Source: Desulfovibrio psychrotolerans
GTDB taxonomy: Bacteria > Desulfobacterota > Desulfovibrionia > Desulfovibrionales > Desulfovibrionaceae
Assembly (NCBI RefSeq): GCF_013340305.1
Contig: NZ_BLVP01000007.1
Location: forward strand, 62,001 to 126,000
Length of the DNA: 64,000 nt
Reading direction: 5' to 3'
Shown: positions 1 to 64,000 of the stretch, piece by piece
Layout: each line of letters begins with the position of its first letter
Position numbering within the stretch: position 1 is the stretch's first letter
Program-made: the position numbers and the translations under genes
Notes under the pieces: model-generated
Databases searched by the model: none
What the model was told of the DNA's origin: nothing
Seen by the model: the letters and a program-made list of their open reading frames with translations, nothing else

Positions 1-56
1 AGCCCCTTCCGCAGCAAACCGCGATACGGCATCGGCCCCACATAGCGAACAGACAT
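1..56 (-). CDS. possible start of a leftward hypothetical gene (partial)
   Basis: An ATG at 56 reads leftward off the window edge (first residues MSVRYVGPMPYRG) and is preceded by a GCAGGA-like ribosome binding site. It lies 54 bases beyond the repressor stop and could be the next gene of that leftward unit. Only about 18 residues are visible, so no function can be given. Confidence 0.25.
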   Translation of the reverse strand, partial: MSVRYVGPMPYRGLLRKG

Positions 57-110
57 ACCAACGTCCTGCTTCGCACAAAATGTGCAAAACCTTCCGTGCC
101 GCATCCGGAC

Positions 111-1040
111 TCAGAACTCCTTGCCCGCCCAGATGACACGTCCGATTATCTCCCAGCTCAGGGATTCATCCGTCACATCCACCTCTATATCCTGATAAGC
201 CAGTTCACGGTTGTCCCCCCGGAACAGATACCGCCCCGGAGCCCGGGAAAAACGCTTCACGTATATCTCGTCATGCACGCGGATAACGTAGATACGGTCC
301 TCCACCAGCTCCCGGTCACGCTCGTTCACCAGACACATATCGCCGTTATGCAGGGTGTTTTCCATGGACCGTCCCATCACCTCCATAATTTTCAGGCGAG
401 TGGTGTCCGTTGTTTTCTGCATTACCCAGTCCAGCCGGAAGGCATAGGCTCCCTCGCGTTCACCGCTGGTTTCCAGCGAACCGCCGCCTGCGCTGGGCCG
501 GGCACGGGCCTTCTCCACCAGAACAAAGTCCTCGGCGAACTGCTCTTCATACGTCCGCTCAACGCGCTTTGCCCCGGCAGACCGACCGGGCAGAAGCGGC
601 AGACTGCTGCGGTCCGCAGAAGCTGCCCGTCTGCCATCCATGCCGTCGGCATAGCCTGGCTCGTATGAGAATGGTCCGCCGCGCGGGCTGCCACCCACGG
701 AACCGGCAGCCGCGGGGGGAGAAGCGGGAGAAGCGGGAGAACCACCGGGGTACCTTCCACCGGCAGGCGGTTCCGCGCCCCGTTCGCGCAAGCCTGCCCA
801 AGGCGGCACAGGTGCCGCCTGCTGCAGCCACGCCTCATCCGCCATGTCCTCCAGATACTCTGTCACCCTGCCCAGATTAGCCCTGCTCGGGTGGCGTTCT
901 CCGTTTTTCCAGGCGTACACGGTGCGCTCACTTACCCCGGCAATGCGCGCCAGTTCGGCAATACCGCCCACCAAGCCTATGGCCTCAACAATGAATTCCT
1001 GAATGCGCCAGTCAGAGCTAGCAGTATGCGTTGTATTCAT
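111..1040 (-). CDS. S24-family phage-type transcriptional repressor (HTH + LexA-like peptidase domain)
   Basis: About 309 residues. The N-terminal helix-turn-helix spans roughly residues 26-55 (GGIAELARIAGVSERTVYAW). A Pro/Gly/Ala-rich linker follows, then a C-terminal S24/LexA-like domain with the Ser motif GRSMENTL and the downstream Lys in EIYVKRF that together form the self-cleavage dyad in this family. I chose the ATG at 1040; the in-frame ATG at 1058 adds only MLLFLH. By family it should hold a promoter silent until DNA damage triggers cleavage. It diverges from the small operon starting at 1289, with operator-like repeats between them. The linker, about 110 residues, is longer than in LexA or cI. 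Confidence 0.88.
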   Translation of the reverse strand: MNTTHTASSDWRIQEFIVEAIGLVGGIAELARIAGVSERTVYAWKNGERHPSRANLGRVTEYLEDMADEAWLQQAAPVPPWAGLRERGAEPPAGGRYPGGSPASPASPPAAAGSVGGSPRGGPFSYEPGYADGMDGRRAASADRSSLPLLPGRSAGAKRVERTYEEQFAEDFVLVEKARARPSAGGGSLETSGEREGAYAFRLDWVMQKTTDTTRLKIMEVMGRSMENTLHNGDMCLVNERDRELVEDRIYVIRVHDEIYVKRFSRAPGRYLFRGDNRELAYQDIEVDVTDESLSWEIIGRVIWAGKEF

Positions 1041-1054
1041 ATGCAGAAATAATA

Positions 1055-1094
1055 GCACATTAAGTGGAAAAGTAAATGCTTTTTTTGCACATTA
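1055..1094. repeat. direct repeat GCACATTA, two copies 32 bp apart
   Basis: GCACATTA occurs at 1055-1062 and 1087-1094, just upstream of the repressor start. A spacing of 32 bp is about three helical turns, so both copies would face the same side of the DNA. They may be repressor or autoregulatory sites. This is inference from position only. Confidence 0.4.
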
Positions 1095-1106
1095 CGAGGT
1101 GATGCC

Positions 1107-1140
1107 TTGACGTTTATGTGCGAACATGAAATATTTGTTC
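1107..1140 (+). promoter_or_regulatory. rightward promoter overlapped by an operator-like palindrome
   Basis: A TTGACG -35 (1107-1112) and AATATT -10 (1130-1135) are separated by 17 bases. The palindrome GAACA-N9-TGTTC (1122-1140) covers the -10, which is where a cI/LexA-like repressor would bind to block the rightward operon. The arms resemble half-sites of LexA-type operators, but the exact match to the adjacent repressor cannot be shown from sequence. Confidence 0.5.
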
Positions 1141-1288
1141 AAACAATACAGACTAGACGTATCCGGTCGCGCCTGCCGGAAATTCAGGCGCACACCCCTT
1201 CGGCAGGCCGGGACGAAGTGCGGCAAACGGTCATTCCGGCAGGATTACAAGAAGTTCAGGCAAGGCTTTCCAGAGGAGTCCGAATCCC

Positions 1289-1597
1289 ATGACACAGCAG
1301 TACCACACCGAACACGAGCACGCCGCCTGCGCCATATGTGGCCGCATGTTCCCGCACCCCCGCCCTGCGTTCAGCAGGCAGGCGCGCGCATGCCCCTCGT
1401 GCAGCAGGCCCGCTCCCGTAAGGGGCGGATACGAACCCATGGTGCAGATAGAGGCGGGCGAACATCAAAGGCTTCTGCATCTCTATTACGCCCATTTTGA
1501 ACACGATGTGCACCCTTCACCGGAAACCGCAGCCACGCTCCGCAGTGCCATGCTGCGCTGCAACAAATTCTTTGAAGGAGGCACATCATGCCATTAG
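1289..1597 (+). CDS. small Cys-rich zinc-ribbon-like protein
   Basis: 102 residues. Two Cys pairs, CAIC (residues 14-17) and CPSC (about 35-38), could bind one zinc ion. The remainder is helical with no recognisable enzyme motif. A GAGGAG ribosome site lies about 10 bases before the ATG. The gene overlaps the next one by 10 bases, so the two are probably translationally coupled. It is first in the operon facing the S24 repressor, which suggests an early phage or regulatory role. Function unknown; similar small zinc proteins are common in phage early regions. Confidence 0.55.
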   Translation: MTQQYHTEHEHAACAICGRMFPHPRPAFSRQARACPSCSRPAPVRGGYEPMVQIEAGEHQRLLHLYYAHFEHDVHPSPETAATLRSAMLRCNKFFEGGTSCH

Positions 1598-2037
1598 TCG
1601 TATGCCAGACATGCGGCAAAGAGTTCTCTGCCCGCCCCGGACGCGTAGCCTCCGGGCGGGGCAAGTTCTGCTCGCGGGAGTGCTCCGCCACGTCACGCCG
1701 GAACACAGATATTGTTGCCTGCCAGTGGTGCGGCAAGGAGACCCTGCGCAAAAGCACCCGCCAGAAGTATTGCTCACGCGCCTGCGCGGCTGCCTCGGCC
1801 CACGCCGCCCACTTCAGCAAGCCGCAGCAGACCATACGCTGCCGGACCTGCGGACGCCCGTTTGCTCCACGCACGGCAACGGATGCACACTGCGATGCCC
1901 GTTGCCGCATGGCCCGCAAACAGGAATCCGGACATGGATACGGTATGTTTGAAGATCCGTGGGCAAACGGCTCCATCCCGCCAGACCGATACGGCAAAGA
2001 CCTGTACCGCATGCCAGATGCGGGACTGGGATTCTGA
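1588..2037 (+). CDS. triple zinc-ribbon protein of phage type
   Basis: 149 residues with three consecutive CxxC...CxxxC modules: CQTCGKEF/CSREC, CQWCGKE/CSRAC and CRTCGRPF/CDARC. This is a bead-like arrangement of MYM/TRASH-like zinc fingers. A strong ribosome site (GAAGGAGG) lies inside the preceding gene. The C-terminal 35 residues are not Cys-rich. Such proteins occur in prophages and are presumed nucleic-acid or protein binders. No catalytic motif is visible, and the exact function is unknown. Confidence 0.6.
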   Translation: MPLVVCQTCGKEFSARPGRVASGRGKFCSRECSATSRRNTDIVACQWCGKETLRKSTRQKYCSRACAAASAHAAHFSKPQQTIRCRTCGRPFAPRTATDAHCDARCRMARKQESGHGYGMFEDPWANGSIPPDRYGKDLYRMPDAGLGF

Positions 2038-2349
2038 CCAGCCCACCGGGCCGACTCCGCACAACAAACGCCGCAGAAACCGGTCGGCGCGGAAAGAGCA
2101 CCCGCACGCTGCGCGGCTCTCTTTCCCGCCGGGGCAGACCGGCTTTCCGCTTCCCGCCCGCTCCGGGCAGAGGCGCAAGCACCGCGTTGCCATTGTCCGC
2201 AGGCGAGGCCCGTTCCGCCTTCATCTACCTTCAACGACCGGGGAAACCATCAGGGAAACACTGTTGCGCCCTTCACGGACGCAACGGCACACTCTAACGC
2301 TGCCCGCCGGATCGCGCACCATGCACGCCCCGGCAGGAGGGAGAAAGAC
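2038..2349. other. 312-base gap with no convincing gene
   Basis: A rightward frame beginning MRDWDSDQ near 2021 stays open through this stretch. It is strongly Arg/Pro-biased, overlaps the 3' end of the zinc-ribbon gene and runs about 130 bases into the SSB-like gene, so I do not accept it as coding. I see no clear promoter, terminator or RNA. Confidence 0.4.
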
Positions 2350-2934
2350 ATGTCGTTTGCTGATACCAAACTCACCTTCGGCGCACCGCATACAAACCGG
2401 CTCACACTCATGGGCCGCGTGGCGGAACCGCCTTTTGCCCGCCATGATGCGACAGGCGCGGCAATCATCGTTCCCTTGAACCTTCAGGCCCATCGCCCCG
2501 TAAGCGCATGCAGCCGCGGACATTCAGCCACCTCTGCCACCGACGCCTGCACGTGGAAAAATGACGACGCGCCCGATGCGGTCCTGCCCGTGCTGGTGCG
2601 GGGTCACGCCGCCCTGTGGTGCTCCTCCAATCTTCTGGCGGGCATGGTTATCCATGTGGAAGCGAGTATCCGGTCTCTGGGGGCCACGCCTTCCGGCGCG
2701 TGCCTCACGTATCTGGAAGCGGAGCGCATACACGTACTGCAAACCACCCCCCACACCTTCTCCGACCTGCCGGAGACACCCCACATGCCGCCTGCCGAGG
2801 ATAATCATTTCGCTCCTCCCGATCATAGAACATTCTATACAACAGTCCGGACCACGCGGGATATGCCGCTGCCCTTCCCGCCGCATGCAGCAGATATCTG
2901 GACCGATCATCCCGCCAGCATGACAACCAACTGA
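2350..2934 (+). CDS. single-stranded-DNA-binding-like (OB-fold) protein
   Basis: 194 residues. The order of segments resembles an SSB OB fold: NRLTLMGRVAEPP near residue 16, a first strand pair AAIIVPLNLQA, then VLPVLVRGHAAL, the GMVIHVEASI strand and a closing YLEAERIHVL strand. The last 60 residues are low-complexity, as in SSB tails, but there is no acidic DDIPF-type tip. A GGAGGG ribosome site precedes the ATG. It sits in the phage-like operon between the zinc-ribbon genes and an M15 peptidase. Assignment rests on fold-level pattern only; the family is not certain. Confidence 0.5.
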   Translation: MSFADTKLTFGAPHTNRLTLMGRVAEPPFARHDATGAAIIVPLNLQAHRPVSACSRGHSATSATDACTWKNDDAPDAVLPVLVRGHAALWCSSNLLAGMVIHVEASIRSLGATPSGACLTYLEAERIHVLQTTPHTFSDLPETPHMPPAEDNHFAPPDHRTFYTTVRTTRDMPLPFPPHAADIWTDHPASMTTN

Positions 2935-2950
2935 CCCGGGAGGATGCAGC

Positions 2951-3445
2951 ATGTACACCACGGAATACTTTCGCATAGAGGAACTGGTGCCACCGGAAAT
3001 GCACGTCGCATGGAAACAGGCTCCGCAACGCCTCTTCATGCTTTTCGATCTGGATGCCCTGCGCACGCTGGATAACCTGCGCCGCAGATACGGCCCCATC
3101 ATCGTCAACAACTGGCATAAGAAAGGTAATTTCCGCCATTCAGGCTGGCGGCCGTGGGATTGCAAAGATGGGGCAGCCCTGTCACAGCACAAGCTGGGCC
3201 GCGCCTTTGACTGCAAATTCACGCAAGCAAGCGCCGAAGAGGTGCGCGAAGATCTCGCCCGCATGCCCTACTCCTCCGCCTTTTCGGCCATACGGCGCAT
3301 AGAGGCGTTTGAGGGCATGAGCTGGTTCCATTTTGATACCGGGAACCATAACCGTGAAACGGACGGCATATTGGTGGTGGGCAACGGCAGCACGCCATCC
3401 ACCACCATTCCCTGCCCCCCGGTGCGGGAGGCGGGCACGGCATGA
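2951..3445 (+). CDS. M15-family peptidase, phage endolysin-like
   Basis: 164 residues. The core carries the zinc-site motif SQHKLGRAFDCKF (SxHxxGxAxD, about residues 79-91) and the downstream WFHFDTGN (HxH-like ligand, about 127), both typical of M15A D-Ala-D-Ala carboxypeptidases and phage L-Ala-D-Glu endopeptidases. No signal peptide is seen, so it would need a holin or lysis for access to the wall. A GGGAGG ribosome site lies 17 bases after the SSB-like gene. No holin or structural phage genes follow, which is why I view the region as a remnant or domesticated module. Confidence 0.72.
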   Translation: MYTTEYFRIEELVPPEMHVAWKQAPQRLFMLFDLDALRTLDNLRRRYGPIIVNNWHKKGNFRHSGWRPWDCKDGAALSQHKLGRAFDCKFTQASAEEVREDLARMPYSSAFSAIRRIEAFEGMSWFHFDTGNHNRETDGILVVGNGSTPSTTIPCPPVREAGTA

Positions 3446-3765
3446 ACGCACGGCAGCCGAATGCGGAAGCCGCAGCGCAACCGCAGCCGCTCCACGACCA
3501 CGCGGAGTATGGCCTGCCCTCTCCCCGTCCGGCCGGAGGGCCGGAAACTGACGCCATGCTGGTGTATGTGGGACTCGCCGCCATAGGCAGGGCTGTGGGT
3601 GCGGGACCGGGAACCGTAAAACGCTGGATACGCGAAGAGGCCTTCCCGGCGCGCCGCTGCTCGGACGGTATTTACCGGGCCACGGCAGAGGGCATGCGCT
3701 CGTGGTTCCAGCCGCCCTTTCCGGACGCATACCCCCAACCGCCGCGCGGAAGACGGCCCAACTGA
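3442..3765 (+). CDS. small helix-turn-helix DNA-binding protein
   Basis: 107 residues, overlapping the peptidase stop by 4 bases (ATGA). A Pro/Ala-rich N-terminus leads into a helix-turn-helix-like segment, LAAIGRAVGAGPGTVKRWI (residues about 50-68), followed by a wing-like FPARRCSDGIYRA. This resembles excisionase/MerR-type or terminase-small-subunit HTH domains of phages. It ends the rightward phage-like operon. A role in excision, regulation or packaging cannot be separated from sequence alone. Confidence 0.5.
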   Translation: MNARQPNAEAAAQPQPLHDHAEYGLPSPRPAGGPETDAMLVYVGLAAIGRAVGAGPGTVKRWIREEAFPARRCSDGIYRATAEGMRSWFQPPFPDAYPQPPRGRRPN

Positions 3766-3902
3766 ACGAAGATCACGTCTGTAACGCGGGGATGACGCGG
3801 CGGAAAACGCCGTCCGTCTTGACGAAGAAAGGTGAATACGGACCATTGCCCCTTGTATCCCTGACAGCGATGCCACTTCCGCCGGGCTTAATGCAGGCCG
3901 AG

Positions 3903-3960
3903 CGGCAGGCTACCTGCCGGGATTAACGCAGGTCGGGGCGGCAGGTAAACCTGCCGCCCC
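3903..3960. terminator. two adjacent hairpins (possible bidirectional terminator)
   Basis: CGGCAGG-N3-CCTGCCG (3903-3919) is followed by GGGGCGGCAG-N6-CTGCCGCCCC (3935-3960). The stems are perfect but lack T-runs on either side, so termination strength is uncertain. They lie between the rightward HTH gene and the leftward zinc-ribbon gene. Confidence 0.45.
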
Positions 3961-3994
3961 GGCTTCATACGTCATGTGGAGCAGAAGGAACAGG

Positions 3995-4504
3995 CTACAA
4001 GGTGCAGCGCAGCACCTTCACGCCTTGCTTGAACAGCACTTCCATCTTGTCCGGACGGGTTGCGCTCTGCACCTCGCCCATCCCGAACACCGGATGGTCG
4101 ACAATATCTCCCACGGCATAGCCTTCCGCCATGTTATAGGGGCGGGCGTCACGGGTTCCCTTGGAAACTATGACGGACTTCCACGCCACCATCACGGCTT
4201 CCGCTTCCTGCTGCGCCCTCTGGTTGGCGCGTGTCTGGGCGGCTTTCTTGGCGGCTTCCGAGCGGGCGAGCGAAACAGCCGCCTCGCGCGACTCGCCGGA
4301 ACGCACCCGGCGCACGCCGGACGTTTCAGACTTCAGCTTGGGCTTACGCACCTCGCGGTATTTGTGAACGCTGCCGCAGGCCTGACACTCCACCTTGACG
4401 ATAACGCCATCCACCATGGCAACGATGACATGCCCGGTTATGTCGTTACAGCGTGAACATGTCGTCTCAATCCGGCCGCCGGCGGTAAGTTCTTTGGGTA
4501 TCAT
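3995..4504 (-). CDS. zinc-ribbon protein with CarD/Tudor-like C-terminal domain
   Basis: 169 residues from ATG 4504. The N-terminal half has a zinc ribbon with CSRC and CQAC pairs; a basic Ala/Glu/Arg-rich helical middle follows. The C-terminus, GYAVGDIVDHPVFGMGEV, resembles the Tudor-like fold of CarD/TRCF RNA-polymerase interaction domains (VGDxVxHPxFGxGxV). An upstream frame extends to 4651, but that part is Cys/Phe-rich and unlike a normal N-terminus. A role in transcription or in nucleic-acid binding is possible by analogy only. It is a single gene with no operon partner. Confidence 0.55.
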   Translation of the reverse strand: MIPKELTAGGRIETTCSRCNDITGHVIVAMVDGVIVKVECQACGSVHKYREVRKPKLKSETSGVRRVRSGESREAAVSLARSEAAKKAAQTRANQRAQQEAEAVMVAWKSVIVSKGTRDARPYNMAEGYAVGDIVDHPVFGMGEVQSATRPDKMEVLFKQGVKVLRCTL

Positions 4505-4700
4505 ATCCTCAATCTCTTTGGCTGTGATGCACACGATCTGTGAAGGGGATGAAAAAAGCCACAGGACGAACCTGCGGCAGAAGATGCAAGCACGAAGGGG
4601 GGGACAATACAGATTTGCCCCCTGCATGGCAACCCCTTCCGCGCCGTTCAAAATATGAAGGACGAAACACGGAAAAACCGGCGAAAGCTCTCCGGACCGG

Positions 4701-4732
4701 AAGAAGAAGAAGAAGAAGAAGAAGAAGAAGAA
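4701..4732. repeat. (AAG)n trinucleotide repeat, about 10.7 units
   Basis: An uninterrupted AAG tract of 32 bases ends exactly at the stop codon of the response-regulator gene (stop 4733-4735, read leftward). In transcript sense it is a UUC tract directly after UGA. Tract-length changes would lie outside the coding region unless the stop is lost. Confidence 0.9.
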
Positions 4733-5956
4733 TCAGGAAGCCGGGTCTTTCCCGGCGGCTTCCAGCAGAGCCAGACAGCTCATGCGCATACTCTGCATCC
4801 GCGAGGTCAACCCCAGTGAGTCAATATACGCCGCATCCACCGCCGGCTTACGGTACTGCGGATTAATGATCACCAGCTCATGCTCCATAACGTTGGCAAC
4901 ATGCACCGCCGTAACAGGGGCAAACCCCTCGTGCGGCACCTGCACAGGCTCATGGTGCCCCAGCACCGCCTCCACCACCGGCGCGGGCATGCCCCACAAC
5001 GCCAGCAGATATGCTCCCATCTCCGCATGCGTGGCGCAAAAAACCTCGCGCTCAGCATCATGCACGCTGTAATCCCTGCTGCGCACAAGCTCCAGCACCC
5101 CCGCATAGTCGTCCGCAAGGCGGGTCAGCAGCACCAGTTTGCCCACATCATGCATCAAACCCGCGATAAAGGCGTGGTCCATCACTTCCTTATCCGCATC
5201 GGCATGAACAGCAAGGCAACGTGCAAGGTGCCCGGTCTGCGTACAGTGCTGCCACAGCAACCCGGCGTTGAACCGCAGAGATTTCTTCACCACGAACCGC
5301 TTAACCAGTTCAATGACCAGCATCAGGCTTTTCACGGTGTCTGTTCCCAGCAGCACCACTGCCTGATGCGGACTGGAAACATGCCTGCGCAAGCCGAAGA
5401 ACGAGGAATTGACCAACTTGAGCAGCGAGGCGGTCAGCCCCATGTCAGATTCGATGATATTCCCGATATGGTGCAGCGAAGGGTCTTCCTTGCCCAGCTC
5501 CGCCTCAAGGCTGGCATACACATCCGGCAGGGAAGGCAGGGTGTCCACATCGGAAAAAACAGCCCGCACCCGTTCATTGCCCAGCACGGTCCGCAACCGC
5601 ATGGAACGCTCCACCACCTCTTCCAGTTCCTTGTGATTGCAGGGCTTGGTCAAAAACTGATGGGCGGGCTTGACCGTCTTCATGATCATTTTGTGATCGG
5701 AATAGCCCGAAAGGATGATGCGCAGGGTATCCGGATACAGCCGCTGCACCTCGCTGAGCAGGTCGCCGCCATCCATTCCCGGCATGCGCATGTCGGTAAC
5801 GACCACATCGTACGGTTCACGCGCCAGAATCTCCAGCGCCTCCACCGCACCGCCCGCAAACGCCATGCTCCACTTCTCCCGCAAAGAGCGCAGCACCAGA
5901 CGCAGACCGTTCAACACGTTCGGTTCGTCATCCACAAACAACACGCGCAATTTCAT
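4733..5956 (-). CDS. response regulator with HDOD output domain
   Basis: 407 residues. The N-terminal receiver domain has the acidic pair in LFVDDEPN, the phospho-acceptor Asp in VVVTDMRMPGMDG (about residue 55) and the Lys in FLTKPCN (about 105). The remaining 270 residues form an HDOD domain, beginning near LPSLPDVYASL, with VHDAERE and later helices. HDOD proteins are degenerate HD relatives usually found in signalling, not confirmed hydrolases. The ATG at 5956 starts the receiver fold (MKLRVLFVDDEP); the longer frame to 6085 has no ribosome site. No cognate histidine kinase is adjacent. Confidence 0.85.
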   Translation of the reverse strand: MKLRVLFVDDEPNVLNGLRLVLRSLREKWSMAFAGGAVEALEILAREPYDVVVTDMRMPGMDGGDLLSEVQRLYPDTLRIILSGYSDHKMIMKTVKPAHQFLTKPCNHKELEEVVERSMRLRTVLGNERVRAVFSDVDTLPSLPDVYASLEAELGKEDPSLHHIGNIIESDMGLTASLLKLVNSSFFGLRRHVSSPHQAVVLLGTDTVKSLMLVIELVKRFVVKKSLRFNAGLLWQHCTQTGHLARCLAVHADADKEVMDHAFIAGLMHDVGKLVLLTRLADDYAGVLELVRSRDYSVHDAEREVFCATHAEMGAYLLALWGMPAPVVEAVLGHHEPVQVPHEGFAPVTAVHVANVMEHELVIINPQYRKPAVDAAYIDSLGLTSRMQSMRMSCLALLEAAGKDPAS

Positions 5957-6187
5957 ACCGCTTTTCTCCACATGACAACCGCGCCCAGCAGCCTGCCGCA
6001 AACACAAAAACAAGAGAGCCGCCACCGCCAACCCCGTGCACCGAACCAATACTCCCGCGCCCTGCTGCACCCTTGGCGGCCGCACGTGAAAGGCAGAAGA
6101 CCTGAGCCGCTACACCAACCTGTCACACTCAGAGAACGAAATCAATGCGACACACGATACCGCACAACTGTTTCTTCCGATATGATA

Positions 6188-6217
6188 AAGGCCCGGAACC
6201 GCACGGTTCCGGGCCTT
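6188..6217 (-). terminator. intrinsic terminator of the hsp20 genes
   Basis: A perfect 13-bp stem (AAGGCCCGGAACC / GGTTCCGGGCCTT) with a GCAC loop lies 25 bases beyond the second hsp20 stop. Read leftward, TTTATCAT follows the stem. Confidence 0.8.
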
Positions 6218-6242
6218 GGCATGCAGGGATACAGCGACCGGG

Positions 6243-6605
6243 CTATCCCGTAATCTCTATGCGGCGCGGCTTTGCCGCCTGCGCGCGCGGCAGAAACAGT
6301 TCCAGCACGCCGTCCGCCAGATTGGCGGTAATGGCATCCTTGTCCACCATGTCCGTCAGGGTGAAGGTGCGGGCATATTCCACATCGCAGAATTCACTGT
6401 GTACCGGGCGAACTCCCTCGCCCGTTGCGCAGCCTCCCCGTCCGGTCACGGTGAGCTCGTTTTCTTCTATCTGAATGGCCAGCGCCTCGCGGACCACGCC
6501 GGGCACATCCATAACGATGCGGAAGCCATCTTCCTGCTCAATGATATCGGAAGCCGGAACAACGCGGTGCAGCGTTGCCTCGGCCTTTGCCACATCCTTG
6601 TTCAT
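6243..6605 (-). CDS. Hsp20/alpha-crystallin small heat-shock protein (second of pair)
   Basis: 120 residues. The alpha-crystallin domain spans roughly 18-115, with FRIVMDVPGVVREAL, ENELTVTGRG and the closing GVLELFLPRA strand (family consensus GVLxxxxP). It is an ATP-independent holdase for unfolding proteins. It lies 12 bases after the upstream paralogue, so the two are co-transcribed; paired Hsp20 genes often form mixed oligomers. The short C-terminus (RRIEITG) retains an I-x-I tail motif (IEI), used for oligomer assembly. Confidence 0.9.
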   Translation of the reverse strand: MNKDVAKAEATLHRVVPASDIIEQEDGFRIVMDVPGVVREALAIQIEENELTVTGRGGCATGEGVRPVHSEFCDVEYARTFTLTDMVDKDAITANLADGVLELFLPRAQAAKPRRIEITG

Positions 6606-6617
6606 TGTCTGCCTCCT

Positions 6618-7061
6618 TTATACGTCTATGGCTTTGGATTCAGCACCGGTCACGGTAATGCGGCGGGGCTTCACGCTGTCCGCCTTGGGCAGAGTCACCC
6701 GCATCACCCCGTCAGAGCCCGCGGCAGTCACCTTGTCCCTGTCCACGGGCACATTCAGGGTGATAATGCGCTGAAAAGACCCCATGCCGCGTTCACGGCG
6801 CAGATAGCGGCCCTCCGTCCCCTTCCGCTCCCCCTTGATGACCAGACTCCTGTCTGTCATCGTCAGTTCCACGTCCTTGGGAGGAATGCCGGGAACGCTG
6901 ATCTCCACATAATAGTTGTGGTCATCTTCCGCGATATTGATGAGGGGATACGCAGGACGCCGGAATCCCAAGCCTCCGGTTCCCTGAAAGCGGGCCACAT
7001 CGTCAAAGAGCTTTTCCATTTCCTTGGGGAAATCATACAATGTGCTGAAATCGATAACCAT
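6618..7061 (-). CDS. Hsp20/alpha-crystallin small heat-shock protein (first of pair)
   Basis: 147 residues from ATG 7061, which has an excellent AAGGAGGTG ribosome site; the frame extends to 7088 but without one. The alpha-crystallin domain covers about 38-140: YPLINIAEDDHNYYVEISVPG, DRSLVIKGER and GVMRVTLPKA. It forms an operon with the following hsp20. No CIRCE element is seen upstream, so HrcA control is unlikely. Confidence 0.92.
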   Translation of the reverse strand: MVIDFSTLYDFPKEMEKLFDDVARFQGTGGLGFRRPAYPLINIAEDDHNYYVEISVPGIPPKDVELTMTDRSLVIKGERKGTEGRYLRRERGMGSFQRIITLNVPVDRDKVTAAGSDGVMRVTLPKADSVKPRRITVTGAESKAIDV

Positions 7062-7134
7062 ATGGACACCTCCTTTCTCTGCGGCCACGGCCGGACATGC
7101 CCGCCGGACAGCCGCTTCATGTTTTTCCGCCTTT

Positions 7135-7162
7135 CAGATAATACACTAAAAACTGCTGTCAA
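7135..7162 (-). promoter_or_regulatory. candidate promoter of the hsp20 operon
   Basis: In the leftward sense, TTGACA (complement of 7157-7162) is followed after 16 bases by TATCTG (complement of 7135-7140), 74 bases before the ATG. The -35 is perfect but the -10 weak. No CIRCE or clear sigma-32 element is visible. Confidence 0.4.
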
Positions 7163-7327
7163 CTCTCTCTTTGCATCTATATTACAGCACGTTACCCTGT
7201 GGATAACTTTTCTTGCCACATTGCCGCCCTTGCCGGAGCGTGCACATTCCCCTTGCGGCATTCGGCCCTGCGGGATACCGGAAAAACCCGGCCCATCCAT
7301 TACAATGCCCAACCTTACGGAGACCGT

Positions 7328-8227
7328 ATGCAGATACGCGCAGAGATAGGCGACAAAGCGCAACAGCAGGCAATAGTCAACGAACTCGGCATACTGGGAG
7401 AAGCTTCCCGCCATTATGCCATGGCGTTCCGCATAAGCGAGGTGGTGGTCCCGCACGACTTCGACACTGCCGTGAACGCCGCGCAGGGCACAGGAGACTA
7501 CAGGTCCGTTCCCGGTATGGAACCCACATCCCGCGCGGTGTTCACCCCCAAGGGATATATCCTTATATTCCACCCCAAGCTCTATTCCGATGCGTACGAC
7601 AACCACATCCGCTTCGCCATTTACTGGCATGAATTCACCCTGCTGGTGAACCGGAGCCGATTCCCCGTGCTCATGCGTCACAAGCTGGACCGCTTCGCCA
7701 ACTATTTCATGAACCTGTACCAGCTGTACGACCAGTACACTGCTGCCCGCAGATCCTTTGAATTCCGCGACGCCATCATCCGGCAGGCACTGGGAGAGGA
7801 GCTTTCAGACCTCGCGCGGCAGGACCTTGAACACTCGCTCATGGGCAGCCTCGCCATCCTGCGCAACAAGGCGGAATACTACGACTGGATACGCTTCCAG
7901 ATCATGGAATACCGCGAAAAAGGCGTCATCGCCGACTTTCTGGAGCAGGTGCGGGGCAAAATCGCCCAGCTTTCCTATTCCCTTGTTTTCGCATACGCCA
8001 CCATGGACCATTACGAGCACCTGCGCGACCGCGAATCGCTCATCGCAGAGGCTCCCATGCTGAACAACAACACCCGCGCCTTTCTGGAATACCTGCGATT
8101 CAAATACCAGACGGATGCCGTGGACCTTTCGGACGGCATAGACCTCATGGAGGCGTTCTGGGCCAATTTCGGCATCCGCTTCAAAGACGGGGAAAAATGC
8201 ATGGAGTGCGAGGTGCAGGACATTTAA
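7328..8227 (+). CDS. conserved-looking protein of unknown function
   Basis: 299 residues from ATG 7328. I do not recognise the family. Visible features are a mixed alpha/beta N-terminus, a hydrophobic-aromatic segment GYILIFHPKLYSDAYDN and YWHEFTLLVN near residues 80-110, and a long helical C-terminal half rich in charged residues, ending in ECEVQDI. There is no signal peptide or membrane segment. The HE pair in YWHEFTLL is not a full HExxH motif, so I do not call it a metallopeptidase. It sits alone between the divergent hsp20 operon and the ABC exporter genes. The frame is open for 900 bases with neighbour-like codon use. Confidence 0.7.
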   Translation: MQIRAEIGDKAQQQAIVNELGILGEASRHYAMAFRISEVVVPHDFDTAVNAAQGTGDYRSVPGMEPTSRAVFTPKGYILIFHPKLYSDAYDNHIRFAIYWHEFTLLVNRSRFPVLMRHKLDRFANYFMNLYQLYDQYTAARRSFEFRDAIIRQALGEELSDLARQDLEHSLMGSLAILRNKAEYYDWIRFQIMEYREKGVIADFLEQVRGKIAQLSYSLVFAYATMDHYEHLRDRESLIAEAPMLNNNTRAFLEYLRFKYQTDAVDLSDGIDLMEAFWANFGIRFKDGEKCMECEVQDI

Positions 8228-8360
8228 CCGGCGATGCAAAATCCGCAGGGCTGGGGGTGGCTTCCTGCCGCATCTGTGTTATATTTGCCCCTGTACGCAA
8301 CAAACACATCCCGCTCACCCTACAGACACGCCGCCCTGCCGGGCGGAACACAGGTATCGC

Positions 8361-9605
8361 ATGCGGAAACTGCCCATCCTTCTCGCCCTTTTGCTCGCTG
8401 CGGCAGGCGCCGGGGCCTGGTACTGGTCTTCTTCCCGCAACGTGCAGGAGACCAAGGTGCTCCAGACGGTGCGGCTCGGAAAGAATACCGTGCGGGCAAC
8501 GCTGGAAGCCACGGGCATCATAAAGCCCGAGGTGGGTGCCATTGTAAAGACGGGCAGCCGCGCCACGGGCCTTATCAGAAAAATGTACGTCCGCGTGGGC
8601 GATACAGTGCGCAAAGGCGACCTTATTGCGGAAATAGATGACCGGGAACAGCGTGCAAGCCTTGCGGAGTCGGAAGCCACCCTGCGCAGGGCACGCGCGG
8701 AACTGGCCCGGGTGGAAAATGTCTACCCCCTGCAAATCAATGAAGCCCGCGCCCAGCTTCGCGCAGCAAAGGCAGAGGCCGACTATCTGAGCCTGAGCCT
8801 GCAACGCAAGACCGAACTGGTCCGGCAAAAGCTCGATTCGCAGGACAGTCTGGACGAAGCGCGCCAGAAACACGATGTGGCCACAAACACCTTCAAAGCG
8901 CGCGAGGCCACCCTGCGGCGGCTGGAGACCGAATACACGCAGGAACGCATCATGTCTCAGGAAAGCGTGCTCGCCGCCGAGGCAGCCCTGCAATCCGCAG
9001 AGGTGCGTATAACCTACGCGTCCATCCATGCCCCCATAGACGGCGTGGTGAGTCAGGTGGCCGCCCAGACAGGCGAAACCGTTGTGGCAGGGCTGGAGGT
9101 GGCGAACCTTATCACCATTCTGGACCCCACCCGCCTTGAAATGTGGATATACGTGGATGAAACCGATGTGGGCCAGATACGCCCCGGCATGCCGGTGGAA
9201 TTCCGCGTGGATGCCTACCCCGGCCGCGTGTTTGAAGGCACGGTTAACCAGATTTACCCGGAACCGGAAGTGCGCGATAACATCGTGTACTATCAGGCAC
9301 TTGTACGCATGACACCGGAAACTTCCGCCCAACTGCGACCGGAAATGACCACCCAGTGTACCGTTATTGTGGAGCGCAAGGATGATGTTCTGGCCCTGCC
9401 CAACGACGCCCTTAAATGGGTGGGCGGCGAGCAGTACGTGTTCGTACGCGGCACCGGCAACGCGGTTACGCGCGTACAGCCCCGTCTGGGCCTGCTGGGG
9501 CGCGACCACAGCGAGGTGCTGGAGGGCCTGTCAGAAGGCGACGAGGTGGCAACCCGCATCCTGCTTCCCGCTCAGGGAGCGGCCCCGGCCCGGAGCGGAC
9601 AATGA
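8361..9605 (+). CDS. HlyD/MacA-family periplasmic adaptor of an ABC efflux system
   Basis: 414 residues. An N-terminal membrane anchor (LPILLALLLAAAGAGAW, residues 4-20) precedes a split biotinyl-lipoyl domain (VKTGSRATGLIRKMYVRVGD and YASIHAPIDGVVSQV). Between them lies a long helical hairpin of about 110 residues with Glu/Arg/Ala heptads, then beta-barrel and membrane-proximal domains. Such adaptors connect an inner-membrane exporter with an outer-membrane channel. The stop overlaps the ATG of the ATPase gene (ATGA), so the two subunits are coupled. The permeases lie 4.3 kb further on, after an intervening symporter locus. Confidence 0.9.
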   Translation: MRKLPILLALLLAAAGAGAWYWSSSRNVQETKVLQTVRLGKNTVRATLEATGIIKPEVGAIVKTGSRATGLIRKMYVRVGDTVRKGDLIAEIDDREQRASLAESEATLRRARAELARVENVYPLQINEARAQLRAAKAEADYLSLSLQRKTELVRQKLDSQDSLDEARQKHDVATNTFKAREATLRRLETEYTQERIMSQESVLAAEAALQSAEVRITYASIHAPIDGVVSQVAAQTGETVVAGLEVANLITILDPTRLEMWIYVDETDVGQIRPGMPVEFRVDAYPGRVFEGTVNQIYPEPEVRDNIVYYQALVRMTPETSAQLRPEMTTQCTVIVERKDDVLALPNDALKWVGGEQYVFVRGTGNAVTRVQPRLGLLGRDHSEVLEGLSEGDEVATRILLPAQGAAPARSGQ

Positions 9606-10372
9606 CAGCGGAGCAGACAATAACCCGCCCGGAACGGGGCATCGCTGCCCCGCATGACCGCTGGGTCATCCGCACCGAGAACCTTACCCGCACCTTCACG
9701 CAGGGCGATCTGGCGGTAGAGGCGGTTAAACCTCTTACCCTGAGCATCGCGCACGGCGAGATGGTGGCCCTGCAGGGGGCATCCGGTTCCGGAAAATCCA
9801 CGCTTCTGCACCTGCTTGCCCTGCTGGATACCCCCACCGCGGGACACTATTACCTGAACGGCACAGACACAGCCAGCATGGATGACGATGAACGCAGCGC
9901 AGCCCGCAACCGGCTGGTGGGCATCGTCTTTCAGAGCTTCTATCTGGTTCCCTACATCAGTGCGCTGGACAACGTGCTGCTGCCGGGACTCTATTCCCCA
10001 ACGTCCGGACGCGAACTGAAGGAGCGCGCCCGCACCCTGCTGGAACGCGTAGGGCTTGCGGACCGCATGCACTTCAAACCCGCCAGCCTTTCCGGGGGGC
10101 AACAGCAGCGCGTTGCCCTTGCCCGCGCCCTGCTCAACGACCCGCCTCTGCTGCTGGCGGACGAACCCACGGGTCAGCTGGATTCCACCACCAGCACGGA
10201 CATTCTGGATCTTTTCCAATCTATCAACGCATCGGGAAAAACCGTGGTCATTGTCACCCACGATGCGAACACCGCTGCCCGCGCCCGCAGGCGTATTGAA
10301 TTCGCAGACGGCAACGTCAGTGCCGACACGGAACAGCCCGCGCCCGCCCTGAATACTTACAGCAATAAATAA
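9602..10372 (+). CDS. ABC transporter ATP-binding protein, MacB/LolD type
   Basis: 256 residues. Walker A is GASGSGKST (about residue 60), the Q-loop VFQSFYLVP, the signature [15 protein letters not shown], Walker B LLLADEPT and the switch His in VIVTHD. The [20 protein letters not shown] segment before the Q-loop is typical of the MacB/LolD/FtsE group that powers FtsX-like permeases. It is coupled to the adaptor by a 4-base overlap. Its natural permease partners are probably the two FtsX-type proteins at 14698-17213. Confidence 0.92.
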
Positions 10373-10460
10373 CACCGCCGCAGCCTCAAGCTTTCCGGGC
10401 GGTTGTCGATACATACAACAGCGTCCGAACAAAAACGCCACACGAAATAAGAGCAACACT

Positions 10461-10632
10461 TTGACAGAACGCCAAGGTGTGCTTACGTATAAAGTTGGAA
10501 GGGGTTCCCGAAGGCGCCTGGTCGCACTTTTCCTGCTACGCCGCAGGATTCCGGCGCAATACCGGAGAGGGGAAACTGCTGTTGGGATACCCGCCGTCTT
10601 CAGGCCGTCCGCAAGGGCGGCCTGTTTTTTTT
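10461..10632 (+). ncRNA. candidate structured RNA or leader ending in an intrinsic terminator
   Basis: After a TTGACA at 10461-10466 and a TACGTATAAAG region comes a stretch with a nested hairpin (GCGCC...CCTGC-TACGCC-GCAGG...GGCGC, about 10514-10557). It ends in a terminator (10602-10632) with a 9-bp stem, GCAA loop and eight T's. I compared it from memory with cobalamin, FMN, TPP, c-di-GMP, SRP and 6S consensus sequences and found no match. It may simply be the 3' end of the ABC transcript, but the 230-base distance from the ATPase stop favours a separate small RNA. Confidence 0.4.
10602..10632 (+). terminator. intrinsic terminator with GCAA tetraloop
   Basis: AGGCCGTCC-GCAA-GGGCGGCCT (10602-10623, one G-U pair), then G and T8. 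It separates the adaptor/ATPase transcript or candidate sRNA from the symporter locus. Confidence 0.88.
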
Positions 10633-10809
10633 CGCAACCTTTCCGGCGTGTTGCGACGATAAGATCAACGGCCATATATCCGCAACCTGCTCCCATGCCG
10701 TCTGTCCAGATGACATGGGCAGACCATTCGCCAAGACCAGCCCCCGCCGCAAACAGCAGTGCCACTCTAATCTTTTACACCGCAGCCCAATTTTTCTTTC
10801 CCTCCCAAC

Positions 10810-10839
10810 TTGACAAATATGAAAATACGGGCGTAGAAC
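10810..10839 (+). promoter_or_regulatory. promoter of the Phe-leader / symporter transcript
   Basis: TTGACA (10810-10815), 18 bases, then TAGAAC (10834-10839). The expected start point, around 10845-10847, falls at the leader-peptide ATG, so the leader may be read from a nearly leaderless mRNA. This fits the absence of a ribosome binding site there. Confidence 0.6.
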
Positions 10840-10846
10840 TTTGCCC

Positions 10847-10954
10847 ATGAACACCCATACCGCAGCCGCGTTCGCGCTATTCTTTTTTGGCTTCTTCTTT
10901 TTTAGCGGCACGCCAGCCTGCGGAACCTGGGTGTGCGCCAAACGGCGCAACTGA
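10847..10954 (+). CDS. phenylalanine-rich leader peptide (attenuator)
   Basis: A 35-residue ORF: MNTHTAAAFALFFFGFFFF (residues 1-19), then SGTPACGTWVCAKRRN. Eight of residues 9-19 are Phe. It is followed 20 bases later by a strong terminator and then by the symporter genes. This is the design of classic leader-peptide attenuators such as E. coli pheL: when charged tRNA-Phe is scarce the ribosome stalls on the Phe run and an antiterminator forms. Complementary segments fit this: 10876-10884 with 10954-10962, and 10917-10924 with 10981-10988. The biology is inferred; the ORF and pairings are read directly. Confidence 0.75.
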   Translation: MNTHTAAAFALFFFGFFFFSGTPACGTWVCAKRRN

Positions 10955-10974
10955 AGAATAGCATCAGACACCCC

Positions 10975-11014
10975 GAAGGGCCGCAGGCACAAACCTGCGG
11001 CCCTTCTCGTTTTT
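10975..11014 (+). terminator. attenuator terminator with competing antiterminator
   Basis: The stem GAAGGGCCGCAGG (10975-10987) / CCTGCGGCCCTTC (10994-11006) is perfect over 13 bp with a 6-base loop, followed by TCG and T5. Its 5' arm (CCGCAGGC, 10981-10988) can instead pair with GCCTGCGG (10917-10924) inside the leader peptide, giving a mutually exclusive antiterminator. It lies 27 bases before the accessory-protein ATG. Confidence 0.8.
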
Positions 11015-11041
11015 GTGGCATGAAACCCGAGGAGGTACGTG

Positions 11042-11206
11042 ATGTTGGGACTGGGAAGTTGGGAGACGGCACTGGCCTTCTGGCTGTGCATCATCTCTGC
11101 GGCGGGATGCGTGGTGTACGGCTACCTGAACTGGAACAATTCGGGCACGCCGGACACGGTTTCCATTGATGACATTCTACCGGACGATGAATACGCCGAC
11201 AAATGA
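11042..11206 (+). CDS. small membrane protein accessory to the sodium:solute symporter
   Basis: 54 residues: MLGLGSWETALAFWLCIIS, then a continuing hydrophobic segment to about residue 29 (one membrane helix), NWNNSGTP, and an acidic tail ending DDEYADK. A strong GAGGAGG ribosome site precedes the ATG. It ends 13 bases before the symporter start. The sequence resembles the short proteins annotated as symporter small accessory protein beside SSS-family genes. It is probably a subunit or stabiliser of the symporter. The second symporter copy has no such companion. Confidence 0.75.
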   Translation: MLGLGSWETALAFWLCIISAAGCVVYGYLNWNNSGTPDTVSIDDILPDDEYADK

Positions 11207-11219
11207 GGAATATGTTGTC

Positions 11220-12827
11220 ATGACCATCAAATTTCTCACCACACTCGCGTACTTCGCCATCGTCTTCTATCTGGGCTACAAGGGCTGGAAGGAAACCAAG
11301 GGCGCAAGCGACTACATGCTCGCAGGCCGCCGCGTAAACCCCTTTGTCATGGCCATGTCCTACGGGGCAACCTTCATCTCCACCTCCGCCATCATCGGCT
11401 TCGGCGGTGCCGCCGGTCTCTTCGGCTTTCCGCTGCTCTGGCTCACCGCCTTCAATCTTGTCTTCGGCATTTTTGTAGCCATGGTCTTTTTCGGCAAGCG
11501 CACCCGCCGCATGGGCCTTGCCCTGAACTGCCGCACCTTTCCGGAACTTCTGGGCAAACGTTACCAGTCCCACTTTCTGCAAAGCTTCTCCGGCGGCATC
11601 ATCTTTCTGTTCATCCCCGTCTATGCCGCCGCCGTGCTCATAGGCATATGCCGCATGGTGGAAGTCTCTTTCGGTCTGCCGTACACGTGGGTGCTGCTGG
11701 GCGTAACCGCCATTGTGGCCCTGTATGTCATCACCGGGGGCATGAAGGCCGTCATGTACACAGATGCCTTTCAGGGAGCGGTCATGGCGGTGATGATGCT
11801 CATCTTCATCATCTTTACCTACTCCATGCTCGGCGGCGTGACCGAGGCACACCAGACCCTCACAGACATGGCCCACCTTATGCCTGAGAAGTTGCAGAAG
11901 GGCGGCATGCTGGGCTGGACGCAGGGGGCCGTTCCCTTCTCGCCCCTCTGGCTCACCATTTACACCACCATTGTCTACGGCGTGGGCATAGGCGTGCTGG
12001 CGCAACCGCAGCTTGCGGTGCGCTTCATGACCGTACCCAGCGACCGCGAACTGAACCGCGCGGTGCTCTACGGCGGGGTGTTCATCCTGCTCATGACCGG
12101 TGTGGCCTTTACCGTGGGCGCGCTCTCCAACGCGGTCTTCTTCAAGGAATTCGGCAAGATCAGCATTGCCATGGCGGAAGGAAACATCGACAAGATCATC
12201 CCCATGTACATTGAGACCATGATGCCTCCGTGGTTCTCCGCCATCTTCCTCATGGCCATGTTCGCCGCCGCCATGTCCACCCTGTCCAGCCAGTTCCATG
12301 TGGGCGGCACCTCGCTGGGCCACGATATCTACGCCCGCGCCATGCGCACCCGTGTGCGCGCGGCGGGTAACTCCATGGCCATAAACCAGATGGGCGTCAT
12401 CATCACCATCCTTGCCACCCTTGTGTGGGCGTGGATGCTGCCGCCCTCGGTCATCGCCCGCGCCACGGCCTTCTTCTTCGGCCTGTGCGGAGCCGCCTTT
12501 CTGCCTGCATATGTGCTGGGCCTGTACTGGAAGGGCATGACCAAAACAGGTGCCAAGGTCTCCATGGTGGGCGGCTTCTCCTTCTCCATGCTCTGGCTGC
12601 TGTTCATCATGGAAAAAGAAGCCTCAGCCATCGGCCTGTGCCAGTTCCTGTTCGGCAAGGCCACGCTGGTGGCTCACGCCACGCCCGGAAGCTGGCTGCA
12701 CTTGCTCCAGTGGGTAGACCCCAATGTGGTGGCCCTGCCCTTCTCCTTTATGCTGGCGTGGGGCGTTAGCGTTTTCTCCACCAGCCTTGCGGAAGAACAC
12801 GTGGAAGCCTGCTGGCAGAACTGCTGA
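11220..12827 (+). CDS. sodium:solute symporter (SSS family), copy 1
   Basis: 535 residues with about 13 hydrophobic segments. SSS hallmarks are SDYMLAGRRVNPFVMAMSYGATFISTSAIIGFGGAAGLFG, split here as the SDYxLAGR motif (about residues 28-35) and the sodium-site region SYGATFISTSAIIG (about 46-59). A conserved RTRRMGLALNCRTFPELLGKR loop follows. It imports an organic substrate with sodium. The Phe leader upstream suggests phenylalanine or a related aromatic compound, but substrate cannot be read from the protein. It follows the accessory micro-protein by 13 bases and is nearly identical to copy 2 over its central and C-terminal parts. Confidence 0.9.
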   Translation: MTIKFLTTLAYFAIVFYLGYKGWKETKGASDYMLAGRRVNPFVMAMSYGATFISTSAIIGFGGAAGLFGFPLLWLTAFNLVFGIFVAMVFFGKRTRRMGLALNCRTFPELLGKRYQSHFLQSFSGGIIFLFIPVYAAAVLIGICRMVEVSFGLPYTWVLLGVTAIVALYVITGGMKAVMYTDAFQGAVMAVMMLIFIIFTYSMLGGVTEAHQTLTDMAHLMPEKLQKGGMLGWTQGAVPFSPLWLTIYTTIVYGVGIGVLAQPQLAVRFMTVPSDRELNRAVLYGGVFILLMTGVAFTVGALSNAVFFKEFGKISIAMAEGNIDKIIPMYIETMMPPWFSAIFLMAMFAAAMSTLSSQFHVGGTSLGHDIYARAMRTRVRAAGNSMAINQMGVIITILATLVWAWMLPPSVIARATAFFFGLCGAAFLPAYVLGLYWKGMTKTGAKVSMVGGFSFSMLWLLFIMEKEASAIGLCQFLFGKATLVAHATPGSWLHLLQWVDPNVVALPFSFMLAWGVSVFSTSLAEEHVEACWQNC

Positions 12828-12835
12828 TACCATCC

Positions 12836-12871
12836 GGTTCCCCGGCGGGCTTCCTGCCCCGCCGGGGAACC
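12836..12871 (+). terminator. hairpin between the two symporter copies
   Basis: A perfect 14-bp stem, GGTTCCCCGGCGGG / CCCGCCGGGGAACC, with an 8-base loop directly after copy 1. The 3' side has TTCTCTCC, not a clean T-run, so read-through into copy 2 (57 bases on) is plausible. Confidence 0.6.
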
Positions 12872-12928
12872 TTCTCTCCCCTCCGTGCAGGGGGCGGCAC
12901 CCAAGCCGTCCGAAAACAGGAAGACCCC

Positions 12929-14536
12929 ATGACCATCAAAGTCGTCACCACTCTGCTGTATTTCGCCGTTGTCTTCTATCTGGGGTACAAGGGCTGGAAG
13001 GAAACCAAAGGCGCAAGCGACTACATGCTCGCCGGACGCCGCATCTCCCCCTTTGTCATGGCCATGTCCTACGGGGCCACCTTTGTCTCCACCTCCGCCA
13101 TCATCGGCTTCGGCGGTGCAGCCGGCCTCTTCGGCTTCCCCCTGCTGTGGCTTACCGTGCTCACGGTGGTCGTAGGCGTATTTATTTCCATGGTCTTTTT
13201 CGGCAAGCGCACCCGCCGCATGGGCCTTGCCCTGAACTGCCGCACCTTTCCGGAACTTCTGGGCAAGCGCTATCAGTCGCGCTTTTTGCAGAGTTTTTCC
13301 GGCGGCATCATCTTTCTGTTCATCCCGGTTTATGCAGCCGCCGTGCTCATAGGCATATGCCGCATGGTGGAAGTCTCCTTCGGCCTGCCGTACACATGGG
13401 TGCTGCTGGGCGTAACCGCCATTGTGGCCCTGTATGTGGTAACAGGCGGCCTCAAGGCCGTCATGTACACAGATGCCTTTCAGGGCACCATCATGGCCGT
13501 GATGATGCTTGTGCTGGTTGCCTACACGTACTCCATGCTCGGCGGCGTGACCGAGGCACACCAGACCCTCACAGACATGGCCCACCTTATGCCTGAAAAG
13601 TTGCAGAAGGGCGGCATGCTGGGCTGGACGCAGGGGGCCGTTCCCTTCTCGCCCCTCTGGCTCACCATTTACACCACCATTGTCTACGGTGTGGGCATAG
13701 GCGTGCTGGCGCAACCGCAGCTTGCGGTGCGCTTCATGACCGTGCCCAGCGACCGCGAACTGAACCGCGCGGTGCTCTACGGCGGGGTGTTCATCCTGCT
13801 CATGACTGGTGTGGCCTTTACCGTGGGCGCGCTCTCCAACGCGGTCTTCTTCAAGGAATTCGGCACGATCAGCATTGCCATGGCGGAAGGAAACATCGAC
13901 AAGATCATTCCCATGTACATTGAGACCATGATGCCTCCGTGGTTCTCCGCCATCTTCCTCATGGCCATGTTCGCTGCCGCCATGTCCACCCTGTCCAGCC
14001 AGTTCCATGTGGGCGGCACCTCGCTGGGCCACGATATCTACGCCCGTGCCATGCGCACCCGTGTGCGCGCGGCGGGCAACGCCATGGCCATAAACCAGAT
14101 GGGCGTTATCATCACCATCCTTGCCACCCTTGTGTGGGCGTGGATGCTGCCGCCCTCGGTCATCGCCCGCGCCACGGCCTTCTTTTTCGGCCTGTGCGCC
14201 TCGGCTTTTCTGCCCACGTACCTGCTCGGCCTGTACTGGAAGGGCATGACCAAAACGGGGGCCAAGGTCTCCATGGTGGGCGGCTTCTCCTTTTCCATGC
14301 TCTGGCTGCTGTTCATCATGGAAAAAGAAGCCTCGGCCATCGGCCTGTGCCAGTTCCTGTTCGGCAAGGCCACGCTGGTGGCGCACGCAGCGCCCGGAAG
14401 CTGGCTACATCTGCTCCAGTGGGTAGACCCCAACGTGGTGGCCCTGCCCTTCTCCTTTATGCTGGCGTGGGGCGTAAGCGTTTTCTCCACCAGCCTTGCG
14501 GAAGAACACGTGGAAGCCTGCTGGCAGAACTGCTGA
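12929..14536 (+). CDS. sodium:solute symporter (SSS family), copy 2
   Basis: 535 residues, the same length as copy 1 and aligned without gaps at a constant offset of 1709 bases. Differences cluster in the first 100 residues (for example KVVTTLLYFAVVF versus KFLTTLAYFAIVF, and LTVLTVVVGVFIS versus LTAFNLVFGIFVA) and around residues 430-440. A block of several hundred bases (about 13530-14190) is almost base-identical to copy 1. Same fold and SDYMLAGRR and sodium-site motifs. It lacks its own accessory micro-protein and is probably co-transcribed with copy 1. This is a tandem duplication kept similar by gene conversion. Confidence 0.9.
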   Translation: MTIKVVTTLLYFAVVFYLGYKGWKETKGASDYMLAGRRISPFVMAMSYGATFVSTSAIIGFGGAAGLFGFPLLWLTVLTVVVGVFISMVFFGKRTRRMGLALNCRTFPELLGKRYQSRFLQSFSGGIIFLFIPVYAAAVLIGICRMVEVSFGLPYTWVLLGVTAIVALYVVTGGLKAVMYTDAFQGTIMAVMMLVLVAYTYSMLGGVTEAHQTLTDMAHLMPEKLQKGGMLGWTQGAVPFSPLWLTIYTTIVYGVGIGVLAQPQLAVRFMTVPSDRELNRAVLYGGVFILLMTGVAFTVGALSNAVFFKEFGTISIAMAEGNIDKIIPMYIETMMPPWFSAIFLMAMFAAAMSTLSSQFHVGGTSLGHDIYARAMRTRVRAAGNAMAINQMGVIITILATLVWAWMLPPSVIARATAFFFGLCASAFLPTYLLGLYWKGMTKTGAKVSMVGGFSFSMLWLLFIMEKEASAIGLCQFLFGKATLVAHAAPGSWLHLLQWVDPNVVALPFSFMLAWGVSVFSTSLAEEHVEACWQNC

Positions 14537-14586
14537 GCCACCCCGGTTCTGACGAGTCTCCGGATTCTATCCTATGCAGCCCCGCA

Positions 14587-14617
14587 GGGCAGGAGTCGAC
14601 CGCTCCTGCCCTTTTTT
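14587..14617 (+). terminator. intrinsic terminator after symporter copy 2
   Basis: GGGCAGGAG (14587-14595), 7-base loop, CTCCTGCCC (14603-14611), then T6. It closes the symporter transcript before the exporter permeases. Confidence 0.88.
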
Positions 14618-14697
14618 GACCGCCTGACTGCGCTGTGCAGCCCAGGATATCTGGCATCGCCCCTTGCCCTTCCTGGGGAAGCGGTTATGCTACCCGT

Positions 14698-15987
14698 ATG
14701 ACGCACCGCCCGAGCGCACCGCCATCCGAAGCACCCCGCCGCCTCTTTGTGCCGCTGCATACGCTGCGCTTTTACTGGCGCGTGTGGGGCGTCTCCCTTG
14801 CCGCGCTCAGAGCATTCCGGCTGCGCGGCCTCTTCGTGGTTGCCGCCGTGTCTCTGGGCATTGCCGCCCTTACGGTCATTGTGGCCGCGCTGGACGGCGC
14901 CAACCGCAGGGCGGACGAGATAACCGCCTCCTTCGGACCGGACGCCCTGTTCATCCTCGGCGGCGACCTGAGCACCCGCGCCGTGGGCCAGCGCTTTCAG
15001 ACCCTCACGTGGCAGGACGTGGACGCCATCCGCAGGTCCCTTCCCGGGGTCTATCTGGTGGTTCCCATGCAATCCATGCGCGACCACACCCTGCGCTACG
15101 GCAACCGCAACTGGTCCGTGGGCAGCACCATAGGCACCTCTGCCCATTATGGCGCATCATGGAACTGGCCCCTCACAGAAGGGCGCGACCTCACGGATGC
15201 CGACGTGGAACGCGGCGCACGCGTGTGCCTTCTGGGGAACATACCCGCCCGCGAACTCTTCGGGACCGAAAGTCCCGTGGGCAAGACCGTATACCTGCAG
15301 AAAATTCCCTTCACCGTGGTGGGCACGCTCAGCGAACGGGGCATGGCCGGGGGCGGCGGAAATCAGGACGACCGGGTCATCATTCCGCTCACCACCATGG
15401 CGCAGCGGTTCGGCATAGACAGGAAGTACTTCCGCGCCCTGCGCATCAAATTTCAGGATGTTTCGCGCATGGATGCGAACATCGCCAATCTGGAAAGCCT
15501 GCTCCGCCACATGCACGGCATACGGGAAGGACAACCCAACGACTTCACCATCCTTTCCGCGCAGGAGGTGCGCAAGTTCCTTTCCATGATCAAGGGCGGG
15601 CTGGCCGTGTTCCTCGGCATTACCGCCTTTGCCGCCATTCTGGTGGGCGGCTTTGTGCTCGCCAACCTGTTCTACCTTTCCGTTTCCGAACGCACGCGCG
15701 AAATAGGTCTGCGGCGCGCCATGGGGGCTTCGCAGGGGGCCATTCTGGTGCAGTTTCTGCTGGAAGCCGTGGCCCTTACCCTTGTGGGGGCCGTTGCAGG
15801 CATGTTTCTGGGCCTTGCCATGGGGCAGGCACTTTCGCGCCTCGGACTCATAGAAATCCGCCTCTCGTGGCAGGTCTTCAGCTACGCGCTTATGGCGGCA
15901 ACGGCGGTGGGGCTTGTTTTCGGGCTGCGTCCTGCCCGCCACGCCGCAGGGCTGGACCCCATCCGCGCCCTGCGGGGAGATGAGTGA
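14698..15987 (+). CDS. ABC exporter permease, MacB/FtsX family (first)
   Basis: About 429 residues. A first membrane helix (LFVVAAVSLGIAALTVIVAAL) precedes a roughly 230-residue periplasmic MacB-type core domain (GTESPVGKTVYLQKIPFTVVGT). Three C-terminal helices follow, with the FtsX signature SVSERTREIGLRRAMGAS. These proteins couple ATP hydrolysis to periplasmic work (mechanotransmission). The ATG at 14698 is the first sensible start after the terminator, but its ribosome site is weak. It overlaps the next permease (TGATG). Partner ATPase and adaptor are at 8361-10372. Confidence 0.85.
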   Translation: MTHRPSAPPSEAPRRLFVPLHTLRFYWRVWGVSLAALRAFRLRGLFVVAAVSLGIAALTVIVAALDGANRRADEITASFGPDALFILGGDLSTRAVGQRFQTLTWQDVDAIRRSLPGVYLVVPMQSMRDHTLRYGNRNWSVGSTIGTSAHYGASWNWPLTEGRDLTDADVERGARVCLLGNIPARELFGTESPVGKTVYLQKIPFTVVGTLSERGMAGGGGNQDDRVIIPLTTMAQRFGIDRKYFRALRIKFQDVSRMDANIANLESLLRHMHGIREGQPNDFTILSAQEVRKFLSMIKGGLAVFLGITAFAAILVGGFVLANLFYLSVSERTREIGLRRAMGASQGAILVQFLLEAVALTLVGAVAGMFLGLAMGQALSRLGLIEIRLSWQVFSYALMAATAVGLVFGLRPARHAAGLDPIRALRGDE

Positions 15988-17213
15988 TGTACGGCGGATT
16001 CGGCATAGCTGTGCGCGCCCTTGCCACGCACAAGCTGCGCACCGCCCTCGCCATGCTGGGCGTGTTTCTGGGGGCGCTGGCGCTCACGGGCGTGACCCAC
16101 GTTTCCAAAGCCATGAGCCTGAAGGCCGAACTGGAAACCGCCAAACTCGGCCCCAACCTGCTTACGGCGGCAGCGGGAAAAACACGCTTTTCGCGTTCCG
16201 GCGATGTGCGCTTCGGGCGTACCGTCACCACCTTCACGCTGGCGGATGCACAAACCCTCATTGCCACAGTGCCGCAGGTGCAGGCGGGCGCTCCGTATAT
16301 CATCGCCACCATGCCCGTGCGCTACCAGCGCACCGCCACCACCGCGCAGATAGTCGCCACCACGCCCGAATACGCGCATGTGCGCTCCGTTGCCCCGGCA
16401 ACGGGCCGTTTTCTGACACAGGCGGAAACAGATGCCCGCGCCAAGGTCTGCGTGCTGGGCAGGGCCGTTGCTGTCAAGCTGTTCGGCACGCCGGAAGCGG
16501 CAGTGGGGCAGACGGTCTTCTTCTACCGTGCGGGGCTTCAGGTCGTGGGTGTTATGGAGGAAAAAGGCAGCGACCTTTCCGGAACCGATCAGGACGATCA
16601 GGTCTTTGTGCCCATTACCACCTACATGCGCCGCATGAGCAATCAGGATTTCATCTCCGGCGTCTACATGACCCTGCATGATGCGCGGGACGAGGCAGCC
16701 GCCAAGCGGGCGGCGGAAGCCCTGCTGCGGCAGCGGCACGGCATCTCAGACAGCCGTCAGGACGACTTTACCGTGCTTTCCGCCAAAGATGCCGCCGCGC
16801 TGCGCACACAGGCACTGGATCTTGTATGGACGCTGGGCGTCATGAGCAGCAGCATCTCTTTTATGGTGGGCGGGCTGGGTATTCTGTCCATCATGATCCT
16901 CATGGTCCGCTCCCGGCGGCTTGAAATCGGCGTGCGCCGCGCAGTGGGAGCGCGCAGAAAGGCTATTGTGCTGCAATTTCTGCTGGAGGCCGCTCTCATG
17001 TCTGGCACTGGAGGCCTTCTTGGTGTATTGGGGGCGCTGCTGTGCGTTACCGGCGTGTACCGCGTGGGAGACTTTCCCTACGTGTACGACGCCCCGCTCA
17101 TTGCCATGGCCAGCGGCGCATCCGTTCTTTCGGGCATTCTTGCCGGAGCCTATCCGGCCTGGAAGGCTTCCCGCGTGGAGGTGCTCACCGTGCTGCACAG
17201 CCATGGCATGTAA
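15987..17213 (+). CDS. ABC exporter permease, MacB/FtsX family (second)
   Basis: 408 residues with the same architecture as its neighbour: N-terminal helix (LAMLGVFLGALALTGVTHV), periplasmic core (GTPEAAVGQTVFFYRAGLQVVGV) and three C-terminal helices with MVRSRRLEIGVRRAVGARR. The two permeases differ clearly in sequence, so a heterodimer is likely. The start ATG lies within the TGATG overlap with the preceding stop. The C-terminus (AYPAWKASRVEVLTVLHSHGM) retains the typical YPAxKAsrl ending. Confidence 0.88.
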   Translation: MYGGFGIAVRALATHKLRTALAMLGVFLGALALTGVTHVSKAMSLKAELETAKLGPNLLTAAAGKTRFSRSGDVRFGRTVTTFTLADAQTLIATVPQVQAGAPYIIATMPVRYQRTATTAQIVATTPEYAHVRSVAPATGRFLTQAETDARAKVCVLGRAVAVKLFGTPEAAVGQTVFFYRAGLQVVGVMEEKGSDLSGTDQDDQVFVPITTYMRRMSNQDFISGVYMTLHDARDEAAAKRAAEALLRQRHGISDSRQDDFTVLSAKDAAALRTQALDLVWTLGVMSSSISFMVGGLGILSIMILMVRSRRLEIGVRRAVGARRKAIVLQFLLEAALMSGTGGLLGVLGALLCVTGVYRVGDFPYVYDAPLIAMASGASVLSGILAGAYPAWKASRVEVLTVLHSHGM

Positions 17214-17240
17214 CCCTCTTGGAACCGACGAGGAATCTGC

Positions 17241-18137
17241 ATGCCCGTTTACGGCACGGAAAACGTTGTGGTCCGCTGCTACGAAACCGGCCCCGGCGGC
17301 CTTGCCCGCCCGGCCACCTTTGCGGACTACTTTCAGGAAGCCGCCTCCAACAACGCCCGGGCGCTGGGTTTCCCCGGCGAACGCCTGTGGGCGCAGGGCA
17401 TGGCGTGGGTGCTTGCCCGTCTTGCCCTGCACATACACCGCTATCCCGCCGCAGGCGAAACCGTGTGCATACGCACATGGCCTGCCGCACATGACCGCAC
17501 CATTGCCCAGCGCTGCTACGAGGCAACGGACGTTCACGGACAACCGCTGGCGTGGGGCACAAGCGCATGGGTGGTGATGGACATATCCACCCGCCGCATG
17601 CTGCCCATCCCGGACTTTGTGGCTCAGGGCTACCCAAAGGACCAGCCGGACTGCCGCCCCTTTGCCACCCGCGCCGTTCCCAAGCTGCGGGAAACAGCAC
17701 ACGAAGCACTGCTGCGCAGCCGCCGCGCGGACATGGACGCCAACGGCCACGTAAACAATGCCCGCTATGTGGACTGGGTGCTGGAAGCCATGCCGCAGGA
17801 CTTTGCCGCCGCGCACGAGCCGAGCATGGTGGACATTACCTTCCGCGCCGAATGCGGCGCAGGCGTGCCGCTGGTTTCGTTCTGCTCCGCACCGGAAGAA
17901 CAGGTAAGCCTGCATTCGCTCCGCCTTGCGTCTGCCACCGCACAGGAACCCCGCGCGGACCACGGATCTTCCGTACAGCCGCAGCCTGCCGGTGCCACTC
18001 CAGAGAAGTCCGCCAAGCCTGACAGTTCCCCCGCGGAGCACGCCGCCGGAGAATCAGCCAACGCCACGGAACTGTGCCGCGCCCGCGTTATCTGGCGCGC
18101 ACGCCCGGCACACCACGCACCGGAGCACAGAGCATGA
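17241..18137 (+). CDS. acyl-ACP thioesterase (FatA-like, double hot-dog)
   Basis: 298 residues. N-terminal hot-dog: TFADYFQEAASNNARALGF and GMAWVLARLALHIHRYP, matching bacterial acyl-ACP thioesterases. The second hot-dog carries DMDANGHVNNARYVDWVLEA (about 165-184), containing the NxHxNN-type active-site region. It hydrolyses acyl-ACP to release free fatty acid. A low-complexity insertion of about 45 residues (TAQEPRADHGSS...GESANATE) sits before the final strand LCRARVIWRAR, which is unusual. The stop overlaps the next gene's ATG. A TCTTGGAACCGACGAGGAA segment supplies the ribosome site. Confidence 0.85.
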   Translation: MPVYGTENVVVRCYETGPGGLARPATFADYFQEAASNNARALGFPGERLWAQGMAWVLARLALHIHRYPAAGETVCIRTWPAAHDRTIAQRCYEATDVHGQPLAWGTSAWVVMDISTRRMLPIPDFVAQGYPKDQPDCRPFATRAVPKLRETAHEALLRSRRADMDANGHVNNARYVDWVLEAMPQDFAAAHEPSMVDITFRAECGAGVPLVSFCSAPEEQVSLHSLRLASATAQEPRADHGSSVQPQPAGATPEKSAKPDSSPAEHAAGESANATELCRARVIWRARPAHHAPEHRA

Positions 18138-18556
18138 GCACCTTTCCTACCCCGCAGACATGGCTTGCCCACCGCGTCTCGTATGGTGAGACAGACACCA
18201 TGGGCGTACTCTATTACGCGGAATACCTGCATCTTTTTGAACGCGGCAGAAGCGAGTTCATCCGTGAACGCGGCATGAGCTATGCCACGGTGGAAGAGCG
18301 CGGCATCATGCTGCCCGTGCGCGAGGCGCAGTGCCGCTACCGTGCTCCCGCCCGGTATGACGATCTGGTGCAGATACGCGTGGGCATTGCCGAATGGGGC
18401 CGCGCCTCAATCACCTTTGTTTACGAAATCATGGATGCGCAGCGTGAAAAAATGCTGGCTTCGGGCATGACACAGCACGCCTGCGTCAACCCTTCCGGCC
18501 GCCCCGTGGCCGTGCCGGACTGGTTGCGCGCGCTGTTTACCGGGCAACCCGCATGA
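18134..18556 (+). CDS. YbgC/4HBT-family acyl-CoA thioesterase
   Basis: 140 residues, single hot-dog fold. The 4HBT signature VSYGETDTMGVLYYAEYLHLFERGR (about residues 14-38) holds the catalytic Asp of the YxxTDxxGxxYxxxY pattern. By family it hydrolyses short or medium acyl-CoA or acyl-ACP. ATGA overlap with the acyl-ACP thioesterase shows the two are one translational unit. The co-occurrence suggests fatty-acid turnover or phospholipid supply. Confidence 0.88.
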   Translation: MSTFPTPQTWLAHRVSYGETDTMGVLYYAEYLHLFERGRSEFIRERGMSYATVEERGIMLPVREAQCRYRAPARYDDLVQIRVGIAEWGRASITFVYEIMDAQREKMLASGMTQHACVNPSGRPVAVPDWLRALFTGQPA

Positions 18557-18632
18557 CCTGTAACAAACGGTGACGGCCTGTTCCCCCAAGACGATACCGG
18601 GGGCGCGGTGTACTGATTATCATCTGCACAGA

Positions 18633-18663
18633 TTGACACATATCCCGTCCTCTGTGCTAGGCT
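18633..18663 (+). promoter_or_regulatory. candidate promoter of the HMA-like gene
   Basis: TTGACA (18633-18638) and TAGGCT (18658-18663) with a 19-base spacer, 59 bases before the ATG at 18722. The -35 is perfect, but the spacing is long. Confidence 0.4.
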
Positions 18664-18674
18664 TTGTCACAAAT

Positions 18675-18709
18675 CTGCAACTTTTTATGGCCTGCAACTT
18701 TTTTATGGC
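18675..18709 (+). repeat. 17/18-bp tandem repeat in the 5' leader of the HMA-like gene
   Basis: CTGCAACTTTTTATGGC (18675-18691) is followed immediately by CTGCAACTTTTTTATGGC (18692-18709), the copies differing by one T. The repeat ends 12 bases before the ATG, next to the CGGAGG ribosome site. Confidence 0.85.
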
Positions 18710-18721
18710 CGGAGGACTGGT

Positions 18722-19150
18722 ATGAACGCGATGTCACAGGGCAGAATACGTTTCCGCAACGGAGCACTGAAGGCTGGGGAACTGGGATACGCCTTGCGCG
18801 ATGAACTGCTCGCCGCCAAAGGCGTTCTGGACGTGCAACTGAACAAGCGCATCGGCAGCATGCTGGTCCTCTTCGACAAGGCCCGCATCACGGCAGAGAC
18901 CATTCTCAAACGCATTGCCGCCCATCTGGACATCGACCTCGCCAAGGTCCGCGAAGGCCTGAACAACATGAACCGCATCATCGGCAGCCGTGCAGCCCGT
19001 CGCAATGTGAAGATAGGCATGGGGGTTGCCCTTGGCACCGCCATGGCCTCGCTTGCCTATTCCGGCAGATGGCACGCTGTGGCAGGCAGTGTATTCATGC
19101 TGTTTCTCGGGACGCACCTGTACCAGAACCGCAGAACCCTCACCAGCTGA
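18722..19150 (+). CDS. HMA-like domain membrane protein (no CxxC)
   Basis: 142 residues. The N-terminal 70 residues look like the heavy-metal-associated ferredoxin-like fold (SQGRIRFRNGAL, then GVLDVQLNKRIGSMLVLFD) but lack the metal-binding CxxC. One or two hydrophobic segments follow (VGVALGTAMASLAYS, AVAGSVFMLFLGTHLY). The GRIRFR start is shared with the N-terminus of the P-type ATPase that converges on it from 21422. It is likely a membrane partner or regulator of that ATPase; direct function is unknown. Confidence 0.7.
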   Translation: MNAMSQGRIRFRNGALKAGELGYALRDELLAAKGVLDVQLNKRIGSMLVLFDKARITAETILKRIAAHLDIDLAKVREGLNNMNRIIGSRAARRNVKIGMGVALGTAMASLAYSGRWHAVAGSVFMLFLGTHLYQNRRTLTS

Positions 19151-19182
19151 TACGACCGGCAGCCGCCGCTCCCGTAACGAAA

Positions 19183-19220
19183 AATCCCCGGCCCTGCATG
19201 TATATGCGGAGCCGGGGATT
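19183..19220. terminator. bidirectional terminator between HMA-like gene and P-type ATPase
   Basis: AATCCCCGGC (19183-19192) pairs with GCCGGGGATT (19211-19220); the loop holds a smaller TGCAT/ATGCG stem. It is flanked by CGAAAA and by TTCTGTTTTCTG, so it can serve both converging genes. Confidence 0.7.
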
Positions 19221-19268
19221 CTGTTTTCTGCCATGTTCCTGCCGTGCAGCCGGTGCTTCTGCGCGCCG

Positions 19269-21422
19269 TCAGTCCTCCTGCCCATACCCGCCGGAAAGCA
19301 GCGGGCGCATGCTGTGCACGCAGGTAAACACGGTGCCGGAATTGTGCAGCAGTGCCAGCATGGCCGGAGTGATAATCCCGGTCAGGCCCAGCCCTATGAA
19401 CAGGGTGTTGCTCCCCACAATGAACATGAAATTACGGCGGATGCGGCGCATGGCCTTGCGGGAGATCTCCATGGAATCCATCAGGCTGTCCAGCCTGTCC
19501 CCCGTGATCATCACATCGCACGCCTCGCGCGCAATGTCCGCGCCATGCTTCATGGAAACGCCCACGTCCGCCCGCGTAAGGGCGGCGGAATCGTTTATGC
19601 CGTCCCCCACCATGGCCACCACGTAGCCTTCATCGCGCAGCCTGTCGATAAGCCCGGTCTTTTCGTCCGGCAGGGCCTGCGCGTAGAATTCCTCTATCTC
19701 CAGTTCGTCCGCCACGGCCTTTGCCGTGGGGTATCCGTCGCCCGTCAGCATAATGATACGGCGCATGCCCATGTTTTCCAGCCGCCGCACAAAGCGGTGC
19801 GCACTGGGTCGCAGAGGGTCTTCCAGCGCGATCACTCCCGCCAGCCTGCCGCCCACGGCAAAATAGAGCAGAGAATGCCCGGAATGGGAACAACGCTGGA
19901 TGTAGGTTTCCGCATCGTCAATCTCTATGCCCTCATCCTCGTGTACAAAATGCCTGCTGCCCAGAATCATACGCTGCCCGTTCATGGTGGTGGAGATGCC
20001 GTGCGCGAGGATATACTCCACCTCGGCGTGGTCCTCCTCATGGTGCAGCCCTTCTTCCTCCGCTTTGCGGACAATGGCCTCCGCCACGGGATGCGGAAAA
20101 TGCTCCTCCATGCAGGCAGCATTGCGCAGCACAAATTCCCGGCTGAAGCCGTTCACCGGGCAGATATCCACCACCATAGGCCGCGCCTCGGTGAGCGTTC
20201 CGGTCTTGTCCAGCACCACGGCGTCCACTTTGGAAAGTACCTCTATATGCCTGCCGCCCTTCACCACAGCGCCCCTGCGCGCAGCCTCCAGCATGGCCGC
20301 ACGCACAGAAAGCGGCGTTGCCAGCTTGATGGCGCAGGAATAGTCTGCCAGCAACACGGAAGCCGCCTTCATCCAGTTGCGCGTAAGCAGGAACACCAGC
20401 CCGGAAAGCAGGAACGAGAAAGGCACAATCTTGTCCGCCAACCGCACCGCCTGCCCGTGGATATCGGCCTTCAGCCCTTCGGATTCGGAGATGATGCGCG
20501 CAATCTTGGCAAACCGCGTCTCGTCGCCCACCCCTTCGGAAAGGATGATGATGCGCCCCTCGTCCACCACGGTGCCCGCAAACACCTCGCTGCCTATGCT
20601 CTTTTTCACGGGCATGGGCTCACCGGTCATGGAAGACTGGTTCACCATGGCAGTGCCGTCCGCCACCACACCGTCCACGGGAATGCGCGAACCGCTGCGC
20701 ACAATGACCATATCGCCCGCCACAAGGGCTGCGGGGTCCACGCTCACGGGGCCGTCTTTACGCATCACCCACACGGGACGGTTGTCTCCGCTGTACAGGG
20801 CGGCTATGTCCGCACGGGATTTCTCGCGCGTCCAGTCTTCCAGCGTTTCGCTTATATCCAGCAGCAGATGGATGGTGCCTGCGGTGCCGAAATCGCGCAT
20901 GGTCAGCGAGGCACCAATGGCGGCGGCATCCAGCACGCTCACATTCACCTTGCCCCGCAGGAGTGACTTAAGCCCTTCCAGCAGCAGCGGCAGCACGGTA
21001 AACAGCGTCCAGTAAGGACGCAGCATGGGAGGCATGAACAGCCGTGTCAGGTAGAATCGTCCTACCTTGCGGGCAATGATCATAAAGGGCGATTCCAGCT
21101 TGCGCTCCTCGCCCGTATAGCTGCCGGGAGCGGGCAATGCGCAGGCTTCTTCGTCACCGGGGTCGGCCGTACGACACGGAGCAAGCTCCGGCTGACTCAC
21201 GAGCAGGGCCACGTCCTCCACCACCAGCAGGACAAGGCGCGTAAGCTCCTCATCCGCCGTAAAGGTAAGCAGGCCGCGGCCTGTGCGCGGATTGAACACA
21301 AAGGCAATCTCCACCTGCCTGTCGCTGACAGCCTGATGGAGCTTCTGCTGAAGAAGGGGCATCACGCGGGGCGAATCCGCCGCAAATCGTATCCGCCCGG
21401 GAATGCTGCGTACTATATTCAT
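19269..21422 (-). CDS. P1B-type heavy-metal ATPase with SCA/K transmembrane motif
   Basis: 717 residues. An N-terminal HMA-like segment (SIPGRIRFAADS) lacks CxxC. P-type motifs follow in order: SMTGEPMPV (TGE), the TM6 motif ADYSCAIKLATPL, the phosphorylation site VLDKTGTLTE, HPVAEAI (HP locus) and MVGDGINDSAAL. In place of the usual CPC, TM6 has S-C-A followed by Lys, which should alter metal choice; similar SC(A/S) variants are known in CtpC-type and poorly characterised P1B proteins. The substrate is therefore uncertain. It probably shares a leftward operon with the two small membrane-protein genes upstream. Confidence 0.9.
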   Translation of the reverse strand: MNIVRSIPGRIRFAADSPRVMPLLQQKLHQAVSDRQVEIAFVFNPRTGRGLLTFTADEELTRLVLLVVEDVALLVSQPELAPCRTADPGDEEACALPAPGSYTGEERKLESPFMIIARKVGRFYLTRLFMPPMLRPYWTLFTVLPLLLEGLKSLLRGKVNVSVLDAAAIGASLTMRDFGTAGTIHLLLDISETLEDWTREKSRADIAALYSGDNRPVWVMRKDGPVSVDPAALVAGDMVIVRSGSRIPVDGVVADGTAMVNQSSMTGEPMPVKKSIGSEVFAGTVVDEGRIIILSEGVGDETRFAKIARIISESEGLKADIHGQAVRLADKIVPFSFLLSGLVFLLTRNWMKAASVLLADYSCAIKLATPLSVRAAMLEAARRGAVVKGGRHIEVLSKVDAVVLDKTGTLTEARPMVVDICPVNGFSREFVLRNAACMEEHFPHPVAEAIVRKAEEEGLHHEEDHAEVEYILAHGISTTMNGQRMILGSRHFVHEDEGIEIDDAETYIQRCSHSGHSLLYFAVGGRLAGVIALEDPLRPSAHRFVRRLENMGMRRIIMLTGDGYPTAKAVADELEIEEFYAQALPDEKTGLIDRLRDEGYVVAMVGDGINDSAALTRADVGVSMKHGADIAREACDVMITGDRLDSLMDSMEISRKAMRRIRRNFMFIVGSNTLFIGLGLTGIITPAMLALLHNSGTVFTCVHSMRPLLSGGYGQED

Positions 21423-21429
21423 GCCGTAT

Positions 21430-21471
21430 CCTGAGTAATGTCTCCTGAGTAATGTCTCATGAGTGGTGTCA
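21430..21471 (-). repeat. three 14-bp tandem repeats carrying the ribosome-binding sequence
   Basis: CCTGAGTAATGTCT at 21430-21443 and again at 21444-21457 (plus-strand reading) is followed by a degenerate copy, CATGAGTGGTGTCA, at 21458-21471. In the leftward transcript each perfect unit ends in CTCAGG, so the Shine-Dalgarno-like CAGGA is repeated just before the P-type ATPase ATG (21422). Confidence 0.85.
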
Positions 21472-21564
21472 CCCGTACGGTGTCACCTGAATGGTGGCTG
21501 CGCCGCCGCATCGTCAGCGAACAGCGAACATGCAAAATGCGAGCAGGAAAGCAGGGCTGACCGC

Positions 21565-22020
21565 CTAAACGGTCTCCGGCGAAGGCATCCCCTTGGGTGC
21601 AGACATTTTTGGCTTGGCAGCCTTGGACTTAGCCCCTTTAGCCGGTTTGGCACCAGATTTAGACGCAGGCTTTGTGCCGGACTTCGCGGCCTTGGCTGCT
21701 TTTGCGGCAGGCTTTCTGGAGCCCTTAGGCTTGGCCGCCGTTCCGGCCACCGCTGCCGCAGCGGCCTGTGCCGCTTCCTCGCGTTCCCGCGCCACCTCTT
21801 CCTTGACCTTCTGCTCGTGCGTATAACGGGCCTCGGCCATGTAATCCTCAATATCTTCCTTCAGGGTTTCCATGCGCGCCATAACCCCTTCGGTCAGGCC
21901 GTAGCCGCCCTGCACAAGACCAGAGAGCAATTCCTGCCCTTTGCCGGACCGGACCACGGCAACCCCCGCCGCGCCCAGCACTGCCCCTGCCAGAAAATAG
22001 GCGATTCTGTTCACTGCCAT
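21565..22020 (-). CDS. small membrane-anchored protein with Lys/Ala-rich histone-like tail
   Basis: 151 residues. A hydrophobic N-terminus (IAYFLAGAVLGAAGVAVV, residues 6-23) is followed by an amphipathic charged helix (METLKEDIEDYMAEARY). The roughly 65-residue C-terminal tail consists of Ala/Lys/Pro/Ser repeats (AAKAAKAAKSGTKPASKSG) like histone H1 tails. It has an AAGGAGG ribosome site overlapping the preceding stop. It lies upstream of the P-type ATPase in the same orientation. Similar small proteins travel with this ATPase type; a role as scaffold or regulator is inference. Confidence 0.72.
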   Translation of the reverse strand: MAVNRIAYFLAGAVLGAAGVAVVRSGKGQELLSGLVQGGYGLTEGVMARMETLKEDIEDYMAEARYTHEQKVKEEVAREREEAAQAAAAAVAGTAAKPKGSRKPAAKAAKAAKSGTKPASKSGAKPAKGAKSKAAKPKMSAPKGMPSPETV

Positions 22021-22022
22021 GG

Positions 22023-22223
22023 CTACCCCTCCTTACTCTGCGCCGCCTGAGAAGTCTGCTCCTCAAAATCGCGCACCTGCTCCTTAACCAGCTCCTGCCC
22101 CTTGTCCAAAGCCTTGTCGAGCAAGGCGTGCAGCTCGTCCCGGTTCTGCCACGCAAGGTATCCCAGTGCCCCCACGGCAGCTCCGGCTGCCACCAGCAGC
22201 AGCTTTTCCATCATATCCTGCAT
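22023..22223 (-). CDS. YtxH-like small membrane protein
   Basis: 66 residues from ATG 22223, chosen because AGGAGG lies 8 bases upstream; the frame extends to 22325 but without a ribosome site. Residues 6-22 form one membrane helix (KLLLVAAGAAVGALGYLAW), followed by a charged amphipathic helix (ELHALLDKALDKGQELVKEQ). This is the general plan of YtxH-type proteins. It is the first gene of the leftward unit leading to the P-type ATPase, with a good promoter upstream. Function unknown. Confidence 0.7.
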   Translation of the reverse strand: MQDMMEKLLLVAAGAAVGALGYLAWQNRDELHALLDKALDKGQELVKEQVRDFEEQTSQAAQSKEG

Positions 22224-22643
22224 CCTGCCATCCTCCTGCCTGTTTGTGGCCCGTTCCGTCCTGCCGGTGTCCGTGTTTTCCGTCACGCCCTGCTGCGAAC
22301 GTGCTGACCGGTCCGGGAAATTCATCTCTGCTCGGGTATATTCTCCGGAAGTTGCGCAGATTCAAGCGAATTGCGGCAGCTTCGAACGGACGAATAATCA
22401 TCCTGACAATATACCCGACTGCATGCCCTATGTCACGGAAGAATGCACTTTCACACCGTCAGTGCGTCCGTTTATGCAACGCACACTGATAATGAACTTG
22501 AATTTCAATGTCAACGAAATCCCTGTTCCAGCGCAGCAGGCTTCGGCTGCAGCCACTCCGCAGCCTGCCGGCATTCTGGAAAAACAGCGCCTTCCCCTCC
22601 CCCGCACTTGCCTTTCACACCCAACAGAGATAAGCACGCCCTC
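22224..22643. other. 420-base divergent intergenic region
   Basis: It separates the leftward YtxH-like gene from the rightward amidohydrolase. It contains the leftward promoter at 22408-22436 and a perfect 10-bp inverted repeat (CGGGTATATT at 22333-22342, AATATACCCG at 22408-22417). An open frame from 22492 (MNLNFNVNEIPVP) reads into the amidohydrolase out of frame and is not accepted as coding. Confidence 0.5.
22408..22436 (-). promoter_or_regulatory. promoter of the YtxH-like / P-type ATPase unit
   Basis: Leftward GTGACA (complement of 22431-22436), exactly 17 bases, then TATATT (complement of 22408-22413). The -10 lies within one arm of a 10-bp inverted repeat whose other arm is at 22333-22342, downstream of the start point, a possible two-site operator. 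Confidence 0.6.
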
Positions 22644-23432
22644 ATGTTTATTGATGTGCACACTCACGCCTTCCACCCCAAAATAGCCGACAAGGTGCTC
22701 CTTCAACTGGAGGAACACTACGGCATTCGGGGCGTTGGCAACGGCACGGTTGAAGACCTGCTGGCGCGCGCCGCCTCGGCAGGACTGGACCGCGTGGTGG
22801 TGCACTCCGCCGCCACGGCGGCTGCGCAGGTTATCCCCGCCAACAACTTTGCTCTGTCACTCAAAGAAGCCCACCCGGCGGTCATCCCCTTCGGCACCCT
22901 GCACCCGGATTTTGAAGACTGGGAATGCCAGTTGGAACGGCTGCGCACGCGGGGCATTACCGGGCTGAAGCTGCACCCGGAGTTTCAGGGCTTCCGGCTG
23001 GATGACCCGCGTCTGCACCCCATCATCGAAGCGGCACAGGAACACTTTCTGTTCATGGTGCACATAGGCGACACCCTGCCCCCGGACGAGAACCCATCCT
23101 GCCCCTACAAGCTTGCCCGGCTCATGGACCTGTTTCCCCGCGCCCGGTTCATCGCCGCGCACATGGGCGGCTACCTGCACTGGCGACATGCCCTTCGCAG
23201 CATCATCGGCAAAGAGGTGTACATAGACACCTCAAGCTCGCTCACGTTCATGGATGACGACACCCTGCGCGCCATATGGCGCACCCATCCGCGCGACCGC
23301 GTCCTGTTCGGCTCGGACTACCCCCTCTTCGACCCTGCGGATGAAATGCGAATGCTGCGCAGACGGCTCGCCCTGTCGGACACAGAGCTGGAAACACTGC
23401 TGCTCAACGGTGCCACCGCGCTGGGACTGTAG
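22644..23432 (+). CDS. amidohydrolase-family metal-dependent hydrolase
   Basis: 262 residues. The TIM-barrel amidohydrolase (family 2) pattern is clear: N-terminal DVHTHAFHPK (HxH metal ligands, residues 4-13), GLKLHPEFQGF in mid-protein, MVHIGDT, IAAHMGGY (His ligand) and VLFGSDYPLF (Asp ligand, about residue 223). It would hydrolyse or decarboxylate a small substrate, not identifiable here. The ATG at 22644 starts directly at the barrel. It is a monocistronic gene upstream of the convergent FTR unit. Confidence 0.85.
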   Translation: MFIDVHTHAFHPKIADKVLLQLEEHYGIRGVGNGTVEDLLARAASAGLDRVVVHSAATAAAQVIPANNFALSLKEAHPAVIPFGTLHPDFEDWECQLERLRTRGITGLKLHPEFQGFRLDDPRLHPIIEAAQEHFLFMVHIGDTLPPDENPSCPYKLARLMDLFPRARFIAAHMGGYLHWRHALRSIIGKEVYIDTSSSLTFMDDDTLRAIWRTHPRDRVLFGSDYPLFDPADEMRMLRRRLALSDTELETLLLNGATALGL

Positions 23433-23559
23433 CGCGGAATACCGCGCCTTGCGTCCCGCTGGGCCACCCCGCCATGTGGATGCCTATCACCCGGAACACG
23501 AGGCACCCTCACCGAAAAAACACGAAAACAGCCCGACGACAGCCTTACGACAGCCCGAC

Positions 23560-23597
23560 AAAAAAACACCCCGCACGGTACTCACCAGCGGGGTGTT
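23560..23597 (-). terminator. intrinsic terminator of the ftrB-like unit
   Basis: AACACCCCGC (23565-23574) pairs with GCGGGGTGTT (23588-23597) across a 13-base loop. Read leftward it ends in a T-run (A's at 23560-23566). Confidence 0.88.
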
Positions 23598-23627
23598 CTG
23601 CTTCCATTTGCGGCAGCAGGGGAAAAA

Positions 23628-23972
23628 TCAGCCCAGAATCTTCTCGGGCGGGCGGCGTTCCGGCACCACAATGGCGGTATCTTCGCGCTCGTTCACCTCT
23701 GCGGTGACATACAGACCGCAGAAGCACGCGCCATATTCCTTCATGTCCGCATCGCGGTATTCGCAGGGACAGACAATATCGCGGTCGGCTTCAAAGGTGC
23801 CGTTGGGCAGCCGGCAGGGGCACGCCATGTAGCCGTATTGCTCCCTGCACACCAGCAGGCTTTCCAGCAGGGGCATGGTCATGGTCATGTCCTTGTTGAA
23901 GAAATACCCCTTGGGCTCCTGAATCTTCTTGAGCATGGTATACAGCTCTTCGGCGGTCATCTGCTTGGTCAT
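23628..23972 (-). CDS. ferredoxin-thioredoxin reductase catalytic subunit (FTR beta)
   Basis: 114 residues. The [4Fe-4S] and redox-disulfide pattern CPC (ACPCRLPNGTF), CPC (VCPCEYRD) and CFC (GACFCGLYV) matches FTR beta, with a C-F-C where plants have C-H-C. The enzyme passes electrons from ferredoxin to a thioredoxin-like disulfide. ATG 23972 overlaps the glutaredoxin-like stop (ATGA), so the pair is coupled and the neighbour is the probable substrate. No FTR variable (alpha) subunit is present, as in other anaerobes. Confidence 0.9.
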   Translation of the reverse strand: MTKQMTAEELYTMLKKIQEPKGYFFNKDMTMTMPLLESLLVCREQYGYMACPCRLPNGTFEADRDIVCPCEYRDADMKEYGACFCGLYVTAEVNEREDTAIVVPERRPPEKILG

Positions 23973-24232
23973 AGGTCCAGTGCCTCCTGCAATTCTTCTT
24001 TCTGGAATCCCACGATAACGCACACGCCCTCGTCCACCAGAATGGTGGGGAACGAGAGCTTGGGGTTGTGCTTCTTTATGCGTTCAATGGTTTCCTTGCG
24101 TTCGTCCCCGGTCAGCTGGTCCACAAAGACCACATCGAAGGGAATGCCGTTGTCTTCCAGAAATTGCTTCGCCTTCTTGCAATGAATGCAGGTGGAAAGC
24201 GCGAAAAGCGTGACTTTGCAGTTCTTTGCCAT
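23969..24232 (-). CDS. glutaredoxin/thioredoxin-like redox protein (CIHC)
   Basis: 87 residues with a thioredoxin fold: VTLFALSTCIHCKKAKQFL contains the active-site CIHC (about residues 15-18), and the cis-Pro lies in LSFPTILVDEG. The second half has GFQKEELQEAL, the usual final helix. ATG 24232 is preceded by a GGGGATA-type site and is the first sensible start; the longer frame adds only 16 residues. Coupled to FTR beta, it is the likely acceptor of ferredoxin-derived electrons. Confidence 0.88.
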   Translation of the reverse strand: MAKNCKVTLFALSTCIHCKKAKQFLEDNGIPFDVVFVDQLTGDERKETIERIKKHNPKLSFPTILVDEGVCVIVGFQKEELQEALDL

Positions 24233-24362
24233 AGGTATCCCCTTACGAAAGTGTTCAATGTTCCGCCAGCATAGCAGCACTGCGCCGCAATGACAACGCG
24301 AACCGACAGGCGAACAGACAGTATATCGGGCATGCTTACCGACAGGCTATCGGGCACTCCTG

Positions 24363-24860
24363 TCAGTTCTGCACCTGCACGGCAATCTCCCGTGCCAGCA
24401 GGCGTATGGCTTCCTCATGGGTCACGGCTTCACGCGTATACCGGGAGCCGGTTTCCGTATTTTCAATCTCTATGAGAAACCGCTCGTACTGTGCCATTTC
24501 GGAACCCAGCTCATCAGGACTGCCGTCCACAGAAAAGCTCGCCAGTTGATACGTTACCGTAAGCACCGCCCTGTCCAGCCGCAGCCGCACGGCATCATCC
24601 GTCTCTTCCACGGCAAACCGCTGCGCCGCCAGCAGCGAGGCGTTCATCTCCCGCACAGCCTTGCGCACGGGCACAAGCCGCTCCATGGCACGGGCGCGCA
24701 CACGTTGCAGGTTTTCCTGAATGCGCTGCGTCCGCCTGCGCCGCTCGTCCAGCTCTTCCTGCAAAATGGCGCGTGGCGAACGGAGCCTTCGCGCCAGTTC
24801 ACGCCCCAGAAAATACAGCGCCGCCAGAACCAGAACGCCGAACACCAAATTTATGTACAT
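24363..24860 (-). CDS. membrane-anchored coiled-coil protein of unknown function
   Basis: 165 residues from ATG 24860 (CAGGAG site; frame opens at 24896). One N-terminal membrane helix (INLVFGVLVLAALYFLG) is followed by about 60 residues of Arg/Glu/Gln-rich coiled coil (ELDERRRRTQRIQENLQRV). An acidic C-terminal domain then begins near FAVEETDDAVRLRLDRAV. The topology suggests a cytoplasmic domain tethered to the inner membrane. I do not recognise the family. It lies alone, leftward, between the glutaredoxin unit and the EF-G-like gene. Confidence 0.68.
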   Translation of the reverse strand: MYINLVFGVLVLAALYFLGRELARRLRSPRAILQEELDERRRRTQRIQENLQRVRARAMERLVPVRKAVREMNASLLAAQRFAVEETDDAVRLRLDRAVLTVTYQLASFSVDGSPDELGSEMAQYERFLIEIENTETGSRYTREAVTHEEAIRLLAREIAVQVQN

Positions 24861-25220
24861 ACATACTCCTGCAATTATTACGGCAACATCATCCAACAGT
24901 TACTCCCCCGGGTCAACAGGCTTGCAGAACATGGAAGCCCCGCTTCAGACCGCTGCCGTGCCCGCAGCGTTGTCCATAGGTTTGGCTCCAGTTTGGGCAC
25001 AGCCTTGGCGTAGCGGCGGGCTGTTCTGTTTGTTCGCCCAATCCGGCCGGTTTAGAAACGGGGTTGACAACTAGGTTCAGCTTCTTCAATGTGGCATCAT
25101 CGGGAAAAGTCGGAGGGCACGCCGCACAGTTTTCCCCTCCGCGCGGATTCGCAATGGACCACACGCCCGCATGCCCACGGGGCAGGGCACAATTTCGTCC
25201 AAACCGTAAGGGAGAGGTTT

Positions 25221-27281
25221 ATGTCCAAAGCAGTGGAGACCCAGAGAACCTATGCACTTGTAGGCACCGGAGGTTGTGGCAAGACCTCGCTGGCTGAAAT
25301 GCTGCTCTTTCAGTCCGGCGTGGTCAGCCGACTCGGAAAAGTCGAGGAGGGCACCACCACCCTCGACTACGAACCCGAGGAGGTAAAGCGCCGCGGCTCC
25401 ATCCAACCCGGATTCGCCACCTTCGAGTGGCAGAAGAACCGTCACTTCCTCATAGACACCCCCGGCGACAACAACTTCATCGGCGACATCCAGTACCTGC
25501 TCACGGGTGCGGATGCCGCCGTTTTCGTTGTGGACGCCGTGGACGGGGTGCGCCCGCTCACCAAACGGCTGTGGAACTACGTGAAGGAAGGCGGGCTGCC
25601 CGCCATGGTCTTCGTCAACAAGATGGACCGCGACAGGGCAGACTTTGATATGGCCTTTAACGGCCTCTCCTCCATTCTGGGCATGCGCCCCGTGCTGCTG
25701 TACATACCCATCGGCTCCAAACAGGAATTTTCCGGCCTCGTGGATGTGCTGGGCAACAAGGCCATCCTCTTCGGGGCAGACGGCAAATGGACCGAAGGCC
25801 CCGTCCCCGCCGACATGGAAGACGAACTTTCCATGCTGCGTGAGACAACGGTTGAGAACATCGCGGAAAGCGATGAAGAACTCATGGAAAAATATCTTGA
25901 GACAGGCGAACTTTCGGAAGAAGAAATAGCCCACGGCCTGCGCAAGGGCGTGCTTTCCGGCGATCTTGTTCCCGTGGTTCCCGGCTCGTCGCTGGAAAAC
26001 CGGGGGGGCGCGCAGTTGCTGAACGCCATCCAGACCCTGTTCCCCTCTGCGCAGGACCATGCGCCGTGGAAAAACGAACAGGGCGAATCCCGCGCCAGTG
26101 ATGCGGATGCCCCGTTAAGCCTGTTCGCCTTTAAAACCCTTGCAGACCCCTTTGCGGGCCAGCTTTCCGTAATGCGCGTGCTTTCCGGAACCCTGAACGG
26201 AGAAACGGGGCTGCGCAACGTAAACAAGGGCGAATCGGAACGCATAGGCACGCCCCTGTTCATGGTGGGCAAGGAAACCTCGCCCGCGCGCGGCGGGGTG
26301 GGCCCCGGCGCCATCATCGCCCTGCCCAAGCTCAAGTTCACCAAAACAGGCGACACCCTCGCCGAGGAAAAGAATCCCTTCCAGCTTGCTGTTCCCGCGC
26401 TTCCTCCGCGCCTTATCTCCTACGCTCTGGCTCCCAAAGAAAAGGGCGATGAAGACAAGGTATACGCTGCCGTACACCGGCTGCTTGACGAAGATATCAC
26501 GCTGCACCTCGGCCGGTCAGGGGAGTCCAGCGACATCCTGCTTTCCGGCATGGGACAGATGCATATAGAAACCAGCGTGGAAAAGGCCATGCGCCGCTAC
26601 AAGTGCGAGATTCTGCTGAAAACCCCCAAGGTGCCCTACAAGGAAACCCTCAAGGGCAAGGCGCAGGTGCAGGGCCGCCACAAAAAGCAGTCCGGCGGAC
26701 GCGGCCAGTTCGGTGACTGCTGGGTGGAGATAGAAGGCATGCCCCACGGCTTCGGCTACGAGTTTGAAGACGCCATCGTGGGTGGCGTTATCCCCCGCCA
26801 GTATATCCCCGCCGTGGATAAGGGCATTCAGGAATCAGCACATCGCGGGTTCCTTGCGGGCTACCCGCTGGTAGACTTCCGCGCCAAGCTCTACGACGGC
26901 TCGTACCACAACGTGGACTCCTCCGAAATGGCGTTCAAAATCGCCGGCTCGCTGGCGCTCAAGGCAGCCATGGAAAAGGTTAAGCCCGCGCTGCTGGAAC
27001 CCATTGTCCTGCTTTCCGTGCAGATTCCGGACGAGTACATGGGCGATGTCATAGGCGACCTTTCCTCCCGCCGCGGCAAGGTGCTGGGTTCCGATTCGCA
27101 GGCAGGCATAACGGAGATTAAAGCCCATGTGCCCATGAACGAGGTGCTGCGCTACGCACCGGATCTGCGCTCCATGACCGGCGGTCAGGGCGTGTTCACC
27201 ATGGAGCTTACCCACTACGAAGAAGCCCCGCCGCCCGTTGTGGACAAGGTGGTGGCGGAATATCAGGCATCACGCGAATAA
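25221..27281 (+). CDS. elongation factor G-like GTPase (EF-G paralogue)
   Basis: 686 residues, EF-G sized. G1 is GTGGCGKTSL (about residue 14), the switch region GTTTLDYEPEEVKRRGSI, G3 IDTPGDNNF and G4 VFVNKMDRD. Domains II-V follow: DPFAGQLSVMRVLSGTL, GMGQMHIETSVEKAMRRY, GGRGQFGDCWVEIE and LSSRRGKVLG. G1 is diverged from canonical EF-G (AHIDAGKTT), so this is likely the second, EF-G2-type factor, whose role (translocation, recycling or stress) varies between species. It is monocistronic with a GGGAGAGG ribosome site and a terminator after it. Confidence 0.88.
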   Translation: MSKAVETQRTYALVGTGGCGKTSLAEMLLFQSGVVSRLGKVEEGTTTLDYEPEEVKRRGSIQPGFATFEWQKNRHFLIDTPGDNNFIGDIQYLLTGADAAVFVVDAVDGVRPLTKRLWNYVKEGGLPAMVFVNKMDRDRADFDMAFNGLSSILGMRPVLLYIPIGSKQEFSGLVDVLGNKAILFGADGKWTEGPVPADMEDELSMLRETTVENIAESDEELMEKYLETGELSEEEIAHGLRKGVLSGDLVPVVPGSSLENRGGAQLLNAIQTLFPSAQDHAPWKNEQGESRASDADAPLSLFAFKTLADPFAGQLSVMRVLSGTLNGETGLRNVNKGESERIGTPLFMVGKETSPARGGVGPGAIIALPKLKFTKTGDTLAEEKNPFQLAVPALPPRLISYALAPKEKGDEDKVYAAVHRLLDEDITLHLGRSGESSDILLSGMGQMHIETSVEKAMRRYKCEILLKTPKVPYKETLKGKAQVQGRHKKQSGGRGQFGDCWVEIEGMPHGFGYEFEDAIVGGVIPRQYIPAVDKGIQESAHRGFLAGYPLVDFRAKLYDGSYHNVDSSEMAFKIAGSLALKAAMEKVKPALLEPIVLLSVQIPDEYMGDVIGDLSSRRGKVLGSDSQAGITEIKAHVPMNEVLRYAPDLRSMTGGQGVFTMELTHYEEAPPPVVDKVVAEYQASRE

Positions 27282-27294
27282 CAGGATAGCAACG

Positions 27295-27322
27295 AGGCCC
27301 CGCCGGAAACGGCGGGGCCTCG
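27295..27322 (+). terminator. terminator-like hairpin after the EF-G-like gene
   Basis: GAGGCCCCGCCG-GAAA-CGGCGGGGCCTC: a 12-bp perfect stem with a GAAA tetraloop, 13 bases after the stop. No T-run follows. Confidence 0.7.
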
Positions 27323-27449
27323 ATGCATACCGGCCCGCAGATTGCCCGCCCGGTACAATACGCCCCGCCCACCATTCCTTCCTCAATCCACTTGAGGCCA
27401 CCGCCGTTTTCCGTTAGTTTGGCATACTTGACCCAAACTGGAAGGCATA

Positions 27450-28193
27450 ATGATCCGTACCCTGTGGTTTTATCTCTCGTTCCTCACGGCGACTTTCCTC
27501 CTCAGTCTCGCCACGCTGGCAGTGGGCGCGTTCGCACCCGCAGGGCCTTTGTGCGCCCGCATTGCAGCACTGTGGAGCCGCTCTGCCATCGTGCTCTCCG
27601 GCATCCGGCTGGAGGCGGACATTGCCGCCGTGCCCCCGCCCGGCAAGGGGCCCGTGGTTTTCATGGTCAACCACCAGAGCCAGTTCGATATTCCCATCGC
27701 CACCCTGCTGCTGCGGGAGCGCTATCCCGCCTTTGTGGCAAAGAAGAGCCTGTTCGACATCCCCTTCGTGGGCTGGGCGTTCCGGCTGGGAAAACACATT
27801 CCCATAGACCGCAAGAACAGCCGCAAGGCCATGAAGTCCATGGAAAACGCAGCTGCCACAGCCAAAGCGGGCCGCTCCATTGTCATCTTCCCGGAAGGCA
27901 CCCGGCAGAAGGATACCTCGCAGCTCGGGGAATTCAAGACCGGGGGCATCATCCTCGCGCTCAAGGCAGGTCTTCCCGTAGTGCCCGTGGTTCTGGAAGG
28001 CACAGGCGACATTCTGCCCAAGGGGCATGTTACCCTCAAGCGGCGGCACACCGTGCGCGTGCGCGCCCTGCCCCCCATAGATTCCTCCAGCTACGACATT
28101 AAAGAGCGCAACCGCTTCCGCGATGAATTGCACGCCCTTATGAACACCGCCTACATGGAGATGCGCGAATGCCGGACCAGCCAAACTTCCTGA
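27450..28193 (+). CDS. plsC: 1-acyl-sn-glycerol-3-phosphate acyltransferase (PlsC family)
   Basis: 247 residues. An N-terminal membrane helix (LWFYLSFLTATFLLSLATLAV) anchors the protein to the inner membrane. The acyltransferase motifs are NHQSQFD (HX4D, about residue 73), the Arg-containing GKHIPIDRKN, and FPEGTRQKD (about 148). It transfers an acyl chain to lysophosphatidic acid in phospholipid synthesis. Its 3' end overlaps the RNase J gene by 25 bases. A GGAAGG ribosome site lies close to the ATG. Confidence 0.88.
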   Translation: MIRTLWFYLSFLTATFLLSLATLAVGAFAPAGPLCARIAALWSRSAIVLSGIRLEADIAAVPPPGKGPVVFMVNHQSQFDIPIATLLLRERYPAFVAKKSLFDIPFVGWAFRLGKHIPIDRKNSRKAMKSMENAAATAKAGRSIVIFPEGTRQKDTSQLGEFKTGGIILALKAGLPVVPVVLEGTGDILPKGHVTLKRRHTVRVRALPPIDSSSYDIKERNRFRDELHALMNTAYMEMRECRTSQTS

Positions 28194-29827
28194 CGCTCAC
28201 CCCGCTGGGGGGCTATGGCGAAATCGGCATGAACTGCACCATATGGTCCACAGCCGACACCGCCGTGCTGGTGGACTGCGGGCTCATGTTCCCGGACGAC
28301 TACCTGCTCGGCATAGACGTGGTCATTCCCCAGTTCGACCACATTCTGCGGCGCAAGGACAAGGTGCGCGGCATTGTGCTCACCCACGGGCACGAAGACC
28401 ACATAGGCGCGCTGCCGTGGCTCATGCCGTGGCTGCACGTACCCATCTTCGGCTCCCGCTTCACACTGGCGCTGGTGGAACACAAGCTGCGCGAGGCAAA
28501 CCTGCTGGACCGCACGGAACTTGTGCCCGTGCATCCGGGACAGCGGCTGGTGCTGGGCGACCTGACCTTCAATTTCTTCCCCGTGTGCCACTCCATCATA
28601 GAAGGGTACGGACTCGGCGTGGAAACCCCCGTGGGCAAGGTGGTGCATACCGGCGACTTCAAGCTGGACGCCAACCCCATAGACGGGCACCACACGGACC
28701 TGGAAGCCTTCCGCCGGTTTTCGGAAGGCGGCGTGGAACTGCTGCTCTCCGACTCCACGAACATAGAGCGCGACGGCCATTCTCTGGGTGAGCGGGAAAT
28801 CCGCGATACCTTCGATGGCATATTCCGCGACGCGCAGGGGAGGGTTATCGTCACCCTGTTCTCCAGCCATATCCAGCGCATACAGGAAGTTTTCGACATC
28901 GCCTTCAAATACGGGCGCAAGGTGGCGGTTTCGGGCCGCAGCCTGCTGAACAACATAGAAATTTCCCGCGAACTGGGCTTTCTGCGCGTGCCTGCCAGCG
29001 TGTTCATAGACTCCTACGACATGCCCGACCTGCCGGACAGTGAACTGGTGCTGCTGGTCACCGGCTCGCAGGGCGAACCGCTCTCCGCGCTTTCACGCAT
29101 CACCAGAGGCGAACACCGCTCGCTGTCCATCACCCCCGGCGACACGGTCATCATGTCCTCGCGGTTCATCCCCGGCAACGCCCGCGCCATCACACGGCTC
29201 ATCAACGACATGTACCGCCTTGGCGCAGAGGTTTATTACGAAAACTTCCGCAACATCCACGCTTCAGGCCACGCCTACCGCGAGGAATTGCGCACCATGC
29301 TGGAAACCGTGCGCCCGCGCCATTTCATCCCCGTGCACGGGGAATACCGGCATCTGGTCAAGCACTGCCGCCTTGCGCACGAGTGCGGCATTCCTCCGGA
29401 AAACACCATCATTCTGGAAGACGGCGACCCCGTCACCCTGCTGCCGGACGGCATACGCCGCGAACCGCGCATCCAGCTGGAAGCCGTGCTCGTGGACGGC
29501 AAGGGCGTGGGCGACGTGGGCACCTCCGTGCTCAAAGAACGCCATCTCCTCGGCGGCGAGGGCATGGTGGTGGTCTTCCTCGTGCTGGACGAACAGATAT
29601 GGGAAATCCTGCACGGGCCGGACATCATCTCCAAAGGCTTCATCTTTGAGGCGCACTACAACCACGTGCTGGAAGACGCCAAGTGTATCGTTCTGGATAT
29701 ACTGGAAAACATGAGCCCAGGCGACATAGAAAAACTACAGGACCGCATCCGCTCCACCCTGCGCCGCTTCTTCCGGAAGGTTCTGGAACGCGACCCCGTG
29801 GTGCTTCCGGTCATCACCATGGTGTAA
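28169..29827 (+). CDS. rnj: ribonuclease J
   Basis: 552 residues, normal for RNase J. The metallo-beta-lactamase motif GIVLTHGHEDHIGALPW (HxHxDH, about 70-86), HTGDFKLDANP and SDSTNIERDG follow family order; the beta-CASP segment includes LFSSHIQRIQEV and FIPGNARAI. HASGHAYREEL and FIPVHGEYRHL complete the active site. It is a 5'-3' exo- and endonuclease in RNA maturation and decay. It starts inside plsC (25-base overlap), suggesting coupled translation. Confidence 0.92.
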   Translation: MPDQPNFLTLTPLGGYGEIGMNCTIWSTADTAVLVDCGLMFPDDYLLGIDVVIPQFDHILRRKDKVRGIVLTHGHEDHIGALPWLMPWLHVPIFGSRFTLALVEHKLREANLLDRTELVPVHPGQRLVLGDLTFNFFPVCHSIIEGYGLGVETPVGKVVHTGDFKLDANPIDGHHTDLEAFRRFSEGGVELLLSDSTNIERDGHSLGEREIRDTFDGIFRDAQGRVIVTLFSSHIQRIQEVFDIAFKYGRKVAVSGRSLLNNIEISRELGFLRVPASVFIDSYDMPDLPDSELVLLVTGSQGEPLSALSRITRGEHRSLSITPGDTVIMSSRFIPGNARAITRLINDMYRLGAEVYYENFRNIHASGHAYREELRTMLETVRPRHFIPVHGEYRHLVKHCRLAHECGIPPENTIILEDGDPVTLLPDGIRREPRIQLEAVLVDGKGVGDVGTSVLKERHLLGGEGMVVVFLVLDEQIWEILHGPDIISKGFIFEAHYNHVLEDAKCIVLDILENMSPGDIEKLQDRIRSTLRRFFRKVLERDPVVLPVITMV

Positions 29828-29939
29828 CAGGCCGTACAGTACCTTGTTCCCGCCCGGCGGCAGGAAGAATCACGGACGCTTCACCCGCCGCCTGCTGCTC
29901 ATACAGCAACCAGCCTTACGTCCCGCCGCAGGAGGAACC

Positions 29940-30722
29940 ATGCGCGTTCTCAGGGTACGATACAAAGGAGCCGCGTTCTACGCCGCCCTCACCGACAACA
30001 CCGTCCGCTGCCTCAACCCCCAGCTGGGCCTGCAAGACCCCATCCCGCTGGAAGAAATAACCGTGCTGCCCGTGGTCGCCCCGTCCAAGGTGGTCTGCGT
30101 GGGCCTGAATTACAGGGCGCACGCCGCCGAACTGGGCATGCCCGTGCCGGACGAACCGGCCTACTTCCTTAAGCCGCCGTCAGCCATCATCGGCTCCGGG
30201 CAGGCCATTCTGCTTCCGGAAACCTCCGCCCGCGTAGACTACGAGGCAGAGCTTGCCATCGTTATCGGCAGAGAAAGCAGACGCCTGCACCGCGACGACG
30301 TGCGGGAGCATATTTTCGGCTTCACCTGCGCCAATGATGTCACCGCCCGCGACCTGCAAAAAAAAGACATGATGTTCGGACGCTGCAAGGGGTTCGATAC
30401 CTTCCTTCCCATAGGTCCGTGGATAGAGACCGATGTGCCGGACCCGGACAACCTGACCATCCGTCTCATCAAGAACGGCCAAGTAATGCAGGAAGGCAGC
30501 ACCGCAGACATGCTCTTCTCTCCCTTCGACCTTGTGGCAGACCTGTCGCACATCATGACGCTGCTCCCCGGCGATGTGGTGCTCACGGGCACGCCCCCCG
30601 GCGTGGGCCCCATACAACCCGGCGATGAAGTGCGGGTAGAGGTGGAAAACATGGGCCTGCTCATCAATCCCGTGCGCGACAGTCTGGGCGGCGAAGACAC
30701 GCCCCCGCTTCCCGTGCAATAA
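29940..30722 (+). CDS. fumarylacetoacetate hydrolase (FAH)-family protein
   Basis: 260 residues. Core FAH motifs are CVGLNYRAHAAELG (about residue 57), FLKPPSAIIGSGQ, the metal-binding DYEAELAIVIG (about 101), NDVTARDLQKKD and VLTGTPPGVGP near the end. Members cut C-C bonds (acylpyruvases, oxaloacetate decarboxylases, hydratases); the exact substrate is open. A strong AGGAGGA ribosome site precedes the ATG. It is followed by the rpsB promoter region. Confidence 0.87.
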   Translation: MRVLRVRYKGAAFYAALTDNTVRCLNPQLGLQDPIPLEEITVLPVVAPSKVVCVGLNYRAHAAELGMPVPDEPAYFLKPPSAIIGSGQAILLPETSARVDYEAELAIVIGRESRRLHRDDVREHIFGFTCANDVTARDLQKKDMMFGRCKGFDTFLPIGPWIETDVPDPDNLTIRLIKNGQVMQEGSTADMLFSPFDLVADLSHIMTLLPGDVVLTGTPPGVGPIQPGDEVRVEVENMGLLINPVRDSLGGEDTPPLPVQ

Positions 30723-30778
30723 TCCCTGCCCGCAGCAGGCGGCATGCCGAAAAAATCATGCAGAATGGGCAGAAACAC

Positions 30779-30807
30779 TTGCCTATTCCCGCAAAGCGGC
30801 GTATTTA
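30779..30807 (+). promoter_or_regulatory. candidate rpsB-tsf promoter
   Basis: TTGCCT (30779-30784), 17 bases, TATTTA (30802-30807), 135 bases before the rpsB ATG. The long leader would contain the hairpin at 30856-30891. Confidence 0.45.
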
Positions 30808-30855
30808 TCCCTGCCTTTTACACAATAAGCACACTCCGAGTTTCGTCCTTGGGTG

Positions 30856-30891
30856 CCTGCAAGTAGGCGTATATACGTACCTACATGCAGG
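30856..30891 (+). promoter_or_regulatory. rpsB leader hairpin (possible S2 autoregulation site)
   Basis: CCTGCA-A-GTAGG pairs with CCTAC-A-TGCAGG (an 11-bp stem with one A-A mismatch) around a loop holding the palindrome GTATATAC. It ends 50 bases before the rpsB ATG, where leader elements controlling S2/EF-Ts are known in other bacteria. No T-run follows, so it is not a simple terminator. Confidence 0.5.
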
Positions 30892-30941
30892 TCGAGGGTC
30901 ATGGCTCGGGGTGGAAGAAAACCCATCTAAGGAGTTCGACC

Positions 30942-31721
30942 ATGACTTACGTATCAATGAAGCAGATGCTGGAAACCGGCGTCCACTTCGGCCACCAGAC
31001 CCGCCGCTGGAACCCCAAAATGCGCCCCTTCATCTTCGGTGCGCGCAACGGCATCCACATCATGGACCTGCAGCAGACCGCCAAGCTGTTCCGCCGCGCC
31101 CATGACAAAGTGGCTGAAACCGTGGCCAAGGGCGGCAAGGTAATTTTCATCGGCACCAAGCGTCAGGCGCATGAAGCCGTGCGCACCGAAGCCACCCGCT
31201 CCGGTCAGTACTTTGTGACCAACCGCTGGATGGGCGGCACGCTCACCAACTTCCAGACCATCCGCAAGTCCATAGACCGCCTGAAGAAGCTGGAAGCCAT
31301 GTTCGCAGACGGCTCCGTAAGCCGCTACCAGAAGAAGGAAATCCTGACTCTGCGCCGCGAAATGGAAAAGCTTGAGCTTACCCTCGGCGGTATCAAGGAT
31401 ATGGAACGTCTGCCGCAGATGGCTTTCATCGTGGACCCCAAGCGCGAAGAAATCGCCGTGAAGGAATGCCGCAAGCTGGGTATCCCCATCGTTGCCATTA
31501 CCGACTCCAACTGCGACCCCGACCTCATCGACTACGTCATTCCCGGCAACGATGACGCCATCCGTGCTATCAAGCTGTTTGTCGCCCACATTGCAGAAGC
31601 CTGCATGGAAGGCGCAGCCATGAGCAAGGACGGCAAGGACGCCGAACCCGAAGTGGCCATGGCCAAGGCAGCAGAAGCTGCAGAAGTAGCCGAAGCCGTT
31701 GCAGAGAAAGACGAAGAATAA
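30942..31721 (+). CDS. rpsB: 30S ribosomal protein S2
   Basis: 259 residues. It opens with [25 protein letters not shown], the S2 signature, and contains [27 protein letters not shown] and [23 protein letters not shown] in order. S2 binds late to the small subunit and is needed for initiation. An AAGGAG ribosome site lies upstream. The C-terminus has an acidic Ala/Glu tail ([19 protein letters not shown]) longer than in E. coli. It forms an operon with tsf, 20 bases downstream. Confidence 0.97.
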
Positions 31722-31741
31722 TTCACCCCGGGAGAACAAGC

Positions 31742-32563
31742 ATGTCTATTTCCGCCGCAATGGTGAAAAGCCTGCGCGATAAGACCGGCGCAGGGATGAT
31801 GGACTGCAAGAAAGCTCTTGCAGAAAACAACGGTGACGAGGAAAAGGCCATCGACTGGCTCCGCCAGAAGGGTCTTTCCAAGGCTGCCAAGAAGGCCGGA
31901 CGCGCCACCACCGAAGGCCTTATCGGCTGTTTGGTGGAAGGCAAGGTCGGCGCACTTGCCGAATTCAAGTGCGAAACCGACTTCGTTGCCCGCAACGAAG
32001 CCTTCATCGCCCTGTCCCATAAGTTCGCCGCAGACGTGGCCGCCAACGGCGCAGAAGGCTTTGCCGACCGCGTTGCAGGCGATGTGACCGACTGCATCGC
32101 CACCCTGGGCGAAAACATGTCCGCAGGCCGCGCCGCCCGCGTTGAGCTGGCTGCCGACGGCATTATCGGCTCCTACGTGCACTCCAACGGCAAGATCGGC
32201 GTCCTGGTGGCCATAGAAGGTTCCGCCGATGCGGAACTGGCCAAGAACATTGCCATGCAGGTAGCTGCCACCAACCCCGTTTCTCTGGACGCCTCCAACA
32301 TTCCGGCCGATCTCATCGCCCGCGAACGCGAAATCCACCGTCAGAAGACGCTGGAAGAAGGCAAGCCGGAAAACATCGTGGACAAGATCGTGGACGGCCG
32401 TATGCAGAAGTTCTTCAAGGAAGTGACCCTGCTCGACCAGCCCTACATCCGCGACGACAAAATGGCCGTCAAGGATCTGCTCAAGGGCGGAGCCAAGATC
32501 GTCCAGTTCGTGCGTTTCGCCCTTGGCGAAGACGCAACCCCGGAAGCCGAAGAAGCCGAATAG
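31742..32563 (+). CDS. tsf: elongation factor Ts
   Basis: 273 residues. The N-terminal UBA-like region, MVKSLRDKTGAGMMDCKKAL, and the core motif FKCETDFVARNEAF are diagnostic. A full dimerisation and C-terminal region follows (DKIVDGRMQKFFKEVTLLDQPYI). EF-Ts reloads EF-Tu with GTP. It is second in the rpsB-tsf operon with a GGGAG ribosome site and is followed at once by a strong terminator. The acidic C-terminal tail ends EAEEAE. Confidence 0.97.
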   Translation: MSISAAMVKSLRDKTGAGMMDCKKALAENNGDEEKAIDWLRQKGLSKAAKKAGRATTEGLIGCLVEGKVGALAEFKCETDFVARNEAFIALSHKFAADVAANGAEGFADRVAGDVTDCIATLGENMSAGRAARVELAADGIIGSYVHSNGKIGVLVAIEGSADAELAKNIAMQVAATNPVSLDASNIPADLIAREREIHRQKTLEEGKPENIVDKIVDGRMQKFFKEVTLLDQPYIRDDKMAVKDLLKGGAKIVQFVRFALGEDATPEAEEAE

Positions 32564-32589
32564 CCTCTTCGCCGCATATGCATCACAAG

Positions 32590-32614
32590 GGGGGTCGCAA
32601 GACCCCCTTTTTTT
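32590..32614 (+). terminator. intrinsic terminator of rpsB-tsf
   Basis: GGGGGTC-GCAA-GACCCCC followed by seven T's, 27 bases after the tsf stop. Confidence 0.92.
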
Positions 32615-32774
32615 GGATACCATGCCCTGCGCCCGACACGGCAGGCCCCCATAGCAGCCCATTGCAGCCTTGACTTTCGGCCCCAAACGGCGCACACAAT
32701 CGCAACACCGACCATGCGCCCCCCGGCACCCGCGCCCCCGGCGGCGCACACACACGCAGACAGCGGAGCCAATA

Positions 32775-33956
32775 ATGCGTGACGCCTTTCTGGTCTTCGG
32801 ACAGCCCCTGATAGAGCAGGCAGAAATTGACGAAGTGGTAGACAGCCTGAACAAGGCATGGATAGGCACCGGCCCCAAGGTGCACCAGTTCGAAAAAGAT
32901 TTTGCCGCGTATAAGGGAGTGCCATACGCTGCTGCCGTAAACTCCTGCACCGCCGCGCTGCACCTTGCCTGCCTCACGCTGGAGTTTGCTCCCGGTGACG
33001 AGGTCATCACCACGGCCATGACTTTCTGCGCCTCGGTGAACTCCATCATCCATGCGGGCGGCACGCCGGTGCTGGCAGATGTGAACCCGCATACCCTGAA
33101 CATAGACCCCGCCGCCATAGAGGCCAGAATAACGCCCCGCACCCGCGCCATCATGGTCGTGCACTATGCGGGACGCAGCTGCGACATGGACCCCATCATG
33201 GACCTTGCCGCACGCCACGGCCTCACGGTCATAGAAGACTGCGCCCACGCCATAGAAACGGAATACAAGGGACGCACGGCAGGCACCATAGGCCACATAG
33301 GCTGCTTCAGCTTTTACGCCACCAAGAACATCGTCACCGGAGAAGGCGGCATGCTCATCTCCAGCGACAAGGCCGCCATGGACCGCTGCAAGATCATGGC
33401 CCTGCACGGCATGAGCGCAGACGCATGGGCCCGGTTCTCAGACGCAGGCTACAAGCACTATCAGGTGGTGGACCACGGCTTCAAATACAACATGATGGAT
33501 ATTCAGGCCGCGCTCGGCCTGCACCAGCTGCCCCGTATAGACCGCTACTGGAACCACCGTGCCGCCATCTGGCAGCGGTACATGCAGGCTTTTGCGGATC
33601 TGGGCATCGGCCTTCCCGCGCCGGTGGAAGAAAACACCGTGCATGCCTACCATCTGTACACCATCCGCGTTAACCGCGAGTGCTGCGGCGTGGAGCGTGA
33701 CCAGATGCTGGAAGCCCTGCGCGCCCGCAACATAGGCGTGGGCGTGCACTATCTGGCCATTCCCGAACACCCGTACTACCAGAAGCGTTTCGGCTGGCGC
33801 CCGGAAGAAACGCCTCACGCCACCGCCTATGGCCGCGAAACCATAAGCCTGCCCCTCTCCGCCAAACTGAGCGAACGGGACGTGGACGATGTTATCGAAG
33901 CCGTTCGCGAAATCTGCGGCGCATGCCCTGCGGCGCGCACCGGAGCCACGGCATGA
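32775..33956 (+). CDS. DegT/DnrJ/EryC1/StrS-family sugar aminotransferase
   Basis: 393 residues. PLP-dependent motifs include NSCTAALHLACL, GDEVITTAMTFCASVN, VIEDCAHAIETEYKGR (PLP-contact Asp) and the Schiff-base Lys in FSFYATKNIVTGEGG (about residue 184). The family aminates keto-sugars for surface polysaccharides. The start ATG at 32775 begins the conserved MRDAFLVFGQPLIE. It overlaps the glycosyltransferase by 4 bases, so the pair likely acts on a lipopolysaccharide or other glycan. No other glycan genes are nearby. Confidence 0.9.
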   Translation: MRDAFLVFGQPLIEQAEIDEVVDSLNKAWIGTGPKVHQFEKDFAAYKGVPYAAAVNSCTAALHLACLTLEFAPGDEVITTAMTFCASVNSIIHAGGTPVLADVNPHTLNIDPAAIEARITPRTRAIMVVHYAGRSCDMDPIMDLAARHGLTVIEDCAHAIETEYKGRTAGTIGHIGCFSFYATKNIVTGEGGMLISSDKAAMDRCKIMALHGMSADAWARFSDAGYKHYQVVDHGFKYNMMDIQAALGLHQLPRIDRYWNHRAAIWQRYMQAFADLGIGLPAPVEENTVHAYHLYTIRVNRECCGVERDQMLEALRARNIGVGVHYLAIPEHPYYQKRFGWRPEETPHATAYGRETISLPLSAKLSERDVDDVIEAVREICGACPAARTGATA

Positions 33957-34783
33957 AACCCTCGGTGACGGGACTGGTGCTCACCTACAACGGTGGTCGC
34001 CTGCTGGAAAAATGTCTCGCTTCCCTGTCCTTCTGCGACAAGGTGCTGGTGGTCGATTCCTTTTCCACAGACGACACGGTCGCCATTGCCACGGCAGCAG
34101 GCGCAACCGTGCTCCAACGTGCGTGGGAAGGGCCAGGTCCGCAGTTTCAGTTCGCCTTTTCCCAAATAGATACGGAATGGGTGGTAAGCCTTGATCAGGA
34201 TGAAATATGCACCCCGGCCCTGCGGGAGCGCATCCTGACCGCTTTTGCTGAACAGGAGACAGTTGCATCCCCTGCCGGACAGGATGCAGCCGCATCCCAG
34301 GCCAGACAGGGAACGCAGCCCCCCCTGGCCGGATACTATGTGCACAGGCGCAACTGGTATTTTGACCGCTTCATGCAGCATTCCGGCTGGTATCCGGACG
34401 CCCTGCTCCGTGTCTTCCGTCCCGCGCTCATGCAGGTGCAGGTAAGCGGCGCGCACTATTCCTTCCATCCCGCAGGCACCACGCAAACCCTTGCGGCAGA
34501 CATCCTGCACTACCCGTACGAAAGCTTTGCCCAGCATCTAGACAAGATCAATTCTTACGCCCAGCAGGGGGCGGATGACCTGCGCCGCAAAGGCAGAAAA
34601 GGCGGTGTGCTGCGGGGCATAGGCCACGGTGCCGTGCGCTTTGCCAAACTCTATTTTTTCCAGCGCGGCGTGCTGGACGGGCGCGCGGGTTTTATAAACG
34701 CGGCCCACGGGGCCTTTTACGCCTTTCTCAAATACGTGCGGGTGGAAGAAGGCTCGTGGGGCAAACCCTACGACCATCAATAA
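33953..34783 (+). CDS. family 2 glycosyltransferase (WaaE/KdtX-like)
   Basis: 276 residues. The GT-A fold is shown by [37 protein letters not shown] and the metal-binding acidic stretch [36 protein letters not shown] and LRVFRP are typical of WaaE/KdtX-like transferases acting on LPS core. Residues 103-123 ([16 protein letters not shown]) look like a low-complexity insertion. Coupled to the aminotransferase by ATGA; a terminator follows. Confidence 0.85.
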
Positions 34784-34791
34784 TGTACACG

Positions 34792-34816
34792 TGGCGGCAA
34801 GACCGCCATATTTTTT
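34792..34816 (+). terminator. intrinsic terminator before pyrH
   Basis: TGGCGG (34792-34797), 5-base loop, CCGCCA (34803-34808), TA and T6. It lies directly after the glycosyltransferase stop and 38 bases before the pyrH ATG, so pyrH either has its own start point here or is reached by read-through. Confidence 0.8.
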
Positions 34817-34853
34817 GAGCATTCAGAGCAACGACAAAACCAGAGGTTCGGAC

Positions 34854-35570
34854 ATGAGCGAAAAGCGATTCCATCGCGTGCTGCTTAAACTCAGCGGCGA
34901 GGCCTTGGCTGGAGAAGAGAAATTCGGTATAGACCCTGTAACAGTGGCGAAGATATGCCGCGAAATCGCCGAAGTGGCAGACATGGGCATAGAAGTGGCC
35001 CTTGTCATCGGCGGCGGCAACATCTTCCGCGGATTAAGCTCCTCCGCCAAGGGCATGGACAGGTCCACGGCGGACTACATGGGCATGCTGGCCACGGTAC
35101 TGAACGCTCTTGCCGTGCAGGACCAGCTGGAAAAGCTGGGCCATCCCACCCGTGTGCTTTCCGCCATCACCATGCAGGAAGTCTGCGAGCCGTATATCCG
35201 CCGCCGCGCCGAACGCCATCTGGAAAAAGGCCGTATCGTCATCTGCGCAGCGGGAACGGGCAACCCCTATTTCACCACGGATACGGCAGCGGCACTGCGT
35301 GGCATGGAACTGAAGTGCGACGCCATTGTCAAAGCCACCAAGGTGAACGGCGTATACGATAAAGACCCCGTCAAGCATGCAGATGCGGTCATGTTCAAAC
35401 AGCTCACATTCATTGATGTGCTGCAAAAGAAGCTCGGCGTCATGGATAGCACCGCCATAACGCTGTGCATGGAAAACAACGTTCCCATTCTTGTCTGCAA
35501 CATGTATACGGGTGACATAAAGCGCATGATGCTGGGTGAGAATGTCGGCACCATCGTACAAGGAGAATAA
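34854..35570 (+). CDS. pyrH: UMP kinase
   Basis: 238 residues. The amino-acid-kinase fold shows [12 protein letters not shown] (phosphate loop), [30 protein letters not shown] and [19 protein letters not shown] (UMP site), then VYDKDPVKH. It makes UDP from UMP in pyrimidine nucleotide synthesis and is a hexamer under GTP/UTP control in many bacteria. It is 5 bases before frr, the usual pyrH-frr pairing. Confidence 0.96.
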
Positions 35571-35575
35571 CCCCC

Positions 35576-36130
35576 ATGGATGAGATTCTGCTCGAAGCCG
35601 AAGAAAGAATGGAAAAGGCCATCACCGCTCTTGAACGGGAGTTCGGTAAGCTGCGCACCGGACGCGCGCACACATCTCTTGTGGACAATATTCTTGTGGA
35701 CTACCACGGCACCCCCACGCCCATTAAGCAGTTGGCCTCGGTAGCCATCCCGGACAGCCGCAGCATCACCATTCAGCCGTGGGACAAAAGCGCTTTCGGA
35801 TCCGTGGAAAAGGCCATCATCAATTCCAACCTCGGCCTCAATCCCATGAACGACGGCCGCCTTATCCGCATTAATATCCCCATGCTCACCGAGGAACGCC
35901 GCAAGGAACTGGTGAAGATGGCCAAGAAATACGTGGAAGAAGCCAAGGTGGCGGTGCGCAACGTGCGCCGCGATGCCAACGAGCAGATAAAAAAGCTGGA
36001 AAAATCCAAGGATATTACCGAGGACGAATCCCGCAACGGTCAGGATGAAGTGCAGAAACTCACCGATGCCTATGTGGCTAAATCGGACGAGCGCGGCGCG
36101 GCCAAAGAAGCCGAGATCATGGCTATTTAG
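35576..36130 (+). CDS. frr: ribosome recycling factor
   Basis: 184 residues, typical length. Conserved segments are [26 protein letters not shown] (split over residues 23-48), [30 protein letters not shown] and the C-terminal [11 protein letters not shown] helix. With EF-G it splits post-termination ribosomes. It follows pyrH in one operon, with an AAGGAG ribosome site, and a terminator lies 33 bases beyond it. Confidence 0.97.
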
Positions 36131-36162
36131 CCTGTCAGTTCCGCAACCTGCCCCACGCATTC

Positions 36163-36191
36163 AAGGCCCCGCCTCTTTCAGGCGGGGCCTT
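36163..36191 (+). terminator. terminator hairpin of pyrH-frr
   Basis: AAGGCCCCGCC-TCTTTCA-GGCGGGGCCTT, an 11-bp perfect stem followed by CATGTTTTC. The T-run is short and displaced. Confidence 0.8.
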
Positions 36192-36358
36192 CATGTTTTC
36201 CCGTCAACCGCGAAAATTCTTGGGCCTGCGCACTTTGGTGCTGTTCCTCATTCCGCAACTATGGTAACTCAAACAATCAGTATCATGCGTACAGCGCGCC
36301 CGGCGTTCGGCGGGCAGGGCGGCGTTTCCCGCAAACCCTCAAAGGCAGGTAGCACAGC

Positions 36359-36919
36359 ATGGAATCGCAAGCACTTTACAAGACCATTTACAAGATCGCC
36401 AAAGTCGTCAACGCATCGCTGGAACCCAAAGAGGTTCTCGGGCAGATCGTGGAGCAGGTGGCCAAGGCCATGAGTGCCAAGGGCTGCTTTATCCGCCTGC
36501 TGGACAGAACAGGCACCATCCTCAAGCCGGACGCGTACTTCGGCCTGAGTGACCGCTACGCGCAGAAGGGACCTGTAGAGGTCTCCAAAAGCAAAATCGA
36601 TCAGGAAGTGCTGCAGGGCAACCCCATCTACATAGAAGACGTACGCACCGACTCCCGCTTTCAGTACCCGCAGCAGGCATCCGAAGAGGGTATCATCTCG
36701 CTCGTGGTCGTCCCCCTTATCGGCAGGGGCAACAAGGTCATCGGCGTACTGCGCGTCTATTCCGCAGAAAACCGCCGCTTTACAGAAGACGAACTGGAAT
36801 TCGTAAGCTGCATCGCCAACCTGTGCGGCATCGCGCTGGAAAACGCGCGCATGTACCATGCCCTCAAGCGCACAAGGGAGCTGGCGGACGCATACGTCTA
36901 TCAGGTCTTCGAAGACTGA
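36359..36919 (+). CDS. GAF-domain protein
   Basis: 186 residues, nearly all one GAF domain: [84 protein letters not shown] and the final [12 protein letters not shown] helix. GAF domains bind small ligands such as cyclic nucleotides, or sense redox state. There is no kinase, cyclase or HTH domain attached, so it must act through a partner. It is 80 bases upstream of gapA in the same orientation, which hints at a link to glycolytic control, unproven. Confidence 0.85.
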
Positions 36920-36999
36920 TGCGCCTCCCAGGCACATCCCACATCCCGTTCTTCCCAACACAGCATCACCCCGCGCAGAACGCGCGACCGGAGGATACC

Positions 37000-38019
37000 A
37001 TGAGCAAAATTCGGGTAGGCATAAACGGCTTCGGCCGCATAGGACGTCAGGTCCTCAAGTCCATCTGGAAATACCACCGCGACACCATAGAGGTGGTCGC
37101 CATAAACGACCTGTTCGATATCGCCACCAACGCACATCTTCTGGCACACGACACCAGCTACGGTGCCTTTGAGCCAAAGGTCACGGTAGAAGGCGATACC
37201 ATCCATGTGGGAAATGATTTCACCGTCAAAAACTTCGCGGAGCGCGATCCCAAGCTCATTCCGTGGGGAGCCATGAAGGTGGATGTGGTGGTGGAGTGCA
37301 CGGGCATCTTCCGCACCGGTCCCAAGGCTGCCATGCACATTGAGGCAGGCGCCAAAAAGGTCATCATCTCCGCCCCCGCCAAAGAAGAGGATATCACCAT
37401 CGTCATGGGCGTAAACGATGGCGACTACGACCCCGCACGGCACCATATCATTTCCAACGCCTCCTGCACCACAAACTGCCTTGCCCCCGTGGTCAAGGTG
37501 GTGCATGAACGCTACGGCATAAAGAAAGGCGTTATGACCACCATCCACGCCTACACCAACGACCAGCGCATCCTGGACCTGCCCCACTCCGATCTGCGCC
37601 GCGCCCGCGCCGCCGCCTGCAACATGATTCCCACGTCTACAGGCGCGGCCAAGGCCGTTGCGCTGGTCATTCCGGAAATGAAGGGCAAATTCTCGGGCTA
37701 CTCCGTGCGCGTGCCCACCCCCACCGTCTCGCTGGTGGACTTTGTCTGCGAACTGGAGCAGGAAACCACCACCGAAGACCTGCGCGCCCTGCTCAAGGCA
37801 GCAGCGGAAGGCCCCCTCAAGGGCATTCTGGGCTATTCCGAGCAGCCGCTGGTATCCTCCGACTTCATCGGTGATCCCCGCTCCTCCATCGTGGAGGCGG
37901 ATTTCACCATGGTGCAGTCCGGCAACATGGCCAAAATCTACTCATGGTATGACAATGAATGGGGCTATTCCTGCCGCGTGGGCGACCTTGTGGCTCTCAT
38001 GGCGCAGAAGGGCCTGTAA
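37000..38019 (+). CDS. gap: glyceraldehyde-3-phosphate dehydrogenase, type I
   Basis: 339 residues. N-terminal [15 protein letters not shown] binds NAD; AINDLFD after beta-2 has an Asp, favouring NAD. The catalytic Cys lies in [13 protein letters not shown] (about residue 154), the His in [13 protein letters not shown], and [16 protein letters not shown] closes the protein. It converts glyceraldehyde-3-phosphate to 1,3-bisphosphoglycerate. The ATG at 37000 follows a GGAGGA site. Confidence 0.96.
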
Positions 38020-38159
38020 CAGTTTTTCCGGCATACGCCCGTTATGGCCCGGCATCCGTTCCTGCAACGGTGCCGGGCTTTCCGCATGGTTTCGCCTGTT
38101 GCAACAGCGGTCTCTGCGCACACTGGACGCGCGCGTTGTTTGCGGCTACACACCATTTC

Positions 38160-38597
38160 ATGAACACATCCGTCCATACCGAACTGATTGAGTTTGTGGA
38201 ACAGCATATTGCCTTCCACCGCTTTCTGGGTGTGAAGGTGCTGGACGCCCGCCCCGGCTTTGCCAAGGTCTGCCTCCCCTTCCGCGAGGAATTCAAGGGC
38301 AACGAGGTCCGCGGCGTGGTCCACGGGGGCGTCACCGCCGTGCTGGTGGATATCTGCGGCGCAGTAGCCCTGTGGACGCACTTTGGCCCTGCGGACAAAA
38401 CGTCTACCATAGACATGCGCGTGGATTACCAGCGCCCTGCCCCGTTCGAAGACATGGTGGCAGAAGGAGACGTGCGCATGCTCGGCAACCGCATAGCCAA
38501 CGTGCATATCCGCGTCTATGCCGCCTCCATGCCCGATACGCTGGTAGCGGAAGGGCGCGCCGTCTACTATGTCAAACGCGAAGGCATGCCCAGTTGA
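38160..38597 (+). CDS. PaaI-type hot-dog thioesterase
   Basis: 145 residues. The hot-dog signature EFKGNEVRGVVHGGVTAVLVDICGAVAL includes the HGG(V/A)xxxLxD motif (about 57-68), followed by TSTIDMRVDYQRPAP. PaaI-like enzymes hydrolyse aryl- or acyl-CoA. The nearest ATG with family-like N-terminus is 38160; the upstream frame overlaps the gap 3' end and is ignored. No recognisable operon partner. Confidence 0.83.
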   Translation: MNTSVHTELIEFVEQHIAFHRFLGVKVLDARPGFAKVCLPFREEFKGNEVRGVVHGGVTAVLVDICGAVALWTHFGPADKTSTIDMRVDYQRPAPFEDMVAEGDVRMLGNRIANVHIRVYAASMPDTLVAEGRAVYYVKREGMPS

Positions 38598-38693
38598 CCG
38601 TGCTGCCGCACCCTTGACGCAGGCACCCTTCCGGCCTAAAAAACAACCAGTCCATACGTTTCGGCAACCCCAACAGGAAAGGGACGAATGAAA

Positions 38694-38885
38694 AATTCCC
38701 GCTAAAACACCTGATTGAACAGTGTTTTGCGCCGTGATGAAGACAAGGCTCTGCCTTGGCACTTCTCCGGCTTGCGGGAATTTCGCTTTTCCGGTTCCGG
38801 GCTGTCCCCCCATTGCCCCTCTTTGAAGGGCATCGTGCCGTGCATGCAGGGACTGCGGAAAGCTATCTTCCGGCAGTCCTTTTTT
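38694..38885 (+). promoter_or_regulatory. leader region with attenuator upstream of the ABC-F gene
   Basis: Within this stretch a 9-bp perfect complement (AATTCCCGC 38694-38702, GCGGGAATT 38774-38782) encloses the start of a short ORF. An intrinsic terminator follows at 38850-38885 (GGACTGC-GGAA, 7-base loop, TTCC-G-GCAGTCC, one bulge, then T6). GTCCC at 38804-38808 could pair with GGGAC of the terminator arm as part of a rival structure. ABC-F resistance genes elsewhere are controlled by ribosome-mediated attenuation of this type. Confidence 0.6.
38737..38826 (+). CDS. candidate leader peptide of the ABC-F attenuator
   Basis: A 29-residue ORF, MKTRLCLGTSPACGNFAFP (residues 1-19) followed by VPGCPPIAPL and TGA, ending 24 bases before the terminator. 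It is Pro/Cys-rich with a PP near the end (CPPIAP), a context in which antibiotic-stalled ribosomes often arrest. No clear ribosome site is seen. The role is inferred from position. Confidence 0.35.
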   Translation: MKTRLCLGTSPACGNFAFPVPGCPPIAPL

Positions 38886-38933
38886 CATGCGCTCACCGCG
38901 CCGCCGGTGTGCAGGACATTCGGGAGGCACCGT

Positions 38934-40442
38934 ATGGCCCTTATCAACGTTTCACACCTCACCTTCGCCTATGACAACGGGCAAACCATTTTCAACAATG
39001 TTTCCCTGCAACTGGATACCAACTGGAAACTGGGCCTCATAGGGCGCAACGGACGGGGCAAGACCACCTTCCTCAAGCTTCTGTGCGGGACCTACCCGTT
39101 CCGGGGGTCCATACACACTCCGGTTGCCATGCAGTATTTTCCCTTCGCGATGCCCGACCCGGCAATGACAGGGAAGGAGATTGCCCGCGCCATATGCGCC
39201 GGCCCGGAAGACTGGCGTCTTGAGCGAGAAGCTTCACTGCTTGCTCTTGCTCCTGAAACTCTCAGTCGACCATACGCCACCCTCAGCGGAGGCGAAGCCA
39301 CCAAGCTGCTGCTCGCCATACTGTTTCTGAATGAGCACAGCTTCCCGCTCATCGATGAACCGACCAATCATCTGGATAGCAAGGCCCGCGCCACGGTTGC
39401 CACCTACCTGAAGGCTAAGAAAGGATTCATCCTCGTCTCCCACGACCGCGCCCTGCTCGACAGCTGCACAGACCATGTTCTGTCCATCAACCGAACCGAT
39501 ATTGAGTTGCACCGCGGTAACTTCAGTTCATGGCAGGATAACCGCCAAAGACGGGACCGGCAGGAATTTGCGGAAAACCAAAGACTGGAAAAGGAGATTG
39601 CCCGCCTGGAGCAAAGCGCCAGACGGAGCACGGAATGGTCGCACAGGGCAGAGAAAGGGAAATATACCTCCGGACACGTAGACCGGTTTCTGGATCGCGG
39701 TTTCATAGGCCACAAGGCTGCCAAGATGATGCAGCGGGCCAAATCGGTTGAATCCAGACACACAAAGGCTGCCCAGGATAAAGCAGAACTCCTGCACAAT
39801 CTGGAACACGATGCCCCCCTTGCCATGCGTCCGCTTACCTTCCACAGCAAACGGCTAGTCGAATGCAGGGAACTCTGCGCAGGGTATGGGAACACCTCCG
39901 TGCTGCGAAACATATCCTTCAGTGTCATGAGTGGAGACAGGCTGGCCCTTTGCGGCAGTAACGGCAGCGGCAAAACCACGCTCCTGTCTCTGCTCACAGG
40001 AAAAGGTTCCCCCGGTAGCGGCGTGCTGCATCTGCCCAAAGGACTCCGCGTTTCCTATGTTCCGCAGAACACCTCGTTTCTGAAGGGTAGCCTGAAGCAA
40101 CTTTCTCAGGAACGTGGCATTGAAGAAAGCCTGCTCCGGGCTGTTCTGCATCGGCTCGGATTCGAACGCAGGCACTTCGAGACAGACATGGGCGGCTACA
40201 GTGCCGGACAGAAGAAAAAAGTCCTTCTTGCCGCAAGCCTCTGTGAAGAAGCGCACCTGTACGTCTGGGACGAACCCCTGAACTATGTGGACGTGCTTTC
40301 CCGCATGCAGATTGAAAATCTGATTCTGCACTACAGGCCGAGCATGATTCTGGTTGAGCATGACCGCATGTTTCTGGAGCGTGTTGCAACAGGAATTCTG
40401 GATCTGGATACGGCCTGTTCCGTTGCCCTTACACTTCCCTAA
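38934..40442 (+). CDS. Lsa-type ABC-F ribosome protection protein
   Basis: 502 residues, two ABC domains and no membrane segments. Domain 1: LIGRNGRGKTTFLKLL, the LSGGEATKLLLAILF signature and PLIDEPTNHLD. A linker of about 100 charged residues follows, then domain 2: LCGSNGSGKTTLLSLL, the degenerate signature GGYSAGQKKKVLLAASL and LYVWDEPLNYVDVLSRMQIE. The start (ALINVSHLTFAYDNG), the MQYFPF segment and the domain-2 wording are as I recall in Lsa proteins, which protect ribosomes from lincosamides, streptogramin A and pleuromutilins. Substrate range is inferred. More A/T-ending codons than neighbours and no operon partner suggest acquisition by transfer. Confidence 0.85.
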   Translation: MALINVSHLTFAYDNGQTIFNNVSLQLDTNWKLGLIGRNGRGKTTFLKLLCGTYPFRGSIHTPVAMQYFPFAMPDPAMTGKEIARAICAGPEDWRLEREASLLALAPETLSRPYATLSGGEATKLLLAILFLNEHSFPLIDEPTNHLDSKARATVATYLKAKKGFILVSHDRALLDSCTDHVLSINRTDIELHRGNFSSWQDNRQRRDRQEFAENQRLEKEIARLEQSARRSTEWSHRAEKGKYTSGHVDRFLDRGFIGHKAAKMMQRAKSVESRHTKAAQDKAELLHNLEHDAPLAMRPLTFHSKRLVECRELCAGYGNTSVLRNISFSVMSGDRLALCGSNGSGKTTLLSLLTGKGSPGSGVLHLPKGLRVSYVPQNTSFLKGSLKQLSQERGIEESLLRAVLHRLGFERRHFETDMGGYSAGQKKKVLLAASLCEEAHLYVWDEPLNYVDVLSRMQIENLILHYRPSMILVEHDRMFLERVATGILDLDTACSVALTLP

Positions 40443-40452
40443 AAAGCACTGA

Positions 40453-40483
40453 AAAAGGCCGCCCCCCTGTGGAGCGGCCTTTT
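40453..40483 (+). terminator. terminator after the ABC-F gene
   Basis: AAAAGGCCGC (40453-40462) pairs with GCGGCCTTTT (40474-40483); the T's of the second arm serve as the U-run. Confidence 0.82.
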
Positions 40484-40799
40484 AAAGGACTGTGAGCAGG
40501 TCAGGAGAGGCGTAATTTCCGGGCCTGTTCACAGGGTCTACCTGATATGTCATCATACGCCGCTGCACCGCCGTGGGCGGGCGCGACCCCCTCCGGCTTT
40601 CCGTTCCCCTGCGGCCATAGCGGATATTGTCGCCATTGCAGGAGAGTGCCGGACAAATACACTGCTGAGCGGGCTGCTGAATAACAGGGCAGCCGTCCAC
40701 AGCGTCCGAAGTGACGTTCAAACCAAATCCGTTTCGGCGTTCGCAATGCTGCCTGCACGGTTTTGCGATACGACAGGCAAGCTCCCTGCCGTTATGCAA
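40482..40799 (-). CDS. doubtful small ORF in the ABC-F / ftsZ gap
   Basis: A leftward frame of 105 residues starts at TTG with a GGAG too close to it, and ends inside the ABC-F terminator. It has several Cys (CICPALSC) but no recognisable domain. It occupies most of the roughly 400-base gap 40484-40891, which otherwise shows only a hairpin near ftsZ. It could be a remnant brought in with the ABC-F gene or simply chance. Confidence 0.25.
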   Translation of the reverse strand: MHNGRELACRIAKPCRQHCERRNGFGLNVTSDAVDGCPVIQQPAQQCICPALSCNGDNIRYGRRGTESRRGSRPPTAVQRRMMTYQVDPVNRPGNYASPDLLTVL

Positions 40800-40846
40800 T
40801 ACTCCAAACGCTCAAAATCACGACCTCACAGGCTCACGAATCCTTC

Positions 40847-40871
40847 TTTTCCGTTCACACGGAACGGAAAA
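40847..40871. terminator. hairpin downstream of ftsZ
   Basis: TTTTCCGTTC-ACACG-GAACGGAAAA, a perfect 10-bp stem 21 bases beyond the ftsZ stop. There is no T-run in the leftward direction, so it may stabilise the 3' end more than terminate. Confidence 0.5.
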
Positions 40872-40891
40872 CGAAACCTCGTGCCTGAGGA

Positions 40892-42214
40892 CTAGTCAGC
40901 TTGCTTGCGGATGAACGAGGGTATCTCGAACTCGTCTTCGTCGAACACAAAGTCATCCTCGCCGGGCTGATGCGCGCTGGCGGCCTGATGCGCCGTCTGC
41001 GCCACCTGCCCCTGCTTGCGCAGGTAGGCGGGAATGTTCCTGTCTTCTTCACTGAAGGTGCCAAGCCCCCGTGCCGGTGCCGGACGCACTATGGTCTCTC
41101 TGCGCTGCGGAGCCGGAGCAGAGACAGGCTGCGCCTGCTGCGCACGGGGTGCGGGAGCCGCCTTGGGAGCAGGTGCCGAACCGCGCATGGGCGAAACCTT
41201 GCCGCCCCCGCCGGAAGACATCACATTCTTGCCACCATTGCCAAGGGTTTCCGCTCCCACGGCGTCAATGCCGGTGGCAATGACGGTAATGCGCATCTCG
41301 TCCCCGATGCTGTCGTCAAACACGGTGCCGAAGAAGATGCGGGCATCTTCATGGGCAGCCTCCTGAATGGCACCTGCGGCCTCGGAAACCTCTTCGATGG
41401 TCAGGTCGGAAGAGCAGGTAATGTTCATGAGCACGCCGCGTGCGCCGTCGATGGACACATCCTCCAGCAGCGGACTGGTAATCGCCTTGATGGCGGCTTC
41501 GCGTGCGCGCGATTCGCCGCTGGCGCTGCCTGCGCCCATCATGGCAAGACCGGATTCACCCATCACGGCCTTCACGTCCGCAAAGTCCAGGTTAATGAGG
41601 CCGGGCACCATGATCAGGTCAGAAATACCCTTCACGGCAAAATACAGAATTTCGTCAGCCTTCTTCAGCATTTCCACAAAGGTGGCCTTCTTCGCCGCAA
41701 GGGAAAGAAGCCTGTCGTTGGGAATGGTGATGAGCGAGTCCACATGCTGGCGGAAGGCCTCAATGCCTTCTTCCGCCGCCATAAGGCGCTTTTTGCCCTC
41801 AAAGAAGAACGGCTTGGTCACAACGCCCACGGTCAGCGCGCCCATTTCCTTGGCAACCTGCGCGATAACGGGAGCCGCGCCTGTGCCGGTGCCGCCGCCC
41901 ATACCTGCGGTAACAAACACCATGTCGGCTTCGCCTATAGCGGCGCGTATCTGATCAATGGACTCCAGTGCCGCGTCGCGCCCCACTGCCGGGTTAGCGC
42001 CCGCGCCGAGGCCCTTGGTCAGCTTGTCGCCGAGCTGAATCTTGTACTCCGCCTGCGAGTTGTTCAGGGCCTGCACATCGGTGTTGGCCACAATAAACGT
42101 AACCCCGCGCAGCACTGAGCTGATCATGTTGTTAACCGCGTTGCCCCCGCCGCCGCCGACACCGATGACTTTAATTTTTGCCATGCTGTCGTTTTCAATT
42201 TCCATAAATTCCAT
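40892..42214 (-). CDS. ftsZ: cell division protein FtsZ
   Basis: 440 residues. The tubulin-like GTPase has [18 protein letters not shown], the tubulin signature [19 protein letters not shown] (about 111-129) and the T7 catalytic loop [16 protein letters not shown]. After residue 330 comes a long Ala/Pro/Gln-rich linker with two tail-peptide-like motifs: [10 protein letters not shown] (about 397-406) and [11 protein letters not shown] at the extreme end. One such motif is normal, binding FtsA, ZipA and others; two are unusual. The start at 42214 has AGGAGAGG at good spacing. Last gene of the leftward dcw cluster. Confidence 0.97.
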
Positions 42215-42295
42215 TTTCGCCTCTCCTTTTGCCGAAATGCATACTCAAAAAATACATACTGTGTAGACCAACCAGTTCAGGTTCCCGGACCACGC

Positions 42296-43522
42296 CTAAG
42301 AAACGTCCGAGAACCACTTTTTCATCCGGGACAGGACCCGGTTGAAAACGTTGCCGTCACGGATGCGGAACTTCAGTTCCAGCCCCTCCTTTTCCGCGCC
42401 GTACCGCAGGAGACCAACCGCGGTGGCGAATTTGGGGCTGTTTACCACATCCTTCAGGCCGCCCACATTGCGCGGATAGCCAATCCGCGTGGGCAGGTTG
42501 AAGATTTGTTCACCAAGCTCCTGGCAGCCGTCTATAAGGGCCGTGCCACCCGTGAGCACCACACCGGCACCGATAAGGTTCTTGTACCCGGAGCGCACAA
42601 GTTCCTGATCAACAAGGGAAAGTATCTCTTCCATGCGCGGCTCGCAGATCTCTGCCAGCACCTGCCGCGAAAGCCTGCGCGGTTCGCGGTCGCCCACGCT
42701 GGAAACTTCAATAACCTCATCGCCACGCACAAGGTCTGCCATGGCGCAGCCAAATTTGGTCTTTATCTTTTCCGCGCTGGCCATGGGAGTGCGCAGGCCG
42801 AAGGCGATGTCGTTGGTCAGGTTCTGCCCGCCAAGCGCCAGCACGCCCGTATGCTTGATAGAATCATTGGCAAACACGGCAATGTCTGTGGTGCCGCCGC
42901 CAAGGTCCACAAGAGCCACGCCTATCTCGCGCTCCTCTTCGGTGAGCACCGCCTTGGCGGATGCCAGCGCCTCCAGCACGATATCCGAAACATCCAGCCC
43001 GCTGCGGTGGCAGGAGCGCACAATATTCTGCGCGCTCGTCACCGCTCCGGTCACGATATGCACCTTCACCTCAAGCCGGACACCCGCCATACCCAACGGG
43101 TCGGCAATGCCGCGCTGGTCGTCCACAATGTATTCCTGCGGCAGAATGTGGATGACCTCGCGGTCCAGCGGAATGGCTACGGCCTTGGCGGCATCCAGCA
43201 CGCGTTCCACGTCCTTGGGAGCCACCTCGCCGCCCTTCACGGCAATAACGCCGTGACTGTTGAAACCCTTAATGTGGCTGCCCGCGATGCCCGCATACAC
43301 AGAGCGGATCTCGCAACCCGCCATAAGCTCGGCCTCTTCCAGTGCCTTCTTGATGGACTGGACCGTCTGCTCAATATTGACGACCACGCCCTTGCGCAGG
43401 CCGGTGGAAGGTGCAGTGCCAATGCCGACAATATCCACACCTTCGGCGGTTGCCTCCCCCACCACGGCGCAGATTTTCGTGGTGCCGACATCAAGCCCCA
43501 CAATGAGTTCGGATTTGGCCAT
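42296..43522 (-). CDS. ftsA: cell division protein FtsA
   Basis: 408 residues, actin-like ATPase. IVGLDVGTTKICAVVGEA is the phosphate-1 motif; the FtsA-specific 1C domain follows (GIAGSHIKGFNSHGVIAV); VALVDLGGGTTDIAVF is phosphate 2, and GAGVVLTGGTALIDG the adenosine motif. The amphipathic C-terminal membrane-targeting helix is RVLSRMKKWFSDVS. It tethers FtsZ to the membrane. Located between ftsQ and ftsZ, with 81 bases to ftsZ. Confidence 0.96.
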   Translation of the reverse strand: MAKSELIVGLDVGTTKICAVVGEATAEGVDIVGIGTAPSTGLRKGVVVNIEQTVQSIKKALEEAELMAGCEIRSVYAGIAGSHIKGFNSHGVIAVKGGEVAPKDVERVLDAAKAVAIPLDREVIHILPQEYIVDDQRGIADPLGMAGVRLEVKVHIVTGAVTSAQNIVRSCHRSGLDVSDIVLEALASAKAVLTEEEREIGVALVDLGGGTTDIAVFANDSIKHTGVLALGGQNLTNDIAFGLRTPMASAEKIKTKFGCAMADLVRGDEVIEVSSVGDREPRRLSRQVLAEICEPRMEEILSLVDQELVRSGYKNLIGAGVVLTGGTALIDGCQELGEQIFNLPTRIGYPRNVGGLKDVVNSPKFATAVGLLRYGAEKEGLELKFRIRDGNVFNRVLSRMKKWFSDVS

Positions 43523-43547
43523 GCTTCATTCCTCCACGTAATCAATC

Positions 43548-44393
43548 TTAATTGCCTGCGGATACGGGCCTGTCTTCTCTGATCCACACATTGGACCCAG
43601 CCACCGTAACCTCGCGCACCCTTCTTATCTCGCCCCGCCGCTTCAGGTCTTCAAGAACCGCCGCCAGTCGGGCAAGGTTCACATCCCATTCAGCCACGGC
43701 AAGATTCAGAATCATGTCCGCATTCTCCAGATACAGCTCCACCCCCCGGCTTCTGCTCAATCTCACCCATGCGGCGTTGTTCACATCCAGCGGCAGACTT
43801 GCAGTCTCCAACACCCCCACCATGTCGGGCAACTGCCGCACCCACTCTTCCATTCCCGGGTCCACCATCAGAAAAGGCAGCGAGGTAAATTTGCCCGGCT
43901 CCACTTCGCTGATCACGCGCCCCTGCGCATCCGCGTAGGCAACCTTGTCGCCCTGTCTCACCCAGTACCGGGGAACACGCTCACGCACTTCCACAAAAAA
44001 CTTGTCAGGCAGCTCCCGCTTCAGGGAAACCCCGGCAATCCACGGATCACGCAGCAACCGTGCTTCCACGTCCCCCATGCGCACCGCCAGATTGTTCATT
44101 CCGGTCCGCAGACCGGCCATTTTCAAAATTTCACCGCTCCCCAGCCGGACATTTCCGGCAACCTGTATCTCTCTCAGGGCAAAAAATTCGCTGATGGTGA
44201 CATACCGATACAGATAGAGCAATGCGATGCTGATCATAACAACAAAAACGAAGGTTGTAAACAGAGCAAGCATACATGGTAGAAAATTCGGAACTTTTAT
44301 TTTCCGTATCGAGCGGGTTCGTACTCCGCGATACGTGTTTGGAGAAGCCACTGTGGGCATCCGTTTTTTTTTGTTTGCTTTGCTCAGCTTCAT
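43548..44393 (-). CDS. ftsQ: cell division protein FtsQ
   Basis: 281 residues. A basic cytoplasmic N-terminus (KANKKKRMP) leads to one membrane helix (FVFVVMISIALLYLYRYV, about 49-66). The POTRA domain (ALREIQVAGNVRLGSGEILKMAGL) and the beta domain (GVSLKRELPDKFFVEVRERVPRYWV) follow. It links cytoplasmic and periplasmic parts of the divisome. It overlaps murB by 4 bases. The 5' third is AT-richer than the rest of the cluster. Confidence 0.9.
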   Translation of the reverse strand: MKLSKANKKKRMPTVASPNTYRGVRTRSIRKIKVPNFLPCMLALFTTFVFVVMISIALLYLYRYVTISEFFALREIQVAGNVRLGSGEILKMAGLRTGMNNLAVRMGDVEARLLRDPWIAGVSLKRELPDKFFVEVRERVPRYWVRQGDKVAYADAQGRVISEVEPGKFTSLPFLMVDPGMEEWVRQLPDMVGVLETASLPLDVNNAAWVRLSRSRGVELYLENADMILNLAVAEWDVNLARLAAVLEDLKRRGEIRRVREVTVAGSNVWIREDRPVSAGN

Positions 44394-44700
44394 GGTACTA
44401 TTCTTACTTCTAATTCAAGCGCATATCCGTATTCTTTCTTTACTTTTTCCTGAGCTTCTGATAAAAGTTCCTTTGCTTGCACGCTTGTGCCTTCACCTGT
44501 ATTTATTAAAAAATTGGCATGCATTTCAGAAAATGCCATACCGCCTCTTTTTTTCCCTTTGAATCCGGAACTGTCTAAAAGCTTTCCCGCACTCACATTA
44601 TGCGCAGGATTTTTGAACACGCAGCCTGCACTGTATGCTGTTACAGGCTGCGTTGCCTTCTTCTTTGCGTAATTTTCCTGCATCGTCTTGTGAATAACAT
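44200..44700. other. AT-rich patch across the murB 3' half and ftsQ 5' end
   Basis: Lines 44401-44520 contain about 35% G+C by my count, against roughly 60% either side. The patch includes poly-T/A tracts. Coding is intact in both genes. It may be a recombined segment or may house promoter activity for ftsQ-ftsA-ftsZ. Confidence 0.7.
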
Positions 44701-45286
44701 CGCGCGAACTGCGTTCTAGACGAAAAACAGCATCCGCAACCACTGTCCAGCCCGCACGTTCTCCGGCATCCGCAACAGAAAAATGCCTGTACGCAAAGTG
44801 CAACGCATCGCGCCGCAGTGTCCGCACGCCGTGCACCGGATCAAAAACCGTCACCCGCGTGACCAGCGCGCCAGTTTCACAGCCGTACGATCCAGCATTC
44901 ATGGCAACAGCCCCGCCTACGGTGCCGGGAATGCCCGCCAGTCCTTCCATGCCGGATAACCCTCTGGCGCACAGCCACCCGAGCAGCCTGGGCAGCCGGA
45001 ATCCCGCTCCCACCCGCACCAGCACGCCTTCAGCATCCTCTCCCACCACACGGGGAGCTTCACCTATGGCTGGCGTTACCACCACCAGCGGCAGCGGCGC
45101 GTCATCCGCAAGAATATTGCTGCCATAGCCAAGTATCAGCGGCCTTCCGCCAAGCCGTTCCAGCGTCGCCGGCAATTCCTCGCAGTCGCGCACATCACGC
45201 ACCACCACCTCCGCCATGGCGTTACCGCCAAGCCGCAACGTGGTACGTGCCTTCAGGCTGGGACCGTTCAGAATAACCAGTGCCAT
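44390..45286 (-). CDS. murB: UDP-N-acetylenolpyruvoylglucosamine reductase
   Basis: 298 residues. FAD-binding segments are RPLILGYGSNILADDAPLPLVVV and GMEGLAGIPGTVGGAVAMNAGSYG; catalytic Ser/Glu regions include YSAGCVFKNP and a GFKGKKRGGMAFSEMHANFLINTGEGT stretch near the C-terminus. It reduces enolpyruvate to UDP-MurNAc. The last 100 codons (44390-44690) are strikingly AT-rich (about 35% GC in two 60-base samples) and use A/T-ending codons, unlike the 5' half. Confidence 0.94.
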   Translation of the reverse strand: MALVILNGPSLKARTTLRLGGNAMAEVVVRDVRDCEELPATLERLGGRPLILGYGSNILADDAPLPLVVVTPAIGEAPRVVGEDAEGVLVRVGAGFRLPRLLGWLCARGLSGMEGLAGIPGTVGGAVAMNAGSYGCETGALVTRVTVFDPVHGVRTLRRDALHFAYRHFSVADAGERAGWTVVADAVFRLERSSRDVIHKTMQENYAKKKATQPVTAYSAGCVFKNPAHNVSAGKLLDSSGFKGKKRGGMAFSEMHANFLINTGEGTSVQAKELLSEAQEKVKKEYGYALELEVRIVP

Positions 45287-45298
45287 ACGTCCGCCTTC

Positions 45299-46660
45299 CT
45301 ATTCGCCGTCCAGATATTTCTGGCCCACTGTCCAGATATTGCCTGCGCCCAGAGTAATAAACAGGTCGCCGGGCTGAAGCACATCGGGCAATGCCTGCGA
45401 CACAGCCGCAAAATCCTGACAATACAGCACATCCGTATTCGATACCTGCCGTATGCCCTGCGCAAGGCTCTGCCCGCTCACGCCGGGAATGGGAGCCTCC
45501 GATGCCGGATAAATTTCCGTGAGCAAAAGCTTGTCCACGCCTTCAAAAGACTTGCAGAACTCGCCAAACAGCGCCTGAGTTCGGCTGAAGCGGTGCGGCT
45601 GAAACGCCACCACCAGACGCCGCGAAGGATAGCACTGCCGTGCCGTGGCTATGGTTGCAGCCACCTCTGCGGGATGATGCCCGTAGTCGTCCACCACAAG
45701 CACGCCGTTGCGCTCGCCCTTCCGTTCAAACCGGCGTCCCACGCCCGTGAACCCGGAAAGTCCTTCAAGGCAGGCTGCTGGTTCTATGCCCGCCTCCAGC
45801 GAAACCCCCACCGCGCCGAGCGCATTCAGAATATTGTGCCTGCCCGGCTGTGAGAGGCGCACTTCGCCTATGTCTTTGCCGCGCACAATAATGCGGAAAT
45901 GGCTCACCTCGGCGCAGGCGATAACTTCTGCGCGGATATCGTTCTCCTTGCCAAACCCGTAGGTAATCACCGGCCGTTTCACCTTGGGCAGCAGGCGGCG
46001 CACACCGGGGTCATCCCCGCACACCACATTGGTGCCGTAAAAGGGCACGCTGTTCATGAACTGCGTAAAGGAGTCGTCTATCTCCTGCTGGTCCGCGTAA
46101 AAGTCCATGTGGTCGCGGTCCACGTTGGTCACCACGGTCATGATGGGCAGAAGGCACAGGAACGAACCGTCAGACTCGTCCGCCTCGGCAATAAGAAATT
46201 TGCCCTCACCCAGCCGCGCATTGGCCCCGTAGGCGTTCAACCTGCCGCCGATGATCACTGTGGGGTCGGTCTGGGCGGCATCAAAGATGGCTGCGGTAAG
46301 TGAAGTGGTGGTGGTCTTGCCGTGGGTTCCCGCTATGGCTATGCCCGTGCGCAGGCGCATCAGTTCGGCCAGCATCTCCGCACGGGGAATGATGGGAATA
46401 CTCTTGGCCCGCGCGGCAACCACTTCCGGGTTGTCATCCTTCACGGCGGAAGACCGCACCAGCACCTGCGCATCCGTAACATTCTGCGAACCGTGGCCTA
46501 TGAAAATCTCGGCCCCCAGATTCTTGAGCCGGCGCACCACCGGGCCATCGGAAAGATCGGAGCCTGCCACCTCATACCCAAGGTTCAGCAGTACTTCCGC
46601 AATGCCGCTCATGCCGGAACCGCCTATGCCCACCATATGAACTCTGCGAATCTTGATCAT
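45299..46660 (-). CDS. murC: UDP-N-acetylmuramate-L-alanine ligase
   Basis: 453 residues from ATG 46660 ([20 protein letters not shown]). The Mur-ligase ATP loop is [14 protein letters not shown] (about 107-120), with [10 protein letters not shown] and [11 protein letters not shown] following; [16 protein letters not shown] is the C-domain signature. It adds L-Ala to UDP-MurNAc in the cytoplasm. It lies 17 bases after murG and 12 before murB. No ddl gene follows, unlike in many clusters. Confidence 0.96.
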
Positions 46661-46677
46661 TCCCGCAACCTGCCTGT

Positions 46678-47790
46678 TTACTCTTCCACCAGCGAGGTAA
46701 GTGGAGCCTTGTGCACTATGTCCATAAGCCCGCTCGCCACATTGGCAGCCGCCTCCGGCCACCCCAGTCTGCGCGAAGCCACAGCCATTGCGTTCAACCG
46801 TTCCGGGTCTGCCAGCAGCCCCGTTACCTTTTCAGCCAGTCCGGCATGCCCGGCATCGGCCAAGCTGCGCTCCTCCACCACCATTGCCGCCCCGTGCCGC
46901 TCCAGAAAACGCGCGTTGTGCAGCTGATGGTCGTGCGTGGCAAAGGGAAAAGGCACAAACACGGCCGGTTTCCCCGCCACCGTCAGTTCCGCAAGCGTGG
47001 TCGCCCCGGCACGTCCCAGCACCAGATTGGCCCGCGCATAGGCGGCGGCCATATTGGTGATGAACGGTTCCACAGTGCAGTCCTGCATGCCTGCCTGCGC
47101 ATACGCCGTCTGCACACGCTCAAAGTCTGCCGTGCCGGTCTGGTGATGCACCCGCACTCCGGCGTCCTGCAGCATCGGCAGCATATCGATAACCGCTGCA
47201 TTCACCGCCCGCGCACCAAGGCTTCCGCCCAGCACCAGCAGGCGCCGTTCTCCGGCAGGCACCGGCGGCATATTCCGCAGGGTGCGGATTTCCGCCCGCA
47301 CGGGGTTGCCGGTCAGCACGGTCTTGCGCGGCAAAAAATGTTCGTCCGGGTCAGGCATGGAGATGAACACCCTGTCCGCCACCTTACCGAGCAGCTTGTT
47401 GGCAAGGCCGGGAACACTGTTCTGCTCGTGCACGGCAACCGGCATTTCGCGCAGCTTGCCCGCCATGCAGGCAGCAAAGGCCGCATATCCGCCAAACCCG
47501 ATTACGGCATCGGGCCGGAACCGCCCCAGAATGCGCATGGCCCGCAAGGTGGAAACCCCAAGCCCCGCCAGCGCTCCCACGGCGCGGAAGCCCCGTCCCA
47601 GCACGCCGCGCACGGGCAAGGCCTCAAAGGGAATGCCTGCGCGCGTCACGATATCGCGCTCCGGCCCGTACGCGCCCCCTATGAACAGAAACTCCACGCC
47701 GGGAAACCGTTTGCGCAGTTCTTCCGCAACAGCCAGCGCGGGGAAAATATGCCCGCCTGTTCCGCCGGTGGTGAGTACAACGCGTTTCAT
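46678..47790 (-). CDS. murG: UDP-GlcNAc:lipid I N-acetylglucosaminyltransferase
   Basis: 370 residues, GT-B fold. [22 protein letters not shown] is the N-terminal glycine loop; [30 protein letters not shown] and [10 protein letters not shown] continue the family pattern. The donor-site signature is [27 protein letters not shown]. It makes lipid II on the inner membrane face. The ATG overlaps the ftsW stop by 4 bases. Confidence 0.96.
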
Positions 47791-48905
47791 AGTGCCGGGC
47801 TCCCTTCAGCCGTTCTGGAAAAATTGAGCAGAAGTCCCACGCACAGGAACGAAGAGAGCAGGCTGCTGCCGCCGTAACTCATAAAGGGCATGGCAACCCC
47901 CTTGGGCGGTGCCGCTCCCATAACCACGGCCAGATTGAACACCGCTCCCAGCGTGAGCACCAGCGTCAGCCCGAAGGAGGTAAGCCTGTCACGCAGGTCA
48001 TCCTGCCGGTAGGCAATGACAAATCCGCGCCACAGCATCACACCCATGATGATGAAAAAGAGCGAAACGCCCACAAAACCCATCTCCTCGCCCACTACCG
48101 CCATGATGAAGTCGTTATGCGCCTCAGGCAGGAAAAAGAGCTTCTGCTTGCCTGCGCCCAGCCCCTGTCCGGCAATGCCGCCGGACCCCATGGCATAGAG
48201 CGACTGCACAAGCTGATACCCCGTGTCCTGCGCATCTTTGAACGGGTCCAGAAAAGCAAGCAACCGACGCGAACGGTAAGGCGACTGCACAATGAGCAGC
48301 CAGCCAGCCCCCCCCGCCAGCAGCGCGGAGACGATGAGGTAGATAAGCCGCGTACCGCCCACAAGGCACATGAAGAACAGCAGCATGGAAAGCACGGCCG
48401 CCGCCCCGAAGTCCGGCTGCATAAGCAGCAGCAGGCATATCAGCCCCGTCACGAAGAAGGGAGGAATGACGCCCTTGGAGAAGGTTTTCACCAGCTCCTG
48501 CTTGGTACTGAGGAAGTAGGCCAGATACAGCACCAGCGCGATCTTCACAAACTCCATGGGCTGCACCGTAAACGGGCCCAGCGCAATCCAGCGGCGCGCG
48601 CCGTTAATATTCACGCCCAGCGGCGTAAGGGTGAGAATAACCAGCAACAACGCTCCGAAAAGTACCGGATACTGCAACTGATACAGCACCTTGCGCGGCA
48701 GCGATGCGCATACGGCCATAAGCCCGCCGCCCACCATGGCAAACAATATCTGGCGTTTGAAGAAGAAGTATTTATCCGAATAAAACTTCTCCGCCATAAT
48801 CCCGCTGGCGCTCAGCACCATGGTCAGCCCGAAAGCCACAAGGCACAGTGCGGCAGCCAGCAGTATCCAGTCTGTCTGAAGAGCGGTTCTGCGGGTGGTA
48901 CTCAT
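47787..48905 (-). CDS. ftsW: SEDS-family peptidoglycan polymerase FtsW
   Basis: 372 residues with about ten membrane segments. SEDS hallmarks: [28 protein letters not shown] (the catalytic Asp loop follows later), [17 protein letters not shown] with the conserved QPDFG, and the C-terminal [21 protein letters not shown]. With FtsI it polymerises septal peptidoglycan. It overlaps murD and murG, each by 4 bases. Confidence 0.95.
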
Positions 48906-50239
48906 TGTTCCGCCCCCTCCGCCGCCTTGAACTGCGCGTAGATGCGCCGGAAGTCCTCACCGCGTTCTTTGTAGTTGGCATACTGGTCAAAGCTGGACGT
49001 GGCCGGTGCCAGCAGCAGCACATCTCCGGGCTGTGCCTTGCGCATCAGCCCCGCTGCCGCCGCCTGCATGGTGGTGTCGTACGAAAGTTCCGCAGCCCCG
49101 GCCCATGCCTGTTCAAATATCTCGCGGCTGCCGCCGTACAACCCCACGGCCCTTACCCTGCCTTGCAGCAGTCCGCGCAGCGATGCCAGATCGCCGCCCT
49201 TGTATTTTCCTCCGGCAAGCAGCAGCACAGGCGTGTCAAACGCCTCCAGTGCCACCCGCACGGAATCCACGGTGGTCGCCTTGGAATCGTTGACAAAGAG
49301 CACACCGCCCGCCTCACCCACAGGTTCCAGCGTGTGCTCGGCGGCGCGGAAATCGCGCACGGCACGGGCGGCTTCTTCCTGTGTCACGCCAAAAATGGCA
49401 CAGGCCATATAGGCGGCTTCCACGTTCTGGCGGTTATGCCTTCCCATGAGCCTGCTTTGCGGAAAAAGCGGAGCCGTGCCTTCAGGGGCGTCAAAACGCC
49501 GCACGGTCGCGCGCACGCCGTACTCCTGCGGCAACGCATCGAGTCCGGGCCCGAAAATGGCCGTATCCTCCGCCGTCTGCCGGGCAAAGAGGCGCATCTT
49601 GGCGTCCGTGTATTCCTGCATGTCGCTGTGATAATCCAGATGGTCCACGGTAATGTTCGTCAGCACGCCCACCTTGGGATGAAAGGCCGTGCAGGTCTGT
49701 AGCTGAAAACTGGAAACCTCCAGCACCAGCACATCCGCCTTGCCGCCATCCAGCACAAAACGGCTGAGGGGCGTGCCGAAGTTGCCCCCCAGAAACACCT
49801 TCTTTCCCGCCTGCTCCAGCATACGGGCGCACAGGCTCACCGTGGTGGACTTACCGTTAGTTCCGGTCACCGCCAGCACGGGAATCTGCCGCACGCACAG
49901 CCATGCAAGTTCGGTCTCTGCCATCACCAGCGCGCCTTCCGGCAGCAGCGGCGCAATCTTCTTCACCGGCACGCCCGGGCTGGGCACCACCAGTTCGGCT
50001 CCTGCAAACTGCTCTGCCGTATGCTCGCCAAAAACGGTTTCACAGCCCAGCCGCGCCATGGTTTCGCGCGCCCTGTCAGCAATCTTTGCGCCGTCACTGT
50101 CCACCACGCGCACCCGCGCACCCAGTGCATGCAGCAGTTCCGCCGCTGCCATGCCGGAACCGGCGGCTCCCACAACCACGGCGGTCATGCCGGGAGTGAC
50201 GGGGCTGTGCGGGCAGATAAGGGTTGCGTTCGGTGTCAT
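48902..50239 (-). CDS. murD: UDP-N-acetylmuramoylalanine-D-glutamate ligase
   Basis: 445 residues. N-terminal Rossmann loop AVVVGAAGSGMAAAELL, ATP loop LAVTGTNGKSTTVSLCARML (about 119-138), FLGGNFGTPLSRF, NITVDHLDYH and FVNDSKATTVDSVRVAL all match MurD. LLLLAPATSSFDQYANYKERG is the C-terminal family signature. It adds D-Glu to UDP-MurNAc-L-Ala. 25 bases separate it from mraY. Confidence 0.96.
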   Translation of the reverse strand: MTPNATLICPHSPVTPGMTAVVVGAAGSGMAAAELLHALGARVRVVDSDGAKIADRARETMARLGCETVFGEHTAEQFAGAELVVPSPGVPVKKIAPLLPEGALVMAETELAWLCVRQIPVLAVTGTNGKSTTVSLCARMLEQAGKKVFLGGNFGTPLSRFVLDGGKADVLVLEVSSFQLQTCTAFHPKVGVLTNITVDHLDYHSDMQEYTDAKMRLFARQTAEDTAIFGPGLDALPQEYGVRATVRRFDAPEGTAPLFPQSRLMGRHNRQNVEAAYMACAIFGVTQEEAARAVRDFRAAEHTLEPVGEAGGVLFVNDSKATTVDSVRVALEAFDTPVLLLAGGKYKGGDLASLRGLLQGRVRAVGLYGGSREIFEQAWAGAAELSYDTTMQAAAAGLMRKAQPGDVLLLAPATSSFDQYANYKERGEDFRRIYAQFKAAEGAEQ

Positions 50240-50264
50240 GTGCGCTGTCCTTGGTCCGGCTGTC

Positions 50265-51341
50265 CTAACGGAGTTTGAGCACGCTCAGAGCCACAAGGCC
50301 TAGCAGTGCCGATGTTATCCAGAACCGGATGATGATCTTGGATTCGGGAATGCCCTTAAGCTCGAAATGGTGATGCAGTGGTGCCATGCGGAAAATGCGT
50401 TTGCCGCCGCTGAATTTGAAATAGCCCACCTGCAGAATCACGGAGAGCGTCTCCACCACAAACAGGCCACCCACCACAAGGAGTATGAGTTCCTGCTTGC
50501 ACAGCACGGCAATGAACCCCAGCGTGCCGCCAAGCGACAGGCTGCCCACATCGCCCATGAACACCTGTGCCGGGTAGGCGTTGAACCACAAAAAGCCCAG
50601 CCCCGCGCCCACCAGCGCACCGCATATAACCGTCACCTCGCCCACGCCGGGCACGGCAGGCACCTGCAGATAGGCAGACATCTGCGCGTGCCCCGCCACA
50701 TACACAAAGACGGAAAAGACAATCCCGGCCACAACGGTCGGGCCTATGGCCAACCCGTCCATACCGTCGGTCAGGTTCACGCCGTTGGAGGCACCCACCA
50801 TGACCATCATGGCAAAGGGCACATACAGCCAGCCCAGATCAGGACTGATGTTCTTGAAGAACGGCACGGAAAGATGCGTGGAGTACACGGGATCTTTGAC
50901 CAGAACATACATGACCACGGCGGCTATGAGCATCTGCCACAGGAACTTGGCACGGGCAGAAAGTCCCTTGTTGCGTTTGCGGCGCAGCTTGGAAAAATCA
51001 TCCAGAAAACCCACCAGCCCGAAGCCGCAGAAGACGAACAGCGTCAGCCAGACATACCGGTTGGTTATGTCGCACCACAGCAGGGAGCTTACCACCATGG
51101 CAAACCCTATGAGCAGGCCGCCCATGGTAGGGGTGCCCGCCTTGCTGCTGTGACACGAAACCTCTTCCTGAATGTACTGCCCGCACTTTATGCGCTGCAG
51201 CCAGCCGATGAAGCGCGGCCCCAGAAGGATGGAGATGAGCAGCGCGGTCAGCAACGCCCATACGGAACGGAACGTGATGTACCGGAACACGTTGAAAAGG
51301 CTGATGTCCTCACTGAGGGGGTACAGCAGATTATAGAGCAT
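50265..51341 (-). CDS. mraY: phospho-N-acetylmuramoyl-pentapeptide transferase
   Basis: 358 residues, about ten membrane helices. Conserved sites: [33 protein letters not shown] (DDxxK), [13 protein letters not shown] and the HHH loop [11 protein letters not shown] near the C-terminus. It transfers MurNAc-pentapeptide to undecaprenyl phosphate to form lipid I. The 5' end overlaps murF by 11 bases. Confidence 0.97.
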
Positions 51342-52767
51342 CGGGTTCTTCCTTTGCGCTGCATGGTCCGGCGCAGAATGCCTCTACCAGACGTTCAAGC
51401 CGGTTGCCCCGCGACCCCTTGAAAAGAACAAGGCCCGCCCTGAGCGTTGATTCCATGAACCTGTTGATAAATTCTTCCGGCGTATGCACCAGTTGCAGTT
51501 CGCCCTGCCAGCCGCCTTCCGTCAGTCCTGCGCGCACCTCGTCCGCATGCCCGCCCTTCCAGTACACAGCGGCAGGTGCGGTGCGGGCCATAACGATGCC
51601 GAGATCACGGTGGGCCTTTTCCGCCTCGTCTCCCAGTTCCAGCATCTCGCCCATAACCAGCATGAGCGGCTGCCCTGCCGCCATTTCGTGCGCAGTTTCC
51701 AGCATGCGCAGGGCGGAGAGCGGGTTGGCGTTGTAGCTGTCGTCTATGACCAGCCAGCGGTCACGCTGCTGGCAGCAGAAGCGCTTTTCCGGCAGCCGTG
51801 CCTGCGCAAATCCGGTAATGATCTCCTGGGTCGACAACCCCAGAATATCTGCGGCAGCCGCCACGGCGATTACATTCTCCGCCGCAAAAGCACCCCGGAA
51901 CGGGGCCACCAGTTCAAATTCCTTCTTGTCCAGCCATACGCGGTAGCGTCCCTGCGTGGCGGACTGCGGCCCCGCATACTCGGCCCGGTACATGCACGAG
52001 GCATCGCGGATGCTGAAAAAGCGAAGTTCTGCGCAGTTGCTGCGGGCCTCGCGCACCAGGTCGGGATAGTCTGCGCTCACAAGCCCCACGCCGCCCGGCG
52101 CGATGTACGAGAGCAGCTTGGCCTTGTAGTGGGCTACGCCCTTGTCTCCCAGCCCCTGCGTGTGTCCCGCGCCCACGTTGAGCACTATGCCAAGGTCGGG
52201 CCGCAGCACAGAAGCCAGCTCGTCCATGTCACGGGGTTCGCTTATGCCCGCCTCCATCACCCAGAACCGCTCCTCACCCGTGGCGGCCAGCATGGAAACA
52301 GGCAACCCGATCTGATTATTCAGATTCAGGTGGTTGCGGGCGGTTTCTCCGCGAACGGAAAGAACCTGCGCCAGCATCTCCTTCACGGTGGTCTTGCCCG
52401 CCGTGCCGGTCACGCCCACCACGGCTGCCTTGGCCTTCTGCCTGTGATAGGCAGCCAGCCTGCCCAGTGCCTGCACGGAATCACGCACCATCAGCAGCGG
52501 AACTCCGCCCTCGTCACATTCCATGCCGCACATTTCGTCTGCGGAAAACGGCGGACGCTCCGCCACAACGCCGCACGCGCCGCGCTCCACGGCGGCTCTG
52601 GCAAAGGTGTGCCCGTCAAACCGCTCGCCGCTTATGCAGAAAAACAATTCGCCCTTCTGCAACATCCGGCTGTCGGTCTGCACGCCCGTCGGCACGGTCT
52701 CTCCGGCATCACCCAGAAAGCCGATGGCGCCCATGGCGTCCTGTATGTCGTTAAGCGTCAGCTTCAC
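51331..52767 (-). CDS. murF: UDP-MurNAc-tripeptide-D-alanyl-D-alanine ligase
   Basis: 478 residues. The Mur-ligase ATP loop is [16 protein letters not shown] (about 118-133), then [26 protein letters not shown] and [15 protein letters not shown], the last typical of Mur[17 protein letters not shown] lies at the C-terminus. It adds D-Ala-D-Ala. The ATP loop has T-A-G-K-T instead of the common T-N-G-K-T. Overlaps murE by 4 bases and mraY by 11. Confidence 0.95.
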
Positions 52768-54212
52768 CCGAGCATCTCCCTGAGCACAGCCTGATCACTG
52801 AAAGAAATCTTTTCCGTTCCGATGACCTGATAGTCCTCATGCCCCTTTCCGGCCACGAGGATGCAGTCGCCGGGACGCGCCTCTGCCACGGCAAGGCCGA
52901 TGGCTGTGCGGCGGTCCGGTTCGGTCAGCACGCGCGGGCAGGCGGCAAGCCCCGGCTTCACGTCTTCAAGAATGCTTACCGGGTCTTCGGTACGCGGGTT
53001 GTCGGAAGTAAGCACCGCTACGTCCGAAAGACGGGCCACGGCCTCGCCCATGAGCGGGCGTTTGCGGCGGTCACGGTCGCCTCCGCAGCCGAACACGGTG
53101 ATAATACGGGCAAATCCCACCTTGCGCAGCGCTCCCAGCACGTTGTCCAGCGCATCCGGGGTGTGCGCGTAGTCCACAAAGGCGTGCACGCCCCGGCCAT
53201 TGGGCACTCTCTCCAGCCTGCCGGGAACCCCGTTAAAGTGCTCCAGCCCCCGCATCTGTTCGGCGGAAAGGCCAAGGCAGCGCGCCATGCCCTGCACCGC
53301 CAGCAGGTTGGAAGCATTGTGGTAGCCCACCATGGGGGAGGTAATCTCCCAGTGCTCGCCGTCCAGATTCATGCGCAGGTGCAGGCCGTCCACGGTGCAG
53401 GCAAGCACCTCGCCCCGCAGCACGCGGCAGCCGTCCACGGCCACGTCGTGCAGAGTAAAGCCCAGCCCGCCGGGCACCATCGGCAGCAGTCGCCTGCCGT
53501 AGGGGTCGTCCACATTGATCACGGCAGGCTTGTCCAGCCGGGGCACCTGCGTGAACAGACGCGCCTTGGCGGCAAAATAGGTTTCCATGTCGCCGTGATA
53601 GTCCAGATGGTCCTGCGTCAGATTGGTGAGAATGGCTCCGCCGTACTCCACGCCCGCCGTCCGGTTCTGGTCAAGCGCGTGGGAAGAAACCTCCATGAAC
53701 GCGGCGTCCACCTGCGCAGCCGCCATACGCGCCAGCAGGGCGTGCACCTTCAGGCAGTCCGGGGTGGTCATCTTGGCTTCCTGCTCGCCTCCGGGCCAGC
53801 GGTAACTCACGGTGCCTATAACCCCGGCCCTGCGTCCGGCCGCGTTGAAAAGATGCTCCAGCAGATAGGTCACGGTGGTCTTGCCGTTGGTTCCGGTCAC
53901 GCCCACCACGGGAAAAGGCAGCTTCAGCGTGTTGAACCGCACTCCGGCAAGATACCCCAGCGTGGCACGGGGATCTTCCTCCACCACAAAGTGCGCGCCT
54001 GTTCCGCTTTTCGGCAGACTGGCTGCCCGGCACACCACATAGGCCGCCCCGCGTTGCAGGGCGTCGGCAATATACGCACCGCCATCGGCACTGGTTCCCG
54101 GCACGGCCACAAAAAGGTCTCCTGGCTGCACCTTGCGAGAATCCGCATGTACGCCCACGAGCCCTGTTCGAACCTGCTCCACCAGTTGTTCCAGCGTTAT
54201 CGTCTGAACCAT
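52764..54212 (-). CDS. murE: UDP-MurNAc-tripeptide synthetase, meso-diaminopimelate adding
   Basis: 482 residues from ATG 54212 (MVQTITLEQLVEQV); the frame extends further but that part lies inside ftsI. The ATP loop is VGVTGTNGKTTVTYLLEHL, with MEVSSHALDQNR and LTQDHLDYHGDME following. The DNPR motif in LTSDNPRTEDPVSIL (about 405) marks the meso-DAP-adding type, as expected for a Gram-negative wall. It begins one base after the ftsI stop. Confidence 0.95.
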   Translation of the reverse strand: MVQTITLEQLVEQVRTGLVGVHADSRKVQPGDLFVAVPGTSADGGAYIADALQRGAAYVVCRAASLPKSGTGAHFVVEEDPRATLGYLAGVRFNTLKLPFPVVGVTGTNGKTTVTYLLEHLFNAAGRRAGVIGTVSYRWPGGEQEAKMTTPDCLKVHALLARMAAAQVDAAFMEVSSHALDQNRTAGVEYGGAILTNLTQDHLDYHGDMETYFAAKARLFTQVPRLDKPAVINVDDPYGRRLLPMVPGGLGFTLHDVAVDGCRVLRGEVLACTVDGLHLRMNLDGEHWEITSPMVGYHNASNLLAVQGMARCLGLSAEQMRGLEHFNGVPGRLERVPNGRGVHAFVDYAHTPDALDNVLGALRKVGFARIITVFGCGGDRDRRKRPLMGEAVARLSDVAVLTSDNPRTEDPVSILEDVKPGLAACPRVLTEPDRRTAIGLAVAEARPGDCILVAGKGHEDYQVIGTEKISFSDQAVLREMLG

Positions 54213-54213
54213 G

Positions 54214-56301
54214 CTAAAAACGCTCCGAAAGCCAGAGTATGTATTCCTGCGCCCCTTCCTTGGGCCACTGGGCACCGGGAAGCGGGCTCTGCTTTGACAC
54301 CACAAACCCTTCGCCGCGCACAACGGGAATGACTCCCCTGCGCGCAAAGGCTTCCACCGCACTGCGCAGAGACTTGCCGCGCACATCAGGCACGGTGGTT
54401 TCCACGGCCATGGTTGCATGCGACACATCCTGCCGCACTTCGGTCAGTCCGGGCTGCGACGCAGGCCTTGCAGATGCCTGTCCTGCAGCCGTCTGACCAG
54501 CCTTGCCAGCCTGCTTTTCCGCCGCAGTTGCTACGGCAGCCGTGCCGGATTTTCCCGCCCCCGGAAGCTGCGCATAGCCCGTGTCCGGCAGGGTGCCCAT
54601 GTAGGCAAGAGACTGCATGGCTATCTGCCGGAAAGCCGGAGCGGCAATGACGCCGCCGTAATGATTCTTCTTCGGCTCATCCACAATAACGGCAATGACG
54701 TAACGGGGGGCGTCCGCAGGGAAAAATCCCACAAAAGAGCCGGTATACTTGTCGCCGTAACCGCCCTGCGGGCTGGCCTTCTGCGCCGTGCCGGTCTTGC
54801 CGCCCACGGTTATGCCCGCAATTCTGGCCTGCGTTCCCGTGCCGTCCCCTTCCACCACAGAACGCATCATGGAAAGCACGGTCTGGCTGGTCTTTTCCGT
54901 GAACACCCGCTCATGTGCCTCTTCATCTGCCGGAGCGTCCATGAGCAGCCGCAGCGGCTTGCGCACGCCGCCGTTGGCAAGGCACACATAGGCCTGCACC
55001 AGCTGCGCGGTGGTAGCGGCAAACCCCTGCCCGAACGCGGCGTTGGCAAGGTCCACCTCGCGCCACTGCACAGGCGGACGCAGCAGGCCAAAACTCTCAC
55101 CCCGCAGCGGCAGCCCCGTCTTCTCGCCGAAGCCGAGCCCGGCAAGGTACTTGTGATAGGCGGTGGCCCCCAGCTCCAGCCCTATTTTGGCCACGCCGAT
55201 GTTGCTTGAGTACCGCAGCACCCGCTCCACCGTGAGCCACTCGTACTTGTGCGTGTCCTTGATGCGCACATTGTGCAGTTGCCAGCGCCCGTTCTCGCAG
55301 TAATACAGGCTCTCGGGCGTAATCTTGCCCTCATCCAGCGCGGCTGCCACAAGGAACGGCTTGATGGTGGACCCCATCTCCAGCGCGTCGGTGGCAAGGC
55401 GGTTCCGCCAGCGGGTGGCCGAATACCGCGCATAGGCATTGGGGTTGAAGGGCGGATATTCGGCCCACGCCAGAATGTCTCCTGTGCGCACATCGGCCAT
55501 GATCACACCACCCCATTCCGCCTCAAAGGAGGTAACGGCTTCTGAAAGTGCCTCCTCCGCAAAATACTGTATCTGGGCATCCAGCGTGAGCCGGATATCC
55601 TGCCCGTCAATAACGCCGTCGCGCTCGGCACCGTTCAGGTACAACCGCCGTCCCGCAGCATCGCGCTGCACCACAAATTTGGAATCCTGCCCGCTCAGCA
55701 GCTGATCCTGTGTAAGCTCCAGTCCTTCCAGCCCCTTGTCGTCCATGCCCACAAACCCCATCAGCCTGCCTGCAAGCTGGTGGTTGGGATACAGCCGGCT
55801 GTACTCCGTGGTCAGGTACACGCCGGAAAGCTTGGCATCGCGTATGGCAACCGCCGCGCGATCACCTATCCTGCGGGCTATCCATGTAAACTGGCGGCGT
55901 TCGGCCAACTTGGCGCGCACGTCACGCAGGGGCAGGTCCAGCGCCTTGGAAAGCACCCGGGCAGCCTCCGCCATGTTCTGCACTTCCACCGGACGCACAA
56001 ACACCGACTTGCTTGCCACACTGCGCGCAAGCACCTGCCCGTTGCGGTCCAGAATGGCTCCCCGGCGTCCTGTAACCAGTTCCGTGGCAAGGTGCTGACG
56101 CTTGGCCATGCCCGCCAGTTCCGGCCCCCGGTATACCTGCACGTAAAAGGCCCGGCCCCACAGCGCCACCCACAGAAGGCAGAACACCCCGCCCACAAAC
56201 GCAAGACGAAAACGACCCCAGTCGCGACCGCTCACCCTCTGGGGAGCAGCCTTTCTGGGCGTCTTTGCGCGCGGGGTTATGCCTTTTCTGCTTTTGAACA
56301 C
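54214..56301 (-). CDS. ftsI: division-specific transpeptidase FtsI (PBP3-like) with PASTA domain
   Basis: 695 residues. A basic cytoplasmic tail and one membrane helix (LAFVGGVFCLLWVALWGRAFYV) precede a PBP dimerisation domain (RRGAILDRNGQVLARS). Transpeptidase motifs: MGSTIKP (SxxK, about 304), SSN (RYSSNIGVAK) and VGGKTGTAQKA (KTG). A Gly/Ala/Gln-rich spacer then leads to one C-terminal PASTA domain (TTVPDVRGKSLRSAVEAFARRG). It cross-links septal peptidoglycan with FtsW. The PASTA domain makes it longer than the E. coli enzyme (588). Confidence 0.94.
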   Translation of the reverse strand: MFKSRKGITPRAKTPRKAAPQRVSGRDWGRFRLAFVGGVFCLLWVALWGRAFYVQVYRGPELAGMAKRQHLATELVTGRRGAILDRNGQVLARSVASKSVFVRPVEVQNMAEAARVLSKALDLPLRDVRAKLAERRQFTWIARRIGDRAAVAIRDAKLSGVYLTTEYSRLYPNHQLAGRLMGFVGMDDKGLEGLELTQDQLLSGQDSKFVVQRDAAGRRLYLNGAERDGVIDGQDIRLTLDAQIQYFAEEALSEAVTSFEAEWGGVIMADVRTGDILAWAEYPPFNPNAYARYSATRWRNRLATDALEMGSTIKPFLVAAALDEGKITPESLYYCENGRWQLHNVRIKDTHKYEWLTVERVLRYSSNIGVAKIGLELGATAYHKYLAGLGFGEKTGLPLRGESFGLLRPPVQWREVDLANAAFGQGFAATTAQLVQAYVCLANGGVRKPLRLLMDAPADEEAHERVFTEKTSQTVLSMMRSVVEGDGTGTQARIAGITVGGKTGTAQKASPQGGYGDKYTGSFVGFFPADAPRYVIAVIVDEPKKNHYGGVIAAPAFRQIAMQSLAYMGTLPDTGYAQLPGAGKSGTAAVATAAEKQAGKAGQTAAGQASARPASQPGLTEVRQDVSHATMAVETTVPDVRGKSLRSAVEAFARRGVIPVVRGEGFVVSKQSPLPGAQWPKEGAQEYILWLSERF

Positions 56302-56341
56302 GTTGTGCTCCGCAATCCTTTACTGCCTTTTTCTTATCCGC

Positions 56342-56641
56342 CTATTCCCCGCCGGACTGCCGCCTCTCGTCCATACGACGTATCTGGCCGGGCACGGCGG
56401 GCCGCATTTGCAATTCATCAGCCAACCTTCTCATTCTGTAGGGCGAAACCAGATTCTCACGTTCCAGTTCCAGCTTGGCGGTGTGCGCAGATTCATTGTC
56501 CAGTTCCGCCTGCAATTTCTGCAATCCGTAGGCTATGTCCATGCGCTCTATGTTAAGCCACACCAGCGTGAGCCCCAGAACAAGGCTGGTCACTGCGGCA
56601 AGGATCATCCCGAGAATCCACCCGCTCATCCCGTTGTCCAT
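56342..56641 (-). CDS. ftsL: cell division protein FtsL
   Basis: About 99 residues. A short N-terminus, one membrane helix (ILGMILAAVTSLVLGLTLVWL) and a leucine-zipper-like periplasmic helix (LQKLQAELDNESAHTAKLELERENL) fit FtsL, which recruits FtsI/FtsW through FtsB. I prefer ATG 56641 because GAGGGACGG lies just upstream; a GTG at 56653 is the alternative. Position between rsmH and ftsI is the classical one, which supports the call as sequence conservation is low. Confidence 0.82.
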   Translation of the reverse strand: MDNGMSGWILGMILAAVTSLVLGLTLVWLNIERMDIAYGLQKLQAELDNESAHTAKLELERENLVSPYRMRRLADELQMRPAVPGQIRRMDERRQSGGE

Positions 56642-56649
56642 ACCGTCCC

Positions 56650-57627
56650 TCACAGCCGCTCCGCCACGCGCAGCTTGGCGCTGGAAGCCCGCCGGTTACG
56701 CCCCAGCTCTTCCTCGCCAGCCATGACGGGTTTTTTGGTAACAATGCGCAGCCTCGCCTCATGGTTGCATATACACACGGGTATCTGGCGCGGACATATG
56801 CAGCCCTTGGCCTCCGCAGCAAAGGTGTGTTTAACCATCCGGTCTTCGAGGGAATGAAACGATATAACCGCCACCCGCCCTCCCGGCCGCAGCCGGGGGA
56901 CAATGGTGCCGAGAAAGGCTTCCAGTTCGTCCAGTTCGCCGTTCACCGCCATGCGCAGCGCCTGAAACGTGCGTGTGGCGGGATGATTACGCGCCTGCGC
57001 GCGCCATTTGGCGGGATAGGCCATTTCCACTATCTTGGCCAATTGCAGCGTCGTCTCAATGGGGCTCTTGGCGCGGGCATCAATAATGGCGTTGGTAATA
57101 CGGCCCCCCATGGGATCTTCGCCGTACTTGCCTATGATCATGCGCAGCCGCTCCGGGCTGGCCTTGTTCACAATGTGGCTCGCGGGTAGCGTGTCGCCGT
57201 CCGGGTCCATACGCATATCCAGCGGCCCGTCCGCAAGAAAGCTGAACCCGCGCTCCGGCTGGTCCAGCTGCATGGAAGACACGCCTATGTCAAGCAGCGC
57301 GCCATCCAGCAGGTCCCAGCCCAGCTCGTCCATGGCGGCTTCATAATCGCTGTAACGGGAGTGAAAAAGGTGCACCCGGTCGCCGAAGCGGGCAAGCCGT
57401 GTCCTCGCCTTGTCCAGCGTGGCAAGGTCGCGGTCCAGCCCCAGCAGGCTGGCTTCACCCTGTGCGGCGTCCATGATGGCTTCACTGTGTCCTCCCAGAC
57501 CCAGAGTGCCGTCAAGATAGAATCCGCCGGGTCTGGGCGCGAGGTAAGAGAGCACCTCGGCCAGCAGCACGGGAACATGCTCACTCCATTCTGCCCCGGA
57601 GTGATTTCGTTCCTCGTCATATGTCAC
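56650..57627 (-). CDS. rsmH: 16S rRNA (cytosine-1402-N4) methyltransferase
   Basis: 325 residues. EHVPVLLAEVLSYLAPRPGGFYLDGTLGLGGHSEAIM includes the SAM-binding glycine loop (about 35-47). LLDIGVSSMQLDQPERGFSF, FQALRMAVNGEL and AVISFHSLEDRMVKHTF are family signatures. It methylates the decoding centre of 16S rRNA. It is second in the dcw cluster with 189 bases between it and mraZ. Confidence 0.96.
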   Translation of the reverse strand: MTYDEERNHSGAEWSEHVPVLLAEVLSYLAPRPGGFYLDGTLGLGGHSEAIMDAAQGEASLLGLDRDLATLDKARTRLARFGDRVHLFHSRYSDYEAAMDELGWDLLDGALLDIGVSSMQLDQPERGFSFLADGPLDMRMDPDGDTLPASHIVNKASPERLRMIIGKYGEDPMGGRITNAIIDARAKSPIETTLQLAKIVEMAYPAKWRAQARNHPATRTFQALRMAVNGELDELEAFLGTIVPRLRPGGRVAVISFHSLEDRMVKHTFAAEAKGCICPRQIPVCICNHEARLRIVTKKPVMAGEEELGRNRRASSAKLRVAERL

Positions 57628-57816
57628 GGTTTCCCCTTCCTTGGCTTCCAGTTGAAAAATTCCGTTCCGCAGACGTTCGCGACCACATCATTATGAAGGG
57701 CGCGGGGCGCAATACCTGTTCAGGGCCGACACGTAAAGGGAGTATCCTGCGGGCTGAAACGCGCCCGAACCGCGCGGAACGTCACCCTTCGGGCAAAGTC
57801 CCTAAGGCTTCCGGCA

Positions 57817-58269
57817 TCATATGGGAAAATCTATCCCGCTCTCCGCCAGTTCGTCCGCCACATCATCAAAGGAGTCTTCGGCCATCAGCGCCGCAAACCG
57901 CCCCTTGTCCCATATTTCAAACTTATTGCCCTGCCCGACGATGGTCACTTCCCTGTCCATCCCGGCATAGGCCATGTGGTCCGCAGAAAGCCGTATGCGA
58001 CCCTGCTTGTCCAGCACGGCCTCCTCGGCACCGCCGATAACAAGACGGCGGAAGTTCCGAACCTTGAGCGAAGGGGTCTTCAGCTTCTGGAACTTCTGCT
58101 CAAACTCTTCCCAGTCCGGCAGAGGATAGCCCACTATGCAGCGGTCGTACGTGGTGAGCATGAGCCTGCCCTCCTGCGCGCGAGCGAGGAGAATGTCCCG
58201 TATTTCCGGGGGCAACATGAGCCTGCACTTGGGGTCAAGGCTGCGGTGGACTCTTCCTCTGAATAACAT
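57817..58269 (-). CDS. mraZ: transcriptional regulator MraZ
   Basis: 150 residues from ATG 58269. Two SpoVT/AbrB-like half-domains each carry the DxKxR-type motif: [20 protein letters not shown] (about 7-26) and [21 protein letters not shown] (about 84-104). MraZ binds repeats upstream of its own gene and represses the dcw cluster; just such repeats lie at 58281-58310. The frame opens at 58296, but the MLFRGRVH start is the family one. Confidence 0.94.
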
Positions 58270-58280
58270 ACCCACCCCCC

Positions 58281-58310
58281 TACCACTTTTTACCACACTT
58301 TACCACTTTT
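58281..58310 (-). promoter_or_regulatory. MraZ operator: three boxes at 10-bp period
   Basis: On the plus strand TACCACTTTT, TACCACACTT, TACCACTTTT stand in direct succession. In the mraZ sense these are AAAGTGG/AGTGTGG boxes separated by TAA, matching known MraZ sites (GTGG-type boxes, 10-bp spacing). They end 11 bases before the mraZ ATG. Confidence 0.82.
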
Positions 58311-58315
58311 TCTTT

Positions 58316-58335
58316 TATATAGTTACAAGTGTCAA
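58316..58335 (-). promoter_or_regulatory. AT-rich mraZ promoter region (incomplete match)
   Basis: Leftward TTGACA (complement of 58330-58335) and TATATA (complement of 58316-58321) lie only 8 bases apart, too close to be one promoter, but each may belong to a separate weak one. The MraZ boxes start just downstream. Confidence 0.3.
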
Positions 58336-58361
58336 GCCAGCATGGTTTTTTTGTCTAGAAA

Positions 58362-58370
58362 TGCTATAGA
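58362..58370 (+). promoter_or_regulatory. extended -10 promoter of pyk
   Basis: TGCTATAGA has the TG extension one base before TATAGA; no good -35 at 17 bases. Start of transcription would be near 58377, leaving a 58-base leader before the pyk ATG. Confidence 0.4.
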
Positions 58371-58434
58371 AGCGACCGCGCTTTCAGCACAAATCCGCTT
58401 GACAAAATTGGTCACATCCCCAAGAGTTTCCTGT

Positions 58435-59847
58435 ATGAGAACAAAAATTATTGCCACCATAGGTCCGGCTTCCGACTCTCCGGAAGTCCTGACCCGGCTG
58501 ATCCGCAACGGGGTTCGCATTTTCCGGCTGAACTTCTCGCACGGCAATGCGTCCATGTTCACAGACCTCATTGCCCTCCTCCGGCGGCTTGAGCAGGAGC
58601 ACGGCGTGCCGCTCACCCTGCTTCAGGACCTTTCCGGTCCCAAGATACGCATAGGTGAACTGCGTCAGGGCACCCTGAATCTGGATAAAGGCGACCGGGT
58701 TGTTCTCGGCCCCCCCGGTGCGGAAATGGTGCGCGACCTGCCTTTCATCCCCTTTGACAATCCGCCCATTCTGGAATCGCTGGAAAAGGGAGACAAGGTG
58801 GTGCTCAGCGACGGCGTGATGCAGTTTGTCATCACAGAAAGCCTTCCTCTGGGCGCGTTTGAAATGGAATGCCAGAACACGGGCATACTCACCTCCCGCA
58901 AGGGCCTCGCCCTGCCCGGCAAGCCCGTGAACCTGCCCGCCATGACCGACAAGGATAAAAAGGACCTGCGCGACGGCCTTGCACTGGGCGTAGACGCCTG
59001 CGCCCTTTCCTACGTGCAGACGCCGGAAGACATCCTCACCGCCAAGGCCATCATCGCCGAGCACGGCAAAAACATTCCTGTGGTGGCCAAGCTGGAGCGG
59101 CAGAACGCCGTGGACCGGCTGGACGAGATTCTGGCTGTGACCGATGTGGTCATGGTGGCGCGCGGCGACCTTGGCGTGGAATGCCCGCTGCCCATGCTCC
59201 CCGCCATGCAGAAGCGCATCATCCGCGCCTGCAACCGTGCGGCCAAGCCGGTCATCGTCGCCACACAGATGCTGCTCTCCATGGTCAGCAATCCTGCCCC
59301 CACCCGTGCAGAAACGACAGACGTGGCAAACGCGGTGCTCGATGGTGCAGACTGCGTCATGCTTTCAGAAGAAACCGCCATGGGCAGCTATCCGGTAGAA
59401 ACGGTCAAGTTCATGGTGGAAATAGCCCGGCAGGCAGAGCAGATTCATTTTGAGGAACGCAAGCTCCTCCCGCCGGCGGAAGAAAAAGGCACTCCGGACT
59501 TTCTGGCGTACTCCGCCTGCCTGCTGGCGGAAAAGACAGAGGCAGACGCCATTGTCTCCCACTCCATGTCCGGTGCGTCCGCGCGCATGATTTCCGCGCG
59601 CCGCCCACGCCAGATCATCTACGGGCTCACGCCCGACCAAGAAGCCCTGCGCGGGCTGAACTTTTCATGGGGTGTGCGGCCAGAGACGGTAGATACCAAT
59701 CTCTCCGGCCACCTTGAACGCGCCGAGCATTTCATAGAAGGCTGCCCCGTCATCACGCCGGGGTCCAGCGTGGTCATCACGGCAGGCCAGCCCAAGCCGG
59801 GAGAAAAATCGCGGGGCACCAACCTCGTCAAAATCTATCACAAATAG
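58435..59847 (+). CDS. pyk: pyruvate kinase
   Basis: 470 residues. RTKIIATIGPASDS, GVRIFRLNFSHGN, LLQDLSGPKIRIG, SRKGLALPGK, MVARGDLGVECPL (metal and substrate region) and VATQMLLSMVSNPAPTRAETTDVANAVLDG all match the family. It makes pyruvate and ATP from phosphoenolpyruvate. The HD-GYP gene starts 1 base after its stop, so the two are an operon. A frame extends upstream to 58342, but RTKIIATIG is the family start. Confidence 0.96.
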   Translation: MRTKIIATIGPASDSPEVLTRLIRNGVRIFRLNFSHGNASMFTDLIALLRRLEQEHGVPLTLLQDLSGPKIRIGELRQGTLNLDKGDRVVLGPPGAEMVRDLPFIPFDNPPILESLEKGDKVVLSDGVMQFVITESLPLGAFEMECQNTGILTSRKGLALPGKPVNLPAMTDKDKKDLRDGLALGVDACALSYVQTPEDILTAKAIIAEHGKNIPVVAKLERQNAVDRLDEILAVTDVVMVARGDLGVECPLPMLPAMQKRIIRACNRAAKPVIVATQMLLSMVSNPAPTRAETTDVANAVLDGADCVMLSEETAMGSYPVETVKFMVEIARQAEQIHFEERKLLPPAEEKGTPDFLAYSACLLAEKTEADAIVSHSMSGASARMISARRPRQIIYGLTPDQEALRGLNFSWGVRPETVDTNLSGHLERAEHFIEGCPVITPGSSVVITAGQPKPGEKSRGTNLVKIYHK

Positions 59848-59848
59848 T

Positions 59849-60946
59849 ATGTGCGCAGCCAGCAGCCCCATACCGGACAACATTCAGGAAGAATACTACC
59901 AGATTGCCAAGCCCATTCTGGAGAGCTTTCCCAAATACCGGCCCCCCGTAGACCTCTTTGAATTCAAGGAGAGCGTCGCCCGTCTCCAGCCGTACTGCCG
60001 CAAGGGCGTTCGGCTGTCCAACGAGCAGGTGGAAGAGGTGCACCGCCTGTGTGACGATGGCAACATCTTTGTTTCGCGGGCAGACCACCCCATCTACTCC
60101 AAGCACATCATCAAACAGCTGGACCTTGTGCTGGTGGACAAAAATCTCAAGCAGGGAGAGATAGCCGATGTGCTCATGCAGGCGCTTGCCCTGCGGGTGA
60201 ACGAGTTCGCCGAACAGCCGGTCATGCCCGTTTTCCAGCAGCTCTACGCAGACACCATGGTCTTCACGGAGTTTCTGCATCAGGACAGGCACCGCATAAA
60301 ACTGTTCATGCGCCGCCTGAACAGGGAGCACTCACTGGCCGCCCACTCGGTAAACTCGCTGGCAGTGGGGCTGTGGCTGTTCTATGAATCGCGCAGCGAC
60401 TACCGCAGGCGCGATCTGGACAAGGTAGCACTCAGCCTTTTGCTGCACGATATCGGCATGAGCAAGGTGCCCGCCTTCATCCTGCAAAAAAGCACCCCGC
60501 TTAAGGTTGAAGAAAAGGACAAGCTCACCCCGCACCCCCTTGTGGGGGCCAAGATCGCCCAGAAGCTGGGACTCGGATTCGATGAGTTGCAGCAGGCGGC
60601 ACTGGAGCACCATGAGCGGCTGGACGGCTCCGGCTACCCCCGCAAGCTGAAAGGGGAAGAAATCAGCCGTCTCGGCAGGCTGGTGGCGGTGGCAGATTCT
60701 TTCAGCGCCATGATCACCCGACGGGGCTATGCCACAGCCATGGAACCCGTAGACGCCGCGCGCACGCTTGCAAACGACAAAAAACGCTATGACGAACGTT
60801 TTTCGGCCCTGCTGTTCCACGCGTTCCTTACGGATGCCTTCCGTATGAGCGCCGCTGCGACATCACGCCCCATGGTGCTGGAGAACGTCCCCGCCTGCGG
60901 AGACGAAGAAGAAGATATCCCGCCAACCGGTGCCACCGAGCAGTAG
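59849..60946 (+). CDS. HD-GYP-type phosphodiesterase-like signalling protein
   Basis: 365 residues. The N-terminal half (about 150) is a helical region with no known motif. The HD domain includes SVNSLAVGLWLFY, LLLHDIGMSKVPAFIL (HD pair) and the diagnostic LEHHERLDGSGYPRKLKGEEIS (HHExxDGxGYP). HD-GYP proteins hydrolyse cyclic di-GMP. It starts immediately after pyk (TAG, T, ATG), suggesting co-transcription. Confidence 0.87.
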   Translation: MCAASSPIPDNIQEEYYQIAKPILESFPKYRPPVDLFEFKESVARLQPYCRKGVRLSNEQVEEVHRLCDDGNIFVSRADHPIYSKHIIKQLDLVLVDKNLKQGEIADVLMQALALRVNEFAEQPVMPVFQQLYADTMVFTEFLHQDRHRIKLFMRRLNREHSLAAHSVNSLAVGLWLFYESRSDYRRRDLDKVALSLLLHDIGMSKVPAFILQKSTPLKVEEKDKLTPHPLVGAKIAQKLGLGFDELQQAALEHHERLDGSGYPRKLKGEEISRLGRLVAVADSFSAMITRRGYATAMEPVDAARTLANDKKRYDERFSALLFHAFLTDAFRMSAAATSRPMVLENVPACGDEEEDIPPTGATEQ

Positions 60947-61095
60947 CCCGCCGCAAGCCAGCCACCCGTAGCCAACCGCAGCCTTCGGAGCCGCTGCCCC
61001 CGGATCAGCTACTCCTGCGGCAACTGCCCGTCCTCACGCAACACGGGCCAACACTCCTTCAGGTCTTGCCTCAAGCAACAGCAAAAGACGCCAAG

Positions 61096-61128
61096 CATAC
61101 GCTAGACATACGTCAGGCATACGTTAGC
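61096..61128. repeat. three 11-bp imperfect tandem repeats
   Basis: CATACGCTAGA, CATACGTCAGG and CATACGTTAGC stand in succession, sharing CATACG and AG positions. They lie in the 227-base convergent gap between the HD-GYP gene and the CBS gene, in which I see nothing else. Confidence 0.7.
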
Positions 61129-61173
61129 CAGAAGGCAGCCACGCACGCGGCAGACACAGAGAGGCGGCCGGCA

Positions 61174-61656
61174 CTACTTGCCGTGGCTGACTATCTGCCC
61201 GCTGATTTCCTTGAAGAGATCCGCAATCATAATCACGCCCAGCACGCGCGCCCCTTCCTTCACCACGGCATAGCTGCGCCCTTTCTTCACAAATCCTTCC
61301 AGCACAGAAAGCAGCGGATCGTCCGGTGCCACCACCGTCATGGACGAATCCATCACATCCTTCACGGAGGTGGACCCGGCAACCTTGCAGGCGTTCGTGT
61401 ACATCTGGTCAAAGCGATTCTCATCAAACCCGCGCAGGCTTATCCCGTGCAGCAGGTTATCTTCCATAAACCGCACCGTGTCCCACATGGAAACGGCACC
61501 CTTCAGCCTGCCGTTGTCGTCCAGCACCAGCGCGCACAGGCAGCCGCTGTCGCTCACGCGGTTCAACTCCCGCATGGCGTCCGCCAACGAGCTGTCTTCC
61601 TTAAGAACAGGGTAATCTTCCCGAACAATATCCCAGGCTCTTGTCCGTAACAGCAT
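61174..61656 (-). CDS. CBS-domain pair protein
   Basis: 160 residues. Two CBS repeats: first DYPVLKEDSSLADAMRELNR and LVLDDNGRLKGAVSMWD (about 13-60), second MDSSMTVVAPDDPLLSVLEG and VKEGARVLGVIMIADLF (about 101-150). CBS pairs bind adenosyl ligands (AMP, ATP, SAM) and regulate partners; none is fused here. It shares the strand of the HD hydrolase upstream (about 90 bases) and may be co-transcribed. Confidence 0.86.
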   Translation of the reverse strand: MLLRTRAWDIVREDYPVLKEDSSLADAMRELNRVSDSGCLCALVLDDNGRLKGAVSMWDTVRFMEDNLLHGISLRGFDENRFDQMYTNACKVAGSTSVKDVMDSSMTVVAPDDPLLSVLEGFVKKGRSYAVVKEGARVLGVIMIADLFKEISGQIVSHGK

Positions 61657-61748
61657 GCCTTTCTCCCCGGAAGCGCCACCGCGCCCCCTGCTAGTGATAT
61701 ACGTAAGAAAAACTGTAACCGCTTGCGGGTGCTAGGTAAAGAACACGA

Positions 61749-62990
61749 TCAGTCGAAATCGGCGAACAGCGCGCCCACATGTATGTTGCCGATAACCAGC
61801 TTGCGGTTCTGGTGCCGCAGCCGCCAGAGCGCCTGATGCAGCTCATCCACGGAAATACCGTTGCGCACGGCCGTATACGCCTCAATGAACGCCGCCATGG
61901 TGTCACATGCCTTGAGCATGGTGCCGTCCTTGGGGTCAAAGGCGTCCTGATTATAGTGGTTCTGCAGCTGCTCAAAGTCCAGACGCTTCACCACGCCGTC
62001 CACAACGATAGATTCATGAAACTCCGACCCGGTATCAAGACCGAGAAAATACCCCAACCGCCACGCAATGCGCCCATACCCCTCCTCACGCAGCGGCCCC
62101 AGCACCCGCCGTTCCAGTTCGGCGGCCTCGTATTCCTTGATAAAGCCGTCCAGGTTCTCCACCGACTTTTTCACCGGCGAGATGATATCGCGGGTGAGCA
62201 GTTCCGGCAGGTCGTGGAACAGCCCGCAAAAAAAGTTGTTCTGCCTGCGCGCGCCGCACGCCCCCTGCGCAATGGAAAAGAAGTAGCTGTAGCAGGCCAC
62301 AAGAAACATGTGGCCTATGACAGATGTCTCCGGCACGCGCGGCGTCTGCGACCACCGCTTCTGAAACCGCAGCTGCCCGCACAGGTTGGCCAGCCTGCCA
62401 AGAACGTTGCCCGATCCGGCAAGCAGCTCGTTCACCCCCCGCAGATGGGCGTGCGCCTCCAGCCTGCGGGTAAACGTGGCGTCTATTTCCGGAATCTCGT
62501 CATCAAACCCGTTCAGCCCTTTCAGCAGGTCAAATTCCCACTTGCTGGCATACAGATGAGCGGCTTCCAGAATCTCATCCCCCAGCGTCTTCTTGCGGTC
62601 AGGGGCAAAGTAGGCCACAAACCGCTCCCATACGCCCTGCCCCAACGGGGCGAGCACGGGTTCCAACTCTCCCTGCACCCATTGCAGAAGCTGCGAATAA
62701 TGCTGCGGATTCTCCCGTATCTTGTAAAAGATAGGCGGCTTAATGTCCGTTATGACAAGGCGGAAAAAATAGTCAAAGATACCGCCCTCCACAATGGTTT
62801 CGCCCAGCTTTATGCGCTCGCCCTGCAGCCGCCCCTCAGCATTCAGCATAAACAGCAGCCACGCCACGATCATCTTGTGCGCCTGCTTGTCCACCTCCAG
62901 CAATTCCATGGGCCTGAGCTTGTCATTCCAGCGCTTCATGTACGCACCGGCAAAGGTAAACTGCAACAAACTCTTGCGGATATTGGACAT
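61749..62990 (-). CDS. HD-domain phosphohydrolase-like protein (YfbR-related)
   Basis: 413 residues from ATG 62990, which has a GCAGGAG site; the longer frame adds 87 poor residues. The HD metal site consists of SVIGHMFLVACYS (first His), FCGLFHDLPELLTRDIISPVKKS (HD pair, about 275) and a later LKACDTMAAFIEAYTAV (Asp). This matches the YfbR/HD family of nucleotidases, but the 200-residue N-terminal part is unfamiliar. Substrate unknown. Leftward, upstream of the CBS gene. Confidence 0.8.
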   Translation of the reverse strand: MSNIRKSLLQFTFAGAYMKRWNDKLRPMELLEVDKQAHKMIVAWLLFMLNAEGRLQGERIKLGETIVEGGIFDYFFRLVITDIKPPIFYKIRENPQHYSQLLQWVQGELEPVLAPLGQGVWERFVAYFAPDRKKTLGDEILEAAHLYASKWEFDLLKGLNGFDDEIPEIDATFTRRLEAHAHLRGVNELLAGSGNVLGRLANLCGQLRFQKRWSQTPRVPETSVIGHMFLVACYSYFFSIAQGACGARRQNNFFCGLFHDLPELLTRDIISPVKKSVENLDGFIKEYEAAELERRVLGPLREEGYGRIAWRLGYFLGLDTGSEFHESIVVDGVVKRLDFEQLQNHYNQDAFDPKDGTMLKACDTMAAFIEAYTAVRNGISVDELHQALWRLRHQNRKLVIGNIHVGALFADFD

Positions 62991-63358
62991 GGCGTGCTCC
63001 TGCGTTTTTTCCAAAAAATCACTTGGCAAGGTAGGCGGTCGTAGTATAAAGATCAACAGTTTCCACGAGGGATTGACGTTTTTTCCAGGGCCTCTCGGCC
63101 TGGACCCCCCCGTTACCCGTCGCTTTCGTGGTGCCATCAGCGGCAAGGCCATGCGTAATCCAACTCCGCAACGCCTGTGCAACTGCCCCATGCTGCCTTG
63201 GTGAGGGCGGCATACACCTGCCGGGAACGGTGCCCGGCGCATCGACGGCACGCAAGGTTCTCCGGAATTTTGCTGCGGATGCTATCGACTATTGACAACG
63301 AACTTAAAACTCCCTATGAAGTTCCCCTTTCGAGCTTCGCACTCAGGAGTATATTATT
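62991..63358. other. 368-base divergent region between the HD gene and rplM
   Basis: It holds the rplM promoter (63292-63320). In the leftward direction TATACT (complement around 63053) could be a -10 for the HD gene, without a good -35. No further gene is supported. Confidence 0.5.
63292..63320 (+). promoter_or_regulatory. strong rplM-rpsI promoter
   Basis: TTGACA (63292-63297), exactly 17 bases, TATGAA (63315-63320). The start point would be near 63327, giving a leader of about 32 bases with an AGGAGTAT ribosome site. Confidence 0.8.
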
Positions 63359-63793
63359 ATGAAGACGTTCAGCCCCAAGCCGGAAGATATCAACCGCGAA
63401 TGGTTCGTGGTAGATGCCGAAGACAGAATCCTCGGCCGCCTTGCAACCCAGATTGCCCACCGCCTGCGCGGCAAGCACAAGCCCGAATTCGCCCCCCATG
63501 TGGACAACGGCGACTTCATTGTTGTGGTTAACTGCGAAAAGATCAAAGTGACCGGCAACAAGCTGGCGGACAAGAAGTACTACCGCTATACCGGATACAT
63601 GGGCGGTCTGCGCGAAACCAATCTGGCGCTCATGCTTGAGAAGAAGCCCGAAGAAGTTATCCGCAAGGCTGTTCAGGGCATGCTGCCCAAGAACCGCCTC
63701 GGCGCTGCCATGCTCAAGAAGCTGAAGATTTATGTCGGCCCCGAGCATCCCCATGCGGCACAGAATCCCCAGACCCTGGAACCCCAGTCCTAA
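63359..63793 (+). CDS. rplM: 50S ribosomal protein L13
   Basis: 144 residues. [29 protein letters not shown] opens the protein (split in residues 13-41); [31 protein letters not shown] and [30 protein letters not shown] continue the family pattern. L13 is an early assembler of the large subunit. It is first in the usual rplM-rpsI operon, 22 bases before rpsI. Confidence 0.97.
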
Positions 63794-63815
63794 GCGATAG
63801 AGGCAGGAGAAAAAC

Positions 63816-64000
63816 ATGTCCAACGAATTTGATTACGGTACAGGCAGAAGAAAGACCGCCACTGCTCGGACCCGCCTCTACGCTGGCACGGGCCAGATCC
63901 TGGTGAACGACCTGCCCTACGAGGAATACTTTCCCCGCAAGACCCTGCAGATGGTTGTGCGTCAGCCCCTTGAGCTGACCAGAAACCTCGGCAAGTTCGA
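63816..64000 (+). CDS. rpsI: 30S ribosomal protein S9 (partial, runs off the window)
   Basis: 61 codons are visible: FDYGTGRRKTATARTRLYAG followed by TGQILVNDLPYEEYF and VVRQPLELTRNL, the N-terminal half of S9. GGCAGGAGA is its ribosome site. The C-terminal SKR tail that touches P-site tRNA lies beyond the window. Confidence 0.96.
   Translation, partial: MSNEFDYGTGRRKTATARTRLYAGTGQILVNDLPYEEYFPRKTLQMVVRQPLELTRNLGKF

Follow-up and report, generated by a model that had tools for sequence, protein, structure and literature searches.

The region at positions 10810–11016 of the window, by which we mean the whole 64,000-nt stretch of Desulfovibrio psychrotolerans DNA analyzed here, is very probably a ribosome-mediated transcription attenuator that couples the charging of tRNA-Phe to the expression of an operon encoding a small accessory protein and 2 sodium:solute symporters of the SSS family (Table 1). 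The leader probably turns on phenylalanine uptake when phenylalanine is in short supply. The initial annotation had proposed that a leader-peptide attenuator responding to Phe controls an SSS transporter, and this reading is supported by the conservation of the leader, covariation of the switch, conservation of the Phe run as codons, a Phe-to-Tyr change of the control codons in paralogous leaders and the presence of homologous leaders upstream of aromatic biosynthesis genes.

Table 1. Features of the leader and of the symporter operon (positions in the window).
Feature	Position	Strand	Basis or remark
−35 hexamer TTGACA	10810..10815	+	TTGAC 35–38 nt 5′ of the leader start codon in 64/65 symporter leaders (L008 scored from its upstream start)
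−10 hexamer TAGAAC	10834..10839	+	18-nt spacer, 7 nt before ATG
Leader ORF	ATG 10847 to stop 10954	+	35 aa, 8 Phe in codons 9–19 (10871–10903)
Segment S2, antiterminator 5′ arm	10916..10923	+	within leader ORF, 3′ of Phe run
Terminator 5′ arm T5	10975..10987	+	10981–10988 also S2 partner
Terminator 3′ arm T3	10994..11006	+	followed by T-rich tail to 11016
Symporter small accessory protein (NF045580), 54 aa	11042..11206	+	NCBIfam NF045580
Sodium:solute symporter of the SSS family (copy 1; 535 aa), a predicted importer of aromatic amino acids	11220..12827	+	PF00474
SSS-family symporter copy 2, 94% identical to copy 1	12929..14536	+	own leader and accessory gene not seen

Translation of the leader ORF yields MNTHTAAAFALFFFGFFFFSGTPACGTWVCAKRRN, in which 8 of 11 consecutive codons specify Phe, confirming at 10847–10954 the 35-residue ORF with eight Phe in eleven codons that had been annotated. 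The pattern TTYTTYTTYNNNTTYTTYTTY has 10 matches across the 3.79-Mb genome, the leader run among them, and the other 9 are TTC/TTT runs on the opposite strand that resemble trinucleotide repeats. Together with the finding that 65 of 78 orthologues have an aromatic-rich leader in the equivalent position, this argues that the Phe run is not due to chance. Across the 65 leaders, Phe is encoded by both TTT (322 codons) and TTC (128 codons), and 6 paralogues have Tyr codons in place of the majority of these Phe codons, indicating that the run is conserved as codons; these Tyr-type paralogues retain the shared peptide frame and the switch, and their pyrimidine tract is interrupted.

A short predicted ORF in which control codons are clustered, as in ribosome-mediated attenuators, is thus present in 65 loci, which span 5 genera and 2 families, out of the 78 orthologous loci of the order with readable upstream DNA. 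Loci which keep the symporter without the leader, named in the initial annotation as evidence against its proposal, do exist, but they are the minority: in the tree, 2 of these 13 orthologues (L014 and L082) are placed within the group that bears leaders, and the other 11 fall outside that group. Four relatives from outside the order (L035–L038) also lack the leader. The 78 orthologues were counted after exclusion of L093 and L097, which are at contig ends, and of L021, the second of the tandem copies in the window genome; L029–L033 are repeats of G003, G008, G002, G271, and G090, and L034–L044, which are from outside the order, were not counted, the tree label "none" not being established for L034 and L044, whose upstream DNA comprises just 351 and 308 nt.

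The promoter elements have a regular position relative to the leader ORF. The TTGAC box is missing only from L017, and all 64 box-bearing leaders contain a TA-hexamer at a spacing of 17–18 nt, 6–8 nt 5′ of the ATG, when the best of 4 spacings is taken for each leader. This arrangement of the −35 and −10 hexamers suggests that transcription starts at the leader AUG or within 1–2 nt of it. SD-like 4-mers precede 8 of the 65 leaders versus 50 of 62 accessory genes. In the 61 homologous biosynthetic leaders considered below, the distance from the box to the ATG is 35–38 nt in 50, 39–40 nt in 9, and 25 nt in one, with the remaining leader, the window genome's own, having no box.

Between the leader and the first gene lies an intrinsic terminator with 13 perfect pairs (10975–10987:10994–11006) and a loop of 6 nt, as initially annotated. 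Its arms display compensatory changes over 48 aligned leaders, with both sides changed at 8 of the 13 pairs (56 cells) and with 2 of 5 covariation measures not above shuffles (44/500 and 333/500 as high). The 48-row alignment omits 17 of the 65 leaders, namely, 13 with at least 92% identity to a leader that was retained, L013 and L049, which were set aside by hand, and the 2 most divergent leaders, L015 and L017. The fold of 10846–11025 is unusually stable (z = −4.96; 0 of 200 shuffles equally stable), the T5 hairpin was called by a hairpin-plus-T scan in 60 of 65 loci, and a T5-like core is located 26–37 nt 3′ of the stop codon in all 65 leaders.

The 5′ arm of the terminator is shared with a mutually exclusive antiterminator, in which GCCTGCGG (10916–10923) pairs with CCGCAGGC (10981–10988). 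The 5′ arm had been placed one base off (10917–10924), but the pairing itself is conserved and covarying: S2 and T5 are paired in 95.8% of the cells over the 48 leaders, against 31–45% for slid controls, and both sides have changed at 3 pairs (8 cells), which amounts to few events, since 6 of the 8 cells come from a single clade, the Tyr type. The S2 segment is found in frame 0 of the leader in 48 loci, frame 1 in 2, and frame 2 in 15, and hence is conserved as RNA. Mismatches within S2:T5 occur in L018 and L091, and the folding model yields no such pairing in L017. The segment 10906–10995 folds as the antiterminator (−41.6 kcal/mol, z = −4.83), and, judging by folding energies, the terminator prevails once T3 is added. 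A folding model of ribosome stalling did not separate the 2 states, with a mean S2:T5 pairing of 0.77 without a ribosome and 0.84 with a stalled one, and is not counted as support; given that S2:T5 dominates even when no ribosome is present, termination would have to rely on the moving ribosome to mask S2. In 63 of the 65 loci, S2 starts 27–39 nt before the end of the ORF (16 nt in L015 and 25 nt in L017), so that a ribosome positioned at the stop codon would cover S2 partly or not at all.

From this layout, we infer the following order of events. The transcript probably begins at the leader AUG or immediately beside it, and the ribosome would consequently load at the 5′ end of the RNA, directly behind the polymerase. 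When Phe-tRNA is ample, the ribosome would pass codons 9–19 and reach and mask S2 while T5 and T3 emerge, and with S2 masked, the terminator (10975–11006) would form. When Phe-tRNA is scarce, the ribosome would stall within the Phe run, leaving S2 free to pair with T5 (10981–10988) before T3 is synthesized, and transcription would enter the symporter genes. The symporter would then import phenylalanine, with the paralogue behind the Tyr leader importing tyrosine. Translation from the first base of the RNA could provide for ribosome–polymerase coupling without a protector hairpin.

A covariance model trained on the symporter leaders alone produced matches in 320 of the 348 genomes of the order at a loose cut-off (E ≤ 0.01). 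We read 60 distinct non-symporter matches, comprising the best-scoring among the matches listed and that of the window genome rather than a random sample (L216 and L257 are one locus, counted once); 59 are located upstream of an ADTH synthase gene and one stops at a contig end. The leaders of stand-alone ADTH synthase genes are Phe-rich, and those of aro-phe-tyr-trp operons contain Phe, Tyr, and Trp codons. All 3 are present in each of the 30 leaders with DHQ synthase II downstream, and Trp is present in 1 of 26 stand-alone leaders (Fisher p = 5e-15, with related genomes taken as independent), stand-alone meaning that the DHQ synthase II motif was not found in the fetched stretch; L192 (operon type), L231, L244, and L252 are outside this comparison. 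The control codons of the homologous biosynthetic leaders therefore fit the regulated pathway.

Because homologous leaders precede ADTH synthase genes, the symporter is probably part of an attenuation regulon for aromatic amino acids. More broadly, we consider it likely that in the order of the window genome, and apparently in parts of the phylum, the supply of aromatic amino acids is governed by a single family of homologous attenuators that are leaderless and codon-tunable and lack a general protector hairpin, a shared RNA core standing before the aro-phe-tyr-trp operon (Phe, Tyr, and Trp codons), the Phe-type ADTH synthase (Phe), and the sodium symporters (Phe, or Tyr after duplication). 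With a shared core and codons that differ by target, the codons of a leader could indicate which compound the gene behind it supplies or imports. Enterobacteria possess feedback-specific DAHP synthases, and a parallel, Phe-responsive role is suggested for one of the 2 kinds of ADTH synthase. In Desulfovibrio vulgaris, a putative attenuator has been placed upstream of the aroA′-aroB′-aroQ-pheA-aroF-tyrA-trp supraoperon (Song et al. 2005, PMC1173090, Table 7), which in all likelihood is the Phe/Tyr/Trp leader before the ADTH synthase operon. In the portion of that article available to us, the attenuator is only a prediction, the term "leader peptide" is absent, and no transporter is involved.

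The accessory protein matches the equivalog model NF045580 above its cut-off (47.5 versus 35 bits), and the first symporter is a member of the SSS family (PF00474, 6.2e-59, 200.3 bits versus a gathering threshold of 22.8). The closest PDB folds to its AlphaFold2 model (mean pLDDT 84.1) are SGLT2, SGLT1, and the sialic acid symporter 5nv9. For the second copy, neither a leader nor an accessory gene of its own was seen. The matches of the symporter to substrate-specific NCBIfam models all fall short of the respective cut-offs, including those to PutP (sodium/proline symporter, TIGR02121; 198.6 bits versus an equivalog cut-off of 515.5) and PanF (169.4 versus 328.05 bits), which would be compatible with a genuine attenuator controlling the uptake of some other compound that tracks aromatic status, such as an aromatic precursor, a peptide, or a degradation product. 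We regard such a cargo as unlikely, considering that the homologous leaders stand before aromatic biosynthesis genes and that the shift from Phe to Tyr codons in the leaders of sister symporters is most simply explained by substrate divergence. Import of phenylalanine, and of tyrosine by the paralogue, is thus the favored prediction, reached for this SSS subfamily and its accessory protein without homology to a characterized transporter.

A further pairing, of 10876–10884 with 10954–10962, had been proposed alongside the terminator and antiterminator, with the suggestion that covariation be examined for all 3 stems. Unlike the other two, it did not withstand the comparison: although formable in the window, it is not conserved, being paired in 53.9% of the cells versus 46–53% in slid controls, with 15 of 500 shuffles as high. 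A general hairpin between segments 1 and 2 was likewise rejected, with CCGCA:TGCGG paired in 34% of the cells over the 48 leaders (slid controls, 27–48%) and a mean upstream pairing of S2 of 0.07 over the 65 loci in the folding model. The conserved 1:2 protector hairpin of the classical trp/phe layout was thus not found among the 48 leaders, making a four-segment attenuator resembling enterobacterial trpL or pheL quite improbable, even if the full-length fold of the window leader pairs the 5′-codon ACACCCA and CCGCAGC with the S2 region and S2 is paired upstream in the nascent leader of several loci (0.07–0.57 in L023–L028, 0.74 in L090, 0.50 in L015 and L017, and 0.37 in L091). An element sensing pyrimidine-rich RNA or a hydrophobic peptide, through tract binding or nascent-chain ribosome arrest, instead of the supply for Phe codons is hardly credible: such tracts and peptides do result from Phe runs, but the Tyr-type and mixed Phe/Tyr/Trp leaders alter both while retaining S2, T5, and T3, and codon composition tracks the regulated gene.

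The attenuator considered here does not correspond to a known Rfam family. At the gathering score, no Rfam model, Phe_leader included, matched in the window or in 9 loci; the best sub-threshold match in 10790–11060, BjrC68, reached 24.3 of the 39 bits needed and was rejected. The pheL-pheA system of Escherichia coli similarly has a Phe-rich leader peptide, a downstream terminator, and a mutually exclusive antiterminator, whereas here the target is a transporter operon, the start is probably leaderless, and there is neither a general 1:2 hairpin nor an Rfam match. The RNA of peTrpL reportedly starts at the AUG and is thus leaderless, as is predicted for the leader described here; peTrpL contains Trp codons and controls trp biosynthesis. 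E. coli pheA is named as attenuated (PMC1183508), peTrpL is the attenuator leader peptide of Sinorhizobium meliloti (PMC7298713), and bmrCD of Bacillus subtilis is a transporter operon under ribosome-mediated attenuation (PMC4191407), which differs in encoding an ABC multidrug transporter and responding to antibiotics. Within the openly licensed literature, as far as its text was accessible, neither this leader nor attenuation of an SSS symporter was found, Table 7 of PMC1173090 being the nearest; subscription journals may hold an earlier description.

In 6 genomes the symporter operons occur as a pair, in which the leader of one operon is Phe-rich and that of its sister Tyr-rich. As the control codons were altered after duplication and the RNA switch was not, these pairs make codon specificity directly testable. 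The Tyr-type and Phe-type sister symporters show fixed differences in 31 columns, one of which is merely a start-codon gap. The most prominent are A190V and F297Y, at residues that profile alignments to SGLT and vSGLT did not place convincingly. Among the 19 leader-lacking rows, V is found at position 190 in 10 and Y at position 297 in 10.

The symporter cassette of the window opens with a leader ORF in which Phe occupies 8 of codons 9-19, followed by a terminator hairpin, a small accessory gene and 2 tandem genes of the sodium:solute symporter (SSS) family. The Phe-rich 35-residue leader and the perfect 13-bp terminator described in the initial annotation were thus both recovered, and the fold of positions 10846-11025 is unusually stable (z −4.96). 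The Phe-run pattern has ten matches in the genome, namely the leader and nine TTC/TTT runs resembling trinucleotide repeats; a (TTC)n/(GAA)n run at 4700-4732 on the reverse strand of the window is among the matches.

Features of the symporter locus in the window
Feature	Position	Strand	Remark
-35 box TTGACA	10810	+	read in window sequence
-10 box TAGAAC	10834	+	read in window sequence
Leader ORF, 35 codons, MNTHTAAAFALFFFGFFFFSGTPACGTWVCAKRRN	ATG 10847, end 10954	+	window sequence
Perfect 13-bp hairpin and T-rich tail	10975-11006	+	between leader ORF and accessory gene
Accessory-protein ORF	11042-11206	+	match to NF045580, 'symporter small accessory protein'
SSS symporter, first copy	11220-12827	+	downstream of NF045580 ORF
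Second symporter	12929-14536	+	94% identical to first copy

Searches of 348 genomes of the order Desulfovibrionales (E ≤ 1e-150) revealed 81 symporter orthologues in 71 genomes, with upstream DNA readable for 78 of them once the second tandem copy in the window's genome and two loci at contig ends had been set aside. The expectation that the leader accompanies symporter orthologues held at 65 of the 78 loci, spanning five genera and two families, where an ORF containing an 8-codon stretch with five or more Phe/Tyr lies 200-420 nt upstream of the symporter; the other 13 (L014, L016, L019, L020, L082, L086, L087, L088, L092, L094, L095, L096 and L098) keep the symporter without such a leader. 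A core resembling the terminator 5′ arm (T5) follows the leader stop by 26-37 nt in all 65 loci, and a hairpin-plus-T-run scan recovered the matching terminator in 60, missing or misplacing it in L017, L045, L046, L058 and L085. A tree of 85 symporters, rooted at its midpoint, built with a quick method and with 26 of 82 inner branches open, places all 65 leader-bearing sequences in one 68-row group (SH-aLRT 96), which also holds L014, L082 and tandem copy L021, all three lacking a leader. The remaining 17 leader-lacking rows, six of them from outside the order, sit outside this group; for the outside-order rows L034 and L044 the upstream DNA is too short to judge the leader. One further copy of the accessory protein (L159, G100:C43) has no symporter ORF recognizable by eye within 6 kb.

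Within the leader ORF, downstream of the aromatic run, lies S2 (GCCTGCGG or close; 10916-10923 in the window), the last aromatic codon being 8, 9 or 15 nt upstream of it in 60 of 65 loci. S2 can pair with the half of T5 nearest the loop, and in 63 of 65 loci this complementarity runs uninterrupted for 7 nt or more. Omitting L013, L049, 13 near-identical rows and two divergent ones (L015 and L017), we aligned 48 leaders. In this alignment, 95.8% of the S2:T5 antiterminator cells are paired, versus 31-45% in slid controls, and three antiterminator pairs carry both-side changes: the first changes from G-C to A-U in six sequences, perhaps in a single event, since all belong to the clade of sister symporter operons with Tyr-rich leaders (Tyr-type), and the other two change in one sequence each. 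In the terminator, 8 of 13 pairs (56 cells) show both-side changes; none of 500 shuffles reaches its covariation score or its share of paired cells, whereas the count of both-side-changed pairs and that of further pair types are unremarkable (44 and 333 of 500 shuffles as high, respectively). Covariation, anticipated for three stems, was thus found in these two. A general 1:2 hairpin paired no better than slid controls across the 48 leaders, and the pairing of 10876-10884 with 10954-10962 proposed in the initial annotation likewise did not exceed such controls. S2 falls in all three possible frames of the leader ORF (48, 15 and 2 loci) and is therefore conserved as RNA rather than as peptide. 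The aromatic run, by contrast, is conserved as codons: both TTT and TTC are used, and the tract is lost where Tyr codons replace Phe.

The segment 10906-10995 folds as the antiterminator (−41.6 kcal/mol, z −4.83), and adding the terminator 3′ arm makes the terminator prevail. A ribosome stalled in the Phe run would leave S2 free, allowing the antiterminator to form, and one past the Phe codons would cover S2, so that the terminator forms. In the folding model of ribosome-free nascent RNA up to T5 (65 loci), S2:T5 is preferred (mean 0.77) and upstream pairing of S2 averages 0.07; a modelled stall shifts S2:T5 little (0.84 versus 0.77). Because S2:T5 is favoured even without a ribosome and the stall effect is small, covering of S2 by the ribosome would be the simplest scheme. 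In 63 of 65 loci, 27-39 nt separate the first base of S2 from the ORF end, so masking would have to occur while the ribosome passes and not while it waits on the stop codon.

Synchrony of ribosome and polymerase may stem from the position of the transcription start. TTGAC lies 35-38 nt upstream of the leader ATG in 64 of 65 symporter loci (63 as first scored, with 33 at 36 nt and 19 at 37 nt; the 64th, L008, is counted from its upstream start codon), and all 64 box-bearing leaders have a TA-hexamer at spacing 17-18, 6-8 nt upstream of the ATG, figures favoured by picking the ATG among in-frame ATGs partly by box distance and by taking, for the hexamer, whichever of four spacings fitted best. 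By our own arithmetic, about 0.4% of random sequences would carry a TTGAC at one of four positions by chance. An SD-like 4-mer precedes 8 of 65 leaders versus 50 of 62 accessory genes. Together, these counts suggest that the symporter leader RNA probably starts at or beside its AUG.

We searched the 348 genomes with R1, a covariance model built from symporter leaders alone. R1 matched in 320 genomes at E ≤ 0.01, versus 71 with the symporter, a loose cut-off at which the third match of the window's genome spans the terminator end only. We examined 61 full-length non-symporter matches, 60 of them distinct (the second match of the window's genome and 59 others, drawn from the best-scoring of the matches listed). 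In this set, an aromatic-rich leader ORF is present in every one of the 61, and 59 of the 60 distinct matches precede ADTH synthase, the first aromatic-pathway enzyme (by motif or tblastn), the remaining one running into a contig end; three examined ADTH synthases and two own-genome copies (one protein in both) exceed the TIGR01949 equivalog cut-off. The box-to-ATG distance is looser in these leaders: 50 of the 61 have 35-38 nt, nine 39-40 nt and one 25 nt, the box being absent in one, that of the window's own genome. Among the same matches, leaders with a downstream 3-dehydroquinate (DHQ) synthase II motif combine Phe, Tyr and Trp codons in 30/30 distinct cases, whereas those in which this motif was not found are Phe-rich, with a Trp codon in 1/26, located downstream of S2 (Fisher p 5e-15, related genomes treated as independent). 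The second leader of the window's genome, EFYFWYYFSY, precedes two tandem ADTH synthases opening an aro-phe-tyr-trp operon (L192/L268, G000:C10:24900-34500) with DHQ synthase II, prephenate dehydratase, AroA, and prephenate dehydrogenase-like and TrpE-like proteins. Several relatives (e.g., G285, G310 and G311) have one ADTH synthase copy apart, with its own Phe leader.

R1 matches at E ≤ 1e-6 occur in 14 of 198 genomes from across the phylum, of which 8 lie outside the order. Downstream of five of these 8 matches lies the gene for the initial aromatic-pathway enzyme (ADTH synthase after L269 and L275, DAHP synthase after L272, L274 and L276). L271 and L273 have a Phe/Tyr-rich leader and similar terminator upstream of an MBL-fold hydrolase gene (L273 scanned, L271 judged from like sequence), and L270, a full-length match without a clear aromatic run, lies upstream of an EamA-family transporter gene. 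Biosynthetic leaders are much the more widespread kind, which suggests that the leader-bearing group recruited a biosynthetic attenuator for symporter control, a direction we infer from sequence distribution.

Codon make-up also changed between sister symporters. In the window's genus, six genomes (G001, G002, G004, G007, G008 and G009) carry two neighbouring symporter operons, the symporters of which form sister clades; in G008, the leader MNKLNTNFFFAFFGFRGIQACGSVECVRA (L026) is matched by the sister MNTINHHMNSYFYAYYGYRVIKTCGSVECV (L006), with Tyr replacing most Phe. L015, from another family, mixes both residues. Thirty-one alignment columns are fixed and different between the clades, one being only a start-codon gap; at A190V and F297Y the Phe-sister residue is common to nearly all Phe-type symporters, and V at 190 or Y at 297 also occurs in many leader-lacking relatives. 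We rate the leader as belonging to an aromatic set whose codon make-up tracks the gene controlled.

A putative attenuator upstream of the aroA′-aroB′-...-trp supraoperon of Desulfovibrio vulgaris is tabulated, in the accessible part of that paper, without mention of a leader peptide (Song et al. 2005, PMC1173090). The open-licence literature, as far as its accessible text extends and with subscription papers outside the scope, yielded no report of a leader peptide for this supraoperon or for an SSS symporter, and Rfam gave only sub-threshold matches to the leader, none at gathering score. We rate the leader as ribosome-mediated attenuation, a known principle with a new target, the SSS symporter; its start is probably leaderless, and it has no general protector hairpin.

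The intergenic region 10480-10624, upstream of the leader promoter and closed by a strong terminator with an 8-T tail (10601-10624), is a possible small RNA, with sub-threshold Rfam matches only (best 21.7 of 50 bits). Between the symporter genes, a long G+C-rich inverted repeat without a T run was seen by eye (12828-12928), a layout as for RNA processing or stability. The cassette sits between an ATPase gene (to 10372) and a MacB-like permease gene (from 14635), both parts of an ABC exporter (8361-15987), for which an upstream ORF is a candidate HlyD-type partner. The ATPase gene also lies beside the cassette in L003, L004 and L029, and the permease gene in L004, L005, L006, L022, L029, L030 and L031.
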